Shown here in pieces: positions 1 through 64,000 of a DNA stretch of 64,000 nt. Made by a program: the position numbers and the translations under genes. How positions within the stretch are numbered: position 1 is the stretch's first letter; every line of letters starts with the position of its first letter. Origin of the DNA: Prosthecobacter debontii (GTDB taxonomy: Bacteria > Verrucomicrobiota > Verrucomicrobiia > Verrucomicrobiales > Verrucomicrobiaceae); contig NZ_FUYE01000016.1 in the NCBI RefSeq assembly GCF_900167535.1, positions 1 through 64,000 on the forward strand. Direction: 5' to 3'. Under the pieces are notes generated by a model. It saw only the letters and a program-made list of their open reading frames with translations. It made no database searches and was not told the origin of the DNA.

Positions 1-930
1 GCGACGCAGCTTGCGCATCGTCAAATCGGAGAAGAAACACTCCACTTGGTTTAGCCATGAGGAATAGGTGGGAGTGAAATGCAGCTGCCAGCGTGGATGG
101 CGAGCAAGCCACGCTTTGACTGCTGCAGTGCGATGCGTGGCATAGTTGTCGAGAATGGCGTGTATTTTCAACCCTCTAGGCACCTGCCTCTCAACAGTGC
201 GCAAGAAGCTCAGAAACTCCTGCTGTGTGTGCTTTCGATGTGTTTTGCCGATGACTTCACCGGTGGCCACATTGAGCGCAGCAAACAGTGAGGTGGTGCC
301 ATGGCGGAAATACTCGCAGGCTGACCGCTCGGGGGTGCCTCCGAGCAGAGGTCATATGGGTTGTGTTCGTTCCAGCGCTTGGCACTGGCTTTTTTCGTCC
401 AGGCAAAGGACCACGGTATTCTGCGGCGGGCTCATAGACAAACCCACCACATCACGCACTTTGTCCACAAACTCCGGATCGGTGGAGAACTGAAAGTGCT
501 CGTGGCGGTGCGGCTGTAGTCCGAAGGCCTTCCAGACCCGGGCTATGCTGTCGTGAGAGAAGCCGAGCTTGCTGGCGAGCGAACGGGTGCTCCAATGCGT
601 GGCGTTTTTGGGGCGCTTTTCCAACGTCGTGCGCACCACTTCGGCCACTTGAGCATCGGTGATGCTACGCGGGGTTCCGCTGCGAGGCTGGTCAAGCAGC
701 CCGCTCAATCGGTCTTGCACAAAGCGCTTTCGCCAGCGGCCAACACTTAGGGACGAAATGCCCGTCTGTTCGGCCACTTTATAATTGGGTATCCCTTGGG
801 CACATAATAAAATGACATGTGCACGCTGCACATTGCTATGAGCCGCAGTGCGCTGACGCACCGTTTTTTCTAGCTCTGCCTTCTCTTTCGCACTCAAAAC
901 CAGCGGTGGAATCGGGCGTCCAGGTTTCAT
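1..930 (-). pseudogene. IS630-type DDE transposase, interrupted by in-frame TGA, incomplete at window edge
   Basis: This is a cut-and-paste transposase of the IS630/Tc1-mariner superfamily. The N-terminal half (codons 1-140) carries helix-turn-helix segments like those that bind IS ends. The catalytic half holds all three acidic residues: Asp178 in LDEKS, Asp261 in LDNYATH and Glu297 in WLNQVE. An in-frame TGA at 352-354 (codon 193) lies between the first and second catalytic residues. The frame resumes after it with typical family sequence (FRHGTTSLFAALNV), so the defect is a nonsense change and not a frameshift. The 3' end lies outside the window, so neither the left end of the element nor its terminal repeats can be seen. 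It is probably inactive unless the stop is read through. Confidence 0.85.
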
Positions 931-1051
931 TCCAACCTGCCATCATACTTGCATCTATTATCAATAAAACTTGTCTGATAGCACGCTAGAGTGGTAATCT
1001 GCTACTGGCCAATAATGGCTATAAACGAAAATAGAGTGGATGAAGGAGCAG

Positions 1052-2014
1052 TTAATAGCGCAGTAGATCCCTCAAGGCAGCAGTGATGCTGTTCGTGGTT
1101 GGGCGATGGCTCTTCCAAAGGTTCGGGTGATACGGGATCGGTGTATCTTTCGCATTCAGACGCATCGGCGGGGCATCCAGCATGTGAAAGGCTTCACTGC
1201 TGACACGGGCGATGATTTCCGCGGTGACACCACCCCAGGGGAAGGATTCACCCACGGCGAGTAGGCGACCTGTGCGGGAGACGGAGGCTAGGATGGTATC
1301 GGTATCCATCGGCTTCACACTGCGCAGATCCACCACTTCGACCTGATAACCGTCCATTTGCAGCTCTTCGGCGGACTTCAGAGCTTCATGCAGCATCGCA
1401 CTGTAAGTCACCACCGTGGCATCACGGCCAGGGCGTGCGATACGGGCTTTGCCGATGGGGGTCGCTTCACCGAAGCCCTCGGACTTCAGGTGATAGTAGA
1501 GAAACTTGTGCTCGCAGAAAATGACGGGGTCATTCAGCTTCACACTTTGCAGCAGCATCCAGTAGGCATCCTCCACCGTGGCGGGAGTGAGAATGACCAC
1601 CCCAGGATAGTGCGCATAGATGCTCTCCATGCTCTGGCTGTGGAATGGACCGCTACCCGGGGTGCCACCCGATGGCATGCGAATGGTGATCGGGCAGGGG
1701 GTATTGGTGCGCCAGTAGAGCGTCGCAGCTTGGTTGACGATCTGGTTGAAGCCAACAGACGAGAAGTCTGCGAACTGCATTTCGATGATCGGGCGGGCCC
1801 CTTCCACGGCGGCTCCGACCGCCATGCCAATCATGGCATCTTCACTGATGGGGGAGTCGAACACACGGCCCGGGAATTCCCGGCTCAAGTTCTTGGTCGC
1901 TTTGAAAGCTCCCCCGAAGGTGCTGATGTCCTGACCGTAGAGAAAGACGTTTGGATCGGCGCGAAGGGCCTCATACTGAGCTTCGCGAATGGCTTCGAGA
2001 TAGGTAATACTCAT
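1052..2014 (-). CDS. pdhB: Pyruvate dehydrogenase E1 component, beta subunit
   Basis: Beta subunit of the thiamine-diphosphate-dependent E1 enzyme that decarboxylates a 2-oxo acid (most likely pyruvate) and passes the acyl group to E2 lipoate. The 320-residue protein has the transketolase-like pyrimidine-binding domain first (YGQDISTFGGAFKAT, FDSPISEDAMIGMAVGAA) and the C-terminal transketolase domain after it (VVDLRSVKPMD, VGESFPWGGVTAEI). I chose the ATG at 2014 because the family starts here (MSITYLEAIREAQ) and the ATG overlaps the pdhA stop by 4 bp, implying coupling. A longer in-frame ORF upstream looks spurious. Pyruvate is preferred over branched-chain 2-oxo acids only by similarity. 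No E2 or E3 gene is in the window. Confidence 0.93.
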   Translation of the reverse strand: MSITYLEAIREAQYEALRADPNVFLYGQDISTFGGAFKATKNLSREFPGRVFDSPISEDAMIGMAVGAAVEGARPIIEMQFADFSSVGFNQIVNQAATLYWRTNTPCPITIRMPSGGTPGSGPFHSQSMESIYAHYPGVVILTPATVEDAYWMLLQSVKLNDPVIFCEHKFLYYHLKSEGFGEATPIGKARIARPGRDATVVTYSAMLHEALKSAEELQMDGYQVEVVDLRSVKPMDTDTILASVSRTGRLLAVGESFPWGGVTAEIIARVSSEAFHMLDAPPMRLNAKDTPIPYHPNLWKSHRPTTNSITAALRDLLRY

Positions 2015-3084
2015 CCGTGCTGTCCTTCTATCAGCTCGTGGGTGGAGAGGGCGCGCCAAGTCTCGCGATAGGGATCGGGAGCGGGTTCTTTACTGGCGAT
2101 TGCCTGGGCGGCGTCCACTTCACGCCGGGCTTCTTCTTCCCAAGTCTGGAGATCTGTTTCGCTAGCCCAGCCAAGTTTCAGGGCCTGTTTTTTAGCCACC
2201 TCAATGCAATCTCGTCCCTCGTGCTGATGCTTTATCGTATCGGGGATGTAGGAGGCGTCATCGTGCTCACCATGACCGCCCAAGCGCAGAAGCCTGCCGA
2301 CGACCATCTGCGGGCCATGCCCAGCGCGTGCGCGGGCAAAGGCTTTTTTGAAGGTCGCAATACAAGCCAAGAGGTCGGTGCCATCGACGCTGTAACCTTC
2401 AGCACCGTAACCCCGTGCGCGATCCACAAGATCTTCACAGGCATATTGGCGAGTGGTGGGGGTGGAGTAGGCAAATTGGTTGTTGGCGACGCTGATGACC
2501 AGTGGAAGCTTTTCTACAGCAGCCATGTTGAGGCCCTCATGGAAAGCGCCGGTGGAGGTGCCGCCATCACCAATGCTGGTGGCACCCGCACAATCTCCGA
2601 GCGTGCCCCGGAGACGACGGGCAAAGAGTGCCCCAGCAACGACGGAAACGAGGCTACCCAGGTGGGAAATCATGGCCATGTAGCCTTCCTGAGGGCGTCC
2701 ACGGTGGATGTTGCCATCCCGACCACGCATGGGGCCGGTGACGGCACCGAGGTGAGTCCGCACACAGTCGAGGATCGGCTCGCCGTAGGCAATGCGCCCA
2801 GCTTGGTCACGAATGAGCGGACCGTAGATGTCCTTGCCGAGGCGAATATTGATCCCAGCGGAAGCGCTGAAGGCTTCCTGACCACGGCCGAGATAAACAC
2901 CGCCGACGATGCGGCCGCCCGCACGGTAGAGGCTGCCGAGTTTTTCCTCCAGGGTGCGGGAGAGGATCATGCAGCGCAGGGCTTTGAGAAAGTCTTCCCT
3001 CAAGTCTGCGCTGGTGGCGACTTCAGGGCTGGAGAGCGTAGAGGTAGCAGGCACGGTGAGAATGGGGGATTCAGTCTGCTGCAA
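2011..3084 (-). CDS. pdhA: Pyruvate dehydrogenase E1 component, alpha subunit
   Basis: Alpha subunit of the 2-oxo acid dehydrogenase E1, the partner of the following gene. The thiamine-diphosphate signature is clear: GDGGTSTGAFHEGLNMAA followed about 25 residues later by NNQFAYSTP. Further family features are SRTLEEKLGSLYRAGG near the N-terminus, and GHGEHDDASYIP with a basic, acidic C-terminal helix region. The 357-residue length fits the family. The first ~25 residues (Thr/Ser/Pro-rich) are not conserved, so the true start could lie a little downstream. Gene order alpha-beta with a 4-bp overlap is the usual Gram-positive/PVC arrangement, unlike the single-chain AceE of enterobacteria. Confidence 0.93.
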   Translation of the reverse strand: MQQTESPILTVPATSTLSSPEVATSADLREDFLKALRCMILSRTLEEKLGSLYRAGGRIVGGVYLGRGQEAFSASAGINIRLGKDIYGPLIRDQAGRIAYGEPILDCVRTHLGAVTGPMRGRDGNIHRGRPQEGYMAMISHLGSLVSVVAGALFARRLRGTLGDCAGATSIGDGGTSTGAFHEGLNMAAVEKLPLVISVANNQFAYSTPTTRQYACEDLVDRARGYGAEGYSVDGTDLLACIATFKKAFARARAGHGPQMVVGRLLRLGGHGEHDDASYIPDTIKHQHEGRDCIEVAKKQALKLGWASETDLQTWEEEARREVDAAQAIASKEPAPDPYRETWRALSTHELIEGQHG

Positions 3085-3174
3085 GATGTAGCAGATTTCG
3101 TGACGATGTTTTCACAACCGTCAAGGATTGTCCAGAGGGGAAACCTTCACTCTCTGGACAAGAACAAAGGAGGA

Positions 3175-4083
3175 TCAGGCCCACAGATTTTCCGGGTAGG
3201 CACCAGCGGCCACCAGGGCACGGATGCTGGCGACCACGTCCGCTTTGTCTTCGGGGTAGGTGACACCGAACCAGGAATCATTGGATTCCAGCACGGTGAC
3301 GTCGGCTTTATCTTCGCGGATCAGGACGTCCACTTCCTTCGGCACATAGCACTCGGCTTTGAGATCTTGACCATTGGTTTTCAAGAACTCGGTGAAGGCT
3401 TGACGCAGATGACTGAAGATGTCTGGGGTGAATCCGAAGAAGTTCATGGAGACGACTTCTTCACCGGTCAGCTTCACCGGAGGCTCGCTTTCGCGGTTTT
3501 CGGCACCGTCTGCAGTTTTAAAGATCTTGGTCATCTCCGTGACGGAGCTGAGCATGCCGTCAGGTCCCCGGGTGCACACACCGCGAGCGACGCTGCCGTG
3601 ATCCGAAAGGGTGTTTTTGAGGTAGAAGCCCACCATGGAGTAGTGGCTTTTGCCATCGGCCGGACGCTCCTTGATGAGGTCTGCGCCGATTTTAGCAAAG
3701 GCATCACGCCCGTAGAAGTCATCGGCGTTGATCATGAGGAATGGCTCTTTCACCACACCCTCAGCGGCCAAAACCGCGTGGGCGGTGCCCCAAGGTTTGG
3801 TGCGTCCTTCAGGGACGGAGAAGCCTTCGGGCAGGTCGTTGATGTCTTGGAAGGCATAGTCCACCTGGATACGATCACCGAACTTGCTGCCGATCTGACT
3901 GCGGAACTGCTCTTCAAAGTCACGGCGAATGACGAACACTACTTTACCAAATCCCGCCCGGATGGCGTCAAAGACCGAATAGTCCAATACCACCTCTCCG
4001 GAAGGTCCCATGGCATCGAGTTGTTTCAGACCGCCGTAACGGCTGCCCATGCCGGCAGCGAGGATGAGAAGAGTGGGTTTCAT
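3175..4083 (-). CDS. Sugar-phosphate nucleotidyltransferase family protein
   Basis: A 302-residue GT-A fold nucleotidyltransferase, likely forming an NDP-sugar from a sugar 1-phosphate and NTP. The N-terminal nucleotide-binding loop LAAGMGSRYGGLKQLD is the family variant of GxGTRxxxLT/K. The phrase LMINADDFYGRDAF carries the metal-binding Asp pair expected after the central sheet. The start at 4083 puts the motif ten residues from the N-terminus as usual; a longer ORF start at 4125 adds an unlikely leader. The substrate cannot be told. It is separated from pdhA by about 90 bp and is probably its own unit. A second, clearly GalU-like transferase lies at 61.4 kb. Confidence 0.85.
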   Translation of the reverse strand: MKPTLLILAAGMGSRYGGLKQLDAMGPSGEVVLDYSVFDAIRAGFGKVVFVIRRDFEEQFRSQIGSKFGDRIQVDYAFQDINDLPEGFSVPEGRTKPWGTAHAVLAAEGVVKEPFLMINADDFYGRDAFAKIGADLIKERPADGKSHYSMVGFYLKNTLSDHGSVARGVCTRGPDGMLSSVTEMTKIFKTADGAENRESEPPVKLTGEEVVSMNFFGFTPDIFSHLRQAFTEFLKTNGQDLKAECYVPKEVDVLIREDKADVTVLESNDSWFGVTYPEDKADVVASIRALVAAGAYPENLWA

Positions 4084-4181
4084 AGGGTTGGAAAGAAATG
4101 AAGCAGGGAGAGAAAAGCAGCGCACTCAGGAACAGACCTCGCTAGGCGTCAACTGACGTTCCATCCGCAAATAGGGAAGAC

Positions 4182-7031
4182 TCATTTCAAGGCTGCGCGC
4201 AGGTCTTGAAGATCCTGCAGACGACGCACCATTTCATGCGAGGCGGCTTTACGCGTGGTGTCAAAAGCCGTACGAATTCTCTCCTCGGACAGCTCACTGC
4301 GGTCTTTCAGGATTCGGATCAGGGCTTCATCGTTCTGATAAACGAGCTGGGGGAAGAGCCTGATGGCTCGAGTTCTCACGGCATCCGCCGCCGCGTTCAG
4401 AAGGATTTCGGTGCGATTGAGCCGGAGGAAAAACTGCCCCAAGGCGCTGATGTGATCCACGAAGTGTTTGGTTTCATGTAGTTCTACACGGCGAAGCGGC
4501 CCGAAGCGGGGCATGTTTTTCCACAGCCAAATGAGAGTGAGAAGGGCCAGCCCCACCAGAGGCATCCAGGCGCGGTTCCATAACAGCTCCCAGAAGCTCT
4601 GTTGGATGGTGACCAGAAAAGCGACATGACGATACTCGTCCCCCACCATGGCCAGTAACCACGCGGCGTGGTCGTTTTCATCCAGGTATCGGTTTCTCAA
4701 CGGTCTGGCGTGGGTGATGAAGGTGATCCGACCCCGGCCATAGCGCAGGCTGAGCGCCGAGGCATCGTCTAGAGCGCCCGCCACATACTCGCCACGTCGC
4801 AACTCCCGATCCAGCGACAGCTCCAGCATATCTGGGAAATCGACGTTGTAGTCCTCCCCTCGGATGTCAATAACGCTACGGCTTAACGGCACGTCTTCGG
4901 GTTCTTCGATCTTGGCCTTGATGGAATCAGTGTCTAAGACGGTTTCATCGTCTTCAGCTTCTTTAGCCTTCTCCTTCTCCTTCTCCTTCTCCTTCTCCTT
5001 CTCCTTCTCCTTCTCCTTCTCCTTCTCCTTCTCCTTCTCCTTCTCCTTCTCCTTCTCTTTTTCGCCTTCGTCTTTTTTCTTTTTGAGCTTCAGGGCGTCT
5101 CCCAGGTCCTTGAAGGGACTGTTGTTTTCCACACTGACGCCGAGCTTGTCCAGGATCGGATCGGCACGGTCTTCATTGCCTGCGTAGCCGTAGGTGCTGA
5201 GACTGCTAAACAGGCTCCAATCATTGTAAGGAGCACAGCCCGCCAAAGCGTAAATCAAGTGGCCTCCATCTTCGGTCCATTGCAGAAGCTGATCGGCACG
5301 CGCCTCAGGCATGCCTGATTCACCGGAAAGAATCAGCACCCCTTCCTCAGCGTAGGGCAGGTTTTTGAAATGGAGCAGCCGTTCGCTGTCGTGACCGTAT
5401 TTCGCCAGCAACTGTTGAGCTGCGAGAAAGGGATTGAGGCGAGCTTCTCCTTTGTAACCCAGGGGGATGGTGAGGTCCTCCCACTTGCCGCTGCACGCCG
5501 TCAGACTGGGCAGCAGAAACAGCATCAAGGCTGTGCTGGCGAAAACGCGCTGGCGCTGGCCTCCGACAGGAGTGTGGCTGAACGGCCATGCCTGACAGAG
5601 CTGGGTGAATTCATGTTCCTGCGCCTCTTGCCCTGCGTAAGCTGCACGCACCCAGATCCGGGTGAGTTGTCGAAAGAAATCGGAGATTCCCGCATCACCC
5701 AGTCGAGAGACTTGGATCACACAATCATCTTCGGTATCGCTATCCCGAATCGGGAGGTTTCTTTGTTCGACCAAACGGGAGAGTGAACCGCGATACAGCA
5801 GGCTCAGAGCTTCACGAAAATGACAGGCAGCCCACGCCGAGCGAGCTGCGGAGACGATGTCTTCAGGCAGACTCTCACGGGCAATGTCGAGGCCCATGAC
5901 GATGCGAGGCCCCTCGGGTGTCGGTGAACGCGCACCCGCTTTTGGACGCCTGAAAAAGCTTTGGTTGTTGATGATCCAACGACCGAGCAAGTAGAGCGCG
6001 AAGCCGACGATCGCTCCCGCAATGAGGTAAAACAGCCAAGCCAAAAAATAGCCGAACCCTTCGAGCAGACTTGAGTCGGCCTTTGCTTTGCCATCTGGCA
6101 CCCAGACTTTTTGGGTTCTGCTGTGCTCTTTGAATTCAGGTTGATCCAGGATTTCCTTCAGGGCCTCCTTTACTCCGGGAGCCTGTTCTTCGGCGTTGGG
6201 TTGAGGTCCCTTGGAGGGCTCCTGACTGTGAGTGAGACCGGGAATGAAAAGGCCGACGGCCAAGAGCGCTGCCACTACGGGACGCAGTCGGGCGGCGAGT
6301 CGGCGGAAAATCAGCTCCACATCCCAGCCTTCGATCTTGGTGCGTGAATTGAGATAGAGTCCGAAGCCTGCCCCGACGTAAAAAGGTTCGATCAAAGTCA
6401 TCGCCAGCAGGTAGATGATGTTGCCCGCCCATTGTTGCGCGAGTGGGGCGCTGTAACCTTCAGGATTCTGGAACAACTCACCCCAATCAGGGAGGCCTGA
6501 GGAGGGGCCGATGGAGCTGACCAAGGCCATGATGCCGAAGGTCGCGGCGATTTCGAGTTTCACAAAAACCCAGGTCAAACTGGCGCCACTGCTGCCTCCG
6601 TCGGTGGCCAGGGCGGTGACGCGTTTACTCACGGCCTTACCTCTCTGCCCCTCCAACATCCAGACGGGCAGAGCAAAGCTGCGAATCATCGATAACCGGC
6701 GCAGCAACAGGGCGGAAAACAAAAAGCGTGACCAAAGCCGCGGCCATTCTCGTAAGGTCTCTTTGACCGTGGGTTTGCTACCAAAGGCGGCACGGCTGAG
6801 AAAGAAAAGCGGCACACGATCATACAGCGGCTTCAACCACCAGACCACGAGAGCATACCACAGAGGATATTCCCATAGAAAGGCCGCTAGAATGGCCCAG
6901 ATAGGGACGATGGTGATGGCCCACAGCGTGAGCAAACGGCCGTAATCGCGACGCACCAAGGTGCAGCCGAGATCGACAGCTTCCCATGGTAGGCGGGGAC
7001 GGAGAGCAATGGTGAGGTTTTCAAGCTTCAT
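4182..7031 (-). CDS. Multi-spanning membrane protein with DUF4129-like and DUF4350-like regions and a (Glu-Lys)n linker
   Basis: A 949-residue protein ending a coupled cluster: its ATG at 7031 overlaps the SpoIIM-like gene by 4 bp. Hydrophobic segments lie near residues 35-75 and 200-285 and near 320-345. They are followed by a cytosolic helical region resembling DUF4129 (FREALSLLYRGSLSRLVEQ). A further hydrophobic stretch ends in LTACSG (Cys513), which looks like a buried lipobox. A DUF4350-like domain follows (VLILSGESGMPEARADQLLQW; later YGRGRITFITHARPLRNRYLDENDHAAWL) and a last membrane helix near 800 precedes a C-terminal helical tail. An acidic/basic linker of about 15 Glu-Lys repeats (residues 658-688) interrupts the DUF4350 part. 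DUF4350 and DUF4129 are usually separate proteins, so this looks like a fusion. The function is unknown; the families occur with MoxR ATPases in envelope-stress clusters. Confidence 0.75.
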   Translation of the reverse strand: MKLENLTIALRPRLPWEAVDLGCTLVRRDYGRLLTLWAITIVPIWAILAAFLWEYPLWYALVVWWLKPLYDRVPLFFLSRAAFGSKPTVKETLREWPRLWSRFLFSALLLRRLSMIRSFALPVWMLEGQRGKAVSKRVTALATDGGSSGASLTWVFVKLEIAATFGIMALVSSIGPSSGLPDWGELFQNPEGYSAPLAQQWAGNIIYLLAMTLIEPFYVGAGFGLYLNSRTKIEGWDVELIFRRLAARLRPVVAALLAVGLFIPGLTHSQEPSKGPQPNAEEQAPGVKEALKEILDQPEFKEHSRTQKVWVPDGKAKADSSLLEGFGYFLAWLFYLIAGAIVGFALYLLGRWIINNQSFFRRPKAGARSPTPEGPRIVMGLDIARESLPEDIVSAARSAWAACHFREALSLLYRGSLSRLVEQRNLPIRDSDTEDDCVIQVSRLGDAGISDFFRQLTRIWVRAAYAGQEAQEHEFTQLCQAWPFSHTPVGGQRQRVFASTALMLFLLPSLTACSGKWEDLTIPLGYKGEARLNPFLAAQQLLAKYGHDSERLLHFKNLPYAEEGVLILSGESGMPEARADQLLQWTEDGGHLIYALAGCAPYNDWSLFSSLSTYGYAGNEDRADPILDKLGVSVENNSPFKDLGDALKLKKKKDEGEKEKEKEKEKEKEKEKEKEKEKEKEKEKEKEKAKEAEDDETVLDTDSIKAKIEEPEDVPLSRSVIDIRGEDYNVDFPDMLELSLDRELRRGEYVAGALDDASALSLRYGRGRITFITHARPLRNRYLDENDHAAWLLAMVGDEYRHVAFLVTIQQSFWELLWNRAWMPLVGLALLTLIWLWKNMPRFGPLRRVELHETKHFVDHISALGQFFLRLNRTEILLNAAADAVRTRAIRLFPQLVYQNDEALIRILKDRSELSEERIRTAFDTTRKAASHEMVRRLQDLQDLRAALK
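4969..5058. repeat. Hexanucleotide coding repeat (TTCTCC on plus strand, GGAGAA on minus)
   Basis: Fourteen perfect tandem copies of TTCTCC run from 4969 to 5052, followed by one imperfect unit. On the coding (minus) strand they encode alternating Glu and Lys in the linker of the DUF4129/DUF4350 protein. Because the unit is six bases, slippage changes the linker length by two residues per unit without breaking the frame. Confidence 0.95.
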
Positions 7032-8002
7032 GCAGCCCTCTCCTTTCCGCAAAGGAAGAGGTAGCTGAGCGTCAGCGTCCACATGACGGCACCGAAGCCG
7101 TATTTGACCAACGGCGGAAAGGGATTGGCCGACCAGAAGCCTTCAATGATTGCGGCGAAGGCGGTCATCAGCGCAGCTCCAGTGATCAATACCAAGGCCT
7201 GCCGACCACCGAGAACCAAGGCTGTGCGGCGGTCATACGAGCCCGGCTTGACCAATGAGAGTCCTAGTCGCATCCCCGCCATGCCCGAAATCACCACGCC
7301 CATGAGTTCTGGAGCGGAGTGTCCTGCAACGAAACTGTAAAAGGTTTCGGGATTGCAGGCATGATGCACATATCCGGCTGCCGCACCGATGTAAGCCCCA
7401 TTGAACAACATGATGATCATGGAGCCAATGCCACCGAGCAAACCTCCGGCAAAGGTGCGCAAATCAATGCCCACGTTGTTCCAGATGTAGAAGGCAAACA
7501 TGCCAAAATTCGAGCCAAACTCCTCGCGCATGTAATCCGTGGGAGAAGTGCCCTTGCCATACATCTGGTCCATCTGGATCATGCCATCCGGCCCTAACAG
7601 GGTCATGGCCCATTCAGGATCGAACGGCGTCCAGATGGCCATGAACAAGAAGGGTGCCCAGAACATCACGGAGCAAAACCAGAACAAACCCCTCTCCCGA
7701 CGCACCGCCCGGGGAAACTCTCTCAGCATGGTGTCTGCAAGCCGCTCCCAGCCGCCGGCAATCCGCCTCTCCAGGACACGATATCCGGCAATGGCCAAGC
7801 CATTGAGGCGGCCGGTCAGCCGTGGGCCATACATACGATGCTGGGCCACGCTGAGATCATGGCAGATTTGTCGGAACAACTGTGGAAGTTCTTCGACATT
7901 CTCCACAGGCTTCTTTCGGGAAGAGTCCACTTCGTTGACCAAGGCTTCTAAGCGATCCCAGCGAGCAGAGTTTTCTTTTTCAAATTGGGCTGGGCTCATC
8001 AT
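7028..8002 (-). CDS. Stage II sporulation protein M-like (SpoIIM/DUF95) integral membrane protein
   Basis: A 324-residue membrane protein. The N-terminal ~100 residues are soluble and helical (FEKENSARWDRLEALVNEV), followed by several membrane helices: FWFCSVMFWAPFLFMAIW, FAFYIWNNVGIDLRTFAGG, IGSMIIMLFNGAYIGAAAGY and a C-terminal pair. The segment GHSAPELMGVVISGMAGMRLG matches the conserved core of the SpoIIM/DUF95 family (HGxxE-like). The ATG at 8002 overlaps the RDD gene stop and the 3' end overlaps the next gene, both by 4 bp. In non-sporulating bacteria this family sits with RDD, DUF4129, DUF4350, MoxR and DUF58 genes. No sporulation role is implied. Confidence 0.85.
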   Translation of the reverse strand: MMSPAQFEKENSARWDRLEALVNEVDSSRKKPVENVEELPQLFRQICHDLSVAQHRMYGPRLTGRLNGLAIAGYRVLERRIAGGWERLADTMLREFPRAVRRERGLFWFCSVMFWAPFLFMAIWTPFDPEWAMTLLGPDGMIQMDQMYGKGTSPTDYMREEFGSNFGMFAFYIWNNVGIDLRTFAGGLLGGIGSMIIMLFNGAYIGAAAGYVHHACNPETFYSFVAGHSAPELMGVVISGMAGMRLGLSLVKPGSYDRRTALVLGGRQALVLITGAALMTAFAAIIEGFWSANPFPPLVKYGFGAVMWTLTLSYLFLCGKERAA

Positions 8003-8772
8003 GACGAGGTGGGGGCAGATTGATCTTGGCCGCCTTTTTGCAGCCATACACCCAGGCTACAGGTCTGGCTCAGGCCAGCGAGGCCCATTTTGCCCGTGAG
8101 AGGTTCCAGGATATCGGTGAGCTCCGTTTTACGTGAGTCGGACCATTGGGGAGCGCGGTCGAGGAATTGCAGCAACGCGGCTTGCTCGATGCGGGAGAGC
8201 GGAACGGCAGGTGCCATCGGCTCTACGTTGACGGAATGAGTGGGCGGTTTGACCGCCTCGGGCTCTGCATAGACCACCACCGTGTCCGCGACGAGGTCAC
8301 CCAAGCGCTGGAAGCGCTGATTGAAAAGGCTGCAAACAAGACCGAAGAGATAAAATCCGGGCATGAAATCAATCACGCGGAGCAGGTTACGAATGAGTGA
8401 TTGAGGCAGCCGAACAGGAGCACCTGACACACTGGCGACTTTCAAGCCCATCATTTTTTGGCCCGGAGTCGCTGCCCGTTTGCCCATTTCAAAGAACACA
8501 TTGTAAAACCACGAAAGCAGAAACGTGCAGAGGAGAAAAATGCCCTGGCTGGTCATACCCCCCATCCCAGCGGACAGGAAAACCAGGGCAAGGCCTAGAG
8601 CGCCTAAGATGAGGCAAAAGATGACGCAGTCCACCAGCCACGCGACACTGCGAGCTGCCGGGCCGGCCACCCTCAAATGAATCTCCACACCATCAGCGAG
8701 CTCCACAGGTTGGAGAGTGTCAGCGGGGGCGGATTCAGGCATAAGGGAAGGGTCCCTTAAATGAAACGACAT
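7999..8772 (-). CDS. RDD family membrane protein
   Basis: First gene of the coupled membrane cluster. The RDD domain begins near residue 20 (VELADGVEIHLRVAGPAARSVAWLVDCVIF), with Arg and Asp in the first helix (family hallmark R..D), then helices at about 45-65, 80-98 and 125-150. The conserved TPGQKMMGLKV loop and LGDLVADTVVV end follow. The C-terminal ~80 residues are soluble and not recognisable. The 257-residue length is normal for the longer RDD proteins of this cluster. A second ATG at 8742 is possible as the start. RDD proteins are linked to ion or compatible-solute exchange in a few cases, but the role here is unknown. Confidence 0.85.
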   Translation of the reverse strand: MSFHLRDPSLMPESAPADTLQPVELADGVEIHLRVAGPAARSVAWLVDCVIFCLILGALGLALVFLSAGMGGMTSQGIFLLCTFLLSWFYNVFFEMGKRAATPGQKMMGLKVASVSGAPVRLPQSLIRNLLRVIDFMPGFYLFGLVCSLFNQRFQRLGDLVADTVVVYAEPEAVKPPTHSVNVEPMAPAVPLSRIEQAALLQFLDRAPQWSDSRKTELTDILEPLTGKMGLAGLSQTCSLGVWLQKGGQDQSAPTSS

Positions 8773-9017
8773 GCCTTGGATTTGACAACCTTAGATTCAA
8801 AAGTTGTGCTTTGGTCTGAGCCAATCGTCAGAGTTTTATGGGGGATGTCACTTGGAAGCTTTGTTTCTTAGGGGTGTTTTAAATCGGGGAAGGTTCATTT
8901 AGTCAGAACGGAAGGCCGTGAGTGAGGCACTGAAGGGCTGCGGTGAAGCCTCGGAGCGATGTCACAATGGGCCGGCGGTGCTTCTCCCGAATTCTAAAAC
9001 ACACGCTAAGCCTTTGA

Positions 9018-12000
9018 TTGCGGCCAGTGTCTTTTGGAGCGACGAATAAAAGCGTGTCGCAGCAGCCTCTGTCTTCGTCTTCTTCCCCGTCACAGTCATC
9101 GTCTGGGCCTGTTGCTTCCTCTTCGCGTCCTCGGCGTAGATTTTGGAAGTGGATCAAGCGGGGCTTGTATCTGTTTCTCATTCTGATCGTTCTCCTGGTG
9201 GCCTTTCATCGGCCCATCATCCGTGGCGTCATCCGGTGGGCGGGGCCTGAATTCGCCAATAAAGTGGGGCTTCCCCTGAGTTGGCAGGTCGAGGGCTCGT
9301 TATGGAACGACTTCAAGTTAAGCCAGGTGGAGGCTGGCGGTGGCGAAGGGCATTGGCTGCCCAAGGCTACGATTGGCGAGTTAAGTGCCGATTATGATTG
9401 GCGGCTGCTTTCCAAAGGTCAGTTGGAGCATGCCATCCAGCGGGTGACTCTGCACGATGTGGATGCTGTGGCGGATCTTCGAAAGCTGCCGACTTCCACT
9501 GAACCCGCGTTGTCTGTTGAAGAAGTGAAATCCGAGCCGGGACCTCCCCTGCTGATCTGGCCTAAGGCCATCGACATTCAAAATGTGAATGCCGATGTCA
9601 CTCTGGCGGATGGTAGCCGATTGATCATTCGTGGTCTGACTTTGCAGATGGGTGACGGCATGCCCGGCAAGTTGGAGTGTGCTGAGTTTCGCCGGGAGCC
9701 AGGTGGACCCGAGTTGGCCAACCTCAAAGCCGATGTTACCTGGGGCGGGCGGCAACTAGAGATTCGGCAGTTAGCTCTGCCTCAAGGGGTGATTCTGGAG
9801 CGATTGGCTGTGGATTTGCGGCAGCTCTGGGAGTTGGATGAAAAGGTTCTCGTGACCCTCGTCGCTCGGCTTGGAGAGGCGGCTCTCAATGCGAATGTTG
9901 CTGCGCAGGGGATTTTCAAGTCACCCATGCAAGTGCAAGCCAAAGTCTCTGGCAATCAACTGCGGGCGCAAGAGTTGAAAACCCTCGGCTTGCCGAAGGA
10001 GGTGGATTTTGACGGTGGACGCATTGAGTTGACCGCTGAGGGTGACCCGACGAAACCGATCCAAATGATCGTCGGAGTTTCCGCCGATGTGGCCAAAATT
10101 CGGGTGGCTGGAGCGCAAGTCGATCGCGTGAGTCTGCAAGCTCAAGTGAAGGATGGCAAAGCCATTGTCGATGCTGTGCAGGTCAATCGGACTGACAACC
10201 AAGTCAAGCTAACCGCCGAGGCGACTTTGCCGAGCGACATCCAAGACATCGCAGCCGCTCCTTGGACGGCGAAGGTGGAAGCCACTCTTCCTCAGGTCAC
10301 CGATTTTCTAGAACAGCCCCCCCCCGTTCAAGGGCTGCTGCGTCTCTCGGTAACCGCTCAAGGGAAGGGGGCGACGCCCACTAAGGCAGAGGGTGAAGTG
10401 AATGGGGAAAGCCTAGCTTTTGAAAACTATAAGCTACCTGCACTGAGAACGCTCATCTCGATGGATGGACAACGCGCGGGCGTTGAGATTCCTGGGTTGG
10501 AGCTCGGGCAGGGCAACTCGCTGATGTTCAAGGCCAGCATGACGATGGATGACTCCATGCCTGTGGAGTCCTCATGGCAGTTGCGGGTGACGGACCCTCA
10601 GAAGCTTTTTGAGACTACAGGGTTGGCCCTTCCTCCGAAGCCCATCAAAGGCACGCTGGAATTCCAAGGACAGGCCTCAGCTAAGATCCAAGAAGTCACG
10701 GCGGGAACCTACGATAACGGTCTGGCAGATTTGCGTCTGCAGATCAATCAAGCCTCGTATGGCGAGGGAGAGCTGAAGAAATTGGTGGTGCATGGAGCCG
10801 TGAAAAATGGGGACCTTTTACTCGACACCGTGAACGTTTTTTTGGATGAGAAGAATCGGATTGGCCTAACAACCAAGATAGAGTTGAAGCCGCCTTTCGT
10901 TTTCCAAACGCAGGGAACGGTCGGGATGACGGAACTGACTGCGCTCAATTCGTGGATGCGAACTTTTGAAGCACCTCGCATCCAAAGTGGAGCCATCCAG
11001 GGGCTAGTGGAGATGACGGGGCAATTGAACCCCTGGCAAGGGCAGGGTAAGGTGACGATGTCTGCGACCCAAGTGCGCACCGAGGCTATGCCTCAAGCTA
11101 TGGATGTGACTCTCGATACCGGCTTCTCTGGAACCACGGCGGACTTGCAGCAGCTAGAGGCAAAATTAGGTCCTTGGAGACTGCTGGCGAAAGGTAAGGT
11201 GACCGATAAGGAAGCGGAACTCGCCGAACTGAAAGTGTGGCAAAATCAAACGGTGCTGATGGATGGCACGGTGTTCGCGCCCTTCGATATTACTCAAAAA
11301 GAAGTGAGCGGTCCTGAAGCGAAGCCGATGAAAATCTCCATTCGGGCTAAAGACTTGCAGGTGGACCGGATCCTGGCAGACGCGGGTATCCAAGACATCC
11401 CAGCCGGGGTCTTGAATGCGGATATTCAAGTTACTGGACGGCTGGATACGGCACAAGGTCATGTGGTGGTGGATCTCAAAGAGGTGAAGGTGCCAAATGC
11501 GCCGAAGTCCTTCCAATCCGCGACTTTGCACTCGGAGACGGTTTTGGAGAATAAACGTGTGAAGACTCAGACGACGGTATCTCAGCCTCCACTGAAGCCG
11601 CTCACGCTGGAAGGCGATCTGCCTTTGGATTTGGTGGCGTTGCTGGAGTCACCGAATCGCCTTCAAGAGACGCCGCTGAAGTTCAGTGTGAAGCTTCCTG
11701 AAAGTGAGTTGGACTTTGTGCAAGAGTATGCGCCTGACATGATTCGATCCTTCCCGGGTCGGGCGAAGGTGGACATGCAGATCGAGGGCACACTGGCTAA
11801 GCCGGTGATCCGAGGGGACGTAGATATCGACGTCAAAGAAATCGCTTGGAATCAACCTGACCTGCCCTCCGTGCGCGATCTGCGGGTCAAAATCCGAGCC
11901 GATGATCGGCGCATCCTTGTTCAGGATGTTTCGGTCTTGTTGGCTGGAGGGAAGGTGAATCTGAATGGGGTGGTGGATGCGGCAGACCTCCAGAATCCAG

Positions 12001-13028
12001 GTCTGGATTTCCGGGTCCAAGCTCGTGAAGCCCTGGTATTCCGAGATCCGACCACGTCGGTCCGAGCCAATGCCGATATCAGTGCGCGAGGCACCTTGAA
12101 ACAGGCTTCCGTGAATGGCTTGGTGGAGGTGGTGCGTGGCCGGGTATTCAAGGAGATCGATTTGCTACCCGTCTTAAAACTGCCTGCCGATGTTCCGCCT
12201 GTTCCTCCAGACACCAGCCGCAGTGAGGCCAAGCTGACCTTGCCACCGCTGCTTAACGATTGGACTTTTAACGTGAATGTGAAAACTCGCGACCCTGTTT
12301 TGATCTCGGGCAACTTGGCCAATGGAGCGGTTTCTGCGGATGCTTTATTGAGTGGCAGTGGTGCAGCCCCACAACTGACAGGGGGAGCGAACATTGATCG
12401 GCTGCTGCTGAAATTACCGTTCAGCATGGTGAAGATCACCAAAGGTGTCGTCACGCTGAGGCCCGAGCATCCCTTCGATCCTGATCTCGATATTCGTGGT
12501 GAATCACGAATCGGCAGCAATCAGATCACGCTTTATGTTTACGGAGCGTCCACAAACCCTAAGACACGTTTTACCAGCACACCACCGATGAGTGAATCGG
12601 ATATCGTGACTCTGCTTGCCACCGGCACCACTCTCAATGGATCTGCCAGTGAATTGGCCTCAGAAGCGGCCACACGTGCCGCCTTTCTCTTTCTCAGTGA
12701 GTTTTACCGGAAGACCTTCAATAAAAAGAAGGTGGTGAGGGATGAGCCGCCTCGGCTGAATATGACCTTCAATCCTTCAGGGGCAGATCGAAGCAGCGAC
12801 AGCGTCCAAGCCACTTACGATCTCTCCGACGAATGGCGCCTGACAGGCCGATTCACGCAAACGGGGCGTATGAAGTTGCTCCTGGGCTATGTGCTTCGGT
12901 TTGGGAAGGCCGCGCAGGCCATGGATCCACGGCCTGCACTTCCGATGGCCACCAACACGGACATCAGTCCTACACCGGCGCCTGTTCCTTCTTCTCCAGT
13001 TCCGCCAGCTTCTTCTCAAGGGTTTTGA
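9018..13028 (+). CDS. tamB: TamB-like translocation/assembly protein (DUF490)
   Basis: A 1336-residue AsmA/TamB-type protein, one inner-membrane helix (about residues 45-65, after a Ser-rich then Arg-rich N-terminus) followed by a very long beta-rich periplasmic region. The conserved C-terminal DUF490 block is clear: PFDPDLDIRGESRIGSNQI, SESDIVTLLATGTTL and a final strand-rich stretch LTGRFTQTGRMKLLLGY. TamB family proteins bridge the periplasm and help lipid transport or outer-membrane protein insertion with an Omp85 partner; bamA lies 1.7 kb away. There is no ATG near the start. Candidates are TTG 9018, GTG 9027 and GTG 9054; a GGAG at 9037-9040 slightly favours 9054. The 3' end overlaps the convergent lpxD by 59 bp. 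Confidence 0.88.
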   Translation: MRPVSFGATNKSVSQQPLSSSSSPSQSSSGPVASSSRPRRRFWKWIKRGLYLFLILIVLLVAFHRPIIRGVIRWAGPEFANKVGLPLSWQVEGSLWNDFKLSQVEAGGGEGHWLPKATIGELSADYDWRLLSKGQLEHAIQRVTLHDVDAVADLRKLPTSTEPALSVEEVKSEPGPPLLIWPKAIDIQNVNADVTLADGSRLIIRGLTLQMGDGMPGKLECAEFRREPGGPELANLKADVTWGGRQLEIRQLALPQGVILERLAVDLRQLWELDEKVLVTLVARLGEAALNANVAAQGIFKSPMQVQAKVSGNQLRAQELKTLGLPKEVDFDGGRIELTAEGDPTKPIQMIVGVSADVAKIRVAGAQVDRVSLQAQVKDGKAIVDAVQVNRTDNQVKLTAEATLPSDIQDIAAAPWTAKVEATLPQVTDFLEQPPPVQGLLRLSVTAQGKGATPTKAEGEVNGESLAFENYKLPALRTLISMDGQRAGVEIPGLELGQGNSLMFKASMTMDDSMPVESSWQLRVTDPQKLFETTGLALPPKPIKGTLEFQGQASAKIQEVTAGTYDNGLADLRLQINQASYGEGELKKLVVHGAVKNGDLLLDTVNVFLDEKNRIGLTTKIELKPPFVFQTQGTVGMTELTALNSWMRTFEAPRIQSGAIQGLVEMTGQLNPWQGQGKVTMSATQVRTEAMPQAMDVTLDTGFSGTTADLQQLEAKLGPWRLLAKGKVTDKEAELAELKVWQNQTVLMDGTVFAPFDITQKEVSGPEAKPMKISIRAKDLQVDRILADAGIQDIPAGVLNADIQVTGRLDTAQGHVVVDLKEVKVPNAPKSFQSATLHSETVLENKRVKTQTTVSQPPLKPLTLEGDLPLDLVALLESPNRLQETPLKFSVKLPESELDFVQEYAPDMIRSFPGRAKVDMQIEGTLAKPVIRGDVDIDVKEIAWNQPDLPSVRDLRVKIRADDRRILVQDVSVLLAGGKVNLNGVVDAADLQNPGLDFRVQAREALVFRDPTTSVRANADISARGTLKQASVNGLVEVVRGRVFKEIDLLPVLKLPADVPPVPPDTSRSEAKLTLPPLLNDWTFNVNVKTRDPVLISGNLANGAVSADALLSGSGAAPQLTGGANIDRLLLKLPFSMVKITKGVVTLRPEHPFDPDLDIRGESRIGSNQITLYVYGASTNPKTRFTSTPPMSESDIVTLLATGTTLNGSASELASEAATRAAFLFLSEFYRKTFNKKKVVRDEPPRLNMTFNPSGADRSSDSVQATYDLSDEWRLTGRFTQTGRMKLLLGYVLRFGKAAQAMDPRPALPMATNTDISPTPAPVPSSPVPPASSQGF

Positions 13029-14028
13029 TGCGTTCCAGCATCTCGGGAATTTTAGCCGGTGCTGAGAGCATACGCCGCCCTTCCATGAGAGGTCGGGCTG
13101 GGAAGCCCGTGTAAGCACCGGGTTCCAAGATGCTCTTGGTCACGCCAGTCTTGGCCAGCAGAGTGACCTGATTGCCAATCTCGAGATGGCCAGCGATGCC
13201 GACTTGCCCCGCGATGGTGACGTAGTTCCCGATCTTGGTGCTTCCAGAGATGCCGACTTGGGAGACGATGACGCTATGCTGACCGATCACCACGTTGTGA
13301 GCAATCTGGACGAGGTTATCGATTTTGGTGCCTTTACCAATCCAGGTTCGGCCAAAGCGGGCGCGGTCGATGGTGGTGCAGGAGCCGATTTCGACATCGT
13401 CGTCAATCTGCACGATACCCACTTGCTCGATCTTTTGGTGATGGCCTTTGATAAACTCATAACCGAATCCATCGGTGCCGATGGCTGAACCACTGTGGAT
13501 GACGACTCGGTCTCCCATTTGTGTGCGATCCTTAACGGTGCAGTTGGCGTGGAGGATACAATCGGAGCCAAGGCGGGAGCCATGGCCAATGAAGACGCCC
13601 GCATGGATGATGGTGCCGTCTCCAATCACGACATCGTCCTCAATGACAGCACAAGGTCCGATGGAAACACGCTCAGGGTCGAACCGTGCGGAGTTAGAAA
13701 CCACGGCTGTAGGATGAACGCCGGGGTGAAATTCACGCTTCGGAGGGCCAAAGTGACGGATGACACTGGAGAAAGCCAGGGTCGGGTTATCCACACGAAT
13801 AAGAGCGATGTTTTCCAGAGATTCGGCAAAGTCTGGGGCTACCAAAACGGCGGTGGCCCTGGTATCTCGCAAGGCCCCAAGATAACGATCATTGCCAAGG
13901 AACGTCACATCTCCCGGTCCAGCCTCTGAAATGGAATTTAATCCAGTGACGAGTCCTTCCGGATCGCCTTGGGAAAGCTGGCCGCCAACCAATTCCGCCA
14001 GACGCTGGTGAGTAATCGAGGTGCTCAT
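12970..14028 (-). CDS. lpxD: UDP-3-O-acylglucosamine N-acyltransferase
   Basis: Third enzyme of lipid A synthesis: it adds a 3-hydroxyacyl chain to N2 of UDP-3-O-acyl-glucosamine in the cytoplasm. The N-terminal uridine-binding domain (LAELVGGQLSQGDPEGLVTGLNSI) is followed by a left-handed beta-helix with many hexapeptide repeats. The LpxD signatures VIHSGSAIGTDGFGYEF and HNVVIGQHSVIVSQVGISGSTKIGN are present, including the catalytic His region. The C-terminal helix (MLERIKTLEKKLAELEKKEQ) is a coiled coil. The 352-residue length is typical. It lies downstream of skp and bamA as in enterobacteria, but a terminator hairpin separates it from skp. This implies the organism makes lipid A. Confidence 0.95.
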   Translation of the reverse strand: MSTSITHQRLAELVGGQLSQGDPEGLVTGLNSISEAGPGDVTFLGNDRYLGALRDTRATAVLVAPDFAESLENIALIRVDNPTLAFSSVIRHFGPPKREFHPGVHPTAVVSNSARFDPERVSIGPCAVIEDDVVIGDGTIIHAGVFIGHGSRLGSDCILHANCTVKDRTQMGDRVVIHSGSAIGTDGFGYEFIKGHHQKIEQVGIVQIDDDVEIGSCTTIDRARFGRTWIGKGTKIDNLVQIAHNVVIGQHSVIVSQVGISGSTKIGNYVTIAGQVGIAGHLEIGNQVTLLAKTGVTKSILEPGAYTGFPARPLMEGRRMLSAPAKIPEMLERIKTLEKKLAELEKKEQAPV

Positions 14029-14041
14029 TGTTTGAAAGGCA

Positions 14042-14076
14042 TAAAAAAAGGCACGCCGGAATGGATTCGGCGTGCC
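14042..14076 (-). terminator. Rho-independent terminator after the skp-like gene
   Basis: Perfect 9-bp inverted repeat GGCACGCCG (14050-14058) / CGGCGTGCC (14068-14076) with a 9-base loop. On the minus strand it is followed by a run of seven T. It lies between skp and lpxD, so it would end or attenuate the bamA-skp transcript before lpxD. Confidence 0.85.
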
Positions 14077-14095
14077 CTCGTTTCAGAAGATCGAA

Positions 14096-14716
14096 TTAGG
14101 GCTTCTTAGGCTCTTCAGCTTTAGCAGCACCTTCAGCGGCGGCTGGGGCAGCAGCACCAGCGTCCTTGTTTAGCTCGACGATGATCAGGTCAGTGATGTC
14201 CACCGCGTCTTTGTAATAGATCAACACAGGAACGGTGGAAAGGCTCATGCCAGATTTATCGAAGATGAAGTCATAACCGTCGGTTTTGGCCTTATCACGG
14301 ACGACGACAAGGATTTCGTCGTAGATACCACGACGGATCTTCATGTCTTCGGTCTTGAGCTGGTTGGTGCGGCGGTTCTGCTGCTCACCGATTTCCTGCT
14401 CGAGAGTGCGGATTTCCTTCACTTTCTCGTCAAACTCAGCGGCCTTTTTGGCGCGAGCATCAGGAGTCATGATGGGATCGCTGGCTTCTTTGCGCAGCTT
14501 CTGTGCATCCGTGTTCAGAGTCTTATAAACCGCCCAACGGTCGTTCATTTCGGTCTGAGCCTTATCCACGTTGGCTTTGAATTCCTCGGCGGCCTTTTTG
14601 GTCTTGTGGAATTCAGAGAAGGCTTTGGACATATCCACCACGCCGAATTTCAAATCGGCGGCGCTGGCGAGCGTCAGACTGCTGGTGAGAAGGGCTAAAG
14701 TCAGAAGACGAATCAT
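14096..14716 (-). CDS. OmpH/Skp-family periplasmic chaperone
   Basis: A 206-residue exported protein. The signal peptide (MIRLLTLALLTSSLTLASA, cleavage after ASA) is followed by the OmpH opening KFGVVDMSKAFSEF and a long charged helical hairpin (residues ~40-130) that forms the tentacles in Skp. The C-terminal body has GYDFIFDKSGMS, typical of the family, and an Ala/Glu/Lys-rich tail. Skp holds unfolded outer-membrane proteins in the periplasm and delivers them to BamA, which is the gene immediately upstream. I chose the ATG at 14716 because it yields a clean signal peptide; the longer ORF does not. It ends at a strong terminator. Confidence 0.9.
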   Translation of the reverse strand: MIRLLTLALLTSSLTLASAADLKFGVVDMSKAFSEFHKTKKAAEEFKANVDKAQTEMNDRWAVYKTLNTDAQKLRKEASDPIMTPDARAKKAAEFDEKVKEIRTLEQEIGEQQNRRTNQLKTEDMKIRRGIYDEILVVVRDKAKTDGYDFIFDKSGMSLSTVPVLIYYKDAVDITDLIIVELNKDAGAAAPAAAEGAAKAEEPKKP

Positions 14717-14771
14717 AGAGGAAGTAAGAGAGAACAGAGAAGGGGTTTGTTCAATGAACAAGGCAGTCACC

Positions 14772-17186
14772 TTAGAATTTGTAGCCCATGTTGAACTGGA
14801 AGCGTGGGCTGTCACCTGTGAAGTCATCTTTCACGAGAGGCAGACCGAGGTCGAGGCGGATCGGACCGATGGGCAGGAACATGCGGAGACCGATACCGAT
14901 GTTTGAATAGACTTCACCGTCACCCACGATCGGGCCACCGGCACGAACACCAGCAGTGGTGGTGTTAGCCGCCGTGATGTCAGTGGAGATGTAACCCACA
15001 TCATAGAACACGGCACCGCGCACTTTTTCGAGGATTGGGAAGGAGTATTCGATGCTGCCGTAGATAGAGACGTTACCGCCGATTGGCTCACCCGTGCTGT
15101 CTTTCGGGCCTGCCTCGCGATAGTCATAACCACGAAGGTTATTGGCACCACCCAGGAACAAACGCTCGAAGATCGGCACATCGCCGTTACCAGTGCCGGA
15201 GCTACCCCAGCCATCGACCCAGCGAGCCATACCTTCGAAGCTCAGGATGGTGTCACCAGGAAGGGAGAAGAACTGCTGGCCGCCCAGGTTGGCACCCCAG
15301 ACTTCCACGTCACCGCCCAGACCGGAAGCCATCAGACCGGCTTCGAATTTGTGACCCTTGCGAGTGATGAAGACGCTGTCACGAGTGTCGTGCACGAAGG
15401 CGAAGTCCACTTTGCTCTGAAGGTAATCACCTTCTTCGTTGCGGATGATTTGGCTTGGGTCCTCGTCATTGTTCACGTCCAGGTTGATGTGCTGGAGGGT
15501 GTAGGTGGTTTCGAAGTAAGCGTGCTCACCGAAAGGCTTGCGCAGGCCCAGAGAGATCCCGGCGTTGGTCTGCTCATAGCGATCTGCCTGAGAGAGATAG
15601 AACATGTTGCGATAGAACAGTTCGGTCGTGAAGGCCAGCTTCTGACCCAGGAACCATGGCTCGGTAAAGGTCAGGTTGAAGTCTTGGCGACGTGGACCGT
15701 AGCGGATGTTCATGTTGAAGCGCTGGCCTGCACCACGGAAGTCACCCCAGTCGCTGATGTCGAAGTTGGTCTGGGTCACATCGATGAAGCCCACGATGCT
15801 GTCGATGGAGCTGAAGCCTGCGCCAAAGTTGATGGAGCCGGTTGGCTTTTCAGTCACGTTGACTTCGATGTCTTTGAATCCATCCACCTCGGTGGACACC
15901 GGGCGAACGGTCAGAGGATTGGCGTCACCTTTGCCTTCGAAGTAGTTCAGGTTTTCCAGACGTGTCTGAGCGGTTTCGAGCTGGACGGTGTTCAGTTCAT
16001 CACCAGGAGCCATCGGAAGCTCGCGGCGGATGACTTCGTCTTTAGTCTTCATGTTACCGCTGATGTTGACCTTGCGGATGTAGGACTTGGTGCCTTCGTA
16101 AACGCTGTAAACCACATTCAGTTTGCCTGGGCCTGCGTCGGAAAGGCGTGTTTCCACACGAGCATCAGCATAACCACGGGAACCGTAGTAATCCTGGATC
16201 ATTTTTTCGTCACCACGGACATCGGAGCCCGAGTAAGGATAGCCTGCTTCCGTCAGGATGGCGGGGGTCAGATCTTCCTGAGAGAAGATGGTGATGCCCT
16301 CAATCGATACGGAAGCGACGTCGTATTTCTCGCCTTCGGTGATCTCGAACACCAGAGCCACTTTGTCGTCGCTCACCACTTCGCGGCGGTAGCCGACCTT
16401 CACATACACATAACCTTCGTCCTGATAGGCCTGTTCGACTTTACGCACGTCTTCGAGCACAGCTTGGTTATCGAGTTTGCCAGCCTTGCCCCAGAGACGC
16501 CAAAAGGTCTTCTCCTTGGAGGTCAGCTTGGCGCGAAGTTTGCGGTCGCTGATGGCGGTATTGCCTTCGAAGCGGATGTCACCGATCAGACCACGGCCAC
16601 CTTCTTCGATTTTGAAGAGGACGGTGGAAAAGCCTTCTTTGGTGGATGGGGTGACGTCATAGGTCACGAGCACATCGGAGAAACCCTTCTTATTGTAGAG
16701 TTCCAGAATCTTCTGCTGAGCGGCGGTCAGCTTGGCATCATCCACTGGGTCACCCACCTTGACTTCGATTTCCTTGCGCAGTTTGTCATTGTCGAAGGCT
16801 GCGTTGCCCAAAAATCCGATTTCACCGATGCCGCCACGTCCAGCGATGGTGACCACCACTTTCACGCCTCCTGAGACGTTGACAGCCTGAATGTCCACGT
16901 TTTCCACCGCGCCTGTCGCGTAAAGAGTGCGAAGGTCACGCTCGACGGCTTCATCCGTGTAAGGTTCACCCACGCGAGTGGACATCTGAGCGCGAATACG
17001 ATCAGGATCCATGGTGGCGGCACCTTTATAAACGACGTCGACTTCACGGACGATTTTACGTCCGACGGCGGCCGGGGAGTCCAGAGCCACTTGGGCTTGG
17101 CTACCGACTGTGGCAGCGGACATAAACAGGGCGACCAAAAGCGGTCGCAGTGCGTATTTGGAGGAAGAGATAACTCCGTGAATCAT
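14772..17186 (-). CDS. bamA: Outer-membrane protein assembly factor BamA
   Basis: An Omp85 protein of 804 residues. It has a signal peptide (MIHGVISSSKYALRPLLVALFMSA...SQA), then five POTRA repeats to about residue 400, each beginning with motifs like VREVDVVYKGA, IGEIGFLGNAAF, IGDIRFEGNTAI, VASVSIEGITIF and IRKVNISGNMKT. A 16-strand beta-barrel follows, containing the family FLGGANNLRGYDYREAGP loop (the conserved RGF-like site, here RGY). It ends in FNMGYKF, the aromatic C-terminus expected of an outer-membrane protein. BamA inserts beta-barrel proteins and is essential in Gram-negative bacteria. The start at 17186 is preferred for the signal peptide; 17225 is also in frame. Confidence 0.95.
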   Translation of the reverse strand: MIHGVISSSKYALRPLLVALFMSAATVGSQAQVALDSPAAVGRKIVREVDVVYKGAATMDPDRIRAQMSTRVGEPYTDEAVERDLRTLYATGAVENVDIQAVNVSGGVKVVVTIAGRGGIGEIGFLGNAAFDNDKLRKEIEVKVGDPVDDAKLTAAQQKILELYNKKGFSDVLVTYDVTPSTKEGFSTVLFKIEEGGRGLIGDIRFEGNTAISDRKLRAKLTSKEKTFWRLWGKAGKLDNQAVLEDVRKVEQAYQDEGYVYVKVGYRREVVSDDKVALVFEITEGEKYDVASVSIEGITIFSQEDLTPAILTEAGYPYSGSDVRGDEKMIQDYYGSRGYADARVETRLSDAGPGKLNVVYSVYEGTKSYIRKVNISGNMKTKDEVIRRELPMAPGDELNTVQLETAQTRLENLNYFEGKGDANPLTVRPVSTEVDGFKDIEVNVTEKPTGSINFGAGFSSIDSIVGFIDVTQTNFDISDWGDFRGAGQRFNMNIRYGPRRQDFNLTFTEPWFLGQKLAFTTELFYRNMFYLSQADRYEQTNAGISLGLRKPFGEHAYFETTYTLQHINLDVNNDEDPSQIIRNEEGDYLQSKVDFAFVHDTRDSVFITRKGHKFEAGLMASGLGGDVEVWGANLGGQQFFSLPGDTILSFEGMARWVDGWGSSGTGNGDVPIFERLFLGGANNLRGYDYREAGPKDSTGEPIGGNVSIYGSIEYSFPILEKVRGAVFYDVGYISTDITAANTTTAGVRAGGPIVGDGEVYSNIGIGLRMFLPIGPIRLDLGLPLVKDDFTGDSPRFQFNMGYKF

Positions 17187-17390
17187 AGCAGCGTGTGGTG
17201 TTCGGGAGGAGACTGATGCGTGCATCCCACTGCGTGCAGAGGGAGCAGCGCAGTAATGCTAACCTTCACCATAGGCGTCAAGGTGTAAAAACAGGTTTGA
17301 CCTCTAATAGATGCAAATAAATCACTGAAAATGTAGTCTGATGCCTTACTTGACCACTCAAACAGTCAGTGGTGTTTGTGAAGTGAGGGG

Positions 17391-18068
17391 TCAGCGGAAG
17401 AGCTCGCGAAAAAAGCCGCGGGTTTCTTTGCGGGCGTTATCCGTCCAATCCCAGGCTTTGCGAGCGGCTCGTTTGACCGCTTTGGCCGCGCGTTCGCCTT
17501 CTTCGCCTTCGGCAGTGACTGTCGAGGATGGGACTTTAGGTGTCCAATCTTGGAAGCTTACCGCCCCTGTTTCAGCCGAGATCACGATGAATCCGACTTC
17601 GTAACCCGTGTTATCCTTCAAGGCGAGGCCCCATTCAGGGAGGCCGGTCTCGGAATTGCTGGCCAGTTGGTAGTCGATGCTGGCAAAGGTGGCTTGGGCT
17701 AGAGCAGCGGATTTGGCAGCGATGATGCGGGCATCGGCGCTGCGATACCGCACCTTCGAGAAGTCCAGAAGTTTACCAGGCACACGGTCGAGGACACGAG
17801 AGCCCGCCCCTGCGGCTTGGGCTTGCCATTGACCCGCTTCGAGTTTCACTGAGATACGCAGGACTTCTTCAGGCCGGAAGGCATCGCGGGAGTAGGCGGT
17901 CCATTCGGTGGGTTCGCCAGTGGTCCCGGTGCCTTTGAGCAGCAGGAGATTATTGGCAATGGCCGAACCGAAACTCTGGGCCACAGCCACGGGGATTTCG
18001 GGGTTGGCATGAACTGGCGAAAGGCTGGCGATCAGAAAAAGCGGTAGGGTTAAAAACAGGTGTCTCAT
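17391..18068 (-). CDS. Secreted protein of unknown function
   Basis: A 225-residue protein that I do not recognise. It has a clear signal peptide (MRHLFLTLPLFLIASLSPVHA, cleavage after VHA). The mature part contains repeated short beta-strand stretches and the phrase TGYEVGFIVISAETGAVSF, which recalls PepSY-type periplasmic domains but without firm support. The C-terminus is strongly basic and helical (ERAAKAVKRAARKAWDWTDNARKETRGFFRELFR in part). The ATG at 18068 was chosen because the longer ORF adds a non-conserved leader of 53 codons. It is divergent from xseB and separate from bamA. Confidence 0.7.
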   Translation of the reverse strand: MRHLFLTLPLFLIASLSPVHANPEIPVAVAQSFGSAIANNLLLLKGTGTTGEPTEWTAYSRDAFRPEEVLRISVKLEAGQWQAQAAGAGSRVLDRVPGKLLDFSKVRYRSADARIIAAKSAALAQATFASIDYQLASNSETGLPEWGLALKDNTGYEVGFIVISAETGAVSFQDWTPKVPSSTVTAEGEEGERAAKAVKRAARKAWDWTDNARKETRGFFRELFR

Positions 18069-18201
18069 GGCTGGCGATAGCATAGAAAGGGGCGCGAAAT
18101 GAATCAAGACAGGTTTGGTCTTGTGAATAACGCTGGTTTTCGTGCTTGCGGGGGCGGTGTCTGTCCTGATAATGCGCCCCCCTTCGAGCATCCTTTTTTG
18201 C

Positions 18202-18546
18202 ATGAGCGCATCCCAACCTTCCGACATCTCTTTTGAACAGGCTATGGAACGCCTGGAGGAGATCGTTGCGCAGATGGAAGGGGATCGTTTACCGCTGGAT
18301 GAAATGGTGGCCAGCTATGAAGAAGGCATGCGCCTTCTGAAAGTTTGCCGTCAGCGCATTGAAAACGCCCGTCGGCGGGTCGAGATCATTACGGCTGATG
18401 CCGAAGGCAAAGCCACCACAGCGGCCTTCGATCCCGCCTTGGTTGAAGCCTCCCTCCCCGAGGAAAAATCACGGCCAGCTTCTCCGGCTCGCAGGAAAAA
18501 ACCTGTTGAGTCTGAAGAAGATCCTGACGACATCCGACTTTTTTGA
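18202..18546 (+). CDS. xseB: Exodeoxyribonuclease VII small subunit
   Basis: Small subunit of the ExoVII nuclease, which degrades single-stranded DNA to oligonucleotides together with XseA. The 114-residue protein has the complete family core ISFEQAMERLEEIVAQMEG...LPLDEMVASYEEGMRLLK, two helices that pack against the large subunit, then a basic and acidic tail (residues 65-114) longer than in E. coli. The ATG at 18202 fits the family start. XseA is not in the window. The stop codon overlaps the TTG start of dxs, the same linkage as in many proteobacteria. Confidence 0.92.
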   Translation: MSASQPSDISFEQAMERLEEIVAQMEGDRLPLDEMVASYEEGMRLLKVCRQRIENARRRVEIITADAEGKATTAAFDPALVEASLPEEKSRPASPARRKKPVESEEDPDDIRLF

Positions 18547-20441
18547 CATATCACGTGGACACCACCCTGCCAGACATCACTTGCCCTGCTGATCTCAAAG
18601 CCCTGCCGCTGGAAAAGCTCCCAGCCTTGGCTGAAAAGATCCGCTCCACCCTGATCGAGACCCTTAGCCAGACCGGGGGGCATCTCGGGCCTAACCTGGG
18701 CGTGGTGGAGTTAACCATCGCCATGCATCGGGTGTTTGATACCCCGAAGGACAAGTTCGTCTTTGACGTCGCCCACCAGGGATATGTCCATAAAATGCTG
18801 ACTGGGCGCTGGGATAAGATCCACACCATCCGCCAGTATGAGGGGCTGAATGGCTTTTTACTGCGCAGTGAAAGCGAGCACGATTGCTACGGAGCAGGGC
18901 ATGCTGGCACCGCCCTGGGCGCTGCTCTGGGGATGGCCTCGGCTCGCGATCTGAAAGGTGGCGATGAGCACGTCGTGTGCGTCTCAGGAGATGCGGCTTT
19001 TACCTGCGGCCCCGTGTTTGAAGCGCTGAATAACATCTCTTCACACACGAAGCGCCTGATTACGGTGCTCAACGACAATGAGTGGAGCATTGATCGGAAC
19101 GTCGGGGCGATTGCCAAATATTTCAATACCATCGCCACCCACCCGGGTTTCACCAACCTGCACGACAAGGCGGCCAAGTTTGTGGAGTTCGTCCTCGGCG
19201 GCGGAGCTCGTAAGCTGGCCGAGCGGGTGGAAAATTCGGCTAAAGGACTCCTGCTTCCTCAGAGCGAAGGCGCTCACAACCGCAGTGTTTTGTTTGAGGA
19301 GTTCGGCATCCGTTATTACGGCCCGATCGATGGCCATGATATCCCTCTGCTGATCCAGACCTTCGAGTTTCTGAAGAATCAAAACGAGCCGGTCATCCTG
19401 CACATCCTGACCGAGAAGGGCCGCGGTTATAAACCAGCCCTCGAAGATCCAGGTAAATTCCATGGACTGGGCAAATACAACATCGAGACAGGCGAGGTTC
19501 AGGCGACCGATAAGCCGACCTATTCGCAGATTTATGCCCGGACGGTGACCGACTTTGCCAAAGAAGATCCAAAGATCGTCGCCATTACGGCAGCCATGCC
19601 GGGTGGCACGGGCTTGATGGCGTTCAAAAAAGAAATCCCTGAGCGTTACTTTGATGTCGGGATCGCCGAGGAGCACGCTGCCCTCTTTGCCTGCGGTATG
19701 GCGACTCAGGGGCTGCGTCCTTTCCTAACCATCTATTCGACCTTCATGCAGCGTGCCATCGACATGATCATTCATGACATGGCGATCCAACATCTGCCCG
19801 TGCGCCTGTGCATGGACCGCGGTGGTTTGAGCGGTGATGACGGCCCGACTCACCACGGCCTGTTCGATATCTCTTATCTCCGGGGCATTCCTGGGCTAGT
19901 TCACATGCAGCCGAAGGATGAAGACGAGTTTGTGGATATGCTCTGGACGATGGCTAATTACGATAAAGGGCCGATCGCCATTCGTTATCCTCGTGGCAAT
20001 GGCCCGGGTGTTACTCCGAAGGCGAAGCCGCAGCTCCTCGAGATCGGAAAAGCCGAGGTGGTGGCGGATGGCGCAGATATCGCTTTGATTGCTTTGGGCG
20101 ATATGTTCGCCATCGCTGAAAAAGCCAAGGTGGAGCTGGAGGCGAAGGGGCTTTCCGTGGCGCTCATCAATCCACGCTGGATCAAACCGCTGGATCATCA
20201 GGTGATCGAAACTTATGCCCGCAAGGTCAAGGTTGTCTGCACCCTGGAGGACCACGTGCTGATGAACGGCTTCGGCTGTGCGGTGATGGAGCTTCTTTCG
20301 AGTGCTGGTATCACGACCCCTGTGGTGCGTGTTGGCTGGCCAGATGAGTTTGTCGAGCACGGCACACCGGCGATTCTTCGCCAGAAGCATGGCCTCACCG
20401 TTGAAGCGACGGTGGAAAAAGTGCTTTCGAAGTTGTCCTAA
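18543..20441 (+). CDS. dxs: 1-deoxy-D-xylulose-5-phosphate synthase
   Basis: First enzyme of the MEP isoprenoid pathway; it condenses pyruvate and glyceraldehyde 3-phosphate using thiamine diphosphate. The 632-residue protein shows the catalytic His region TGGHLGPNLGVVELT, the cofactor motif GDAAFTCGPVFEALNN, the FDVGIAEEHAALFACGMA segment of the second domain and a C-terminal transketolase domain. The cofactor loop reads GDAAF and not the common GDGAL, a variant I associate with chlamydiae and their relatives. The start is unusual: TTG 18543 overlaps the xseB stop (TTGA); GTG 18555 is the other candidate. It is followed by a strong hairpin. Confidence 0.94.
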   Translation: MTYHVDTTLPDITCPADLKALPLEKLPALAEKIRSTLIETLSQTGGHLGPNLGVVELTIAMHRVFDTPKDKFVFDVAHQGYVHKMLTGRWDKIHTIRQYEGLNGFLLRSESEHDCYGAGHAGTALGAALGMASARDLKGGDEHVVCVSGDAAFTCGPVFEALNNISSHTKRLITVLNDNEWSIDRNVGAIAKYFNTIATHPGFTNLHDKAAKFVEFVLGGGARKLAERVENSAKGLLLPQSEGAHNRSVLFEEFGIRYYGPIDGHDIPLLIQTFEFLKNQNEPVILHILTEKGRGYKPALEDPGKFHGLGKYNIETGEVQATDKPTYSQIYARTVTDFAKEDPKIVAITAAMPGGTGLMAFKKEIPERYFDVGIAEEHAALFACGMATQGLRPFLTIYSTFMQRAIDMIIHDMAIQHLPVRLCMDRGGLSGDDGPTHHGLFDISYLRGIPGLVHMQPKDEDEFVDMLWTMANYDKGPIAIRYPRGNGPGVTPKAKPQLLEIGKAEVVADGADIALIALGDMFAIAEKAKVELEAKGLSVALINPRWIKPLDHQVIETYARKVKVVCTLEDHVLMNGFGCAVMELLSSAGITTPVVRVGWPDEFVEHGTPAILRQKHGLTVEATVEKVLSKLS

Positions 20442-20458
20442 TCGAGCCTTTAAAAACG

Positions 20459-20492
20459 ACAAGCGGTGCAGCCCTCGGGCGGCACTGCTTGT
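20459..20492. terminator. Hairpin terminator between dxs and the HMA-like gene
   Basis: Eleven-bp inverted repeat ACAAGCGGTGC (20459-20469) / GCACTGCTTGT (20482-20492), with one G-T pair and further inner pairing. It lies 18 nt after the dxs stop and 17 nt before the convergent gene's stop, with an A run (20452-20456) on the left. It probably serves both strands, mainly the minus one. Confidence 0.7.
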
Positions 20493-20508
20493 TCATGTTT
20501 AGCCTGAT

Positions 20509-20823
20509 CTACTCAGCCTTTTTGTCGAGGCTCAAGATCTGGTAGTTCTTGGCATAGGTGCCAAGAGCTTCCGTAGCACTTTCTTTGGTGATCGTGTCAT
20601 TGTGGGCCACCACGATGAGCTTCTGGGTATCGGCATCTTTACCCGGCTTGACATCCACGCTGACCACGTCTGTCAGCTTCTGCGAGAGGGCTGCAGTGAT
20701 GTGGGCCTTACATGAGGCACAGACCACTCCGGTGATCTGACCTTCATAGGTCACGGTTTTTTCATCAGCGGCTTGGAGCGCTGCGGTGACGAGAAGCGAA
20801 AGAGCGAGAACGAGTTTTTTCAT
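20509..20823 (-). CDS. Secreted heavy-metal-associated-like domain protein
   Basis: A 104-residue exported protein: signal peptide MKKLVLALSLLVTAALQAA, then a ferredoxin-like fold resembling HMA domains. The putative metal site is VVCASCKAHI (CxxC), placed where HMA proteins have GMxCxxC. The following KLTDVVSVDVKPGK matches the second strand. HMA domains bind Cu(I), Zn or Hg; a periplasmic form may pass metal or sense redox, but this is inference. The neighbour upstream is another tiny exported protein with paired cysteines (rhodanese-like), each with its own terminator. Confidence 0.75.
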   Translation of the reverse strand: MKKLVLALSLLVTAALQAADEKTVTYEGQITGVVCASCKAHITAALSQKLTDVVSVDVKPGKDADTQKLIVVAHNDTITKESATEALGTYAKNYQILSLDKKAE

Positions 20824-20853
20824 AGCGAATGAGCGGAAAGAAGATCGGAGAAT

Positions 20854-20891
20854 GAAAACGCCGGGAGGTGGAGTTGTCCATCATCCCGGCG
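20854..20891 (-). terminator. Rho-independent terminator after the rhodanese-like gene
   Basis: Eight-bp perfect inverted repeat CGCCGGGA (20859-20866) / TCCCGGCG (20884-20891), with further inner pairing (GGTGGA/TCCATC). On the minus strand it is followed by TTTTC. It separates the rhodanese-like and HMA-like genes, so the two are probably transcribed separately or the second is attenuated. Confidence 0.8.
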
Positions 20892-20911
20892 CATAAATTC
20901 ATTCAGAGAAA

Positions 20912-21289
20912 TTACTTCTCGAGGTCTTCTTTAGCTTCTTTCCAGCCAGAGATGCCGGCGGAGAGATGCTTGACGTTGGTGTAGCCGAGAGCCTCAGCTT
21001 TCTTGGCAGCCTGCTTGTAGGCGTTGCATTTTGGGCCGCCGCAATAAGCCACGACCAGTGCCCCTTTGTCTGCTGGGAGCACCTTGGAGAGATCGTCACC
21101 TTTGGCTTCGAAATCGATGGCGCCTGGCACGTGACCAGCTGCATAGGAGTCAGAACCATTGACATCGATGACCGTGACTTTCTTCTCAGCGATGGCGGTC
21201 TTGAGGTCAGCGATGCTGATATCTGGATACTCAGCAGCCATGGCGGAGGCTGCAACGAGGGAGAGGGCAAGAGCGAGCAGTTTCTTCAT
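20912..21289 (-). CDS. Periplasmic rhodanese-like domain protein
   Basis: A 125-residue single rhodanese domain with a signal peptide (MKKLLALALSLVAASAMAA). The fold motifs are all present: VTVIDVNGSDSYAAGHVPGAIDFE and the active-site loop VAYCGGPKCNAYKQAA, where the first Cys is the catalytic position and a second Cys lies four residues on. It ends with GYTNVKHLSAGISGWKEA, the family C-terminus. Rhodaneses transfer sulfane sulfur or act as sulfur carriers; the substrate of this exported one is unknown. It has no gene partner beyond the downstream HMA-like protein. Confidence 0.85.
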   Translation of the reverse strand: MKKLLALALSLVAASAMAAEYPDISIADLKTAIAEKKVTVIDVNGSDSYAAGHVPGAIDFEAKGDDLSKVLPADKGALVVAYCGGPKCNAYKQAAKKAEALGYTNVKHLSAGISGWKEAKEDLEK

Positions 21290-21451
21290 AGGATGTTCGT
21301 GGTAGTTTGGTTTATCGGTTGGTGTTTCACACGAAGCCCTAGGCTAGGCCCTCGTGCGGACAGTGTTCAGACGTCGATTCAGAGAATTTATTCCCGAAAA
21401 GACGCGATTGAGTTTCAATACGAAATGGAGTCGGATTTGTGTACAGAATTG

Positions 21452-22720
21452 TTATCGCCACCAAGATGGCAAATCCGGGACCGTTTCTTTGATTATCGTG
21501 CGAATCGCGCGTTTCTCCTCAGCAGGGATGTGGGTATAAACGGGGTTGGCATTTTGATCCCGTAGCCCTTCAGCCATTTTGAAATAAACCCGCTCTTTGA
21601 GAGCTGGCGTGAGCTTCTGCCACGAGTCGGTGTAGAGCATGTAGCTCGCCCGGTATTTGAAGAGGCGCGTTTTGAGGTCGAAGTCCTTGAGCGAGGCTCC
21701 ATTCGTGACGGGCTTTTTGTTACGCTGAAACTCACGGATGAAATCGGGATCGCCTTCGATGCCTTCCGCTGGAAGTTTGGCTTCATCGACAAAGAGAATG
21801 TATTGGGCCAGTTCGTCCGCCAGTTCTTCCACTTGGGGTTTGGCAGAGAGGGCCAGGTTTCCGCGTCCATCAGCCAGCAGTTGCCGCATCACATAGGCCG
21901 CATGAAAGACTCGGTTTTCAAAGCCGATCTGATGCTCATGCACGAGATGTGGCAGGATGTCACTGGTCGGTCTCAGATGCAGGGACAAATCCGACATTTG
22001 CCCTGGCTCAATTTTGATTTTCTCAAATCCCCGCGAGGCGCTCCTACGCGCCATCGTATTGGCCAGGTTTTCTTTCAAATGATGCTGCCCGGTGAGATGC
22101 CAGCCGCCGAACCTCTTTTCAAGAGGGATCTGATGTCCTTGCTCATCTCTCCGGTAAGTCTCCGCGCTGGCACCGCTCAGCATCGGGAGCAGAGACTCGG
22201 CAATCAAACCGGGGACGCGCTTGGTTGCATTGCCCGCATGGCAGTTGAAGCATTTGTCGGAGCGAGTGATGGGCGGCACCGGGCCTTGGGGCCTGAGGCG
22301 ATCAAAGATGTAAAACATGGCTCCCATCTCCGGGTCCATGGCAATGATCTCTACCTTGCCCCCAGGCACATAACCCACATAGACATCCTCATTGAAATAC
22401 AGGGCTCGTGGATTTCTCGGGTTGATGATCTCGCTCTGTAGAGAGCTGGCAGAAAAAACCAGAAGCTGGGAGCTGATGGGGACATCAAGGGCTTTTAAGA
22501 CGCTGGACAGAAAGGCTTTGTCATCGGTGGTGTCGAGCTTGATGCCACCGGACTCGATGCCTTTTCTCAAGCGGGCAAAACGATCATCCGGCTGATGCTC
22601 CAGGTAACGATGTGGGGCCTCGCGAAACACGATCTCGGTTTCCACCCCACGAGTGAACAGGGGGAGGGCTAAGATGCAGAAACCGACCAAACGAATCCTC
22701 ATGCTGCTCATACGATTCAA
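21452..22720 (-). CDS. Exported protein with single c-type haem motif
   Basis: A protein of up to 422 residues with an N-terminal hydrophobic segment (IRLVGFCILALPLF). Starts at Met1, Met4 or Met7 are possible. One CxxCH haem-binding motif, CFNCHAG (Cys157-Cys160-His161), sits in the context SDKCFNCHAGNATKRVPGLI, which suggests a covalently bound haem in the periplasm. Later His-rich phrases (GGWHLTGQHHLKENLAN, LVHEHQIGFENR, FHAAYVMRQLL) could supply axial ligands. No further domain is recognised. I associate proteins of this type with Verrucomicrobia and Planctomycetes, without known function. The gene stands alone. Confidence 0.7.
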   Translation of the reverse strand: MNRMSSMRIRLVGFCILALPLFTRGVETEIVFREAPHRYLEHQPDDRFARLRKGIESGGIKLDTTDDKAFLSSVLKALDVPISSQLLVFSASSLQSEIINPRNPRALYFNEDVYVGYVPGGKVEIIAMDPEMGAMFYIFDRLRPQGPVPPITRSDKCFNCHAGNATKRVPGLIAESLLPMLSGASAETYRRDEQGHQIPLEKRFGGWHLTGQHHLKENLANTMARRSASRGFEKIKIEPGQMSDLSLHLRPTSDILPHLVHEHQIGFENRVFHAAYVMRQLLADGRGNLALSAKPQVEELADELAQYILFVDEAKLPAEGIEGDPDFIREFQRNKKPVTNGASLKDFDLKTRLFKYRASYMLYTDSWQKLTPALKERVYFKMAEGLRDQNANPVYTHIPAEEKRAIRTIIKETVPDLPSWWR

Positions 22721-22894
22721 AGCGGATGAATGTTAGCGAAAAGCAGTTGGGGCGGAAGATGAGAGCGGGCGAGAAGGCCCCGAGGGTGCGTTTCCAGCCA
22801 CAGGGTTCAGTTGCATCGAAATACGATAGGCACAGATGGAAAAGGGATTGCATACCCACTGAGGGAAATTGAGGTAGGCGGCGTATAACTCCGT

Positions 22895-23365
22895 ATGTCT
22901 GCCTGTGGTTCGATGAATGAAGTCTCCTTTTGTTTTCACCCCTTTCGAGGTGGCGAGGCCGTGACGGAATACGTGCACAGCTTTCGACGGCCGGATTTAC
23001 CTCCGATCCAGGCCGGTGCGCCTCTGGATCTTTATCCTTCACGCCCAGAGTCAGCCTTGTTTCCTCGTCAGCTCACCTGGGATGATCCTTGGCCCTATGG
23101 AGATCGGGCGGGCGTTTATCTGGTTTACGATGAGGCTTTGAATCTTCTTTATATCGGCAAGGCATCCATGAATCGCCGACTCGGCCAGCGGCTGTATGAA
23201 TACTTCGGCGGTGGTGAGGTGTGCCATCCTCGACTGGATTGGCTGCGGCCCGCACGTTACATCATCAATGTCGCCATGCCTGCGGAATTACCCTTCGAGG
23301 CACCTGCGCTGGAGGAGTTTCTCATTCGTCGGCTCCAGCCGAAATTGAATGGAGTCGGCTTGTAA
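22895..23365 (+). CDS. GIY-YIG nuclease-fold protein
   Basis: A small protein (156 residues) with a GIY-YIG domain in its second half: GVYLVYDEALNLLYIGKA gives the two signature strands, ASMNRRLGQRLYEYF the conserved Arg-bearing helix, and EAPALEEFLIRRLQPKLN the Glu and Asn that complete the site. Stand-alone GIY-YIG proteins cut DNA in repair, restriction or homing, or are of unknown role. The N-terminal ~70 residues are not recognised. Starts at 22895 (used) and 22913 are both possible. Confidence 0.8.
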   Translation: MSACGSMNEVSFCFHPFRGGEAVTEYVHSFRRPDLPPIQAGAPLDLYPSRPESALFPRQLTWDDPWPYGDRAGVYLVYDEALNLLYIGKASMNRRLGQRLYEYFGGGEVCHPRLDWLRPARYIINVAMPAELPFEAPALEEFLIRRLQPKLNGVGL

Positions 23366-23495
23366 AGCTGCGGCCCTGCGTTGAAGTGCGTAGGTTAGCT
23401 AAAACGACTCTAAAGACGGGCAAAGGCTAAAAACAAACTCATGGCCGAGCACTTGCCGAAGCGGGTGGTTACCGCACTGATAAGGCATGCCTGCC

Positions 23496-24395
23496 ATGAA
23501 CCGACGTCGTTGGATGCAAGGAATGTTAGGCCTGCCGCTGTCCTTGCTGTCTGGGTGCATCTTGCCTCCTTTGCGTGAGGTGAGGCGTAGTGGTCTTGTC
23601 TTTGCTCCTGCGGGCGCAGGCAATACACCGCTCATGATCGGTGGTGCCGCGCGCAAGGCCGCCGCTTTGCGGGAGTATCAGCAGACCTTCCTCGTCTCAG
23701 GGGCCATGTTCCGTTTCGGGCCTAAACCGGCCCATGGGCGGGAGTGGACATCTCGGTTGGCTCAAGGTTACGCAACTTCAAAGCGAGATCGAAGAATTGG
23801 TTATGCGGTGAAGAATCTCGCCACAGGTCTGTATCTGGCCGAGCATCAGGCCGATCTTTTGATGAATGGCTGCTCGATGCCCAAGCCAGCGCTCTCCGCC
23901 ACTCTGCTCGAAGCTCGACAGGGTCGACTCAGCACCGAGGAATACCAGCACATCGTCAATGTCTGTGATCGTAGCATCAATGCTTCCTGGCAGGCCATCC
24001 TCGCTCGGCTCACCGCCGCTGACGAGCAGGCCTTTGAGGCTAAGTATCATCTGCCGGATGTCCCTTTGCGGCAAAATGCCCAATCCGCCCGCTACTATGC
24101 GGAGTTCTTCGAGCGATGTGTGAACTATCGTCTCAATCACGGCTGCGAACTCATGCTGGAGGCCATGAGGCGTAACCAATACGGCATCGGCCACTGGTAT
24201 CTCCCGGCTGAGATCACCTACCTCGGTGGGAAAACGGGTAACTATGGCGAGTGGCAGCACGAAGGCCTCTTTTTCTACTATCGAGGCACCCCTTACGCCA
24301 TCGTCCTCTACACCGGAGGCCGCTTCGCCCTGGATGGCAACTACTGGCGCATCGGGGCTATGTTCGGCGGTCTATTCAGGGAATATGTGGCGTGA
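23496..24395 (+). CDS. Beta-lactamase-fold serine hydrolase lipoprotein
   Basis: A 299-residue lipoprotein: MNRRRWMQGMLGLPLSLLSGC has twin Arg and a lipobox (Cys21). The enzyme domain contains the three motifs of class A beta-lactamases and related peptidases: Ser127-Met-Pro-Lys130 (SxxK), Ser160-Ile-Asn162 (SxN) and Lys246-Thr-Gly248 (KTG). The SxxK to SxN spacing is only 33 residues, much shorter than the ~60 of true class A enzymes, so it is more likely a distant serine hydrolase than an antibiotic-resistance enzyme. I prefer the ATG at 23496 (AAGG ten bases upstream) over 23487. No operon partner is seen. Confidence 0.75.
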   Translation: MNRRRWMQGMLGLPLSLLSGCILPPLREVRRSGLVFAPAGAGNTPLMIGGAARKAAALREYQQTFLVSGAMFRFGPKPAHGREWTSRLAQGYATSKRDRRIGYAVKNLATGLYLAEHQADLLMNGCSMPKPALSATLLEARQGRLSTEEYQHIVNVCDRSINASWQAILARLTAADEQAFEAKYHLPDVPLRQNAQSARYYAEFFERCVNYRLNHGCELMLEAMRRNQYGIGHWYLPAEITYLGGKTGNYGEWQHEGLFFYYRGTPYAIVLYTGGRFALDGNYWRIGAMFGGLFREYVA

Positions 24396-24851
24396 GGTAA
24401 AATGGCTAACGCGTAAAGGGCACTTACGCGACCTGATCGATGTGGTTAGTCGCCTCACGTGGAGTCTGGCAACGGCTATCGGGAGCGACACCACGTCACA
24501 GGCTTAACGGTATATTCAGGCGGGTCATTTCGACTCGGAGTGGGAAGCCAGTGTCTTCCACCGCCTTAATGCGCTTCGATTGGCCTGGGTGAGCATTGAC
24601 TTCGAGTCGTGCAATTGAAGCCAATCGATCATCTTTACAGCCTTGTCCTCAAGGCAAGTTTGTGTCTGTTGTTTTTTGTAGAAAGATAACTTAGATTTGC
24701 ACCTTGGTTTTGGTTTGGGGCTATATTCAGCGATGGACTTGGATTGACGCATGACGCGGATGCCTTCGCTCCCCCCGCAGCCCGCAAAACCTGAATCCTG
24801 TCCTTGCATCCGGCGCTGGCCCGGCCAAATCCAGCAGGGCAATTATCTCTC
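24396..24851. other. Intergenic stretch, no gene recognised
   Basis: Between the beta-lactamase-fold gene and the helicase there are 456 bp without a supported gene. A minus-strand ORF of 105 codons (24525-24842) has no recognisable domain, signal peptide or conserved feature. The part from about 24640 to 24740 is notably AT-rich and may hold the helicase promoter, but I cannot point to clear -35/-10 boxes. Confidence 0.5.
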
Positions 24852-26858
24852 ATGAGCGGATTCACTGGCACTCTCAATCCCCAACAGCGGCAGGCGGCGA
24901 CGCATATCCATGGGCCGCTTTTGATCCTGGCTGGCGCAGGCACGGGCAAGACGCGTGTGGTGACGGCACGGATCGCTCACATGATCAATGAAGGCATCAA
25001 GCCGGAGAACATCCTCTCCGTGACTTTCACGAACAAGGCGGCCTCCGAAATGCGCGAGCGTGTGCAGGACATGGTGCGCGGCGGGAAGGGGAAAAAGGTG
25101 GTGCTGGGGACCTTTCACGCGTTTTGTGCGAAGATGCTGCGGGAGTTTGCCGAGCATGTGGGGTATAAGAAAAACTTCGTCATTTACTCCCAGAATGATC
25201 AGATCAGCCTGATGAAGCGGGTGCTGAAGGGCCTGCTGATCAAGGAAGAGAACATGGACCCGCAGGCGGCGCTGAGTCGCATCAGCAAGGCCAAGAACAA
25301 TGATGAGGATCTGGGCGATCCACAAAAGGAACTGCTGCCGGCGGTGGCCATCAAGTATGCGGATGAGATGCGGGCACTGAACGCGATGGACTTTGACGAT
25401 CTGCTCTGTCTGGGCGTGAAGCTTCTGGAAGAGACGGAGAGCGTGCGGAAGATCCTGCATGATCGGCACCGCTTCATCATGGTGGATGAGTTCCAGGACA
25501 CGAACTCGCTGCAGATGCGTCTGCTGAAGGCGCTGACACCAGCGCCCTACAACGTCTGTGTGGTGGGGGATGATGATCAATCCATCTATGGCTGGCGTGG
25601 GGCGGAGATCACGAACATCACACAGTTTGAGGACTTCTTCCCGAACCCAACCGTGGTGAAATTGGAAGAGAATTACCGCTCCACGACGCCGATTTTGCAC
25701 ACGGCGAACAGCCTGATCGAGAACAACATCGGGCGGCGTGTGAAGACCCTCTGGAGCCGGAACAAAGGCAATGATCTGGTGCGCCTGATCGCGACCGATG
25801 AGGACGTGGAAGAGGCGGAGATGATCGCCAAGGAGATCGAGACCGCCTTCTACGCCAACAAGGAGCCCTGGGAGTCCTTTGCGGTTCTGTTCCGTACCAA
25901 TGAGCAAAGCCGCAGCTTGGAGCAGGCCTTCCGCTCCCGGAAGATCCCGTATCGCGTGGTGGGAGCGCGCAGCTTCTTTGATCGTCGTGAGATCAAAGAC
26001 GTGCTGAGCTATCTGACGGTCATCCATAACCCGCATGATGATATCTCGCTGCTGCGCGTGCTGAACACACCACCACGGGGCATTGGCAACACGACCGCTG
26101 AGTTGGCGCGTGATCACAGCATGACCAAGCAGTGCAGCATCTGGGTCGCGCTGTGCGATCCAGATTTCCTGCGGATGATCCCGGAGAAGTCGCGAACAGC
26201 CGTGCGGCAGTTCACGGAAGTGATTTCCAAATACTGTTCCGCTGCGGGGACCCAGGGCACCGACATCGTGACGATGACGGAGGCCTTGATCAAGGAGGTG
26301 GAATACATGGAATACCTCCAGAAGCTATCGAAGAAACCGGAGGAATTTCATGCCTGGGAGCATGGTCTCGCGCAGTTCCTCACGCAGATGAGCAGCTACC
26401 AGGAGCGCAACCGCAAGGACGGTCTGGCGGGGTTCATTGACGAAGTCTGCCTGAACGATGAGCGTGAAGATAAAGACGACATCGAGAAGAAAAAAGGTGT
26501 CTGCTTGATTACCCTGCATGCCAGTAAGGGACTGGAGTTCCCGGTCGTCTATCTGCCAGGTCTGGAGAAGGGTATCCTACCGCACAAACGCAGCTATGAC
26601 GAAGGTCGCGTCGATGAAGAACGCCGTCTCTTTTACGTGGGTATCACTCGCGCTCGTCAGCGCCTAACCATCAGTTTCGTGCGCTACCGCACGAAGTGGG
26701 GGCAGAAGCAGGCAGAACTGCCAAGCCCCTTCCTGGAAGAGCTGGATCGCACCTACGTGGATGAGATGGATTACACCAAGCACATGAAGGAAACCCCTTC
26801 GACCGAGGAGAATACGAATTTCTTCGCGGGCCTGAAGGCAATGCTGAATCAGGAGTAG
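24852..26858 (+). CDS. UvrD/PcrA/Rep-type superfamily 1 DNA helicase
   Basis: A 668-residue 3'-5' helicase of repair or replication restart. Motifs in order: LNPQQRQAA (Q motif), ILAGAGTGKTRV (Walker A), VTFTNKAASEMRERV (Ia), DEFQDTN (motif II, Walker B), VVGDDDQSIYGWRGA (III), LEENYRS (IV), VITLHASKGLEFPVVYLPG as LITLHASKGLEF (V) and VGITRARQRL (VI). The length is like PcrA/Rep. The ATG at 24852 precedes the family start; a leader ORF from 24804 is not conserved. It is unclear whether it is the UvrD or Rep orthologue. It converges on sdhB. Confidence 0.93.
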   Translation: MSGFTGTLNPQQRQAATHIHGPLLILAGAGTGKTRVVTARIAHMINEGIKPENILSVTFTNKAASEMRERVQDMVRGGKGKKVVLGTFHAFCAKMLREFAEHVGYKKNFVIYSQNDQISLMKRVLKGLLIKEENMDPQAALSRISKAKNNDEDLGDPQKELLPAVAIKYADEMRALNAMDFDDLLCLGVKLLEETESVRKILHDRHRFIMVDEFQDTNSLQMRLLKALTPAPYNVCVVGDDDQSIYGWRGAEITNITQFEDFFPNPTVVKLEENYRSTTPILHTANSLIENNIGRRVKTLWSRNKGNDLVRLIATDEDVEEAEMIAKEIETAFYANKEPWESFAVLFRTNEQSRSLEQAFRSRKIPYRVVGARSFFDRREIKDVLSYLTVIHNPHDDISLLRVLNTPPRGIGNTTAELARDHSMTKQCSIWVALCDPDFLRMIPEKSRTAVRQFTEVISKYCSAAGTQGTDIVTMTEALIKEVEYMEYLQKLSKKPEEFHAWEHGLAQFLTQMSSYQERNRKDGLAGFIDEVCLNDEREDKDDIEKKKGVCLITLHASKGLEFPVVYLPGLEKGILPHKRSYDEGRVDEERRLFYVGITRARQRLTISFVRYRTKWGQKQAELPSPFLEELDRTYVDEMDYTKHMKETPSTEENTNFFAGLKAMLNQE

Positions 26859-26954
26859 GGGCGTCGTGCTACTGCGGAACGCTCCGAAGTCGTGAAACGA
26901 ATTTCGTGCTTCATCGCGCCATGGCCTCTATCCACATGGATAATGATCTCCTAA

Positions 26955-26989
26955 CAAAAAGCCCATCCTGAAGTGCATCAGGATGGGCT
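26955..26989 (-). terminator. Rho-independent terminator of the sdh operon
   Basis: Perfect 12-bp inverted repeat AGCCCATCCTGA (26960-26971) / TCAGGATGGGCT (26978-26989) with a six-base loop. On the minus strand it is followed by a T run (complement of 26956-26960), 33 nt beyond the sdhB stop. Confidence 0.9.
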
Positions 26990-27021
26990 GGATTGGATCG
27001 AAGAGGATCAGGGGTGATTGA

Positions 27022-27810
27022 TTAATCTCCGCCTTCGGCGCGTTCGATGCCGCCACCGAAAGCGTCTTTAGCGGCTGCCACGGCGTAGTCGAGGTTCAGC
27101 TTGGTGATCCAGCGCACGCTGATACCTTTCGGGCAGGCGGCTTCGCACTCATACTGATTGGTGCAGTTGCCGAACCCTTCCTTGTCCATCTGGCGCACCA
27201 TACCAAGTGTTCGGCGGGTTTTCTCAGGCTGACCTTGGGGCAGGGAATTGAGCTGACCGGCCTTGGCGGCGGTGAAGAGCATGGCGCTGGCGTTTTTACA
27301 GGCCGCGACGCAGGCACCACAGCCGATGCACTCGGCGGCGTCCATAGCGGCATCGGCTACTTCTTTGCCAATGAGGATGCTGTTGGCATCGGGGGCAGCA
27401 CCGGTGCGAACTGTCACGAAACCGCCGGCTTGCTGAATGCGGTCAAAGGCACTGCGATCGACGATGAGGTCCTTGACGATCGGGAAAGCGCGGGCGCGGA
27501 AAGGCTCGATCCAGATGGTGTCTCCGGTGCGGAATTTACGCATGTGGAGTTGGCAAGTCGTGGTGGCTTTTTCTGGGCCATGAGGCGTGCCATTGATGGT
27601 CATGGAGCACGCACCGCAGATGCCTTCACGGCAGTCGTGGTCGAACGCGACGGGTTCCTGACCTTTGGCAATGAGACGCTCGTTCACGATGTCCATCATC
27701 TCCAGGAAGGAGGCGTGGTCTGGGATCTCGGGCGCTTCAATGTCCTGGAAGTGACCAGGCTGACCTTGGTTCTGGCGCCAGACTTTGAGGTGAAGATTGA
27801 GCAGGGACAT
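27022..27810 (-). CDS. sdhB: Succinate dehydrogenase/fumarate reductase iron-sulfur subunit
   Basis: Electron-transfer subunit of respiratory complex II. The 262-residue protein has the 2Fe-2S plant-type ferredoxin cluster ligands ([11 protein letters not shown] and a later Cys in TTTCQLHM), the 4Fe-4S ligands [12 protein letters not shown] and the third cluster in [15 protein letters not shown]. It belongs to the B. subtilis/Bacteroidetes-type enzyme that works with a single five-helix cytochrome b. Gene order on the minus strand is sdhC-sdhA-sdhB, and a strong terminator follows. Whether the complex runs as succinate dehydrogenase or fumarate reductase cannot be decided from sequence; the presence of other respiratory cytochromes makes the oxidative direction likely. 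Confidence 0.95.
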
Positions 27811-27846
27811 ATAACCGAAAGTGGGGGTGAAATTAAAAGCGCCAGT

Positions 27847-29763
27847 TTACTTGTAGCTACGCACAGCGAGGTGGACTTCTTCGAAGGTGAGCTCTTCCTT
27901 GTTTAGGATCGGCTTGGCGAAGTCACCTGTGTATTCCCAGGCAGCGGCATAGCAGAAGTTTTCGTCATCGCGCTTCGCCTCTCCATCGGGATACTGGTGC
28001 TCGGAGCGGAAGTGGCCGCCACAACTTTCTTCACGGTGAAGCGCGTCGAGGCAGAGCAGTTCGGCAAACTCCATGAAGTCGGCCACGCGGCCTGCTTTTT
28101 CGAGTTCGGGATTGGCGGCTGCACCTGAGCCGGGGACGAAGACATTGGCCCAGAATTCCTCACGCAGTTCAGGGATGCGTTTGAGCGCCTCCGTGAGGCC
28201 TGCTTTGTCACGGGCCATACCACACTTGTCCCAGACCAAGAGGCCCAGTTCACGATGGAAGCTATCCACGCTGCGCTTGCCCTTGTTGTTGAGGAAGCGA
28301 TTGGTCTGCGCTTGGCAGTTTTCCAGGGCTTTCTTGAACTCTGGATGATCGGTGGTGTAGGCGCCGGGTTTCTGGGTGACCAGATACGGTGCGATGGTAG
28401 TCGGGATGACGAAGTAGCCATCGGCCAGACCTTGCATGAGGGCGCTGGCACCGAGGCGGTTCGCGCCGTGGTCGGAGAAGTTGGCTTCACCCAGCACGTG
28501 CAGGCCGGGCAGGTTGCTCATGAGGTTATAGTCCACCCACAGGCCGCCCATGGTGTAGTGAACGGCCGGGTAAATACGCATCGGCTGTTTGTAGGCACTC
28601 TCACCCGTGATGCGCTCATACATTTCGAAAAGGTTGCCGTAACGCTCCGCAATGGTCTTCTGACCGAACTGCTGGATGGCCTCGCCGAAGTCGAGATACA
28701 CACCGCGACCGCCAGGGCCGACGCCGCGTCCGTCATCGCAGGCTTCTTTGGCCGCACGGCTGGAGATGTCACGTGGGGCAAGGTTGCCGAAGCTTGGGTA
28801 TTTGCGCTCCAGATAATAGTCGCGCGCGTCTTCGGGGATTTGGCCAGGAGCCTTACCGCAATCGGCCGCGTTCTTGGGAACCCAGACGCGTCCGTCATTA
28901 CGCAGAGACTCAGACATCAGCGTCAGCTTACTCTGGTAGTCACCGCTGACCGGAATGCAGGTCGGGTGAATCTGAGTGTAGCAAGGGTTGGCAAAGTAAG
29001 CACCCTTCTTGTGAGCACGCCAGGTGGCGGTCACGTTACAGCCCATGGCGTTGGTGGAGAGGTAGAAGACGTTGCCGTAACCACCGGTGCAAAGCAGCAC
29101 GGTATCGCCGGAGTGAGCTTCGATCTTTCCGGTCACGAGGTCACGGGTGATGATGCCTTTGGCGTGGCCATCCACGACGACGATCTCCAGCATTTCCATG
29201 CGGGAGTACATCTTCACACCGCCACGAGCGATTTCCTTGTTCAGGGCGGAGTAAGCACCGAGCAAGAGCTGCTGTCCGGTCTGACCACGAGCATAAAAGG
29301 TGCGGCTCACCTGGGCACCACCGAAGGAGCGGTTAGCGAGGCCGCCGCCGTATTCACGAGCGAAGGGAACCCCCTGGGCGGCGCATTGGTCGATGATATT
29401 GACGCTCTCCTCAGCCAGACGATGCACATTGGCTTCGCGAGCGCGGAAGTCACCGCCTTTGACGGTGTCATAGAAAAGGCGGTGCACGCTGTCGCCGTCA
29501 TTCTGATAGTTCTTCGCCGCATTGATCCCGCCCTGAGCGGCAATGGAGTGCGCACGGCGTGGGCTGTCCTGGAAGCAGAAGCACTTCACCTGATAACCCA
29601 GTTCGGAAAGGGTGGCAGCTGCCGAAGCCCCAGCCAGACCGCTGCCCACGACCAGCACGGTGTATTTGCGCTTGTTCTTCGGGTTGATCAGCTTGGAGTC
29701 CTGCTTGTGCTTGGACCACTTTTGAGCCATCGGGCCGGAGGGAATCTTGGAGTCGAGAGGCAT
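27847..29763 (-). CDS. sdhA: Succinate dehydrogenase/fumarate reductase flavoprotein subunit
   Basis: Catalytic subunit of complex II, 638 residues. The FAD-binding Rossmann motif is [21 protein letters not shown]. The segment [17 protein letters not shown] contains the His that binds FAD covalently, and the substrate-site signature [41 protein letters not shown] is complete in pieces. The ATG at 29763 was chosen; a longer ORF adds a low-complexity leader lying over the intergenic region. It lies between sdhC and sdhB with short gaps (36 and 49 bp), so the three are one operon. Confidence 0.95.
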
Positions 29764-29812
29764 GGCGGAAAAAGGAAAGGGGTGGGGAAATTGGGGGCGA
29801 GTTTGCGGAAGC

Positions 29813-30526
29813 TTATCTGCCGTAACCGAAGATAAGGATTGCAATCGGGATGGAGCAATTGCCCACGAGGATCACTAGAGCGAAGATCTTGCCTAGCTTT
29901 TGAATTAGTGGCCATGTCTTATGGGTGGCCAGACCGAGGGTCTGAAAAATACTGGAGACACCGTGGCTCAGGTGGCTGCACAGCAGGACCATGGCAATAA
30001 CGTAGAAAACGGAGGCGGGCCACCAGGAGAAACCGTCGATGACCATCTTGTAAACGTTATGCACCTCTTCACCATGCAGGCTGTAGCTGTAGAGTTCGGG
30101 GTTGTTGTATTCATTCCCGGCACGGATGGTGAAGTGGAGCAGGTGATAGACGATGAAAGCGAGGATGGTGAGACCGCTCCAGATCATCGTGCGCGAAGAT
30201 GTGCTAGAGACCTGGAAGCGCTGCTTGCCATAGGCGTCTTTGCGAGCGGCTTTGTTAGCGACAGTCAGTTGAATGGTTGCGACAATGTGGATCGCGACAG
30301 CCGCCAAAAGCCCCAGACGAGCAATCCAGACGCCCGCTCCATGCAGGGAGGTCTGAAGCATGTGACCGTATTCATTGATCGCTTCAGGACCTGCAAAAAC
30401 CAGAAGGTTGCCGATCATGTGGCCCAGGATGAAAACGACAAGAACGATTCCTGTAAGGGCGACAAGGAGCTTCTTGCCAATCGAGGAGCTGTAAAATCGG
30501 GCTACGGAGTCAAAAACGGCGCTCAT
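29813..30526 (-). CDS. sdhC: Succinate dehydrogenase cytochrome b subunit (b558 type)
   Basis: Membrane anchor of complex II, 237 residues with five predicted helices: [94 protein letters not shown] and [21 protein letters not shown]. His residues in helices 1-4 (GHMIGN, IHIVAT, YHLLHF, SHLSHG) are the expected axial ligands of two haems b. It is the single-polypeptide b558 type found in Bacteroidetes, Firmicutes and epsilonproteobacteria, not the SdhC/SdhD pair. First gene of the operon; its promoter must lie in the 204 bp between it and the divergent RF-like gene. Confidence 0.93.
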
Positions 30527-30730
30527 GGGTGGTGATTTCCACCTTGGCGTTACGATTCATTCGTGCAAGCCGCACATAAAAAATTCCGCAGATCCATTCT
30601 TGGTAAAGGTGGGGCCGATTTTGCGCTTCCGGTGCCGAACTAAAACCTTGCGACAAGGTCTCAGTGGGGGCTTCATTAAAGTATCTAATCCAAGCACTTT
30701 CTTTTCGCCCTCAGTGAGGCACTTTCAGGG

Positions 30731-31132
30731 ATGTCATTGCTGAATGAAGAGGCTCTCAACCGACGAATGCGCAAGCTGCGCATTCGTGAGGAAGACCTCG
30801 AAGAAGATTTTATCCGAGGAAGCGGGCCGGGGGGACAAAAGATCAATAAAACCTCGTCCACAGTGGTCTTGCGTCATGTGCCGAGTGGCCTGGAGGTGCG
30901 TTGTCAAAAAGAGCGTTCGCAGGTGATGAATCGCTACTGGGCCCGCATGGAGTTATGCGACCACATGGAAACCGTGGTCGCTGAGGCCAAGTTGGCTGAG
31001 CAAAATGCTCGGGAAAAACTGCGGCGTCAGAGCCGCCCCCGGCCCCGTGGTTTGAAGCAACGGATTCTCGATACGAAGAAGAATCGCTCGGGGGTGAAGA
31101 AAAACCGTGGCCGGGTGCGTGGTGATGACTGA
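30731..31132 (+). CDS. Stand-alone RF-1 domain (GGQ) peptidyl-tRNA hydrolase-like protein
   Basis: A 133-residue protein made of only the class I release-factor catalytic domain: EDFIRGSGPGGQKINKTSSTVVLRHVPSGLEVRCQKERSQ contains the GGQ tripeptide that enters the peptidyl-transferase centre. The C-terminal ~40 residues are very basic (REKLRRQSRPRPRGLKQ ... KKNRSGVKKNRGRVRGDD), as in ArfB/YaeJ and the mitochondrial MTRFR family, where such a tail plugs the empty mRNA channel. No codon-recognition domain is present. The likely role is rescue of stalled ribosomes, inferred from the family. It stands alone, 14 bp from the convergent ABC gene. Confidence 0.88.
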   Translation: MSLLNEEALNRRMRKLRIREEDLEEDFIRGSGPGGQKINKTSSTVVLRHVPSGLEVRCQKERSQVMNRYWARMELCDHMETVVAEAKLAEQNAREKLRRQSRPRPRGLKQRILDTKKNRSGVKKNRGRVRGDD

Positions 31133-31145
31133 GGTGGGGCGATGA

Positions 31146-31838
31146 TCAGGTGCCTGCGCCCAGCAGAGTTCCTTCATGCAAGGTCAAAGTCCGGCCCATC
31201 CGTGCGGCTTGTGCAGGATGATGGGTGACCATGACGAGGCTGGTGCCAGTGGTCTTCTGGAGGTCGAGCAGAAGCGTGGTCAGAGACTCTGCATTCTTTT
31301 CGTCCAAGGCACCGGTCGGTTCATCGGCGAGGATCAGTTTGGGCTGATTGATCAGGGCTCGAACAACTGCGACACGCTGTCTTTCACCGCCGGAGAGTTG
31401 GGCCGGCTTCCAGTTCAGACGGTCTTTAAGACCGACGGAGGCGAGGAGCTGTTCGGCACGTTGTTGTAACTCTGTTGCGGCAGGCTTGATCTTTAGGGCC
31501 AAAGTGGGCAGCAGGACGTTTTCAAGGACGCTGCACTGAGGCATGAGATGATGCATCTGAAAGATGAAGCCGATCTTTTCACTGCGCAAAGCTGCTAAAT
31601 CGGTCGCAGACAGCCCCGAGACAGAGGTGCCGTCGAAGCTATATTCACCTTGGTCAGGGACATCGAGCGTGCCAATAATGTTCAACAGGGTGCTCTTCCC
31701 GCACCCGGACGGGCCCACGATGGCCACGGATTCTCCTTCCGCGATACTCAGAGATATATCCCGCAAGACGGGCACCACATTGCCACTGCCAGGTTCACTG
31801 TAGGACTTGGAGATGTGAGAAAGGCTGAGAAGCGGCAT
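31146..31838 (-). CDS. ABC transporter ATP-binding protein, LolD/MacB-like
   Basis: A 230-residue ATPase with Walker A (GPSGCGKST), Q-loop (FIFQMHHLMPQCSVLENVLLP), signature LSGGERQR, Walker B (LILADEPTGALD) and the H-loop (VMVTHHP). The Q-loop and VLENV phrase, and the DEPTGALDEKN stretch, place it in the LolD/MacB/FtsE group that drives lipoprotein release or other envelope export. No permease gene is adjacent, so its partner is encoded elsewhere or upstream of the AraC gene is not it. It lies 78 bp downstream of the AraC gene on the same strand. Confidence 0.88.
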   Translation of the reverse strand: MPLLSLSHISKSYSEPGSGNVVPVLRDISLSIAEGESVAIVGPSGCGKSTLLNIIGTLDVPDQGEYSFDGTSVSGLSATDLAALRSEKIGFIFQMHHLMPQCSVLENVLLPTLALKIKPAATELQQRAEQLLASVGLKDRLNWKPAQLSGGERQRVAVVRALINQPKLILADEPTGALDEKNAESLTTLLLDLQKTTGTSLVMVTHHPAQAARMGRTLTLHEGTLLGAGT

Positions 31839-31916
31839 GGCGGGGAAAGGGTAAGGAGCGCAGTGAGAACTGAAAGAGAAAACGTTTCAAAAGGGCATTC
31901 GATAGCATGCTAATTT

Positions 31917-32801
31917 TTAAGCCCCGTCATTGAGGCCGCTGCTGCGGTAGGCGGTGGGTGTCATGCCTGTATGTTTACGAAACCACGTGGTAAAATGAGG
32001 GGGATGTCTGAAGCCAAGCGCAAAGGCGATTTCCTTCAACGGGGTGTCTTCTTGGGCTAATCTCTCACGCGCCTTCTCTAGTCGGCGTTTTTCCAGAAAC
32101 CCCTGAGCGGTCATCCCCAGGTCACGACGCAGCAGATCGTGAACGCGACGGGGAGTGAGAGACAAACCTGCGGCCACTTCATCCAGATTGAGCGCCAGAT
32201 TCAATGGCCAGGATTGCAGCCAATGGCGTAACTGCTGGAGTCGGCGATCTGAAGGAGCTGTGCGTGAGGCTGGATGGATGTCATGCTTTTCCAGGATCTG
32301 GACATACTGAGAAAACCATTCCCAATAAGCTGCGTCATGCTGAACCCACGCTGAGAGGGAGCGTGGCTTCTCGGTCCGAGCCATCGCATAAGTGATCAGG
32401 TTTGCTGTCGGGTGGACGGTCTTGAACAAGGATTCGGTCGCCTGATGGAGCGTCTGGATCTCTGGAGTCGCAAAAACGGTGTTTAAACCCGCTGAGTAAA
32501 CGGGCTGACCATCGGGCCAAAGGCAGCGCATGCCCACGGACAGCAGGCGTGTTTTGGGTGCAAAGGTTTGTTGCCGGATGCCTGGGGCAGAGAAAAAAGC
32601 CTGGCCTGGAACGATATGGAATTCTTGAGCATCCGCACGGATGGAAACATGACCACTCTCGACAAAGAAAACTCCGGCAGGCACAGGGATCTCTGGGGAC
32701 CACTCGGCGCGCTCTGGAGCGAGGCCGTGATAGACCCATAGCCACTCGCATGAGATGTCATGCCAAAATGCTGGGGGAAGGGGAGACTGAGTGGCTGGCA
32801 T
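31917..32801 (-). CDS. AraC/XylS-family transcriptional regulator
   Basis: A 294-residue regulator with a cupin-like N-terminal sensing domain (VPAGVFFVESGHVSIRADAQEFHIVPGQAFFSAPG) and a C-terminal AraC DNA-binding domain with two helix-turn-helix motifs (LNLDEVAAGLSLTPRRVHDLLRRDLGMTAQGFLEKRRLEKARERLA ... PLKEIAFALGFRHPPHFTTWFRKHTGMTPTAYR, in part). AraC proteins with cupin domains usually sense a small carbohydrate-like molecule. It is divergent from the large secreted protein at 32,864, with only 62 bp between the starts, which suggests it controls that gene. The ligand is unknown. Confidence 0.9.
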   Translation of the reverse strand: MPATQSPLPPAFWHDISCEWLWVYHGLAPERAEWSPEIPVPAGVFFVESGHVSIRADAQEFHIVPGQAFFSAPGIRQQTFAPKTRLLSVGMRCLWPDGQPVYSAGLNTVFATPEIQTLHQATESLFKTVHPTANLITYAMARTEKPRSLSAWVQHDAAYWEWFSQYVQILEKHDIHPASRTAPSDRRLQQLRHWLQSWPLNLALNLDEVAAGLSLTPRRVHDLLRRDLGMTAQGFLEKRRLEKARERLAQEDTPLKEIAFALGFRHPPHFTTWFRKHTGMTPTAYRSSGLNDGA

Positions 32802-32863
32802 GCAAAGATGAAGGTCGCGGAGGTGTAAGAGATTTCATCGAAGCATAAGCCACGGTTCTTGTC

Positions 32864-35353
32864 ATGAAGATGGACTTTGTGTTCAAGTTCCTCATGCGTT
32901 TTACTCCGCTTTGCTTCTCACTTTGTTCCTTGATGGGAGTTGCCTCTTTGTCGGCTCAAGAGCCGCGACAGGTCAGCGGGATCTATCCTCACTTAGCCAT
33001 GTTCAATGCTGAGGGAGAGTGTGGGACGGGTGCCGTCGTGCCTTGGGCAGATCGGTTGTGGGTCATTACCTACGGTCCTCATTTGCCCTTTGGCTCCAGT
33101 GACAAATTGTATGAGATCACGCCTGATCTAAAGCAGATCGTGCGCCCCGAAAGTGTGGGGGGAACCCCGGCTAACCGGATGATTCACACTGAAACGAACC
33201 AACTCTTGATCGGGCCCTATGTGATCGATGCTGAACGGACGGTGCGCGTGATTCCACCCAATCGGATGCCCGGGCGCTTGACGGGAAATGCACGCCATCT
33301 CACCGATCCTGAACATAAGGTCTATTATGCGACGATGGAAGAGGGACTTTATGAGGTGGATTTGAGTGACCTCAGCGTCACTGGATTGATCCAAGACGGT
33401 AACAAACCCAAGCCGGGCTTTTCCGAAGAGAGTGCCCCTGCGAGGTTGGCCTCCGCCTTGCCGGGTTATCACGGCAAAGGTTTATACTCGGGCTTCGGTC
33501 GTGTGATTTATGCCAATAACGGGGATCGAGATAAACGTGTCCTCACGGACCCATCCACCCCGAGTGGAGCTCTGGGGGAATGGCGCGAAGCAGGACAGGA
33601 TTGGCAACTGGTGAGAAGAAATCAGTTCACCGAGGTCACTGGACCCGGGGGCATTTACGGCAATTCTCAGCCTAACAAGGATCCTGTCTGGAGCGTCGGC
33701 TGGGATCACCGCTCCCTCATCCTCATGTGCTTAGCTAAAGCTGAAGGCCAGCAGGAAGCGACTTGGCATAGCTACCGGTTGCCGAAGTCCAGCCACAGTT
33801 ACGATGGTGCCCATGGCTGGAATACCGAGTGGCCTCGCATCCGGGACATCGGGGAAGACTCCCTGCTCATGACTATGCATGGAGCCTTTTGGAAGTTTCC
33901 CAAAAGCTTCTCGCCTTCTCAATCTTCAGGCATCATGCCGCGTAGCAACTATCTGAAGGTGATCGGGGATTTCGCTCGATGGGGGGATCGTCTCGTTCTG
34001 GGATGTGATGACTCGGCGAACAAAGAGTTTCTCAATGTTCGGAAGGCTAAAGGTAGTTTGGCCGGTCCTGGTAAATCACAATCCAATCTTTGGTTCATTG
34101 CTCCTGAGAAACTGGAGTCTCTGGGGCCAGCGATTGGCCGTGGAGCGGTTTGGCTTCAGGATGATGTCAAAGCAGGTACTTTGAGTGAGCCTTATCTTTT
34201 CGCAGGTTACACTCATCGTTCTTTGCAGTTGGTTTCCCAAAGCGATCATGAAGTGGAGGTCGTGGTGGAAGTCGATCTTCAGGGCGATGGCTCCTGGCAA
34301 GAAAGGCAGCGTGTCTTACTTCCTGCTCGAGGCGTTCAATGGGTTGATTTCGCGCCGACTGAGTCAGGTGCCTGGATCAGGCTGAAGCCTCTACAGGATG
34401 TGAAGGCGCTCACGGCATTCTTTCATTACCGGAACGAGGATAAACGGACGCCCGATGCCGCAGACATGTTTGCCGGGCTGGCGGGGCCTGCTGATTTGGA
34501 TGTGACGGGAGGCGTGTTGCTTGCTCGTGGCGGCGAGTTCAAGACGCTGCGTTACGTGCTGGAAAATCGCGATGGCACACGTGCTTGTTATGACCTGGGC
34601 AGTGCGTTCGATCTCACCGCTCAACAGGACCCAGAAGGCTTGGCCTGGACGGCGAAACATGCCGCCATCCCCGAAAACGTCTTGGACCATGACGAGGCCT
34701 CTCTGATCTACTCCGATGAGAAAGGGCGCTGGCGCCTTCCACGCGGCGATGCTGCGTTGGACACATCTGGCATCCTGGGACTGGAGAGAGTGTGCCGTGA
34801 GGTCTGCACGGAAAGAGACCTGCTGAATGCCGGGGGAACCTTCTTCGAGTTACCCGCAGAAAATGCAGGCGGTTTTGCCAAAGTTCGCCCAGTGGCCACG
34901 CACAATCGCCGTATCAAGGACTACGCAAGCTACCGTGGTCTGTTGGTGTTAAGCGGTCTGAAGGCTGGGGCTCAGGGGGAGCACATTGTGACTTCGGATG
35001 ATGGCAAGACTTCCTTGTGGGTCGGTGCCGTCGATGACTTGTGGCAATTCGGAAAGCCTCGGGGTATCGGAGGTCCCTGGAAGGATACCTCCGTGAAAGC
35101 AGGGGAAGCCAGCGACCCCTATTTGTTCACCGGGTATGACCGCAAGCATCTTACCCTCCAGTCAGATCACGCGACGACGGTTCGTGTTGAAGCCGATGTC
35201 AGTGGCACTGGATTATGGGTGACCTACCGCTCCTTCGACCTCAAGCCAGGGGAAAAGGTGGAGCATGAGTTTCCTGCTTCCTTCGGGGCTTATTGGCTCC
35301 GCTGTGTCTCAGACACAGCAGGCGTTATGTCGGCCCAGCTCAAGTATGAGTAG
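32864..35353 (+). CDS. Large secreted protein of unknown function with internal duplication
   Basis: An 829-residue exported protein (signal peptide MKMDFVFKFLMRFTPLCFSLCSLMGVASLSA). The N-terminal half contains beta-propeller-like strands (LWVITYGPHLPFGSSDKLYEITP, HKVYYATMEEGLYEVDLSDLSV). Residues ~408-523 and ~717-829 are a diverged tandem copy: each has LWF/WVGA ... VKAG..S.PYLF.GY..., then a QSDH motif (SQSDHEVEV / LQSDHATTV) and a Y-strand end. The gene is divergent from an AraC regulator and next to a convergent Pro-rich protein. I do not recognise the family; a role in carbohydrate or glycan use is a guess from the regulator and the secretion. Confidence 0.75.
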   Translation: MKMDFVFKFLMRFTPLCFSLCSLMGVASLSAQEPRQVSGIYPHLAMFNAEGECGTGAVVPWADRLWVITYGPHLPFGSSDKLYEITPDLKQIVRPESVGGTPANRMIHTETNQLLIGPYVIDAERTVRVIPPNRMPGRLTGNARHLTDPEHKVYYATMEEGLYEVDLSDLSVTGLIQDGNKPKPGFSEESAPARLASALPGYHGKGLYSGFGRVIYANNGDRDKRVLTDPSTPSGALGEWREAGQDWQLVRRNQFTEVTGPGGIYGNSQPNKDPVWSVGWDHRSLILMCLAKAEGQQEATWHSYRLPKSSHSYDGAHGWNTEWPRIRDIGEDSLLMTMHGAFWKFPKSFSPSQSSGIMPRSNYLKVIGDFARWGDRLVLGCDDSANKEFLNVRKAKGSLAGPGKSQSNLWFIAPEKLESLGPAIGRGAVWLQDDVKAGTLSEPYLFAGYTHRSLQLVSQSDHEVEVVVEVDLQGDGSWQERQRVLLPARGVQWVDFAPTESGAWIRLKPLQDVKALTAFFHYRNEDKRTPDAADMFAGLAGPADLDVTGGVLLARGGEFKTLRYVLENRDGTRACYDLGSAFDLTAQQDPEGLAWTAKHAAIPENVLDHDEASLIYSDEKGRWRLPRGDAALDTSGILGLERVCREVCTERDLLNAGGTFFELPAENAGGFAKVRPVATHNRRIKDYASYRGLLVLSGLKAGAQGEHIVTSDDGKTSLWVGAVDDLWQFGKPRGIGGPWKDTSVKAGEASDPYLFTGYDRKHLTLQSDHATTVRVEADVSGTGLWVTYRSFDLKPGEKVEHEFPASFGAYWLRCVSDTAGVMSAQLKYE

Positions 35354-35361
35354 CGAGGCGT

Positions 35362-35910
35362 TTAATTCTGATTTGGGAAGATCTGCGGAGGCGGACTTCC
35401 CAACAGAGGATTGGGTTTGAGCTGACTTGGCCAAGCCGGTGTCGCCGGAATGGAGATTGTATCTGGAATCACTGCTTTTTCGTCGGGGCGTGAAGGTGGT
35501 GCAGGGACTGGCTCGGGCGTCTCGAAAAATTGTGGAGGGGTGGCTAAAAGAGGTGAGGTTGGTTTCGGCGGTGGGGTGAAGAGATTCGGTGGAGGAATCA
35601 AGGCTTCACGTAGCTGCTCCCAATCCGCAGGTGGTTTATCCGAGGTTTCCTTGGTGATGAAGGGCTCTGAAGGCGGACAAACTTCCGTGAGTGTCTCTGA
35701 TGTCGATGGGACGTCTTCTCTGGGGGCGGGCATTGATGCAGTCTCGTGGTCCTGCGGGCGCTTGTGTAGAGCGGCCCAGGCTGCAGCGCCTGCGAAAAGA
35801 AGGACACCTCCCGGACGAACACGTGAGCCAACGACGGCCCCCAGTGCAACGGCGGCGGCGACCTTGCCAAAAACTTGGCGAGAATCGGAGTGAGATTTCG
35901 TGCTGTTCAT
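35362..35910 (-). CDS. Small membrane-anchored proline-rich protein
   Basis: A 182-residue protein of unknown function. The N-terminus has one hydrophobic segment (VFGKVAAAVALGAVVGS ... GGVLLFAGAAAWAALHK). After residue ~60 it is rich in Pro, Ser, Thr and Glu and predicted disordered (PPPNLFTPPPKPTSPLLATPPQFFE), ending in PPPQIFPNQN. It could be a cell-envelope linker like other Pro-rich anchors in this phylum, but nothing supports a definite role. It converges on the 829-residue protein with 8 bp between stop codons. Confidence 0.65.
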   Translation of the reverse strand: MNSTKSHSDSRQVFGKVAAAVALGAVVGSRVRPGGVLLFAGAAAWAALHKRPQDHETASMPAPREDVPSTSETLTEVCPPSEPFITKETSDKPPADWEQLREALIPPPNLFTPPPKPTSPLLATPPQFFETPEPVPAPPSRPDEKAVIPDTISIPATPAWPSQLKPNPLLGSPPPQIFPNQN

Positions 35911-35964
35911 AACAGCGATAGGCTATCCCTCTACCGCCTCAGGGCAACCCTGATTCCGCTCCCT

Positions 35965-37212
35965 TCAATTGACGGCGGTGCCCGTCAAGGGTACCCGGAT
36001 GGTGAAGGTTGTCTCGACTCCAGGGGTGCTCGTCAGTTCAATCGTTCCACCGTGGGCTTCGATCGTGCGCCGGACGATGCTGAGACCGAGTCCGGTTCCC
36101 TTGATTTCTGGGGAGTGGTGCTTATGGCCGCGGAAGAAGCGCTTGAACACGAAAGGTAAGTCATGGGCCGGAATCCCGATGCCATTGTCACTGACCCGGA
36201 TGACGCAGTGATCTGCAAACCACTGGCCGGTGACTTTGATCATTAAGCCAGGGTTTGGATTCTCCTTAATGGCGTTTTCCAAAAGATTGGTGAAGACCTG
36301 ATCCCAGTAGAAACGGTCGCCCACCATGTGCCCCCCATCGGAAGGGAAATCGAGTTGGAAGCGCGTATCCCGGCCTTCCAGCATGGGGGCGAGATGATCC
36401 AGCGCATCCTGCACACAGGAACGGGCGGTGAAAGGCTCCAGATTCAGCGCGGAACTGCCATTTTCTAGCCGCGAAATGGTCAGCATGTCTTCGATGATGC
36501 GGATGATACGCTTGCCATGTTTTTCCATGACATCGAGGCAGCGTTTCATGGCGGCATCGTCCTTGATGACGCCACTTTGCAGAGTCTCGATATACCCGTT
36601 GATCAAGGTCAGCGGCGTCCGCAACTCATGGGAGGCATTGGCCACGAAGTCCTTACGAACTTGTTCCGCCATGGTCTGCTCCGTGATGTCATAGACCATG
36701 AGCCAAGCGCCCGCCTCGGCTTTAGCTGGTAGAGGGGCGGCTTCGATCAGATAGTGCCGACTGCTAACCATTCCCGCCGCCAAGGGCGTGTTCAGCTCGA
36801 TCTCCTTGACAGTCCTCCGCTGATTGAGAAGCGCCGCCTGGACGATGTCGTTGATCTCATGATCTGAAAACTCCTCCAGAAGTGTCCGCCCTCGGTGGAT
36901 GGAGGGACGATGGAAGAGATGCCCCATCGTGCGGTTGCAGAATTTGATGCGCTGATGATCATCGGTGATGACGACCCCCTGGCGAATTTCATTGAGCAGG
37001 GATTCAAACAGCCGCCGCAGGTATTCTTCTTTATGTAAGGCGGTTTCAGCCTCGATCAGACCGGCGAATTTGGCCCCCAGTTTGTCGGCTTCGAAGTCCC
37101 GCAGCCCGGCTGCCTTCGTGATTTTAAGCACACTTTGCCGCCAGTGAAGCTCCCGACGCCAGGCGAATAACGCCAGGAGGACGAGGGCGACGACAAGAAT
37201 AGTGACGGTCAT
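35965..37212 (-). CDS. phoR: PhoR-type sensor histidine kinase
   Basis: A 415-residue membrane kinase: one N-terminal helix (MTVTILVVALVLLALFAW), a PAS domain (residues ~65-185, QGVVITDDHQRIKFCNRTMGHLF), HisKA dimerisation domain with His195 in ANASHELRTPLTLI, and a HATPase domain with the N, G1, F and G2 boxes (NLLENAIKENP, DNGIGIP, FKRFFRG, GTGLGLSIVRRT). The architecture matches PhoR, the phosphate-limitation sensor of PhoB. It lies 115 bp downstream of phoB; a hairpin without a T tract sits in the gap (37270-37296). The PhoU gene at 40.3 kb supports a phosphate-sensing role. Confidence 0.9.
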   Translation of the reverse strand: MTVTILVVALVLLALFAWRRELHWRQSVLKITKAAGLRDFEADKLGAKFAGLIEAETALHKEEYLRRLFESLLNEIRQGVVITDDHQRIKFCNRTMGHLFHRPSIHRGRTLLEEFSDHEINDIVQAALLNQRRTVKEIELNTPLAAGMVSSRHYLIEAAPLPAKAEAGAWLMVYDITEQTMAEQVRKDFVANASHELRTPLTLINGYIETLQSGVIKDDAAMKRCLDVMEKHGKRIIRIIEDMLTISRLENGSSALNLEPFTARSCVQDALDHLAPMLEGRDTRFQLDFPSDGGHMVGDRFYWDQVFTNLLENAIKENPNPGLMIKVTGQWFADHCVIRVSDNGIGIPAHDLPFVFKRFFRGHKHHSPEIKGTGLGLSIVRRTIEAHGGTIELTSTPGVETTFTIRVPLTGTAVN

Positions 37213-37327
37213 GAAGGAAGGAAAGGGAGGGGAATCGGACGATGAGAGGAAGGTGGACGTTAATCAATAACGACCTTGACCTGAGAGTCAGGTCGTCTCG
37301 GCAAGGATTGGGCTCCGCGAGGCAGGA

Positions 37328-38032
37328 TTAAGCTGCGGCTGCGGGGATGGCTGAGGCATCTGGGATAAATTGGTATCCCGTGCCGCGCACCGTGACAATG
37401 TGCTTGCCCGCATCACCGAGTTTCTCCCGCAGACGCTTGATGTGGGTATCGAGAGTGCGGGTAGCCACATCATCGGAGTAACCCCACACCTCGCGGAGAA
37501 GCTCAGCGCGGGTATGCACCGCAGCGACGTTTTCCAGGAGAACCGCTAAGAGTTTAAACTCTGTCGTGGTCAGGTCGATCGGCTGACCGTGGTGGAAAAA
37601 CTTCATGTTTTTCCGATCCAGGAGGAAAGCTCCGGTCTTCACTTCGGAGACGTGGGTCACCTTTTTGGTCCGGCGGAGGATGGCCGAGATGCGGAGGGAC
37701 AATTCACGTGGGGAGAAAGGTTTGGTGAGATAGTCATCGGCACCGAGTTCCAGGCCATTGATCTTATCCGTGACCTGAGCTCTCGCCGTGAGCATGATGA
37801 CAGGCACGGAGCGCGTGCGGCTGTCTGCACGCAGACGTTTGAAAACGGTCATGCCATCTTGACCAGGAAGCATCAGGTCCAGCACGATGAGGTCAGGCTC
37901 TTGTTCAATGACTGCATTCATGACCTGAAGGCCATTGGTAATGCAGACACAGTCATGCCCCTCACGCATTAGGTGCAGGGTAATCAGTTCCGAAATATCC
38001 GGCTCGTCATCAACCACCAAGATTTTGCTCAT
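37328..38032 (-). CDS. phoB: PhoB-type winged-helix response regulator
   Basis: A 234-residue OmpR-family regulator: receiver domain with the acidic pair VVDDEPD, phosphoacceptor Asp52 (LIVLDLMLPGQDG), Thr and Lys of the switch (VIMLTARAQ, YLTKPFSPREL), then a winged-helix DNA-binding domain (LTTTEFKLLAVLLENVAAVHTRAELLREVWGY; TRTLDTHIKRLREKLGD). PhoB binds pho boxes and turns on phosphate-starvation genes. Divergent from it, across 181 bp that carry two matching palindromes, lies the glycosyltransferase/PlcP/PhoU gene set. Confidence 0.93.
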   Translation of the reverse strand: MSKILVVDDEPDISELITLHLMREGHDCVCITNGLQVMNAVIEQEPDLIVLDLMLPGQDGMTVFKRLRADSRTRSVPVIMLTARAQVTDKINGLELGADDYLTKPFSPRELSLRISAILRRTKKVTHVSEVKTGAFLLDRKNMKFFHHGQPIDLTTTEFKLLAVLLENVAAVHTRAELLREVWGYSDDVATRTLDTHIKRLREKLGDAGKHIVTVRGTGYQFIPDASAIPAAAA

Positions 38033-38064
38033 AACGTATTAGCCGTTTACAAAAAGGCGGGCTT

Positions 38065-38152
38065 GTCACCAAACGGTTCTTGGTGACGTGTCCGTCACAT
38101 TATCGTTTGAGCCCTTAGATAAATTCAACATAAACCGTGACGCATTCGTCAC
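38065..38152. promoter_or_regulatory. Paired palindromic operator in the phoB - glycosyltransferase intergenic region
   Basis: Two 16-bp palindromes with the same arms, GTGACG-N4-CGTCAC, lie at 38083-38098 and 38137-38152, exactly 54 bp apart. One sits 51 bp from the phoB start and the other 62 bp from the glycosyltransferase start. An overlapping inverted repeat GTCACCAA/TTGGTGAC spans 38065-38072 and 38080-38087. GTCA half-sites also occur at 38165 and nearby. The half-sites partly resemble pho-box TGTCA, but a pho box is a direct repeat, so a different dimeric regulator is equally likely. A weak promoter TTGTCA (38164) - 18 bp - TATGAC (38188) precedes the glycosyltransferase gene. Confidence 0.6.
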
Positions 38153-38213
38153 AATGCAACACTTTGTCAGGAAGCGAATCTGCTTTCTATGACTAGCATC
38201 TGCCGATTGTGAC

Positions 38214-39356
38214 ATGAGGTTTCTGCTCATCACTGACACATTCCCTCCCGATATTAACGGAGTGGCGAGGACTCTTGCGACCTTGGCTGATGGCCTCAAA
38301 CAGCGGGGGCATGAGATTGAAATCGTGACCACGCTGGAAGCCTCTCCCGAGTTGGCGCAGGAACCTTACAAGCGTCACACGGTCATGGCCATGCCCTTAC
38401 CGGGTTACCCGGGCCTGCGCATGGGTTTTACCACGACTTGGCAGATGCAGGCGTTGTATGAAACCTTTCGTCCGGATGCCCTCTACATCGCGACTGAGAC
38501 GCCTCTCGGCATTGCCAGCATTCGTGCGGCGAATAAAATGGGCATACCCATGGTCTCGGGTTTCCACACCAATTTTCAGACCTACTTGGAGGATTACGCT
38601 CTACCCGGACTCGAAACGGTGGCTCAGGGATTGCTGAGGAGCCTGCACAATCAGACGGCACGCACGCTGACTCCCAGTGCGGATACGGCTGCCATGCTGA
38701 CGCGCTGGGGCATTCAGAATGTCGGTGTCTTAGGCCGAGGGGTGGATACCGACCTCTTCAGCCCAAGTCGGCGCAGCCTCGAACTCAGGGAATCGTGGGG
38801 AGTGGATGAGAAGACTCCCGTTGCACTCTATGTCGGACGGGTCGCTGCAGAAAAGAATCTTGTTTTGCTGACTCAAGCTTTTGCTGCCTTCCGTGAGATT
38901 TATCCTGCGGCTCCCTGTGTGGTGGTAGGCGATGGTCCGAAGTTGAAAAGCTTACAGACAGAGCATCCCGAGTTTATTTATACCGGAGCGAAAACAGGGG
39001 AAGATTTGGCCGCGCACTACGCCAGTGCCGATGCGTTTCTCTTTCCAAGCATCACGGAGACCTTTGGAAACGTCGTCTTGGAGGCCATGTCGAGCGGGCT
39101 GGTGACGACGGCTTACGACTACGCTGCGCCTCGGCAATTGATTCGGAGTGGCGAAAATGGTTTCCTTGCGCCTTTTGACGATGAGTCGGCCTTTCTCGAC
39201 CAATGCAGAATGGCTGCCAGGGCCTGGAATGAAGCTCCTTTACGCCAAGCCGCCCGTCAAGCCGCCCAGGATTTGGGCTGGCAGCGGGTCATCGAACAAT
39301 TCGAGTCTGAATTGACTTCTGTGATTGGCACGACCTCTTCTCAACACTCGGCTTGA
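38214..39356 (+). CDS. GT4-family glycosyltransferase, likely glycolipid-forming
   Basis: A 380-residue glycosyltransferase of the GT-B, GT4 type. It has the N-terminal family opening TDTFPPDINGVARTLATLADGL, the segment VSGFHTNFQTYLEDYALP typical of diacylglycerol/phosphatidylinositol glycosyltransferases (SQD2, MgtA, Agt types), and the C-terminal nucleotide-sugar domain (LYVGRVAAEKNLVLLTQAF; VVGDGPKLKSL; FLFPSITETFGNVVLEAMSSGL with the EX7E motif). In other bacteria an Agt-type enzyme next to PlcP makes glucosyl- or galactosyl-diacylglycerol under phosphate shortage. The next gene here is PlcP-like, and phoB-phoR lie divergently, so the same job is inferred. The first codon ATG 38214 is clear. 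Confidence 0.88.
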   Translation: MRFLLITDTFPPDINGVARTLATLADGLKQRGHEIEIVTTLEASPELAQEPYKRHTVMAMPLPGYPGLRMGFTTTWQMQALYETFRPDALYIATETPLGIASIRAANKMGIPMVSGFHTNFQTYLEDYALPGLETVAQGLLRSLHNQTARTLTPSADTAAMLTRWGIQNVGVLGRGVDTDLFSPSRRSLELRESWGVDEKTPVALYVGRVAAEKNLVLLTQAFAAFREIYPAAPCVVVGDGPKLKSLQTEHPEFIYTGAKTGEDLAAHYASADAFLFPSITETFGNVVLEAMSSGLVTTAYDYAAPRQLIRSGENGFLAPFDDESAFLDQCRMAARAWNEAPLRQAARQAAQDLGWQRVIEQFESELTSVIGTTSSQHSA

Positions 39357-39388
39357 CCTCGATCCCACTTTCCGCGTTCACTCTCCCC

Positions 39389-40279
39389 ATGTCAGACGAC
39401 CTTGACGAAACACCAGACGCTCCGATCACGCCGGAACGGACCAAGACTAAACTGCGTGCGCGCACGGTGTTTATCTCAGACGTGCATTTGGGCATGCCTG
39501 ATTGCAAAGCCGCCCAGGCCTCTCACTTCATCCGCAATACGATGTGCGATAAGCTGGTGATGAATGGAGATATCATCGACGCTTGGCACCTGAAACGTCT
39601 GGGGGGATGGAACAAGTCCCACACCCACTTCATCCGCACCGTGCTGAAAAAGATGGAGAAGGAAAACACGCAGATCATTTACCTGCGCGGAAATCACGAC
39701 GATATTCTGGATCGGTTCATCCCCATCCGCCTCGATAACTTCCTCATCTCCGATGAGCACATCCACCACACGAAAGACGGAGACTATCTCGTGGTGCACG
39801 GAGACGGTTTCGACCATGTGACCACCAACCACCCTTGGATCGCCAAGCTAGGCGGTATTGGTTACAACATCCTCCTGCGGGTCAACCGGGCCTACAATTG
39901 GTATCGCCGCATCCGGGGTAAAGAGAGCTTTTCTCTCAGCCGGTGGGTGAAGTTGAAAGTGAAATCCGCCGTCAGCTTTGTCGGCAAATACGAGGAACAG
40001 CTCCAGGAATTGGCCAAAGCCAAGGGCTGTGTGGGGATCATCTGCGGGCACATCCATAGCCCGGCCAACAAAAAGGTGGGGGAAACCCACTATCTAAATT
40101 CCGGTGACTGGGTGGAATCCCTCACCGCCATTCTGGAGTATGACAATGGGGAATTTGAAGTCATCACCTATGATCAATTCTGCGAACGCACCAATCGGGA
40201 GCCGAAAGGTTACGCAACTGTCGCAGAAGTGGATCAATCTGTGAAATTAGGTGTCGAAAATGTCACACCCGCCATGTAG
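39389..40279 (+). CDS. plcP: PlcP-like metallophosphoesterase (UDP-diacylglucosamine hydrolase-like fold)
   Basis: A 296-residue metallophosphoesterase with the full motif set: DVHLG (Asp31, His33), GDIID (Asp61), RGNHDD (Asn102-His103), VHGDGFDH and CGHIHSP. The fold is that of LpxH, but the details VNRAYNWYRR, LSRWVKLKVKSAVSFVGKYEE and YLNSGDWVESLTAILEYDNG match the PlcP phospholipase C group, which cuts phosphatidylcholine and other phospholipids to diacylglycerol during phosphate starvation. Such genes are often annotated as UDP-2,3-diacylglucosamine diphosphatase. No signal peptide is visible. Two starts are possible: ATG 39389 (used) and TTG 39353, which would overlap the GT4 stop as TTGA. 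Confidence 0.85.
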   Translation: MSDDLDETPDAPITPERTKTKLRARTVFISDVHLGMPDCKAAQASHFIRNTMCDKLVMNGDIIDAWHLKRLGGWNKSHTHFIRTVLKKMEKENTQIIYLRGNHDDILDRFIPIRLDNFLISDEHIHHTKDGDYLVVHGDGFDHVTTNHPWIAKLGGIGYNILLRVNRAYNWYRRIRGKESFSLSRWVKLKVKSAVSFVGKYEEQLQELAKAKGCVGIICGHIHSPANKKVGETHYLNSGDWVESLTAILEYDNGEFEVITYDQFCERTNREPKGYATVAEVDQSVKLGVENVTPAM

Positions 40280-40303
40280 CTTGATCACTTCAGCCACGCG
40301 ACG

Positions 40304-40990
40304 ATGCACGAGCACATTTTGTCTACTTTCGATCATTCCCTCAATCGCCTGCGTGAGCAGGTGCTCACCATGGCCAGCATTGCTCGACGCAATCTGGGCA
40401 GTTCCATGCGCGGGCTGCTGGAGCGTAATACGGATCTTTGCAATTCCGCCATCGCTGCCGATCAGGACGTGAATGAATTGGAAAAAAATATCGATCAGCT
40501 TGGGATGCAGATCCTGCTGAAGTTCCAGCCCACTGCACATGACCTGCGGCAAGTGATGGGAACGATCCGAGTGGCGAACAATCTGGAGCGTATCTCCGAT
40601 CAGGCCTGTAGCATTGCCAAACGAGCCCGAGCGATCAATCTACTGCCCGAGATCGCCGAGGTGAGTCTTCTCCAGCCGGTTTACCATCTCTGTGCACGTA
40701 ACTTGGAGGCCAGTATCCAGGCCTTTACCAACGCTGACCCTGAAGCTGCCGCTGCGACACGATTGCTGGATAAGGAACTCGATGCGGCGGAGAAGTCTGT
40801 GGACCAAGCGTTACTTCGCGTTATGGAAGCACGACAGGCTCCACTCGAAGGTTATCTTCATTTGATTTTCGTGGCTCGCTTCTTGGAGCGCGTCGGTGAT
40901 CACGCCAAGAATATCTGCGAAGACACCATCTTCATCGAGAAGGCCGAAGACATCCGTTTTGATAAGAACAAGCGCGAGGCTTTGTCTTAA
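40304..40990 (+). CDS. phoU: Phosphate-specific transport system accessory protein PhoU
   Basis: A 228-residue all-helical protein with two PhoU repeats, each carrying the metal-binding helix pattern (RVANNLERISDQACSIAKRA; VARFLERVGDHAKNICEDT). PhoU binds PhoR and the Pst transporter and holds the phosphate regulon off when phosphate is plentiful. It follows the PlcP-like gene by 24 bp and is probably co-transcribed with it. No pst transporter genes are in the window. A hairpin terminator follows. Confidence 0.93.
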   Translation: MHEHILSTFDHSLNRLREQVLTMASIARRNLGSSMRGLLERNTDLCNSAIAADQDVNELEKNIDQLGMQILLKFQPTAHDLRQVMGTIRVANNLERISDQACSIAKRARAINLLPEIAEVSLLQPVYHLCARNLEASIQAFTNADPEAAAATRLLDKELDAAEKSVDQALLRVMEARQAPLEGYLHLIFVARFLERVGDHAKNICEDTIFIEKAEDIRFDKNKREALS

Positions 40991-41012
40991 AGATCGCTCG
41001 TTGACGAGATCT

Positions 41013-41054
41013 TTCCGGTTTGGCAACCGACAGCATGCGTTGCCAAATCCGGAA
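41013..41054. terminator. Bidirectional hairpin terminator between phoU and the DUF5362-like gene
   Basis: CCGGTTTGGCAAC (41015-41027) pairs with GTTGCCAAATCCGG (41039-41052), a 13-bp stem with one bulged T and an 11-base loop. A smaller hairpin (AAGAT..ATCTT, 40990-41013) precedes it. It lies between convergent genes, so it probably serves both. T tracts are short. Confidence 0.7.
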
Positions 41055-41084
41055 TCTGGAGACTGAGCTCCCAATACCCATCGT

Positions 41085-41630
41085 TTAGGGATTCTCGGTG
41101 CCTGCGCCTTCCACGGGGATGTTTTGCAAGCCACCGGCTGCGGCTGCGCTGAAGACCACGGCACCGATGATGACGACCACATACAGAAGGATCATCAGAA
41201 TGAGCAGGATACCTGCGAATTTCCAGAAGGCGCGTTGTTGATTTAAGGCGGCGACGAGATCCTCTGGGTTGCGGGATTGGGACAAGCGCCCAATGCACGT
41301 GCCATACTTCCAAATTTTAACGGTCGGATAGATGTAAATCAACGACATGAGGGCATAGAGGACCGCCACACCGATCAAGGGAACGCCACCGAATGCACCG
41401 GTTTGGCCCTTCATCATTTCACCCGCGCCGATGGCTGCGGCGGCGACCACTCCGAGAGCACCTAGGAGCATCAAACCCACAGCAATCCACATGACAACCC
41501 CGATGAGGCGGAGCCAGGGCTTGGTGCGTTGTAACTGCACGATCGCTTCGGCGGGCACACCTTCGACGGCGGTGCCATGGGTGGAGCCAAACAAATTCGC
41601 TGACGGAGTGTTGTAAGGGTTGCTTTCCAT
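41085..41630 (-). CDS. Four-helix membrane protein, DUF5362-like
   Basis: A 181-residue protein with a hydrophilic start (MESNPYNTPSANLFG) and about four membrane helices: WLRLIGVVMWIAVGLMLLGALGVVAAAAIGAG, VPLIGVAVLYALMSLIYIYPTVKIW, and a C-terminal double segment (FWKFAGILLILMILLYVVVIIGAVVFS). The NPEDLVAALNQQRAFWKFAGI junction between the last helices is characteristic of DUF5362-type proteins. The function is unknown. It converges on phoU. Confidence 0.75.
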   Translation of the reverse strand: MESNPYNTPSANLFGSTHGTAVEGVPAEAIVQLQRTKPWLRLIGVVMWIAVGLMLLGALGVVAAAAIGAGEMMKGQTGAFGGVPLIGVAVLYALMSLIYIYPTVKIWKYGTCIGRLSQSRNPEDLVAALNQQRAFWKFAGILLILMILLYVVVIIGAVVFSAAAAGGLQNIPVEGAGTENP

Positions 41631-41763
41631 AAGGGGCGAGATGGCTGAGTGAGTGCAGATGGTTTCGTCTCTTTGAGCTGAACTGGTCGTGCCTGTTTCT
41701 AGAGAAACTCTTTCCTCAGGTTAAGATTACTTGGAGCATCTTTCCTGGACTCCTGAGACCCAT

Positions 41764-42306
41764 TTAGGACTCAAACTTTGGAAACTCTCCGGTCGTAATC
41801 CATAGGTAGAGCAATTTGATCGTCAGACCAATCAACGGCAAAACGACAAAGAAGCAGAACAGGCCAATCGTAACAGGCAAATACTCAAGTAGTCGTTCAC
41901 CCCAAGTTTCTTTAACAGGTGGGCGCATGAGCTGTTCTTCTTGCTCTTGTTTTTGCTTTTGCAGAAAGCTTTCAAAAGAGGTGTAGTCCGCCAGAGGTGG
42001 CCGATTGAGATGCCCCTTATCCGTGTGGATGAGTCGGCCCGTCTGGCAATCCAAAGCATAGGGGCAGGCATCGGCTTCATCGCCCATGTAAAGCCACTGC
42101 GCAGGCCAGGGAGGCAGGCCCTCGAAGCCACGGCGATAATCGAGGGTGGCCTCAATGATTTGATCCGCATCTCGGAGTGCTGTGACGTCATCAATGGGAC
42201 CGTGGTCCTCAATGGTTTGGTCGTCTTCGGCCAGATAAGCCCGGTAAGAAACGGGTAGAGCCAGGGCTAAGGTGGCTTCGATCCTGGCGATATCGGTTTC
42301 AGTCAT
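41764..42306 (-). CDS. SMI1/KNR4 (SUKH)-like protein with C-terminal membrane helix
   Basis: A 180-residue protein. The first ~110 residues fit the SMI1/KNR4 family (RIEATLALALPVSYRAYLAEDD near the start; DYTSFESFLQ at the end of the domain). The rest holds a charged stretch and one membrane helix (LPVTIGLFCFFVVLPLIGLTIKLLYLW). SUKH proteins are best known as immunity proteins of bacterial toxins; many others have unknown roles. Its ATG (42306-42304) overlaps the stop of the class A beta-lactamase gene (42305-42303) by 4 bp, so the two are translationally coupled. No toxin gene is visible nearby. Confidence 0.7.
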   Translation of the reverse strand: MTETDIARIEATLALALPVSYRAYLAEDDQTIEDHGPIDDVTALRDADQIIEATLDYRRGFEGLPPWPAQWLYMGDEADACPYALDCQTGRLIHTDKGHLNRPPLADYTSFESFLQKQKQEQEEQLMRPPVKETWGERLLEYLPVTIGLFCFFVVLPLIGLTIKLLYLWITTGEFPKFES

Positions 42307-43256
42307 GAACGGTTATCGGTGAGCGTTTCCAAGACGATCTTGGTCGCGGCAGCGATGATGTCATTGCGCATGGGGGCTTGGGAAGTCTTTTGAGTGAAAT
42401 AGATGGCCAGGATGATTGGGGATTGGTTAGGCGGAAAGAGGATGCCGATGTCATTCGTGGTGCCGTAGTCACCGGAACCAGTTTTATCCGCGACCTCCCA
42501 ATCGCTGGGGACTGCCGCCCGTATCCGAGCCGCACCGGTCGTGTTGCCTCGCATCCAAGTGCTAAGCTGGTTCCGCTGTTGAGGGGATAATCCATGGCCG
42601 AGCAAGAGCCGCTGGAGGTCGTGAGCCATGGCTGCGGGACTGGTGATGTCGCGCACATCGCCTGGAATGGCGGTATTGAGTTCCGTTTCCCAGCGATCCA
42701 ATCGAAAGGTCGAATCGCCAATGGAGCGAGCGAACGCGGTCATGGCTTGCGTGCCACCGAGTTCTTTGATCAGCAGATTACCGGCGGTGTTGTCACTGTA
42801 TTGCAATGCGGCGGCACAGAGCTGAGCGAGGCTCATGCTACGGCCTGCTTGCTTCTCGGTGATGGGCGAGTAGCTGACTAAATCTTGCTTGGAATACCGG
42901 ATGTGGCGATCCAACTCCGTTGGGTCTTGCTCCGTTCGTTTGAGAATGGCGGCAGCGGCGAGGAATTTGAAGGTGCTGCAAAAGGGAAAACGTTCGTTCG
43001 GACGATACCGCACTGAACGGCGAGGAAGGGAAGAGGCGGTCCATGCGGCGATTCCCAGTCGGCCTTGAGACTCGAACTCCAATTCAGCGAGTTGCCGGTG
43101 TGCAGAGGGTGAGGCTGATGAAGGGAGGCTGCATCCGCTGGTGAAGGGCAATGTTACCAACCCTGCTAAAGCAGCACGGCGGGTGAATCCTGACCGCAGC
43201 GACTGCGGTGGCTTAGGAGCGGAGCGAGGCAAGGAGTCTGGATCGAAAATGGTCAT
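42303..43256 (-). CDS. Class A beta-lactamase, Tat-type lipoprotein
   Basis: A 317-residue serine beta-lactamase. It has the four class A motifs at proper spacing: Ser94-Thr-Phe-Lys97 (S70xxK), Ser154-Asp-Asn156 (SDN), Glu190 in WETELN (E166 region) and Lys258-Thr-Gly260 (KTG). The N-terminus carries a twin-arginine-like signal (FTRRAALAGLVTLPFTSGC) with lipobox Cys42. It should hydrolyse penicillins and perhaps cephalosporins in the periplasm; the spectrum cannot be read from motifs. Upstream is a short gap to the divergent esterase operon; downstream it overlaps the SUKH-like gene. It is probably a chromosomal resident enzyme, as no mobile genes flank it. Confidence 0.9.
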   Translation of the reverse strand: MTIFDPDSLPRSAPKPPQSLRSGFTRRAALAGLVTLPFTSGCSLPSSASPSAHRQLAELEFESQGRLGIAAWTASSLPRRSVRYRPNERFPFCSTFKFLAAAAILKRTEQDPTELDRHIRYSKQDLVSYSPITEKQAGRSMSLAQLCAAALQYSDNTAGNLLIKELGGTQAMTAFARSIGDSTFRLDRWETELNTAIPGDVRDITSPAAMAHDLQRLLLGHGLSPQQRNQLSTWMRGNTTGAARIRAAVPSDWEVADKTGSGDYGTTNDIGILFPPNQSPIILAIYFTQKTSQAPMRNDIIAAATKIVLETLTDNRS

Positions 43257-43316
43257 GCGCTTTTACCAGTAATATTCAGGGTTCCGGTTCGTCTTTGTTA
43301 GTCCAACCCATCTGCT

Positions 43317-46300
43317 ATGAAGAGACTTTTCGCATTAGCTTTGTCGTTCGCGCCTTTGGTCGCGTTTGCCGATGTCCGGCTGCCCGCCATCATCTCAGAC
43401 CACATGGTGGTGCAAGCCGGTGTGAAGGTGCCCATCTGGGGCTGGGCGGACGCGGGCGAAGAAGTCAGTGTTTCTCTGGGCGAGCAAACCGCCAACGCCA
43501 AGACCGCTGGAGATGGCAAATGGCAGGTCGAATTGGCAGCTATGAAAGCCACCGACCAACCCTTGACCCTTTCGGTGACGGGGAAGAATACGCTGAAGGT
43601 GCAGGACGTGTTGGTGGGTGAAGTCTGGTTAGGCAGTGGCCAGTCCAATATGGCCATGACGGTGAGTGGAAGCCTCAACTATGAAGAGGAACAGAAGGCG
43701 GCGAACCAGCCTCACATCCGCATGTTTACGGTGGAGCGTGCTTCTAAAGCTGAGCCCCAAAAAGACTGCACCGGAACTTGGCAGGTGTGCAGCGCCGAGA
43801 CGGTGGGGCGTTTCTCGGCGGCAGCCTATTTTTTCGGACGTGAACTGCATCGCGAATTGAAGCAACCCGTGGGGCTGATCAATTCATCATGGGGAGGCAC
43901 AGCCATTGAAGCGTGGACCAGCCGCGAAGCGCAGTCCAAATTGCCTGTGTATCCTGAGATCATCGCGCCATGGGATGAGGCGGCTAAACAACCCTGGGAT
44001 GCCGCCAAAGAAGCCGACAAATACAAGGCTGCCGTGACTCAATGGAAGCAGTCTGTCGCGGAGGCTAAAGCCGCCGGTAAAGCACAGCCTCGCCCTCCCG
44101 TTCAGGCCGTGCAGCCACGCTTGCACCAGAATCATCCGGCCAATCTCTACAACGGCATGATAGCCCCGCTCATCCCTTATGCGATCAAAGGCGCGATCTG
44201 GTATCAGGGCGAGCACAATTCTAACAAACCGTATGTGGGTTCTTACAGCCTCCAGTTGCAGACGCTGATTGAAGACTGGCGTGGTCGCTGGGGGTATGAG
44301 TTTCCTTTTGCCTGGGTGCAGTTGCCTGACTATCGCGAGCCTCAGCAGAATCCTGTGGAAGTGCAGCGTTGGCCATTGATCCGCGAGCAGATGCTAAAGA
44401 CCCTGCGGGTGCCGAAGACAGGGATGGCTGTGGCTTTAGGTTTGGGTGAGGTGAAGGACATTCACCCAAAGAACAAGCAGGGGGTGGGCAAACGCCTGTC
44501 GCTCTGGGCATTGAGCCAAGTGTACGGCCAGAACATGGAGTCTTGGTCAGGTCCGCTGTTGAGCAAACATGAGGTCAAAGGTGGGAATGTGACGCTGACC
44601 TTTGAACATGCTGAAGGTGGTCTTGCCTCCAAGGATAGCGGGAATGAATTGAAGGGGTTTGCCATCGCAGGTGCAGATCGGCGCTTCGTCTGGGCCCGAG
44701 CGCGCATCGTCGGTGGGAATCGGGTGGTCGTGGCTTCTCCTGAGGTGTCTCAACCCGTGGCGGTTCGTTATGCTTGGGCGGACAATCCTGTTTGGTCTTT
44801 GCAAAACGGTGCGGGTTTGCCTGCGAGTCCCTTCCGCACGGATGAGTGGGAGATTGAGCTGAAGCTGGCTGGGATCTTTGGCGATCACATGGTGGTGCAA
44901 GCCGGAACTGCTGTGCCTGTCTGGGGATGGTCGGAGCCAGGAGATTCCATCAGTGTGACCTTGGGTAAGGAAATGGCCACGACCACGGCAACCCCCGATG
45001 GACATTGGAGTGTGCGACTGATGCCACAGCCAGCTTCCGCAGAGCCTCAAGTGATGACGGTGAAGGGGAATAAGAAGACCCTCACTCTGAAGGATGTTCT
45101 CGTTGGAGAAGTATGGCTGGCTTCAGGACAGTCCAACATGGCGTTTCTTTTCAGTCGCGGAGAATACTCTGCGGCAGAAACGTCTGCGGCGAATCTGCCT
45201 CAGATGCGCATGTTTACGGTCAAACAACACAGCACCCGAATGGCCCAGGAAGACTGCGAGGGCGAGTGGGTGGTTGCATCACCGGAAACGGTACAAAACT
45301 TCTCGGCGGTGGCTTGGTTCTTCGGCAAAGCTTTGCATGAGAGTCTGAAGACGCCTGTGGGAATGATCAATTCCTCCTGGGGTGGCACCGACATCGCCGC
45401 CTGGACCAGTGAAGACGCGCAAGTGAAAGTCCCTGAACTGAAAGTGGGATTGGAGAATTGGGCAAAGGCTGCTGAAACTTATGACGGCCCGAAGGAAAAA
45501 GAAGCCTATGACAAACGCGTGAAAGCCTGGGCAGAAGCGGTGAAGCAAGTCAAAGCCAAAGGTGGCGAGACGTTGCCTCGGAAGCCTCGTTTCAATGGCC
45601 CTCCAGACCGCGATCAAAATCATCCAGCCAATCTATACAATGGCATGATTCATCCTCTGATCCCCTACGCGATCAAAGGGGCCATCTGGTATCAAGGAGA
45701 GCACAATTGCTCGACGCAAGCCAAGGCTGAGCTCTATGGGAAGCAATTGCCGCTGTTGGTGCAGGACTGGCGAGCCAAGTGGCGCAGCAACCTGCCTTTT
45801 GCGTGGGTGCAGTTGCCCAATTTTGAGCAAGCCGCTTATCGCCCCTTGGTGCGTGAGGCGATGTTGAAGAGCTTGTCTGTTCCCAATACGGGAATGGCGG
45901 TGACCATTGATGTCGGGGAAGCCCATGACAATCATCCCAAAGATAAAAAATCTGTTGGGGAACGCTTGGCACTGTGGGCCCAAGCGCGGGTGTATCGGCA
46001 GAAGCTGCCTGCTTATTCGGGGCCTACGCCACGTGACCACGAGATCAAAAACGGGGCTGTGCATGTCCGCTTTAACAATGCCCAGGGAGATCTCGTCCTG
46101 AGAGGTGAAGCTGCTGAAGGCTTCGAGGTCGCTGGTGCCGACCAAAAGTGGAAACCTGCCCAAGCCAAGGTGGCGAGCAATCTTCTGATTCTTTCCAACC
46201 CCGAAATCAAACAACCTGTGGCGGCACGTTATGCGTGGGCGGCTAATCCGAAGGCGATTCTTTACAATGGTGAAGGGCTTCCTGCCAGTCCTTTCCGAAC

Positions 46301-46340
46301 CGACGAATGGCCCATGACTGAACCGACTCAGCTCAAATGA
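43317..46340 (+). CDS. Tandem-duplicated sialate O-acetylesterase (two SGNH-like domains)
   Basis: A 1007-residue secreted protein (signal peptide MKRLFALALSFAPLVAFA) holding two full copies of the sialic-acid O-acetylesterase (SASA) family. Copy 1 opens with SDHMVVQAGVKVPIWGWAD and has the nucleophile loop SGQSNM (Ser110); copy 2 (from about residue 515) has GDHMVVQAGTAVPVWGWSE and SGQSNM (Ser606), 496 residues later. Each copy also has NHPANLYNGMI, YQGEHN and a catalytic Asp-x-His (KDIHPKNK; HDNHPKDK), so both look active. The enzyme removes O-acetyl groups from sialic acids (or similar acetylated sugars). It is the first gene of a coupled operon; its stop overlaps the sialidase start as ATGA. 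Confidence 0.93.
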   Translation: MKRLFALALSFAPLVAFADVRLPAIISDHMVVQAGVKVPIWGWADAGEEVSVSLGEQTANAKTAGDGKWQVELAAMKATDQPLTLSVTGKNTLKVQDVLVGEVWLGSGQSNMAMTVSGSLNYEEEQKAANQPHIRMFTVERASKAEPQKDCTGTWQVCSAETVGRFSAAAYFFGRELHRELKQPVGLINSSWGGTAIEAWTSREAQSKLPVYPEIIAPWDEAAKQPWDAAKEADKYKAAVTQWKQSVAEAKAAGKAQPRPPVQAVQPRLHQNHPANLYNGMIAPLIPYAIKGAIWYQGEHNSNKPYVGSYSLQLQTLIEDWRGRWGYEFPFAWVQLPDYREPQQNPVEVQRWPLIREQMLKTLRVPKTGMAVALGLGEVKDIHPKNKQGVGKRLSLWALSQVYGQNMESWSGPLLSKHEVKGGNVTLTFEHAEGGLASKDSGNELKGFAIAGADRRFVWARARIVGGNRVVVASPEVSQPVAVRYAWADNPVWSLQNGAGLPASPFRTDEWEIELKLAGIFGDHMVVQAGTAVPVWGWSEPGDSISVTLGKEMATTTATPDGHWSVRLMPQPASAEPQVMTVKGNKKTLTLKDVLVGEVWLASGQSNMAFLFSRGEYSAAETSAANLPQMRMFTVKQHSTRMAQEDCEGEWVVASPETVQNFSAVAWFFGKALHESLKTPVGMINSSWGGTDIAAWTSEDAQVKVPELKVGLENWAKAAETYDGPKEKEAYDKRVKAWAEAVKQVKAKGGETLPRKPRFNGPPDRDQNHPANLYNGMIHPLIPYAIKGAIWYQGEHNCSTQAKAELYGKQLPLLVQDWRAKWRSNLPFAWVQLPNFEQAAYRPLVREAMLKSLSVPNTGMAVTIDVGEAHDNHPKDKKSVGERLALWAQARVYRQKLPAYSGPTPRDHEIKNGAVHVRFNNAQGDLVLRGEAAEGFEVAGADQKWKPAQAKVASNLLILSNPEIKQPVAARYAWAANPKAILYNGEGLPASPFRTDEWPMTEPTQLK

Positions 46341-47521
46341 TTCGGAGTTTCTTCATCATCTTGATGGCGAGTTCACTGGCGACTGCGGCGGACTTCCAGA
46401 TTCAGCGCAGCACGGTGCAGACCAGTGCGGGAAATTTGCACTGGGCGCAATCTCGGCCCGCCTTGATTCCCGGTGAGCCGTCCAGGGTGATCATCACCAC
46501 GCAGGAGATCGAAAAACAAGGCTCCCATGGTTATCGAAACGTCTATTTCACGGAGACCGTGGATGGCGGGCAGACGTGGTCAAAGCCGGAGGAGATCATC
46601 AGCCTTCGGCGCTCGCGTTTACCGGCCGGGCATGACTTTGTCATGGGGGATATCTGCCCGCAATTTCATGCCCGTTCAGGTATGGTGTTGGCTCATGGCA
46701 AGACCTTTGGTTTTGATGGAGGCATCAAAGAAAACCGAGGTTATGAGCGAGTGTCTTATGCCACTTATCAGCCAGAGACTCAGCAATGGAGCGGTTTGAA
46801 ATTGCTGGAGTTACCCGAGAAGGATCATGAAGGACGGGCGATTTTGGAACCCAACTCGGGGTGTCATCAGCGTTATGATTTACCCAACGGAGAGCTGCTG
46901 TTGCCCATCCGTTATCGTAAAGATCCGAAGAGCCGGGCCTATACGACCATGGTGGCACGTTGCCGTTTTGATGGGCAGACGCTGACTTATCTGGAGCATG
47001 GCTCTGAACTCACAACGAAAGGCAAACGTGGTCTTTATGAGCCTTCGGTCATCGGTTACTCGGGGCGTTATTACCTAACCATGAGGGCAGATGAAAGCGC
47101 CTTTGTCTCAGTGGGTGACGATGGTCTTCACTACACGGCTCCCACCGAATGGAAATTTGATGATGGTCAGCCGCTCGGTTGTTACAACTCGCAACAGCAT
47201 TGGGTCGCTCATGGAGATGCTCTTTATCTCGTGTATCCGCGCAAAGGAGCGGGTAACGATCATGTCTTCCGGCATCGCGCTCCCTTGTTCATTGCTCAGG
47301 TGGATCTGGATAAGCTCTGCATCATTCGCTCGACGGAACAGGTCTTGATGCTTGAAACGGGGCTTGATCTGGCGGCAGGGTTTGGCGTGATGGATTACAG
47401 CCCAGGCGAGACGTGGGTGGTAAGCACGGAATTGTCTTTTCCCGAAGGGCGTAAACAAGAGCCTAACCGTATCCTTTTGGCCAAGATACTCTGGACCAAG
47501 CCTAATGTTCTTTTCAAATGA
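46337..47521 (+). CDS. Sialidase-like (BNR/Asp-box) secreted protein
   Basis: A 394-residue exported protein (signal MIRSFFIILMASSLATAA). One Asp box TVDGGQTW (residues 74-81) and a six-bladed-propeller style pattern (ETVDGGQTWSKPEEIIS; SVGDDGLHYTAP) place it with the sialidase/BNR family. Arg-containing segments (SRPALIPG; CHQRYDLPNGELLLPIRYR; GLYEPSVIGYSGRYYLTMRADES) fit substrate-binding strands. Its coupling to the O-acetylesterase supports a role in releasing sialic acid or a related sugar, but proteins of this type also act on other glycans in Planctomycetes. The ATG and TGA overlap both neighbours by 4 bp. Confidence 0.85.
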   Translation: MIRSFFIILMASSLATAADFQIQRSTVQTSAGNLHWAQSRPALIPGEPSRVIITTQEIEKQGSHGYRNVYFTETVDGGQTWSKPEEIISLRRSRLPAGHDFVMGDICPQFHARSGMVLAHGKTFGFDGGIKENRGYERVSYATYQPETQQWSGLKLLELPEKDHEGRAILEPNSGCHQRYDLPNGELLLPIRYRKDPKSRAYTTMVARCRFDGQTLTYLEHGSELTTKGKRGLYEPSVIGYSGRYYLTMRADESAFVSVGDDGLHYTAPTEWKFDDGQPLGCYNSQQHWVAHGDALYLVYPRKGAGNDHVFRHRAPLFIAQVDLDKLCIIRSTEQVLMLETGLDLAAGFGVMDYSPGETWVVSTELSFPEGRKQEPNRILLAKILWTKPNVLFK

Positions 47522-48333
47522 ATGCCTCTGAATTGGCTGCTGCATTGCTCCAGAATACCCCGGTTTTTGGCACTTTGATCGTTTCACCGTCACCACGTTG
47601 GCCCGAGGCTGTGAGAAGCTGTGGCATTGACTTCGTGTTCATCGACACGGAGCACATCGCACTGGATCGTGCCCCTTTGTCCTGGATGTGTCAGACCTAT
47701 GCCGCGCTAGGATTGCCACCGCTCGTGCGCATCCCATCCCCTGATCCCTATACGGCGACGATGGTGCTGGATGGAGGTGCTGCGGGTGTGATTGCGCCTT
47801 ATGTGGAAACAGTCGAGCAGGTGCGGGCTTTGCGCGGTGCGGTGAAGCTGAGGCCGATCAAAGGTCGGAAACTGGAGGAGGCCCTGAAGGGCCAACCTCA
47901 GGAAGCCGAGTTGGAGCATTACATGCGTAAAGGGGCAGAACAACGTCTGCTGATTGTGAACATCGAGAGCGTGCCTGCGATCGATGCCTTGGATGCTATC
48001 CTGGCTGAGCCTGGGCTGGATGCGGTGCTGATCGGCCCGCATGATTTGACCTGTAGCTTGGGGGTGCCGGAGCAGTATGATCACCCTGACTTTCTAGCTG
48101 CTTGTGAGACGATCTTTCGGAAGGCTCGTGCGGCAGGCATCGGTGCGGGAATTCATTTCTGGGGAAGCCCAGAGCAGCAGGCTCGCTTTCTTGCACTGGG
48201 AGCCAATCTTCTGATTCACAGTGCAGACATCAGCCTGTTTCAAAAACATCTCCGGCTCGAACTCGAACGCGTCAAAGCCCTCGCAGGTATTCAGGGACTG
48301 AATCCCGCTAGCTCAAAGACCGTCGTTGTTTAG
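47518..48333 (+). CDS. HpcH/HpaI-family aldolase
   Basis: A 271-residue class II aldolase-type enzyme (KDGL/HHED aldolase family), cytoplasmic. Motifs: DFVFIDTEHIALDR near the N-terminus, PLVRIPSPDPYTATMVLDGGAAGVIAPYVETVEQ, and the metal and substrate region NIESVPAIDALDAILAEPGLDAVLIGPHDLTCSLG. The family cleaves 2-oxo-3-deoxy sugar acids to pyruvate plus an aldehyde. Being third in the operon with esterase and sialidase, it may cleave a sugar-acid product, taking the place of a NanA-type lyase; that is inference. The ATG overlaps the preceding TGA. Confidence 0.88.
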   Translation: MNASELAAALLQNTPVFGTLIVSPSPRWPEAVRSCGIDFVFIDTEHIALDRAPLSWMCQTYAALGLPPLVRIPSPDPYTATMVLDGGAAGVIAPYVETVEQVRALRGAVKLRPIKGRKLEEALKGQPQEAELEHYMRKGAEQRLLIVNIESVPAIDALDAILAEPGLDAVLIGPHDLTCSLGVPEQYDHPDFLAACETIFRKARAAGIGAGIHFWGSPEQQARFLALGANLLIHSADISLFQKHLRLELERVKALAGIQGLNPASSKTVVV

Positions 48334-48378
48334 CCCTGATGGCCTAACAAAGAAATGTTGAGAAGACGGGGTGCTTGT

Positions 48379-49836
48379 TTATGGAATGGGCAGAGCCGCT
48401 TTCCAGCCTGATTGCAGTTGGGATGCAAGCTCGTGAACGATTTCCGCTTTGTCCGCTTCCTGAACTAGGTTGATTGTCTCGGCAGGGTCCTTCTGATGAT
48501 CATACAGTTCGGTACCTGCTGCGTTGCCTTTTCGGTCTTTCCATTCCGTGTAGCGCCAGCGGTCTGTGCGGATGCTGTATCCCATGTAGCCTTCCGGCCC
48601 ACGGCGGAGGTATTCACTGAAAGCGGCCGTTTTCCACTCCCGTGACGGATGTTTGAGCAAAGGAGTAAAACTATGGCCCTCGAGCTTCGCGGGCGTCGGA
48701 AGTTGGGCCAGTTCACACAGCGTCGGGTAGAGATCCACGAGCTCGACCAAGGCGGAACTCTTTTGACCCTGCGTAGTCAATCCTGGGGCCGAAACGATCA
48801 AGGGCACGCGGGTGCCTAGCTCGAAGTTGGTCATCTTGGTAAACAATCCCTGTTCCCCCAAGTGATAGCCATGATCTCCCCAGAGCACGATGATGGTATT
48901 GTCCGTCAGTCCGAGCTTATCCAACTCATCCAAGACACGTCCCAACTGAGCATCCATAAAGCTGACACAAGCGCGATAAGCTCGAATGAGTTTGAGGGCG
49001 GTGGCTTCATCCAGATCACCGGTTTTCGGAATGCCTCCATAGGTGCGCAACTCATACAGATCATGCAGGGCAGGGGCGGGCACTCCTTCGGGGGGAGTCG
49101 CATTCGCAGGCATGTGAATCGTCGCTTCGGGATACATGTCCCAATACTTCTGCGGGCAAGTGAAGGGCAGGTGCGGTTTGACGAACCCAACGCCAAGGAA
49201 AAACGGTTTGCCCTCAGTTTTGAGACGCTGAAGGGTCTCGATGGCTTTCAGGGCGGTTTGACCATCCGGATACACATCATCGGGTTCCTCGGCGGCTTCG
49301 AAGGGCTGGGCTCGAATGAGGCGCGGCTGCTGTTTCTTCGGAAGATTCTTCAGGCGTTTGATGAAGTCATCCGACTCCTGGCTGAACCAATGACGATAGG
49401 GCTCGCCATGATACCAGGAGGGTTCACTCCAGCTCAGTGGATCATCGCCCGGTTCGCTTGAGCTGTGATGGAAAATCTTTCCCAGAGATAGAGACGTGTA
49501 GCCGTGATTCTTAAATTGCTGAGGCAAGGTCACCACCTCCGGTAAAGTCGGGCGGAGAAACTTATTGTTAGCCAGGATGGTGGTGCTGGCAGGACGAAGT
49601 CCGCTCAGAACACTGTTTCGTGAGGGGTTACAGACAGCGACTTGGCAGTAGGCGCGCTCAAAGGCGACTCCACGTGAAGCAAGTCGATCCAGATTGGGCG
49701 TCTTCATGTGGGACGCTCCATAGCAACCCAGCTCTGGCCGCAAGTCATCCACGGCGATGAACAGGACATTGGGCGCTGCTGAAAGGAAGCTACTGAGCGT
49801 CAGGAACAGGATGAAACGGGCGAGCATGCTGTTCAT
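48379..49836 (-). CDS. Type I sulfatase (iduronate-2-sulfatase-like)
   Basis: A 485-residue secreted sulfatase. The FGly motif is Cys69 in VCNPSRNSVLSGLRP (C-x-P-S-R), which must be oxidised to formylglycine by a maturase encoded elsewhere. Metal ligands FIAVDDLRPELG near the start and LWGDHGYHLGEQG later are intact. The segment SFMDAQLGRVLDELDKLG and the overall length fit iduronate-2-sulfatase-type enzymes of the PVC group. A signal peptide begins at MNSMLARFILFLTLSSFLSAA; start 49836 chosen, with 49827 possible. It converges on the aldolase gene and may act on the same sulfated glycans. Confidence 0.9.
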   Translation of the reverse strand: MNSMLARFILFLTLSSFLSAAPNVLFIAVDDLRPELGCYGASHMKTPNLDRLASRGVAFERAYCQVAVCNPSRNSVLSGLRPASTTILANNKFLRPTLPEVVTLPQQFKNHGYTSLSLGKIFHHSSSEPGDDPLSWSEPSWYHGEPYRHWFSQESDDFIKRLKNLPKKQQPRLIRAQPFEAAEEPDDVYPDGQTALKAIETLQRLKTEGKPFFLGVGFVKPHLPFTCPQKYWDMYPEATIHMPANATPPEGVPAPALHDLYELRTYGGIPKTGDLDEATALKLIRAYRACVSFMDAQLGRVLDELDKLGLTDNTIIVLWGDHGYHLGEQGLFTKMTNFELGTRVPLIVSAPGLTTQGQKSSALVELVDLYPTLCELAQLPTPAKLEGHSFTPLLKHPSREWKTAAFSEYLRRGPEGYMGYSIRTDRWRYTEWKDRKGNAAGTELYDHQKDPAETINLVQEADKAEIVHELASQLQSGWKAALPIP

Positions 49837-49914
49837 GAACGAGCGCCTTGCGCCCATCTCGCCTGCTAAATTCTTGTCGAATCCGATCTGGAGAGACGGT
49901 GCCGCTGTGCCAGA

Positions 49915-50841
49915 TCACTTCTTGGCCGCAGGTGCCTGGCGAGGTTGTTTGGGGTAGCCTTCGAGAGACACGGGACTCACTTGATGCTCTGTGGGGAAGT
50001 CACTTGGCAGGTCGGCTGTTTGCGTGACATCTCCAGAGGCAGCCCACTCGGTGCCACGCTGAAGAGTTTCATAGAAATCTCGGCAGAGCATGGAATAGTC
50101 CGCATGGCCTAAGGTGGTGTGAAAGACACGACCTTTCCCATAATGGAGCACCATGAGATTGGGTTCTTGTTCACCCGTGAGATCGGATTTCGCACTGGCT
50201 AAGATCTTAATGTTTTCCGCTGGACCACGCAGCTTGCTATAAAGCTCGTCTTGGGCATGGAGCCAGCGTTGGGGTAAGCCACGGGTAATCGGATGATCCG
50301 CGTTCTGAACCTCAACGACAAATTCATGCTGGGGTCCGTGGGCCCCTCCATTGCCAGCCGATGAATCACGGAAGAGTTTTCCATCTTTGACGTAAAGCCA
50401 GGGCCCGGAAGCCTCGTTACGGCCTCCCCATCCGCCGACACCAATCATTTGGTTATACTCTTTCCACTCCGGAAAAGAGTTGTTGGCCGCATGAACGGAG
50501 ACAAAGCCGCCTCCGTTTTTCACATACTGATCAAAGTCTTTGCGAACTGGCTCCGGCCAAGGCTCACCGTTGTAATTGCTGACGATGACCGCGTAGTCAC
50601 TGAATTTGGGGTGCCACTCAGACCAGGATGCAGCGGGGGCCTTCTTCGCCGGTGTGGTGCTGACTTGCACGAGAAAGGCCCCGCTGCTTTCGAGAGCGTC
50701 CTTCAAGACGGGGGTGGTGATCTCCCATTTGTGGTTGTTTTGACCGTCAATGATGAGCACCGAAATCTTGTCAGCAGCAAGGCTCGGTAGCGACAGGGCC
50801 ATTCCGGCAAGTGCGAGCCAGGGAAACAAGGTGGTTTTCAT
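49915..50841 (-). CDS. Secreted ThuA-like domain protein
   Basis: A 308-residue exported protein (MKTTLFPWLALAGMALSLPSLAA). The ThuA fold resembles class I glutamine amidotransferases: SVLIIDGQNNHKWEITTPVLKDAL, DYAVIVSNYNGEPWP, GGGFVSVHAANNSFPEW, then HPITRGLPQRWLHAQDELYSKLRG and GRVFHTTLGHADYSM. Such proteins are abundant in Planctomycetes and Verrucomicrobia, and are tied to carbohydrate use, but no reaction is proven. A much longer in-frame ORF reaches into the next gene region; the signal peptide fixes the start at 50841. Confidence 0.88.
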   Translation of the reverse strand: MKTTLFPWLALAGMALSLPSLAADKISVLIIDGQNNHKWEITTPVLKDALESSGAFLVQVSTTPAKKAPAASWSEWHPKFSDYAVIVSNYNGEPWPEPVRKDFDQYVKNGGGFVSVHAANNSFPEWKEYNQMIGVGGWGGRNEASGPWLYVKDGKLFRDSSAGNGGAHGPQHEFVVEVQNADHPITRGLPQRWLHAQDELYSKLRGPAENIKILASAKSDLTGEQEPNLMVLHYGKGRVFHTTLGHADYSMLCRDFYETLQRGTEWAASGDVTQTADLPSDFPTEHQVSPVSLEGYPKQPRQAPAAKK

Positions 50842-50963
50842 ATTCCTGTTTAAAGCCTGAAGCAGAGGTCCAGAGCAAGAAAAATGAGCGCTCTGTGTGA
50901 TGAAGCAAGCGTGCCGTGTGAGTCGAAAACATCCAGGCAGGCTGAGTCGGGATCCCCGACAAT

Positions 50964-51005
50964 AAAAAACCGCCTGGAGCACCCCAATACTCCTCGGCGG
51001 TTTTC
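50964..51005 (-). terminator. Rho-independent terminator after the NarL-type regulator
   Basis: AAAACCGCC (50966-50974) pairs with GGCGGTTTT (50996-51004), with inner GGAG/CTCC pairing. On the minus strand the stem is followed by T residues. It lies 31 nt after the response-regulator stop and blocks read-through to the ThuA-like gene. Confidence 0.8.
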
Positions 51006-51034
51006 GATGTGGTTGGTGTTTGTGCGAGCAACTC

Positions 51035-51673
51035 TTATTTCTCAACCCAGCGGACGGCTTCCATGAGCAGTTCGCGAGCGGAGGCAAGACCCAGCTTCTG
51101 CCGGATGTTTGCCTTGTGGGCGTCCACGGTTTTGGCGCTGAGCTGAAGTTTTTCAGCGATCTCATGGGAGTCGAAGCCACGGCCGACCATCTCGAAGACT
51201 TCGAGCTGACGGTCGCTAAGCATGCGCCCTGGTTCGCCACGGGAACCGGAACGAGGACCACCACCGGAGACGATGCTTCCCAGCAGGTTGGCGCTGAAAA
51301 AGAAGCCACCACCGAGCACCTGACGGACAGCCTGAAGCACGCGAGCAGCGCTCTCGCCCTTCATGATGTAACCCATGGCACCGGCACGGAGGCAACGCTC
51401 TGCATAGACGTTTTCGTCGTGCATGGAGTAAACCAGGACGTGGATTTCAGGATGGCTCTGCTTCAGTTTCTTCACCAGATCCACGCCGCTACGGTCTTTC
51501 AGCGTGATGTCCAGGATGATGACGTCTGGCTTCAGTTTAGGGATTTGCATCAGAGCGGTGTTAGCGTCTTCTGAGGCACCAACGATTTGAAGGTCCTCTT
51601 GACCTTCCAAGATCTTCTTCAGACCTTCGATCACGATGGGGTGATCATCGAGGATGTAGATTTTGTATTTCAC
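51035..51673 (-). CDS. NarL/FixJ-family response regulator
   Basis: A 212-residue regulator: receiver domain with LDDHP near the start and phosphoacceptor Asp55 (DVIILDITLKDRSG), Thr/Ser switch VLVYSMHDE, Lys in GYIMKGES, a Gly-rich linker, then a LuxR-type HTH (LSDRQLEVFEMVGRGFDSHEIAEKLQLSAKTVDAHKANIRQKLG in part). The start is GTG 51673, which overlaps the TGA of the upstream kinase gene (GTGA), so kinase and regulator are made together. A longer ORF is not supported. The regulon is unknown. Confidence 0.9.
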   Translation of the reverse strand: MKYKIYILDDHPIVIEGLKKILEGQEDLQIVGASEDANTALMQIPKLKPDVIILDITLKDRSGVDLVKKLKQSHPEIHVLVYSMHDENVYAERCLRAGAMGYIMKGESAARVLQAVRQVLGGGFFFSANLLGSIVSGGGPRSGSRGEPGRMLSDRQLEVFEMVGRGFDSHEIAEKLQLSAKTVDAHKANIRQKLGLASARELLMEAVRWVEK

Positions 51674-54009
51674 GGTTTGTATTTCTGTTTGTTGTGGGTC
51701 GTCGCTTGGGGTGTATCCCCGCTGGGTAGCAGGGGAAATTTGCAGGTGACTCGCACGCCTCCTCCGGGAGGGCAGGTCACTGAGAAATCGGCATGGATGA
51801 GGCTGGCCCGGTAGTTCATGACGCGGAGGCCGATGCCTTCTTGACCAGGGCGGCAATCGAACGTGCTGCCGTTGTTGGTGATCTCCATCACGGCTTGGCC
51901 CATGGCCTCTGCGCGCAATGCGATGGTGATCTTCTTCGGGTTGCCATGACGCATGGCGTTATTGATCGCTTCCTGGGCGATACGGAAAAGATGGGTGCCC
52001 TGGGTGGGGTCGGTGATCTTGGCCTCGAGGTCCGAGCGGAACTCGCATTCTCTGCGAAAGCTGGTCTGCACAGTGTCGGCGAGCAATTGCAAGGAGGCTG
52101 CTAGATCCCGGTTCTGAATCGCCGCCGGGGACATGTTGCGGGAAAGCTGACGCACCTGCTGGATGGCCTGCCTGACCAGTTCATGAATTCGGCCTGCTTC
52201 CGATTGTTCGGTGCCGACCAGTTTGGTTTGAAGCATTTCGACCAAGGCGCCGATGCCCGTTAAGAGCTGGCCGACTCCGTCGTGGAGGTCATGACCGATT
52301 CGAGCTTGCTCCTGCTCGATGGCCTCCATGAGGTGATGCTGGAGGCGTTGCTGCTCGGTGATGTCGATGGCCGTGATGATGTAGCTCTCAGCCTCGTTGT
52401 TGGCATTCCGCGTGGCTGTGTTGTGAACCTGGATGATCCGCAGTTCCCCGGATTTCGTGCGAGCTCTGGAAATGGCGGTGACTCGCGGTGCCCCAGCTTG
52501 CAGTTTTTTGAGCCGCTCCATCGTGCGGGGCAGTTCTTCAGGATCGACGAGTCCGCTTTCCCAAATGGTTTTACCCACCAGTTCCTTAGCGTTGTAGCCG
52601 GAGACTTTTTCAACCGCCGGATTGACCTTCAGGATCTTTCCTTCCAGGTCCACCATGCCGATCATGGCTGCGGATTCTTTGAGCAAGGTATCGTTCAGCA
52701 GCGACTGCTTTTTAAGATCCTGTTCAGCCTGACGGCGGGCACTGATGTCTGTGAAAATGATGATGCCTTGACCTGCTTCGGCATTGGTATCGGGGAGGAA
52801 AGTGGCGGCAGCGTGGGCGTAGAGGCCCTTACCTTCACGGCTTTTTAACGTGACTTCGATATCGCGTCGCGGTTTGGTGCTGACATCGATGACGTGTTTC
52901 CAAAATTCGTCTGGTGGGCGATTTTGGTTATCGAGCAAGTCAGGCACCCTCATCTGAGTGAGCTGCTTCTCTGTGTAACCCAGCATTCTTCGCAGGGCGG
53001 GGTTCACTTTCGTGATCTGGAGGGTCGTGTCATACACGGCCACGCCGGAGGGGTTGTTTTCAAAGAGGCCTCGGTAGTAGGCCGCCTGTCTTCGGGTGTA
53101 TTCCTCGGCGGCCAGTTGCTCGCGGATGTCACGGGTGGTGACGAGGACTCTTTCTCCAGGCAGGCGGCGCAGGACAATTTCGACCTTTTGCCGATTCCCA
53201 TCTTTAGGCAGGTGAGCTCCGCGGAGCGTCACTTTTTGGAAAGATCGAGGTAAGGCAGGCTCCTTTTTCTTGCCCAAGTCCATGAACAAAACATGGGTGA
53301 TGGGACGGGTATGGAGTTCAGCTTGAGTGTAGCCGAGGGCATCGAGAGCGCCTTGGTTGGCGAAGAGGATGCGCCATTGCTCATCCACTAAAAAGATGCC
53401 ATCCACCCACTCTTCCACCAGGGTCCGACACAGAGCATTGAGTGAGACTTCATTCCGGAGGGCCTGCGTCGCCAGTGCCAGGGGGGTGATCACCTGGACC
53501 AAGCCCAGGGTGCGGATCATGTGACCCTGATCATTTCGGGTCAGGGCACGCCAGTCATGCTGGATCCACTCCCAGCGACCATCTTTACAGGCCACGCGCA
53601 TCTGCACCGTTGCAGTGCTCATCTCGCCACTCAGGAGCGCTTCGCGGCCTTCTTTGACGATTTCAATGTCGTCTGGGTGAATGAGGGAATCCCAGCGTTC
53701 GGGGAAGGAATCGATTTCCTCAGGCGTGTATCCGTAGATACCTGCGAGGCGGTTCCCGTTTTCCAGGAACGTCTGAGTTGCAAAGTCGTAGATGTAGCCA
53801 ACGCGGGTCTCAATGCCATCGATCCACGCATTGGAGAGGGGTTCGGACTCGCTCGCATTGGGCGTGGGCGGCGTCTCCAGCCGTGCCACCAGCCCACGCA
53901 GCGAGTCTTCGGGATACGCTTCCTCTGCACTGGTTCCACCTACAGGCACATTCTCGCCACGATTGGGGAAATCGTGTGGAATATGAGTTTGTTGGTGCCT
54001 AGCGCTCAC
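51670..54009 (-). CDS. Multi-PAS NarX-like sensor histidine kinase
   Basis: A 779-residue soluble kinase without clear membrane helices. It carries three or four PAS domains with PAC-like segments (residues ~60-180, 190-300, 310-430 and 440-560), for example VDEQWRILFANQGALDALGYT, YDTTLQITKVNPALRRMLGYT and VDLEGKILKVNPAVEKVSGYN. The C-terminal HisKA_3 has His573 in RIGHDLHDGVGQLLTGIGALVEML, and HATPase_c follows (FRIAQEAINNAMRHGNPKKI; DCRPGQEGIGLRVMNYRA). It signals to the coupled NarL regulator. PAS domains may bind small ligands or haem; nothing fixes the signal. The first codon is GTG 54009. Confidence 0.9.
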   Translation of the reverse strand: MSARHQQTHIPHDFPNRGENVPVGGTSAEEAYPEDSLRGLVARLETPPTPNASESEPLSNAWIDGIETRVGYIYDFATQTFLENGNRLAGIYGYTPEEIDSFPERWDSLIHPDDIEIVKEGREALLSGEMSTATVQMRVACKDGRWEWIQHDWRALTRNDQGHMIRTLGLVQVITPLALATQALRNEVSLNALCRTLVEEWVDGIFLVDEQWRILFANQGALDALGYTQAELHTRPITHVLFMDLGKKKEPALPRSFQKVTLRGAHLPKDGNRQKVEIVLRRLPGERVLVTTRDIREQLAAEEYTRRQAAYYRGLFENNPSGVAVYDTTLQITKVNPALRRMLGYTEKQLTQMRVPDLLDNQNRPPDEFWKHVIDVSTKPRRDIEVTLKSREGKGLYAHAAATFLPDTNAEAGQGIIIFTDISARRQAEQDLKKQSLLNDTLLKESAAMIGMVDLEGKILKVNPAVEKVSGYNAKELVGKTIWESGLVDPEELPRTMERLKKLQAGAPRVTAISRARTKSGELRIIQVHNTATRNANNEAESYIITAIDITEQQRLQHHLMEAIEQEQARIGHDLHDGVGQLLTGIGALVEMLQTKLVGTEQSEAGRIHELVRQAIQQVRQLSRNMSPAAIQNRDLAASLQLLADTVQTSFRRECEFRSDLEAKITDPTQGTHLFRIAQEAINNAMRHGNPKKITIALRAEAMGQAVMEITNNGSTFDCRPGQEGIGLRVMNYRASLIHADFSVTCPPGGGVRVTCKFPLLPSGDTPQATTHNKQKYKP

Positions 54010-54787
54010 GTTTTCAGTAAGAAATATCTGTGTTTTAATTTTGCCGACTACACCCTTAGGAAAGCTCGTCCTGTTCTAGGTGCAATGCTTTTTTCTAAAT
54101 ACGTATCAGGCGGGGGGAACGAAACATCTTCATTCCCACAGGAAACGATTGTGATCCCTATTGAGGGCAGCGATCCGAAGACGGGGGGTAGAAAAGCTTG
54201 CTGAGGCATTCTCTCTCTAGGGTTACGGGAGGTTCGGAGAAGGTCTGTGATGCGCTTTCTGGAGCCAAATCACAGGGAGATTGCGGGGATCTAGGCCTCA
54301 GTTTCCTCAGCTTCAAAGCAGGACTGGGTGAGAGGTAGGTAGAGCGGGGGTGGTCTCAGATCTGCGAAGGATGCCCCAGAGGTTTTGTCCGACAATGCCT
54401 GGATCGCTTACATGCGCGGTGAGAGGCATCTTTCTGTCCCTAGAGCCGTCGCCCAAGTTGAAATCATAGGGGATGCGTGGCCTCGGGACATCTCCAACGG
54501 GAACGCGCCCCAAGCGCTCACGTGCAGTTTTTTGGGTTGAGCCGGACAAATTCCCCTGATGCAGTGAGTGAAACGTGAACATGCTCACCATCCTGTAGCT
54601 TGTGAACCCGGGTGAAAACGCCCGCATTTGAGGGGACACAGAGAGGCCTGTTAGTTAAATTTACAAACAAAGAATTAGGGGATTACTTGTGCCTTTTAAA
54701 TTACTGCGATACACAAATTTGTGCATCCAATCTGGGAGTGTGAGTAGACGCCACAGGCCTCGCTTTTACCGACGCTGTTTTTTTGGC
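54010..54787. other. Long intergenic region, no gene supported
   Basis: A 778-bp gap upstream of the PAS kinase and downstream of the TPR-protease gene. One minus-strand ORF of 108 codons (54313-54639) has no signal peptide, domain or helix pattern that I can support. The stretch 54660-54730 is AT-rich and resembles a promoter region, but no clear boxes are seen. It may be a decayed gene. Confidence 0.4.
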
Positions 54788-57340
54788 CTAACCATTCCAA
54801 TCGCGAAGAAGGCGATGGCCTTCCTGAAAGCGAGGTGCTAGCGAGAGGCAGTCTAAGAGATGCCGTTTAGCAAGCTCGGCATCTGTAGGTTTGAGTAACT
54901 GCGCCAGCCTGAAATGCGTCTGCGGAGCCGTGGCTGGATCAAGGATCAAGACTCGTCTCCAAGCCTGGATGGCTTCGCTGATTTGCCCTTGGGCTTCAGC
55001 GGACTCTGCGAGGGCTTGTTGCGGGCTGCGTAGGAAGGGATTGAGCGCCAAGGCACGTTGAGCATGGGTCTGAAGGGCCGACCAGTTTTGCTGCCGGGAG
55101 TCTTCTTCAATCAAGCGAAGAAAGACGGCCATCGCGCTGCTTTCATGATCGGCGATATGGCGGAGGACTTCGAGTTCTTCGGTCTCTTTTTTCAGACCGC
55201 GCAACGCTTCGGCTTTGAGCTGGTAGCCACCTTGCTCACTCGTGTCTTCAGGCAGTAACTGAATCAAGTCCTCGGCAGCTCGCAGCACTTCGTCCCATTT
55301 TTCTTGCTGGACCATCGCCTCGGCATAGCGCCGGATGGCCCACAAGTTGGAGGGGTGTTTCTGACGGAAGGCGGCCAGTGATCCTGCATCCAAGGGATTT
55401 ACCTCTTCGGGTTGAGGGGTCTGCCAGTCAGCGAGGGCGCCGAATTGGGTTTTGGCGAGGTTTTGGAGATGGGCGGCAAAGTCCTTCTCCAGTTTGCCAA
55501 TGTCTTCGGTGTTGGCGGAGATGGCGTCATTGATCCGTTGGCCCTTCGCTAAGCTTTTGAGGATGCCGTGGAGGGCCTCTTGGCCGAACCGTTCCATGAT
55601 GTAGGCGACCACCTGACTGGATTGGTAATACGCAAACATGATGTGGTCGTTGTCGGGTGCATTGAGAAAGGCACTGCTCAGTTGGCTGACCGGTGTCGCA
55701 GCTTCGTCCTCGAGGATCATTTTGCGGAAGTCCGCATCCATCTTCATCCCCCAGGCGGGCTGATGCTGAGTCTCTTCATAGACGCTGATGCCTTCACTCA
55801 GCCAGCGGGGCATTTTGTTATGGGTGAGGGTCAAGGTCACGACGTGACAAAACTCATGCCAGAGGGTGGATTCCCAATTGTTGCGCCCGTGCGCCAAGCT
55901 GCCTGGGCTATTCATGGTGATGACGGTGCCAAAGCAGACCCCGAGGAGGCCTTGACCACCTAAGCTACCAAAGGTGCGGATGGCAAAATCCTGCTGCGAG
56001 CCGAAGAACTCGACCATCACAGGCCGGTTCAATTCCAAGCCATACTTGGGGCACAGCGTGCTCTTGGCTTCTCGGAGGAGCGCTAAAGCGCGTTCTCCGT
56101 AAATCGGCCAATCACGCTTGGGCATCTTCAAGATGAAGTCGGGGTAACTTTGCGTCACATACCCCTGCATCTCTTTTTCGAGAAGACCGATGTTATGGGC
56201 TTGGATGTTGTAGCCATCTTCTTCGCGGATTTTAGCCGCCAACTTCCAGGCTTCTTCTTCCTCACCGAGTCTCAGCAGATCATGGCAGAGCTGCACCTTG
56301 GCGGGGAGGTAGCTTGGGGAAAACTGCAGCGCACGTCGTTGGTAGGTGGCTCCTTCGGCAAAGCGATAGGCCCGTGAAAGGATGCGCCCGAGCGTGTGAT
56401 CCACCGCAGGATTTTGGCTCCATCGTTCCAATCCCTGAGCTCGGGCTTTGGTGATTTTCGCAGTCTCCGAGGCACTGAGTTGAGCAATGGCAGCGCGCAG
56501 CGCCCAGGCTTCGGGGCAGTTAGGCCGCGTGTCCAAGACCTTCTGGAGGGTTGCCTCAGCCTCCAGGAACTTTTCAGCGGCGATCAGCATTTCAGCGCGC
56601 ATCAGCAGGGCTTCGGCGTGCAGTGGATTCAGTTCCAGGGCTCGGGCGATGTTCTCGTTTTGCTTTTCACGATCCCCGGAGGAAAAGGCCTTGGCTAGTC
56701 CCGCACGCAGATCGGCGGTTTCGCCGTGAGCTTTCAGTCCTGCGCGGAAGACGTCGGCCGCTCGGCCGGGATCATCTTTTTCCAACGCTAAATGGCCCTC
56801 GGCGAGATAGGCGGACTCCAACGTGGGCTGCTTTTTCTGGGCCACGGAGAAATACTGGGCGATCACCTTTTTCGCATCGGCTCCGAGCGCCAAGGCGGCT
56901 TGACCCAGCGCCACCCACTCCGCCGCTGTGCGATCTTTGGCCGCTTTCGTCTTGGCGGCAGCGTTGACCTCCGTCAGGGCTTGGGAGGCGATGTCCTGCC
57001 TGCCGATGCGCAGCGCGTTTTCATGCTGTAGCATGAGCAACTCCAGATTCCCTGGGAAGGTTTTGATGGCGAGTTGGACTTCATCTCGGGCGGTGATTTC
57101 CTCGCCTTGGTTCATCAGGGCGCGGAGGCGCAGCAGACGCCAGTCGGGGGCTTTCATCCCGCGCTGAATGGCGGCCTCAGAGATGCGGGCACACAGGTCA
57201 TACTCACCCCGTGCGAGCATTTGGCTCACGGGTTCCAGATTTCGGTCTTCGAAGAGCCGATCCACATCCAGGTCCTGAGCCTGAGTCTGGAGCACCAGCG
57301 CACAGCAGGTGGTGGTCAGGAAGAGCTGAGGGAAGCGCAT
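54788..57340 (-). CDS. Secreted TPR protein with gluzincin (HExxH) protease motif
   Basis: An 850-residue exported protein (signal MRFPQLFLTTTCCALVLQTQA). Residues ~40-390 and ~660-840 are tetratricopeptide-like helix pairs (for example AADVFRAGLKAHGETADLRAGLAKAF, ALELNPLHAEALLMRAEMLIAA). Between them lies a metallopeptidase-type core: WHEFCHVVTLTL (HExxH, His495-His499) then PRWLSEGISVYEE, the glutamate-containing gluzincin helix of the peptidase MA group. The start at 57340 gives the signal peptide. The substrate is unknown; such proteins are common in PVC bacteria and may process envelope proteins. It is divergent from the large cytochrome at 57.6 kb. Confidence 0.82.
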   Translation of the reverse strand: MRFPQLFLTTTCCALVLQTQAQDLDVDRLFEDRNLEPVSQMLARGEYDLCARISEAAIQRGMKAPDWRLLRLRALMNQGEEITARDEVQLAIKTFPGNLELLMLQHENALRIGRQDIASQALTEVNAAAKTKAAKDRTAAEWVALGQAALALGADAKKVIAQYFSVAQKKQPTLESAYLAEGHLALEKDDPGRAADVFRAGLKAHGETADLRAGLAKAFSSGDREKQNENIARALELNPLHAEALLMRAEMLIAAEKFLEAEATLQKVLDTRPNCPEAWALRAAIAQLSASETAKITKARAQGLERWSQNPAVDHTLGRILSRAYRFAEGATYQRRALQFSPSYLPAKVQLCHDLLRLGEEEEAWKLAAKIREEDGYNIQAHNIGLLEKEMQGYVTQSYPDFILKMPKRDWPIYGERALALLREAKSTLCPKYGLELNRPVMVEFFGSQQDFAIRTFGSLGGQGLLGVCFGTVITMNSPGSLAHGRNNWESTLWHEFCHVVTLTLTHNKMPRWLSEGISVYEETQHQPAWGMKMDADFRKMILEDEAATPVSQLSSAFLNAPDNDHIMFAYYQSSQVVAYIMERFGQEALHGILKSLAKGQRINDAISANTEDIGKLEKDFAAHLQNLAKTQFGALADWQTPQPEEVNPLDAGSLAAFRQKHPSNLWAIRRYAEAMVQQEKWDEVLRAAEDLIQLLPEDTSEQGGYQLKAEALRGLKKETEELEVLRHIADHESSAMAVFLRLIEEDSRQQNWSALQTHAQRALALNPFLRSPQQALAESAEAQGQISEAIQAWRRVLILDPATAPQTHFRLAQLLKPTDAELAKRHLLDCLSLAPRFQEGHRLLRDWNG

Positions 57341-57620
57341 GACGGTGAGCACAGCATAGAACGTGCGCACTCGGGGCAATCCTGCGCGGCAGTCCGCTCA
57401 AAACGGAAATCATAGCCGAGGCGTCCTAGATCGGCAGGCTCGCTGGGGAAATGGGGCAGGGGGCATTGCCGCGCACCCCCACGTGACCCAGAGGCCCTTT
57501 CGGGAAGCAACACTGGAGGAAAAGCAGACAATTCACGAGGTGGGAAATCTCCTGGCCGGAGCGTGCGTATAGAGTATGAGTCGTCCCTTTACGCCGTCGA
57601 GTTTCCCCCCAAGCCTCCTC

Positions 57621-60350
57621 ATGTCCGTTCTTCGTTCCATCGTTCTGTTGTCGAGTTTACCCCTGGCTAGCGCCTTTGCGGCCGAGCCTCTGGCGACGCG
57701 TGGCCAGGCGGCCTACGAGCAGAAGATCAAGCCGATGCTGGTGCAGTATTGCTTCGATTGTCACGCCGATGGCATGGACAAGGGCAACTTCACCTTCGAC
57801 AAATACACGGATTACACCGCCCTCCGTGCAGACATGAAGTTTTGGGATCATGTGCGTCAGCAGATCGTCACCCACGTCATGCCTCCAGAGAAAAAGGAGA
57901 AGCCCAGCCTGGAGCAGCGGGATGAAATGGTGGCCTGGATCGATGATGCGATCTTTTGGTTTGATCCTGCCAGGCCGGACCCTGGCCATGTCACCTATCG
58001 CCGACTGAACCGCACGGAGTATAACAACACGGTTCGGGACCTGCTCTTGGTGGATAGCCGTCCGGCACGTGAGTTCCCCCCCGATGACACGGGCTATGGC
58101 TACGATAACATCGGGGATGTGCTCAGCCTGTCTCCGATGCTGATGGAGAAATACATGCGTGCGGCTAGGTCAGTGGCCACGGATGCCATGGATGCCAGCT
58201 CTCCGGGGCATCTCGACACCGAGATCCAAGGGCGCAAATTTTACAAGCAGAAGGGCGAGACCCAGGAGGACGGCACCTTCCGTTGGTTCTTTGCCAATGC
58301 CGAAGTCTCGCAGAAGTTCTACGCACCTGCGGATGGAGCCTACACCATGGAGCTGGAAGCCGCGGCCACTCAGGCTGGCACAGACCCCGCCCTGATCGGT
58401 ATCAAACTGAACGGCAAAGAACTCTCCACCTTTGAGATCAAACAAACCTGGAAGGCTGAGAATCCGAAGTGGGAGACCATCACCTACACGCTCAATCTCA
58501 AAGCGGGTGAGTCCAAGCTCTCTGTCGCCTTTCTCAATGACTTCAGTGATGAGGCCAATCCCGATGCCTCCAAGCGTGATCGCAATGTGGTGCTGAAGGA
58601 CGTGACCATCCGCGGGCCTCATAGCTTGCTGCCTCCACGCGGTAGCCGTTTCCTCCGTTGGTTGACGGATAACAAGCCTGTGGCACGCCCCTTCCTTCAG
58701 CTTACCGGCGAGGATTTTGAAAAAGGGCAGGGGAGTGCCCATAAAGACACGGGGGGCATCCTCCTGGGGAGCAGTGGTTATGTGAAGCATCCCATTCAGC
58801 TCACGACCGCGGGCAAGTATCGCATCAACATCAAGGCGGGGGCTCAACAGGCTGGCGACGAACCCGCCAAGTTTGATGTGCGTATCGCGGGTAAGACCGT
58901 CGGAGCCTTTTCCGTGACGGCCAAAAACCAGACGCCTCAGACCTTCGATCTCCAGACCGAGCTCCCCGCAGGCAGTCACGAACTCCAGATCTGGTTCCTC
59001 AACGATTATTATGAGGCGGAAACCAAAGCGGATCGAAACCTGTGGATTCATCAGGCGCGTGTGGAAGGTCCCTTGAACCAACCCGCAGGCATTGCGGCAG
59101 AAGCGGTCCCGGCCCTGGTGGAAAAGATGGGCACCCGTCTTTTCCGTCGCCCGATCCGTGAGGATGAAAAGAAGAAGTGGCAGGACTTTGCCAGCCTGGC
59201 GCTCCAGGAAGGGGAAAAGCCGCTCGGTGCGCTCAGCTTCGTTCTCGAAGGAATGCTGGTGTCTCCGTCCTTCCTCTTCCGGGGGGATCCCCAACCTGTC
59301 GGCGAGGTCAAAGACGGTGTCGCACTCGTGGATGAATACACCTTGGCCAGCCGCCTCTCTTATTTCCTCTGGTCCGCTCCACCGGATGATAAGCTGCTGC
59401 AATTGGCCGCTAAGGGCGAGCTGCGCAAGAACCTCGCGACTGAGATTAAACGCATGATCGCGGATTGGCGTGGCTGGGCTCTGACCGAAGACTTTGCCGG
59501 TCAATGGTTGCAAATTCGCGACATGGACATCGTCTCCCCAGATACCCGCACTTTCCCGGAGTGGAAGGGCGGTGTGGCAGGCAGCATGAAGAAAGAGACG
59601 CAGCTTTTCTTCGATCACATCCTGCGTGAAAACCGCAGCGTGGTGGAGTTCCTCAACGCCGACTACACCTTTGCCGATAAGAAGCTGGCGCAGTGGTATG
59701 GCCTCAAAGATGTCAAAGGTGACAAGTTTGAAAAAGTTTCCCTCCAGGGCACTCCCCGTGGCGGCGTCTTGACTCAGGGCACCGTCCTTCTCGTCACCTC
59801 CGGGCAAACCCGCACCTCACCGGTGAAGCGTGGGAAATACCTGCTGGAAAACATTTTGGGCACCCCACCCCCACCAGCTCCCGGGGGCGTGCCGCCTCTG
59901 GATGAGGCCAAGGTGAAAAAGACCAAGATGACCTTGCGTGAGCAGTTTGCCCTGCATCGCGAGCACACCTCCTGCGCCGGTTGTCATGCTTTCCTCGACC
60001 CGATGGGTTTTGCCTTCGAGAACTACGACGCGATCGGTCGTTACCGGGATTCGGAAAAAGGCCTGCCCATCGATGCCGCAGGGCAGCTCGTGCGCGGACA
60101 GCAGTTTAAAAACATGGTCGAGCTGCGCAATATCCTGGCCAAGGACATGGCCGGTGATTTCACCCGCAATCTCACCGAAAACCTTCTCACCTTCGCCCTA
60201 GGACGTGGTCTGGAACACAGCGACAAACTGGCCGTGAAGGAGATCACGCAGAAGACCGTGGCGGCTGAATATCACTTCCAGTCCATGATTCAGGCTGTGG
60301 TGGAGAGCGTGCCCTTCCAGAAGATGCGTGTCAGCGCCGAGGCTGAATGA
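57621..60350 (+). CDS. Large secreted cytochrome-type protein (DUF1587/1595/1592/1588/1585)
   Basis: A 909-residue exported protein of the planctomycete PSD1/DUF1592 type. A first haem motif CFDCH (Cys44-His48) follows the signal peptide (MSVLRSIVLLSSLPLASAFA). Next are DUF1587 (VTYRRLNRTEYNNTVRDLL), two Ca-dependent carbohydrate-binding-like modules (about 220-360 and 370-470), DUF1595/DUF1592 (VDEYTLASRLSYFLWSAPPDDKLL), DUF1588 (SPVKRGKYLLENILGTPPPPAPGG) with a second haem motif CAGCH (Cys785-His789), and DUF1585 at the end. Such proteins are thought to take part in secreted redox or polysaccharide processes; the reaction is unknown. The usual DUF1552 partner gene is not adjacent. Confidence 0.88.
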   Translation: MSVLRSIVLLSSLPLASAFAAEPLATRGQAAYEQKIKPMLVQYCFDCHADGMDKGNFTFDKYTDYTALRADMKFWDHVRQQIVTHVMPPEKKEKPSLEQRDEMVAWIDDAIFWFDPARPDPGHVTYRRLNRTEYNNTVRDLLLVDSRPAREFPPDDTGYGYDNIGDVLSLSPMLMEKYMRAARSVATDAMDASSPGHLDTEIQGRKFYKQKGETQEDGTFRWFFANAEVSQKFYAPADGAYTMELEAAATQAGTDPALIGIKLNGKELSTFEIKQTWKAENPKWETITYTLNLKAGESKLSVAFLNDFSDEANPDASKRDRNVVLKDVTIRGPHSLLPPRGSRFLRWLTDNKPVARPFLQLTGEDFEKGQGSAHKDTGGILLGSSGYVKHPIQLTTAGKYRINIKAGAQQAGDEPAKFDVRIAGKTVGAFSVTAKNQTPQTFDLQTELPAGSHELQIWFLNDYYEAETKADRNLWIHQARVEGPLNQPAGIAAEAVPALVEKMGTRLFRRPIREDEKKKWQDFASLALQEGEKPLGALSFVLEGMLVSPSFLFRGDPQPVGEVKDGVALVDEYTLASRLSYFLWSAPPDDKLLQLAAKGELRKNLATEIKRMIADWRGWALTEDFAGQWLQIRDMDIVSPDTRTFPEWKGGVAGSMKKETQLFFDHILRENRSVVEFLNADYTFADKKLAQWYGLKDVKGDKFEKVSLQGTPRGGVLTQGTVLLVTSGQTRTSPVKRGKYLLENILGTPPPPAPGGVPPLDEAKVKKTKMTLREQFALHREHTSCAGCHAFLDPMGFAFENYDAIGRYRDSEKGLPIDAAGQLVRGQQFKNMVELRNILAKDMAGDFTRNLTENLLTFALGRGLEHSDKLAVKEITQKTVAAEYHFQSMIQAVVESVPFQKMRVSAEAE

Positions 60351-60469
60351 GTGGGCGTGGTGGGTGAGAGGTAAGACCCCGAGTGTGCTTCCTCTCCACC
60401 TTGCGCCCAAGCCCGCCCCGGCCTATGCATGGCGCTTGAGGCCCGTTACCCACCGGGCTTTTCCCCACC

Positions 60470-61264
60470 ATGTCCGACGTTCCTCCACCTTCCTCTGCGA
60501 CTCCAGCCAACGCCACTTCAGGGCGCGTCATTCGTGCGGCCCTCATCATCTTCCCCCTAGGCACCGTCATCTTGGGCATCGCCTCCTTTGGCATCTGGTG
60601 GGTGAAGCGGGTCCAGGTGGAAGAGCGTGGCTACAAGTATGCCTTGGCCCTGCGTCGAGACATCACTGAAGCGGGGCTGGCCCGACACATCAGCATTCTT
60701 CAGGACGTTTACCGTCAAACGCCGGATAAGCTTCTGCCCTCCGTGGCGGCCTATCTGGAGTCCAGCATGGGCGCCGAAAACATGGGCTACCAAGTCCGGC
60801 GCGATACCTTCCAGCAGGGCGGGATTGACCTCTCCAACGTGGATGTCGAGCTGACGAACAAAAAGCGTTTCCGCGAGATCCTTCTCGTGCTCGTGCCTTA
60901 CGGTGACACGGATCCTGCCCGTCAAACCGCCGAAGTTCAGGCCCTCGCCACCCTCTTATCGGTCGCACACGCCATCACCGGAGAGTCCGGTTCTCAGACG
61001 CTCCGTCTCGCCGCCATCCCCGCCGCCCATGATGCCACCAGTCTGGAGCGCTTCGTCGCGGCGGCTCGGGGTAAAGAAGAGCGCTTCATGCAGGTCTTCG
61101 TGCTCGGAGATCCCTCCCCGGCCACCCAAACCACGCTGCAAAAGGCCTTCCGAGTCGAAGAGACCGGCACCGTGATCCATCATCTCCCCGCCACCCAGGA
61201 CTCCGCGACGACCTTGCCCGCCGCCCAGGCTCTGAAGACGCGCTTGCTTGAGCTGTTGAAGTGA
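60470..61264 (+). CDS. Membrane-anchored protein with degenerate M28-like domain
   Basis: A 264-residue protein with one N-terminal membrane helix (VIRAALIIFPLGTVILGIASFGIWWV) and an extracytoplasmic domain. The fold phrase LVLVPYGDTDPARQTAEVQALATLLSVAHAITG, then TLRLAAIPAAHDA, recalls the metal-binding region of M28 aminopeptidases (HxD..GAxDNxSG), but the metal ligands are replaced. It is best called a degenerate peptidase-like protein. The ATG at 60470 is clear. It precedes galU closely and may be in one transcript with it. Confidence 0.65.
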   Translation: MSDVPPPSSATPANATSGRVIRAALIIFPLGTVILGIASFGIWWVKRVQVEERGYKYALALRRDITEAGLARHISILQDVYRQTPDKLLPSVAAYLESSMGAENMGYQVRRDTFQQGGIDLSNVDVELTNKKRFREILLVLVPYGDTDPARQTAEVQALATLLSVAHAITGESGSQTLRLAAIPAAHDATSLERFVAAARGKEERFMQVFVLGDPSPATQTTLQKAFRVEETGTVIHHLPATQDSATTLPAAQALKTRLLELLK

Positions 61265-61362
61265 AGTCAAGGCGGCGGACGGGCCTTGATCGTCGGCAAC
61301 ACCTTTCACAGATGTCCGCCCTCGCAGTTGCAGCCCCGTGCACCGCTGCTAGGCTCGCCCCC

Positions 61363-62250
61363 ATGTCTTCCGCTCCCGTTCGTGTCCGTAAAGCCGTCAT
61401 CCCCGCCGCCGGTTATGGCACCCGCTTTCTGCCCATCTCCAAGGCCGTGCCGAAGGAGATGCTGCCCCTCGTGGATAAGCCCGTGATCCAGTATGTGGTG
61501 GAGGAAGCCGTCGCCTCCGGCATCACCGACATCCTCATGGTCATCAGCCGCAGCAAGCGCGCCATCGAGGAGCATTTCCACCCCGCCTTTGACCTGGAAG
61601 CCGAGCTGGAGGCCAAGGGCCGCACGGAGGATCTCCACGCGCTGCGCCGTCTGCAATCCATGGCCCGCATTCACTTCATCTGGCAGCCGAAGATGGGCGG
61701 CCTCGGCGATGCCATCCTCTACGCTCGGGACCATGTGGGGGAGGAGCCCTTCGCCGTCTTGCTGGGAGATACGGTGGTGACGACGCAGGATGAAACCCGC
61801 CCCGTCACCCGCCAGCTCGCCGATGTGGTGGAGCAGCATGGTGGCTCCGCCGTGGCCCTGCAGCAGGTGCCGGTGGAAAAGGTCAGCCGCTACGGCATCC
61901 TCGGCGGACAGGAGATCTCCCCTGGCCTCATCCGCGCCACCCAATTCGTGGAGAAACCCAAGCCCGAGGAAGCCCCCAGCAACCTCGCCGTCAGCGCCCG
62001 CTACGTCCTTTCCCCCCGCATCTTTGATCATCTGGAAAAGACCCCGAAAGGCAAGGGCGGCGAGCTGCAACTCACCGACGCCATGGCCTCCCTCATGCAG
62101 GAGGAGACCCTCCACGGCCTCCGCTACGACGGCCAGCGCCACGACATCGGCAACAAGCTCGACTTCATCAAAGCCAACCTCCACTTCGGCCTCCAGCACC
62201 CCGACATCGGGGAGGCGCTGAAGGCGTGGGTGAAGGAGTTGGCTCTTTGA
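61363..62250 (+). CDS. galU: UTP-glucose-1-phosphate uridylyltransferase
   Basis: A 295-residue GalU: VIPAAGYGTRFLPISKAVPKEMLPLVDKPVIQYVVEEAV holds the nucleotide-binding G-x-G-T-R and the Lys of the active site. LLGDTVV (metal Asp), QFVEKPKPEEAPSN and RYVLSPRIFDHLEK follow, all family signatures. It makes UDP-glucose for polysaccharide and glycolipid synthesis, and could supply the sugar for the glycolipid glycosyltransferase at 38.2 kb. The ATG at 61363 fits; a longer ORF from 61261 overlaps the previous gene. Base composition is notably C-rich here. Confidence 0.94.
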   Translation: MSSAPVRVRKAVIPAAGYGTRFLPISKAVPKEMLPLVDKPVIQYVVEEAVASGITDILMVISRSKRAIEEHFHPAFDLEAELEAKGRTEDLHALRRLQSMARIHFIWQPKMGGLGDAILYARDHVGEEPFAVLLGDTVVTTQDETRPVTRQLADVVEQHGGSAVALQQVPVEKVSRYGILGGQEISPGLIRATQFVEKPKPEEAPSNLAVSARYVLSPRIFDHLEKTPKGKGGELQLTDAMASLMQEETLHGLRYDGQRHDIGNKLDFIKANLHFGLQHPDIGEALKAWVKELAL

Positions 62251-62613
62251 CCTGCCCGCGGGGTCTTGGGCATTCACCGTTCGGAGCCCCGCCTTCAGGC
62301 GGAATCTCGGGAGCTGGCTGAGGTCAAAGAGTCCGGCTCAAGCCGGGGCTCCGAGCGGCGGAGGCAGAGCGAAGGGTAGGCCGGATGTGTTCGGTCGAGG
62401 ACATGCAGCTGCATCGAGCGACTTTGCGACCGAACTATCCGGCTGTCTTTGGATACGGCAGTCGTGACAGTGAACGACACGTCTTCCGCAGCCGGATCGT
62501 TTGGCCAAGGAATGGGCTGGTGTCACCAGATCATTTGCGCCAAACACGATTGTGCTTGGAGGACGTTGATGAGTCGGCACACCGTGGATGAGGCCCCCTA
62601 TCCCCCGACGTGT
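62251..62613. other. Intergenic region with an imperfect inverted repeat
   Basis: Between galU and the next small gene there are 363 bp with no supported gene. The galU-proximal part holds an inverted repeat (62281-62354, separate entry). An upstream in-frame leader of the next gene (62449-62613) is not conserved in character and is not counted. Confidence 0.5.
62281..62354. repeat. Large imperfect inverted repeat, possible terminator or dispersed element
   Basis: TCGGAGCCCCG (62281-62291) pairs with CGGGGCTCCGA (62344-62354), 11 bp perfect with 52 bp between. Each arm adjoins its own smaller hairpin (CCGCCTTCAGGCGG on the left; CCGGCTCAAGCCGG on the right), giving a cruciform-like layout. 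It is 31 nt after galU and may end its transcript, or be a REP-like repeat. Confidence 0.65.
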
Positions 62614-63057
62614 ATGAAGACCTGGCCCAAAGTTCTCCTCGTTTTGGCACTCGTGGCGGTTGTCGGTTGGGCTGCGGGGCCGGTGGTGACACGCATCCTG
62701 CATTTTCGGCCTCGGGCTTGCAATCTGAAGAGTCTGTCACCCGATGGCTCGGTGTGGGTGTATGGCCTGCCTTTCCAAGGCGTTGAGCCGCATCCGTTGG
62801 ATCGTTGCCTCCGACTTTACATGCCAGAGCATGCCTGCTGCCAGACGACCATCCTCTGCGAGGGCGACATCCGCATCGTTTGGCTGAACGACCCTGATCG
62901 GAGTTTTTCGGTGTTCAAGAGGGAGGAGCGGGTGATGACCTGGCGCACGGTGGGAGATGAGCCCAAATGCACCTTCGGCGCCCATCGGATCACCTATGAT
63001 CCCCATGAGCTATGGGCCCGCACGGGCCGTGCGGGCCCTGAACCGAGTCTGCCGTGA
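62614..63057 (+). CDS. Small single-helix membrane protein of unknown function
   Basis: A 147-residue protein with one N-terminal helix (MKTWPKVLLVLALVAVVGWAAGPVVTRILHF) and a soluble part with several Cys (ACNLKSLSPDG, RLYMPEHACCQTTILCEG) and Trp. No family is recognised. The ATG at 62614 gives a clean membrane anchor; an upstream in-frame ATG at 62449 adds an unlikely leader. It is the last gene before an AT-rich break at 63,060-63,130. Confidence 0.6.
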   Translation: MKTWPKVLLVLALVAVVGWAAGPVVTRILHFRPRACNLKSLSPDGSVWVYGLPFQGVEPHPLDRCLRLYMPEHACCQTTILCEGDIRIVWLNDPDRSFSVFKREERVMTWRTVGDEPKCTFGAHRITYDPHELWARTGRAGPEPSLP

Positions 63058-63151
63058 ATCGGTGTTTAAAACTCAATGATTCACTAAAAACGCAAATAAT
63101 CACATTTCGGGTTTGATTTCTGGTTAGCCTGTTCCATGAAGGCAGGCAGGT

Positions 63152-64000
63152 ATGCAAAACGATTTGCGGTTACTGAAAGACAAGCTGCTCATCCCTGAGG
63201 TGTGGCAGAGACTCGGCCTCCAAGGCTCCCCGGGAAAAGCTTGCCGATCCCCGTTCAGGCAGGATCGACACCCCTCCTTCTCCATCCATGAGGCGGGCCG
63301 CCGCTGGAAGGATCACGGCACGGGGCAGAGCGGGGATGTCATCGACTTCATCGCCGCGGCGTGTCAGGTGGACAATGCCGAGGCCACGCGGCGTTTCCTG
63401 GCGCTGGCCGGGGTGCAGCCTCAGCCCAGTGGCTCGACATCCCAATCCTGCGCGACGAAGGCCCACCGTGGCGGTCGTCCGGTGAGCCTCAAGAGCCAGC
63501 GCCCCAATTCAACGCCAACCCCAAGTCCCGGCCCAGGCCCAGGCCCAGGCAATCCCGGCACGGTTTTGCATCGCGGTTCCGCCGCCAATGTGGAGGCCGT
63601 GGCCCGCTCACGCGGCCTCGATCCTGCCGCGGTCGCCCTGGCGCGAGGGCTGGGCACGCTGGCCTTTGCCGAGATCTGCGGCAGCCCCTGCTGGCTGCTG
63701 GGGGACGGTGCGCAGCGCATCGTCGAGGCTCGGCGTATGGATGGTCTGCCCTTCCCCGAGTATGCGGGGCTAGGCGAGCGCAAGGCGCACACGCTGCGCG
63801 GGAGCCACAAGGACTGGCCGGTGGGCGCGGCGGTGCTGAAGGACCTGCCCCACATCCGCGCCCTCATGCTGGTGGAGGGCGGGCCGGATTACCTGGCTGC
63901 GCTGCATTTCATTCTGAGGGCCGAGGCCTGGGATGTGCTGCCCATCGCCATGCTGGGGCGCAGTGCAGGCAGCCGCATCGCCCCCGAGGCGCTGGACCTC
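63152..64000 (+). CDS. Primase-like protein with CHC2-type and Toprim-like regions, incomplete at window edge
   Basis: Open from ATG 63152 to the window end (283 codons, no stop), preceded by a purine-rich GGCAGGCAGG. The N-terminus looks like a degenerate CHC2 primase zinc region: KACRSPFRQDRHPSFSIHE ... WKDHGTGQSGDVIDFIAA, as in phage and mobile-element primases where later Cys are lost. A Pro/Gly linker with PGPGPGPG repeats follows (residues ~125-135). A Toprim-like segment is RALMLVEGGPDYLAALHF, the family EGxxD motif. The rest continues outside. A replicative primase of an integrated phage, satellite or plasmid-like element is the likely meaning; GC content is higher than in the preceding genes. 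Confidence 0.8.
   Translation, partial: MQNDLRLLKDKLLIPEVWQRLGLQGSPGKACRSPFRQDRHPSFSIHEAGRRWKDHGTGQSGDVIDFIAAACQVDNAEATRRFLALAGVQPQPSGSTSQSCATKAHRGGRPVSLKSQRPNSTPTPSPGPGPGPGNPGTVLHRGSAANVEAVARSRGLDPAAVALARGLGTLAFAEICGSPCWLLGDGAQRIVEARRMDGLPFPEYAGLGERKAHTLRGSHKDWPVGAAVLKDLPHIRALMLVEGGPDYLAALHFILRAEAWDVLPIAMLGRSAGSRIAPEALDL

What the first reader, a model, noticed from the sequence alone, without database searches (positions are those of the whole stretch)
35965..40990. Complete phosphate-responsive lipid-remodelling module in a verrucomicrobial setting
phoB-phoR are divergent from a GT4 glycosyltransferase, a PlcP-like metallophosphoesterase and phoU. PlcP frees diacylglycerol from phospholipids and an Agt-type glycosyltransferase makes glycolipids, replacing phosphorus lipids when phosphate is short (established in marine and soil proteobacteria). 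Here the whole chain, sensor, regulator, enzymes and PhoU, lies in 5 kb, and galU nearby could supply UDP-glucose. The metallophosphoesterase would otherwise be mislabelled as LpxH.
Basis: partly seen in the sequence, partly recalled or inferred. Interest (0 to 1): 0.78.

Follow-up and report, generated by a model that had tools for sequence, protein, structure and literature searches.

The report
Phosphate-saving membrane lipid swap module
A bacterium of the Verrucomicrobia carries, in one 5 kb block, genes that look able to sense phosphate shortage and swap phosphate-containing membrane lipids for sugar lipids, and in a related genus the two key enzymes are fused into one protein.

Summary
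The metallophosphoesterase (MPE) is PlcP-like, not LpxH: it groups with S. meliloti and P. aeruginosa PlcP, LpxH splitting off at 99/99. It is far under the LpxH cut-offs, and the genome has LpxI. The block holds the genome's only PhoU and best PhoB match. Two GTGAC-N6-GTCAC palindromes lie in the phoB/GT4 gap. The motif occurs 19 times in the genome (control 9); by my assignment 7 of 19 lie at phosphate genes. It is not a canonical Pho box. GT4-PlcP-PhoU is conserved in Verrucomicrobiaceae. In a sister-family genus, probably Akkermansia, 12 of the 14 genomes with a match (76 searched) carry GT4 and PlcP as one protein. One correction: the GT4 has Glu where the Agt clade has Asp, so it is Agt-like in role, not an Agt-clade member. 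PlcP in a verrucomicrobium was already in print (PMC4796936). I have no lipid or expression data.

The parts
35965..37212 (-). PhoR-like sensor histidine kinase (N-terminal hydrophobic stretch seen by eye; PAS, HisKA, HATPase_c)
   Evidence: Pfam; best NCBIfam models PnpS and PhoR, both under cut-off
37328..38032 (-). PhoB-like response regulator
   Evidence: TIGR02154 is its best model, 241.5 bits; best PhoB match in the genome, next 197.1; cut-off 296.2 not met
38083..38098 (.). operator-like palindrome GTGACGTGTCCGTCAC on the phoB side of the divergent promoter
   Evidence: counterpart with 0-1 mismatch in 6 of 6 relatives that have phoB adjacent
38137..38152 (.). operator-like palindrome GTGACGCATTCGTCAC, 61 bp before the GT4 start
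   Evidence: a site with at most 1 mismatch is within 300 bp upstream of GT4 in 12 of 12 Verrucomicrobiaceae-type loci examined
38214..39356 (+). GT4 glycosyltransferase, proposed diacylglycerol glycosyltransferase
   Evidence: Pfam; NCBIfam best hits GlcN_PG_synth and Mgs, both under cut-off; on the side of the PlcP-linked GTs at 83/92; His, Arg, Lys and Glu264 kept, Asp256 replaced by Glu
39389..40279 (+). PlcP-like phospholipase C (calcineurin-like metallophosphoesterase); ORF opens at TTG 39353
   Evidence: no other match to it in the genome at E up to 1
40304..40990 (+). PhoU, the only one found in the genome
   Evidence: TIGR02135 157.2 bits, cut-off 130.25; both PF01895 hits of the genome are here
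61261..62250 (+). galU, possible UDP-glucose supply, 20 kb away; not part of the operon
   Evidence: TIGR01099 334.9 bits, cut-off 326.8; match begins at residue 42 of the ORF, so the true start is probably later

Best explanation
This is a phosphate-starvation lipid-remodelling operon of the PlcP kind with its regulator beside it. When phosphate is scarce the PhoR-like kinase activates the PhoB-like regulator. The regulator binds GTGAC-N6-GTCAC palindromes in the 181-bp divergent promoter and raises phoB-phoR and GT4-plcP-phoU. PlcP cleaves membrane phospholipids to diacylglycerol plus a phosphorylated head group. The GT4 adds a sugar from a UDP-sugar (glucose is the first guess, via GalU) to the diacylglycerol, giving a phosphorus-free glycolipid. 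PhoU, made from the same operon, reports back to the Pst/PhoR system and limits the response. Shown here by sequence: gene identities, non-LpxH placement, conservation, motif sharing with pst genes, GT4-PlcP fusion in relatives. Inferred: PhoB as the binder of the motif, enzyme activities, sugar and lipid identity, and PhoU feedback.
For: The MPE groups with characterised PlcPs; 5 of 5 LpxH and LpxH-like rows split off at 99/99. Identity is 35% to S. meliloti PlcP, 38% to P. aeruginosa PlcP and 22% to E. coli LpxH; it reads GNHD where E. coli LpxH reads GNRD, and it shares the GDWVE...A stretch with the PlcPs. LpxI is present and no LpxH reaches its cut-off. Conservation of GT4-MPE-PhoU and phoBR. 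GT4-MPE fusion in 12 of the 14 genomes with a match in one sister genus, 76 genomes searched. In L091 the MPE precedes a pstS-like gene, pstC, an unscanned gene, pstB and a PhoU homologue; in L094 it follows GT4, an MGDG-synthase-type GT and a lipid kinase and precedes a porin, a pstS-like and a permease gene. The motif lies by both pstB loci, a phosphate-selective porin, phoH and this gap: 7 of 19 genome sites by my assignment. Two sites in 181 bp has Poisson P about 1.5e-7 at the genome density.
Against: No expression or lipid data. PhoB and PhoR miss their cut-offs. The motif is not the proteobacterial Pho box: matches to that box in the window are at chance level and none falls in the gap. 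8 of the 19 motif sites fall inside coding ORFs and 4 more by genes with no clear phosphate role. The motif is absent from the 300 bp upstream of the fused genes in the 3 loci checked; of 15 loci outside Verrucomicrobiaceae-type in all, 12 lack it and 3 have a 1-mismatch hit. 62 of 76 genomes of the fusion genus have no match at all, and 104 of 145 genomes of the phylum sample have no MPE homologue. The GT4 lacks the Agt Asp. 10 of 29 relatives show no GT4 match within 1.5 kb of the MPE. L091, the locus with the pst-phoU run, and L092 fall outside the main verrucomicrobial MPE group. The structural model's nearest solved folds are LpxH, as expected for the superfamily, with only moderate model confidence (mean pLDDT 66.3).
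Confidence: 0.85

Rival explanations
1. The MPE is an LpxH-type lipid A enzyme and the neighbourhood is incidental.
For: Most plasmid-collection records that carry an annotation label its homologues UDP-2,3-diacylglucosamine diphosphatase; the nearest solved folds are LpxH.
Against: Far under both LpxH cut-offs, 46.7 of 134 and 25.5 of 190.35; tree 99/99 against it; LpxI present; one Parabacteroides strain holds both an MPE of this kind and a separate LpxH-like protein.
Confidence: 0.03
2. The GT4 glycosylates another acceptor (phosphatidylglycerol, a sphingolipid or an envelope precursor), and the MPE trims or recycles a different phosphodiester under phosphate control.
For: The GT4's best NCBIfam model is N-acetylglucosaminyl phosphatidylglycerol synthase, 138.9 bits of a 480 cut-off; it lacks the Agt Asp; two phosphate-induced GT4s of Caulobacter act on ceramide (PMC6445935, passages).
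Against: The partner enzyme groups with PlcP; MGDG-synthase-type and lipid-kinase partners in relatives point to diacylglycerol; alpha-monoglucosyl-diacylglycerol synthase is the second NCBIfam hit.
Confidence: 0.1
3. The palindrome belongs to another regulator, and the operon is not controlled by the adjacent PhoB-PhoR.
For: The motif is an inverted repeat, whereas PhoB sites are direct repeats (recalled); the direct-repeat variant GTCAC-N6-GTCAC gave 9 hits against 15 for its control, one of the 9 lying in the C15 pst region; other palindromes lie by TonB-system and unrelated genes.
Against: Sites cluster at phosphate genes and occur twice in the phoB/GT4 gap. Each of the 7 sites tested can be read as a 7-4-7 pair with 2-4 mismatches to CTGTCAY-N4-CTGTCAY, and a 3-mismatch match to the canonical box lies upstream of the C2 pstB.
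Confidence: 0.12

Closest known systems
PlcP-Agt lipid remodelling of proteobacteria (S. meliloti, Phaeobacter MED193, Pelagibacter, P. aeruginosa, Methylosinus)
   Same: Metallophosphoesterase of the PlcP branch beside a GT4, with phosphate-linked regulation predicted (PMC4796936, PMC8528852, PMC9239053, passages read)
   Different: GT4 comes first (in the P. aeruginosa, Methylobacterium and Sphingomonas stretches fetched it comes second), phoBR and phoU are in the same block, the shared motif is a palindrome rather than the Pho box, and the GT4 carries Glu where Agt carries Asp
Verrucomicrobial PlcP noted in a marine single-cell genome (PMC4796936, passages and section 12 read)
   Same: PlcP homologue in the same phylum
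   Different: What I read gives no operon, regulator or fusion for it; verrucomicrobial methanotrophs are reported to lack PlcP (PMC9239053, passages)
LpxH (UDP-2,3-diacylglucosamine diphosphatase)
   Same: Same superfamily fold and metal-binding layout
   Different: 22% identity to E. coli LpxH, GNHD instead of GNRD, separate branch, LpxI already present

Membership tests
PlcP phospholipase C | Calcineurin-type metal motifs D-x-H, GD..D, GNHD, H, GH-x-H | tested here: met
   all present in the alignment with S. meliloti and P. aeruginosa PlcP
PlcP phospholipase C | Groups with characterised PlcP, apart from LpxH | tested here: met
   34-row tree, LpxH group 5 of 5 on one side at 99/99
PlcP phospholipase C | Cleaves phospholipids to diacylglycerol; Mn-dependent; induced at low phosphate | not testable with these tools
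   needs assay, transcript and lipid data
Agt clade of GT4 | Asp256 in place of the GT4 Glu (PMC8231724, passages) | tested here: not met
   Glu in 11 of 11 intact verrucomicrobial GT4s aligned; Asp in the 3 proteobacterial GTs directly downstream of a PlcP (only the P. aeruginosa one is characterised); the divergent Thiodictyon GT has Glu; the degenerate L063 GT has Phe
Agt clade of GT4 | Residues whose change to Ala nearly abolished GTcp activity: Gly16, Gly82, Gly85, Arg190, Lys195, Thr257, Phe258, Gly259, Glu264 | tested here: inconclusive
   mapped by motif through P. aeruginosa Agt1, as I did not have the GTcp sequence; 8 of 9 kept in the window, Gly82 is Thr
Agt clade of GT4 | Makes glucosyl- or glucuronosyl-diacylglycerol | not testable with these tools
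   needs expression in E. coli and mass spectrometry
LpxH | TIGR01854 or NF003743 curated cut-off | tested here: not met
   25.5 of 190.35 and 46.7 of 134 bits
PhoU | TIGR02135 curated cut-off | tested here: met
   157.2 of 130.25 bits; the narrower NF008332 model is not met, 121 of 342
PhoB | TIGR02154 curated cut-off | tested here: not met
   241.5 of 296.2 bits; still the genome's best match
PhoR | TIGR02966 curated cut-off | tested here: not met
   226 of 334.2 bits
Canonical Pho box | CTGTCAT-N4-CTGTCAT upstream (consensus as given in PMC8528852, passages) | tested here: not met
   5 window hits with up to 3 mismatches, 5.43 expected, none in 38033-38213

The most novel reading that the evidence does not exclude
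Across Verrucomicrobiota a lineage-specific GT4 (with Glu, not Asp) pairs with PlcP, in Verrucomicrobiaceae under a palindromic phosphate operator. In an Akkermansia-like genus the pair has become a single bifunctional enzyme that turns phospholipid into glycolipid in one polypeptide, passing diacylglycerol from one active site to the other; in two genomes the GT half has since decayed.
Probability: 0.5. Interest if true: 0.65.

Novelty: new variant of a known kind. Interest (0 to 1): 0.52.

Why it matters
If true, it extends phosphorus-sparing membrane remodelling, worked out mainly in proteobacteria, to a phylum that (recalled) is common in lakes, soil and the gut, with the regulator and PhoU in the same block, so the circuit can be tested as one cassette. 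It predicts a phosphate operator for Verrucomicrobiaceae. It suggests that some proteins labelled UDP-2,3-diacylglucosamine diphosphatase, as in the records, are phospholipases. The fused enzyme offers a direct test of substrate passing between a phospholipase C and a glycolipid synthase, possibly in gut bacteria if the genus is Akkermansia.

Tried and rejected
Rejected: LpxH identity. Rejected: an apparent 695-residue fusion in L044; its upstream part is an arginine- and proline-rich reading frame with no GT4 match. Rejected: reading the motif as an ordinary Pho box. Rejected: strict Agt membership of the GT4.

Led nowhere: sequence search for solved relatives of the MPE (no hit; three weak hits, E 0.29-0.79). 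The structure model (mean pLDDT 66.3) returned LpxH as nearest fold, which does not separate PlcP from LpxH. Paper searches for a PlcP-Agt fusion or for Akkermansia phosphate lipids listed nothing on it by title or abstract start; of the papers in those lists I opened passages of PMC4796936, PMC8528852, PMC9239053, PMC8231724 and PMC6445935 only. A search for Prosthecobacter lipids (listing only) showed nothing relevant.
Full report
Observation. The five genes are as described. The window lies on contig C16 of a 6.29-Mb, 99.6% complete genome. Its nearest named relatives by this gene are Prosthecobacter, Brevifollis and unnamed Verrucomicrobiaceae, at up to 89% protein identity. The GT4 stop is at 39356, the likely MPE start is ATG 39389, and PhoU follows 24 bp after the MPE stop.

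PlcP or LpxH. The MPE scores 46.7 and 25.5 bits against LpxH models whose cut-offs are 134 and 190.35. It is 35% identical to S. meliloti PlcP, 38% to P. aeruginosa PlcP and 22% to E. coli LpxH. I take the S. meliloti row to be the characterised PlcP because it lies 2.8 kb from a LuxR-type regulator and an AHL synthase, which matches the sinR-sinI neighbourhood as I recall it. I take the P. aeruginosa row to be PA3219 because it is 44% identical to the S. meliloti row (the paper gives 46%, PMC8528852, passages) and a GT gene overlaps its end. All 5 of the last group fall on one side of a branch with 99/99 support; the window falls with the PlcPs. Eighteen of the 20 verrucomicrobial rows plus one Parabacteroides form a 100/100 group of 19; L091 and L092 fall outside it, among proteobacterial rows. 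Two rows have long branches (Thioclava and Teredinibacter). The genome has one LpxI hit, 145.7 bits, over cut-off, no LpxH over cut-off, and no second match to this MPE at E up to 1.

The glycosyltransferase. It is GT4 with best NCBIfam hits to GlcN-phosphatidylglycerol synthase and alpha-monoglucosyl-diacylglycerol synthase, both well under cut-off. It is 31-33% identical to three proteobacterial GTs directly downstream of a PlcP, 27% to a divergent Thiodictyon GT next to another, and 19-24% to seven GT4 relatives in its own genome. In a 23-row tree the 16 PlcP-linked GTs fall on one side of a branch at 83/92. This is a weak test, because the only other GTs in it are those seven, several on long branches. 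PMC8231724 (passages) reports that GTcp of the Agt group has Asp256 where the GT4 enzyme MshA has Glu. The three proteobacterial GTs have Asp. The 11 intact verrucomicrobial GT4s, window included, and the Thiodictyon GT have Glu. So the window GT4 is Agt-like in role but is not of that clade.

Phosphate control. The 181-bp phoB/GT4 gap holds two GTGAC-N6-GTCAC palindromes. A site with at most one mismatch lies within 300 bp upstream of the GT4 in 12 of 12 Verrucomicrobiaceae-type loci examined (L010-L016, L018-L021, L081), six of them without phoB directly adjacent (L012, L013, L014, L020, L021, L081). L012 and L013 have the same upstream sequence, so these are not all independent. In the whole 64-kb window 1.63 such sites are expected by chance and 6 are found. 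Genome-wide there are 19 exact sites; the reversed control gives 9. By my assignment 7 of 19 are upstream of phosphate genes: this gap (2), a Porin_O_P phosphate-selective porin (2), pstB on C2, the pst permease operon on C15, and PhoH on C9. Gene starts are uncertain: longer ORF calls overlap the porin and C2 pstB sites, and a 100-aa ORF that I take as spurious overlaps the PhoH site. The C15 site could also serve a divergent superoxide dismutase gene. Four more lie by a DUF3450-MotA/ExbB operon, a gene followed by a TonB receptor, a kinase/PycTM pair and a GT-like gene. Eight fall inside coding ORFs, as chance hits would. The direct-repeat variant is not enriched (9 against 15). The proteobacterial Pho box is at chance level in the window, though one 3-mismatch match lies upstream of the C2 pstB. 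The module's PhoU is the only one found in the genome, although two pstB genes over cut-off lie elsewhere.

Relatives. In a sample of 145 genomes of the phylum, 41 have an MPE homologue. Loci were fetched for 30 of the 42 matches. Of the 29 that are not the window, 19 have a match to the window GT4 in the held 1.5-kb flanks, 8 of these in the same reading frame; 10 do not, one of which (L058) has a GT4 about 2 kb away and one (L063) a degenerate GT half. In the sister-family genus, 14 of 76 genomes match at E up to 1e-20 and 62 do not. Of the 14, 12 carry one long GT-MPE frame and 2 carry the MPE alone. Of the 12 fusions, 10 keep the FHT and E-x7-E motifs and are 655-665 residues long from the MRID start; 2 have a degenerate GT half with an intact MPE, and for one of these, L063, Pfam finds no GT. 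The motif was not found upstream of the fused genes in the three loci checked, but one of them (L078) has it 74 bp before a PHO4-type phosphate transporter. Of 15 loci outside the Verrucomicrobiaceae type, 12 lack the motif upstream and 3 have a 1-mismatch hit (L083 and L089 were not scanned). In L091 the MPE precedes a pstS-like gene, pstC, an unscanned gene, pstB and a PhoU homologue. In L094 the order is GT4, MGDG-synthase-type GT, YegS-type lipid kinase, MPE, a short ORF, porin, pstS-like gene, ABC permease. L095 has GT4, lipid kinase, MPE. L090 has MPE, MGDG-synthase-type GT. These partners fit diacylglycerol as the shared intermediate.

Prior knowledge. PMC4796936 (passages and section 12) already lists a verrucomicrobium single-cell genome with PlcP and a common plcP-agt pairing. 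PMC9239053 (passages) says verrucomicrobial methanotrophs lack PlcP. In my searches (listings, plus passages of the five papers named here and) I saw no report of a GT-PlcP fusion, of phoBR and phoU in the same block, or of this operator. The library holds only open-licence papers and I opened few, so this is not proof of absence.

Verdict. A real and coherent module and a new variant of a known kind. The fused enzyme, the separate GT4 branch and the palindromic motif are the new parts. Activity, sugar and lipid remain to be measured.

Noticed in passing
   Followed up: partly
   Followed up: partly
window 42303-43256: Serine beta-lactamase family protein (Beta-lactamase2, 158 bits) near the block.
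   Followed up: no
window 41764-42306: SMI1/KNR4 (SUKH-1) domain protein next to the beta-lactamase-like gene.
   Followed up: no
L123 (C17:92719) and L114 (C1:508162) of the own genome: The same palindrome lies by a DUF3450-MotA/ExbB operon and upstream of a gene followed by a TonB receptor, possible further members of the regulon.
   Followed up: partly
CP090106.1 (L027): A 3.7-Mb record labelled S. meliloti pSymB carries PlcP near an AHL synthase and a LuxR regulator, which I recall as a chromosomal neighbourhood; the replicon label may be wrong.
   Followed up: no
L029 and L127 (two records of one Parabacteroides distasonis strain): The strain has both a PlcP-like MPE overlapping a glycosyltransferase gene of another Pfam family and a separate LpxH-like protein next to a PstS family gene; both MPEs are labelled UDP-2,3-diacylglucosamine diphosphatase.
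   Followed up: partly
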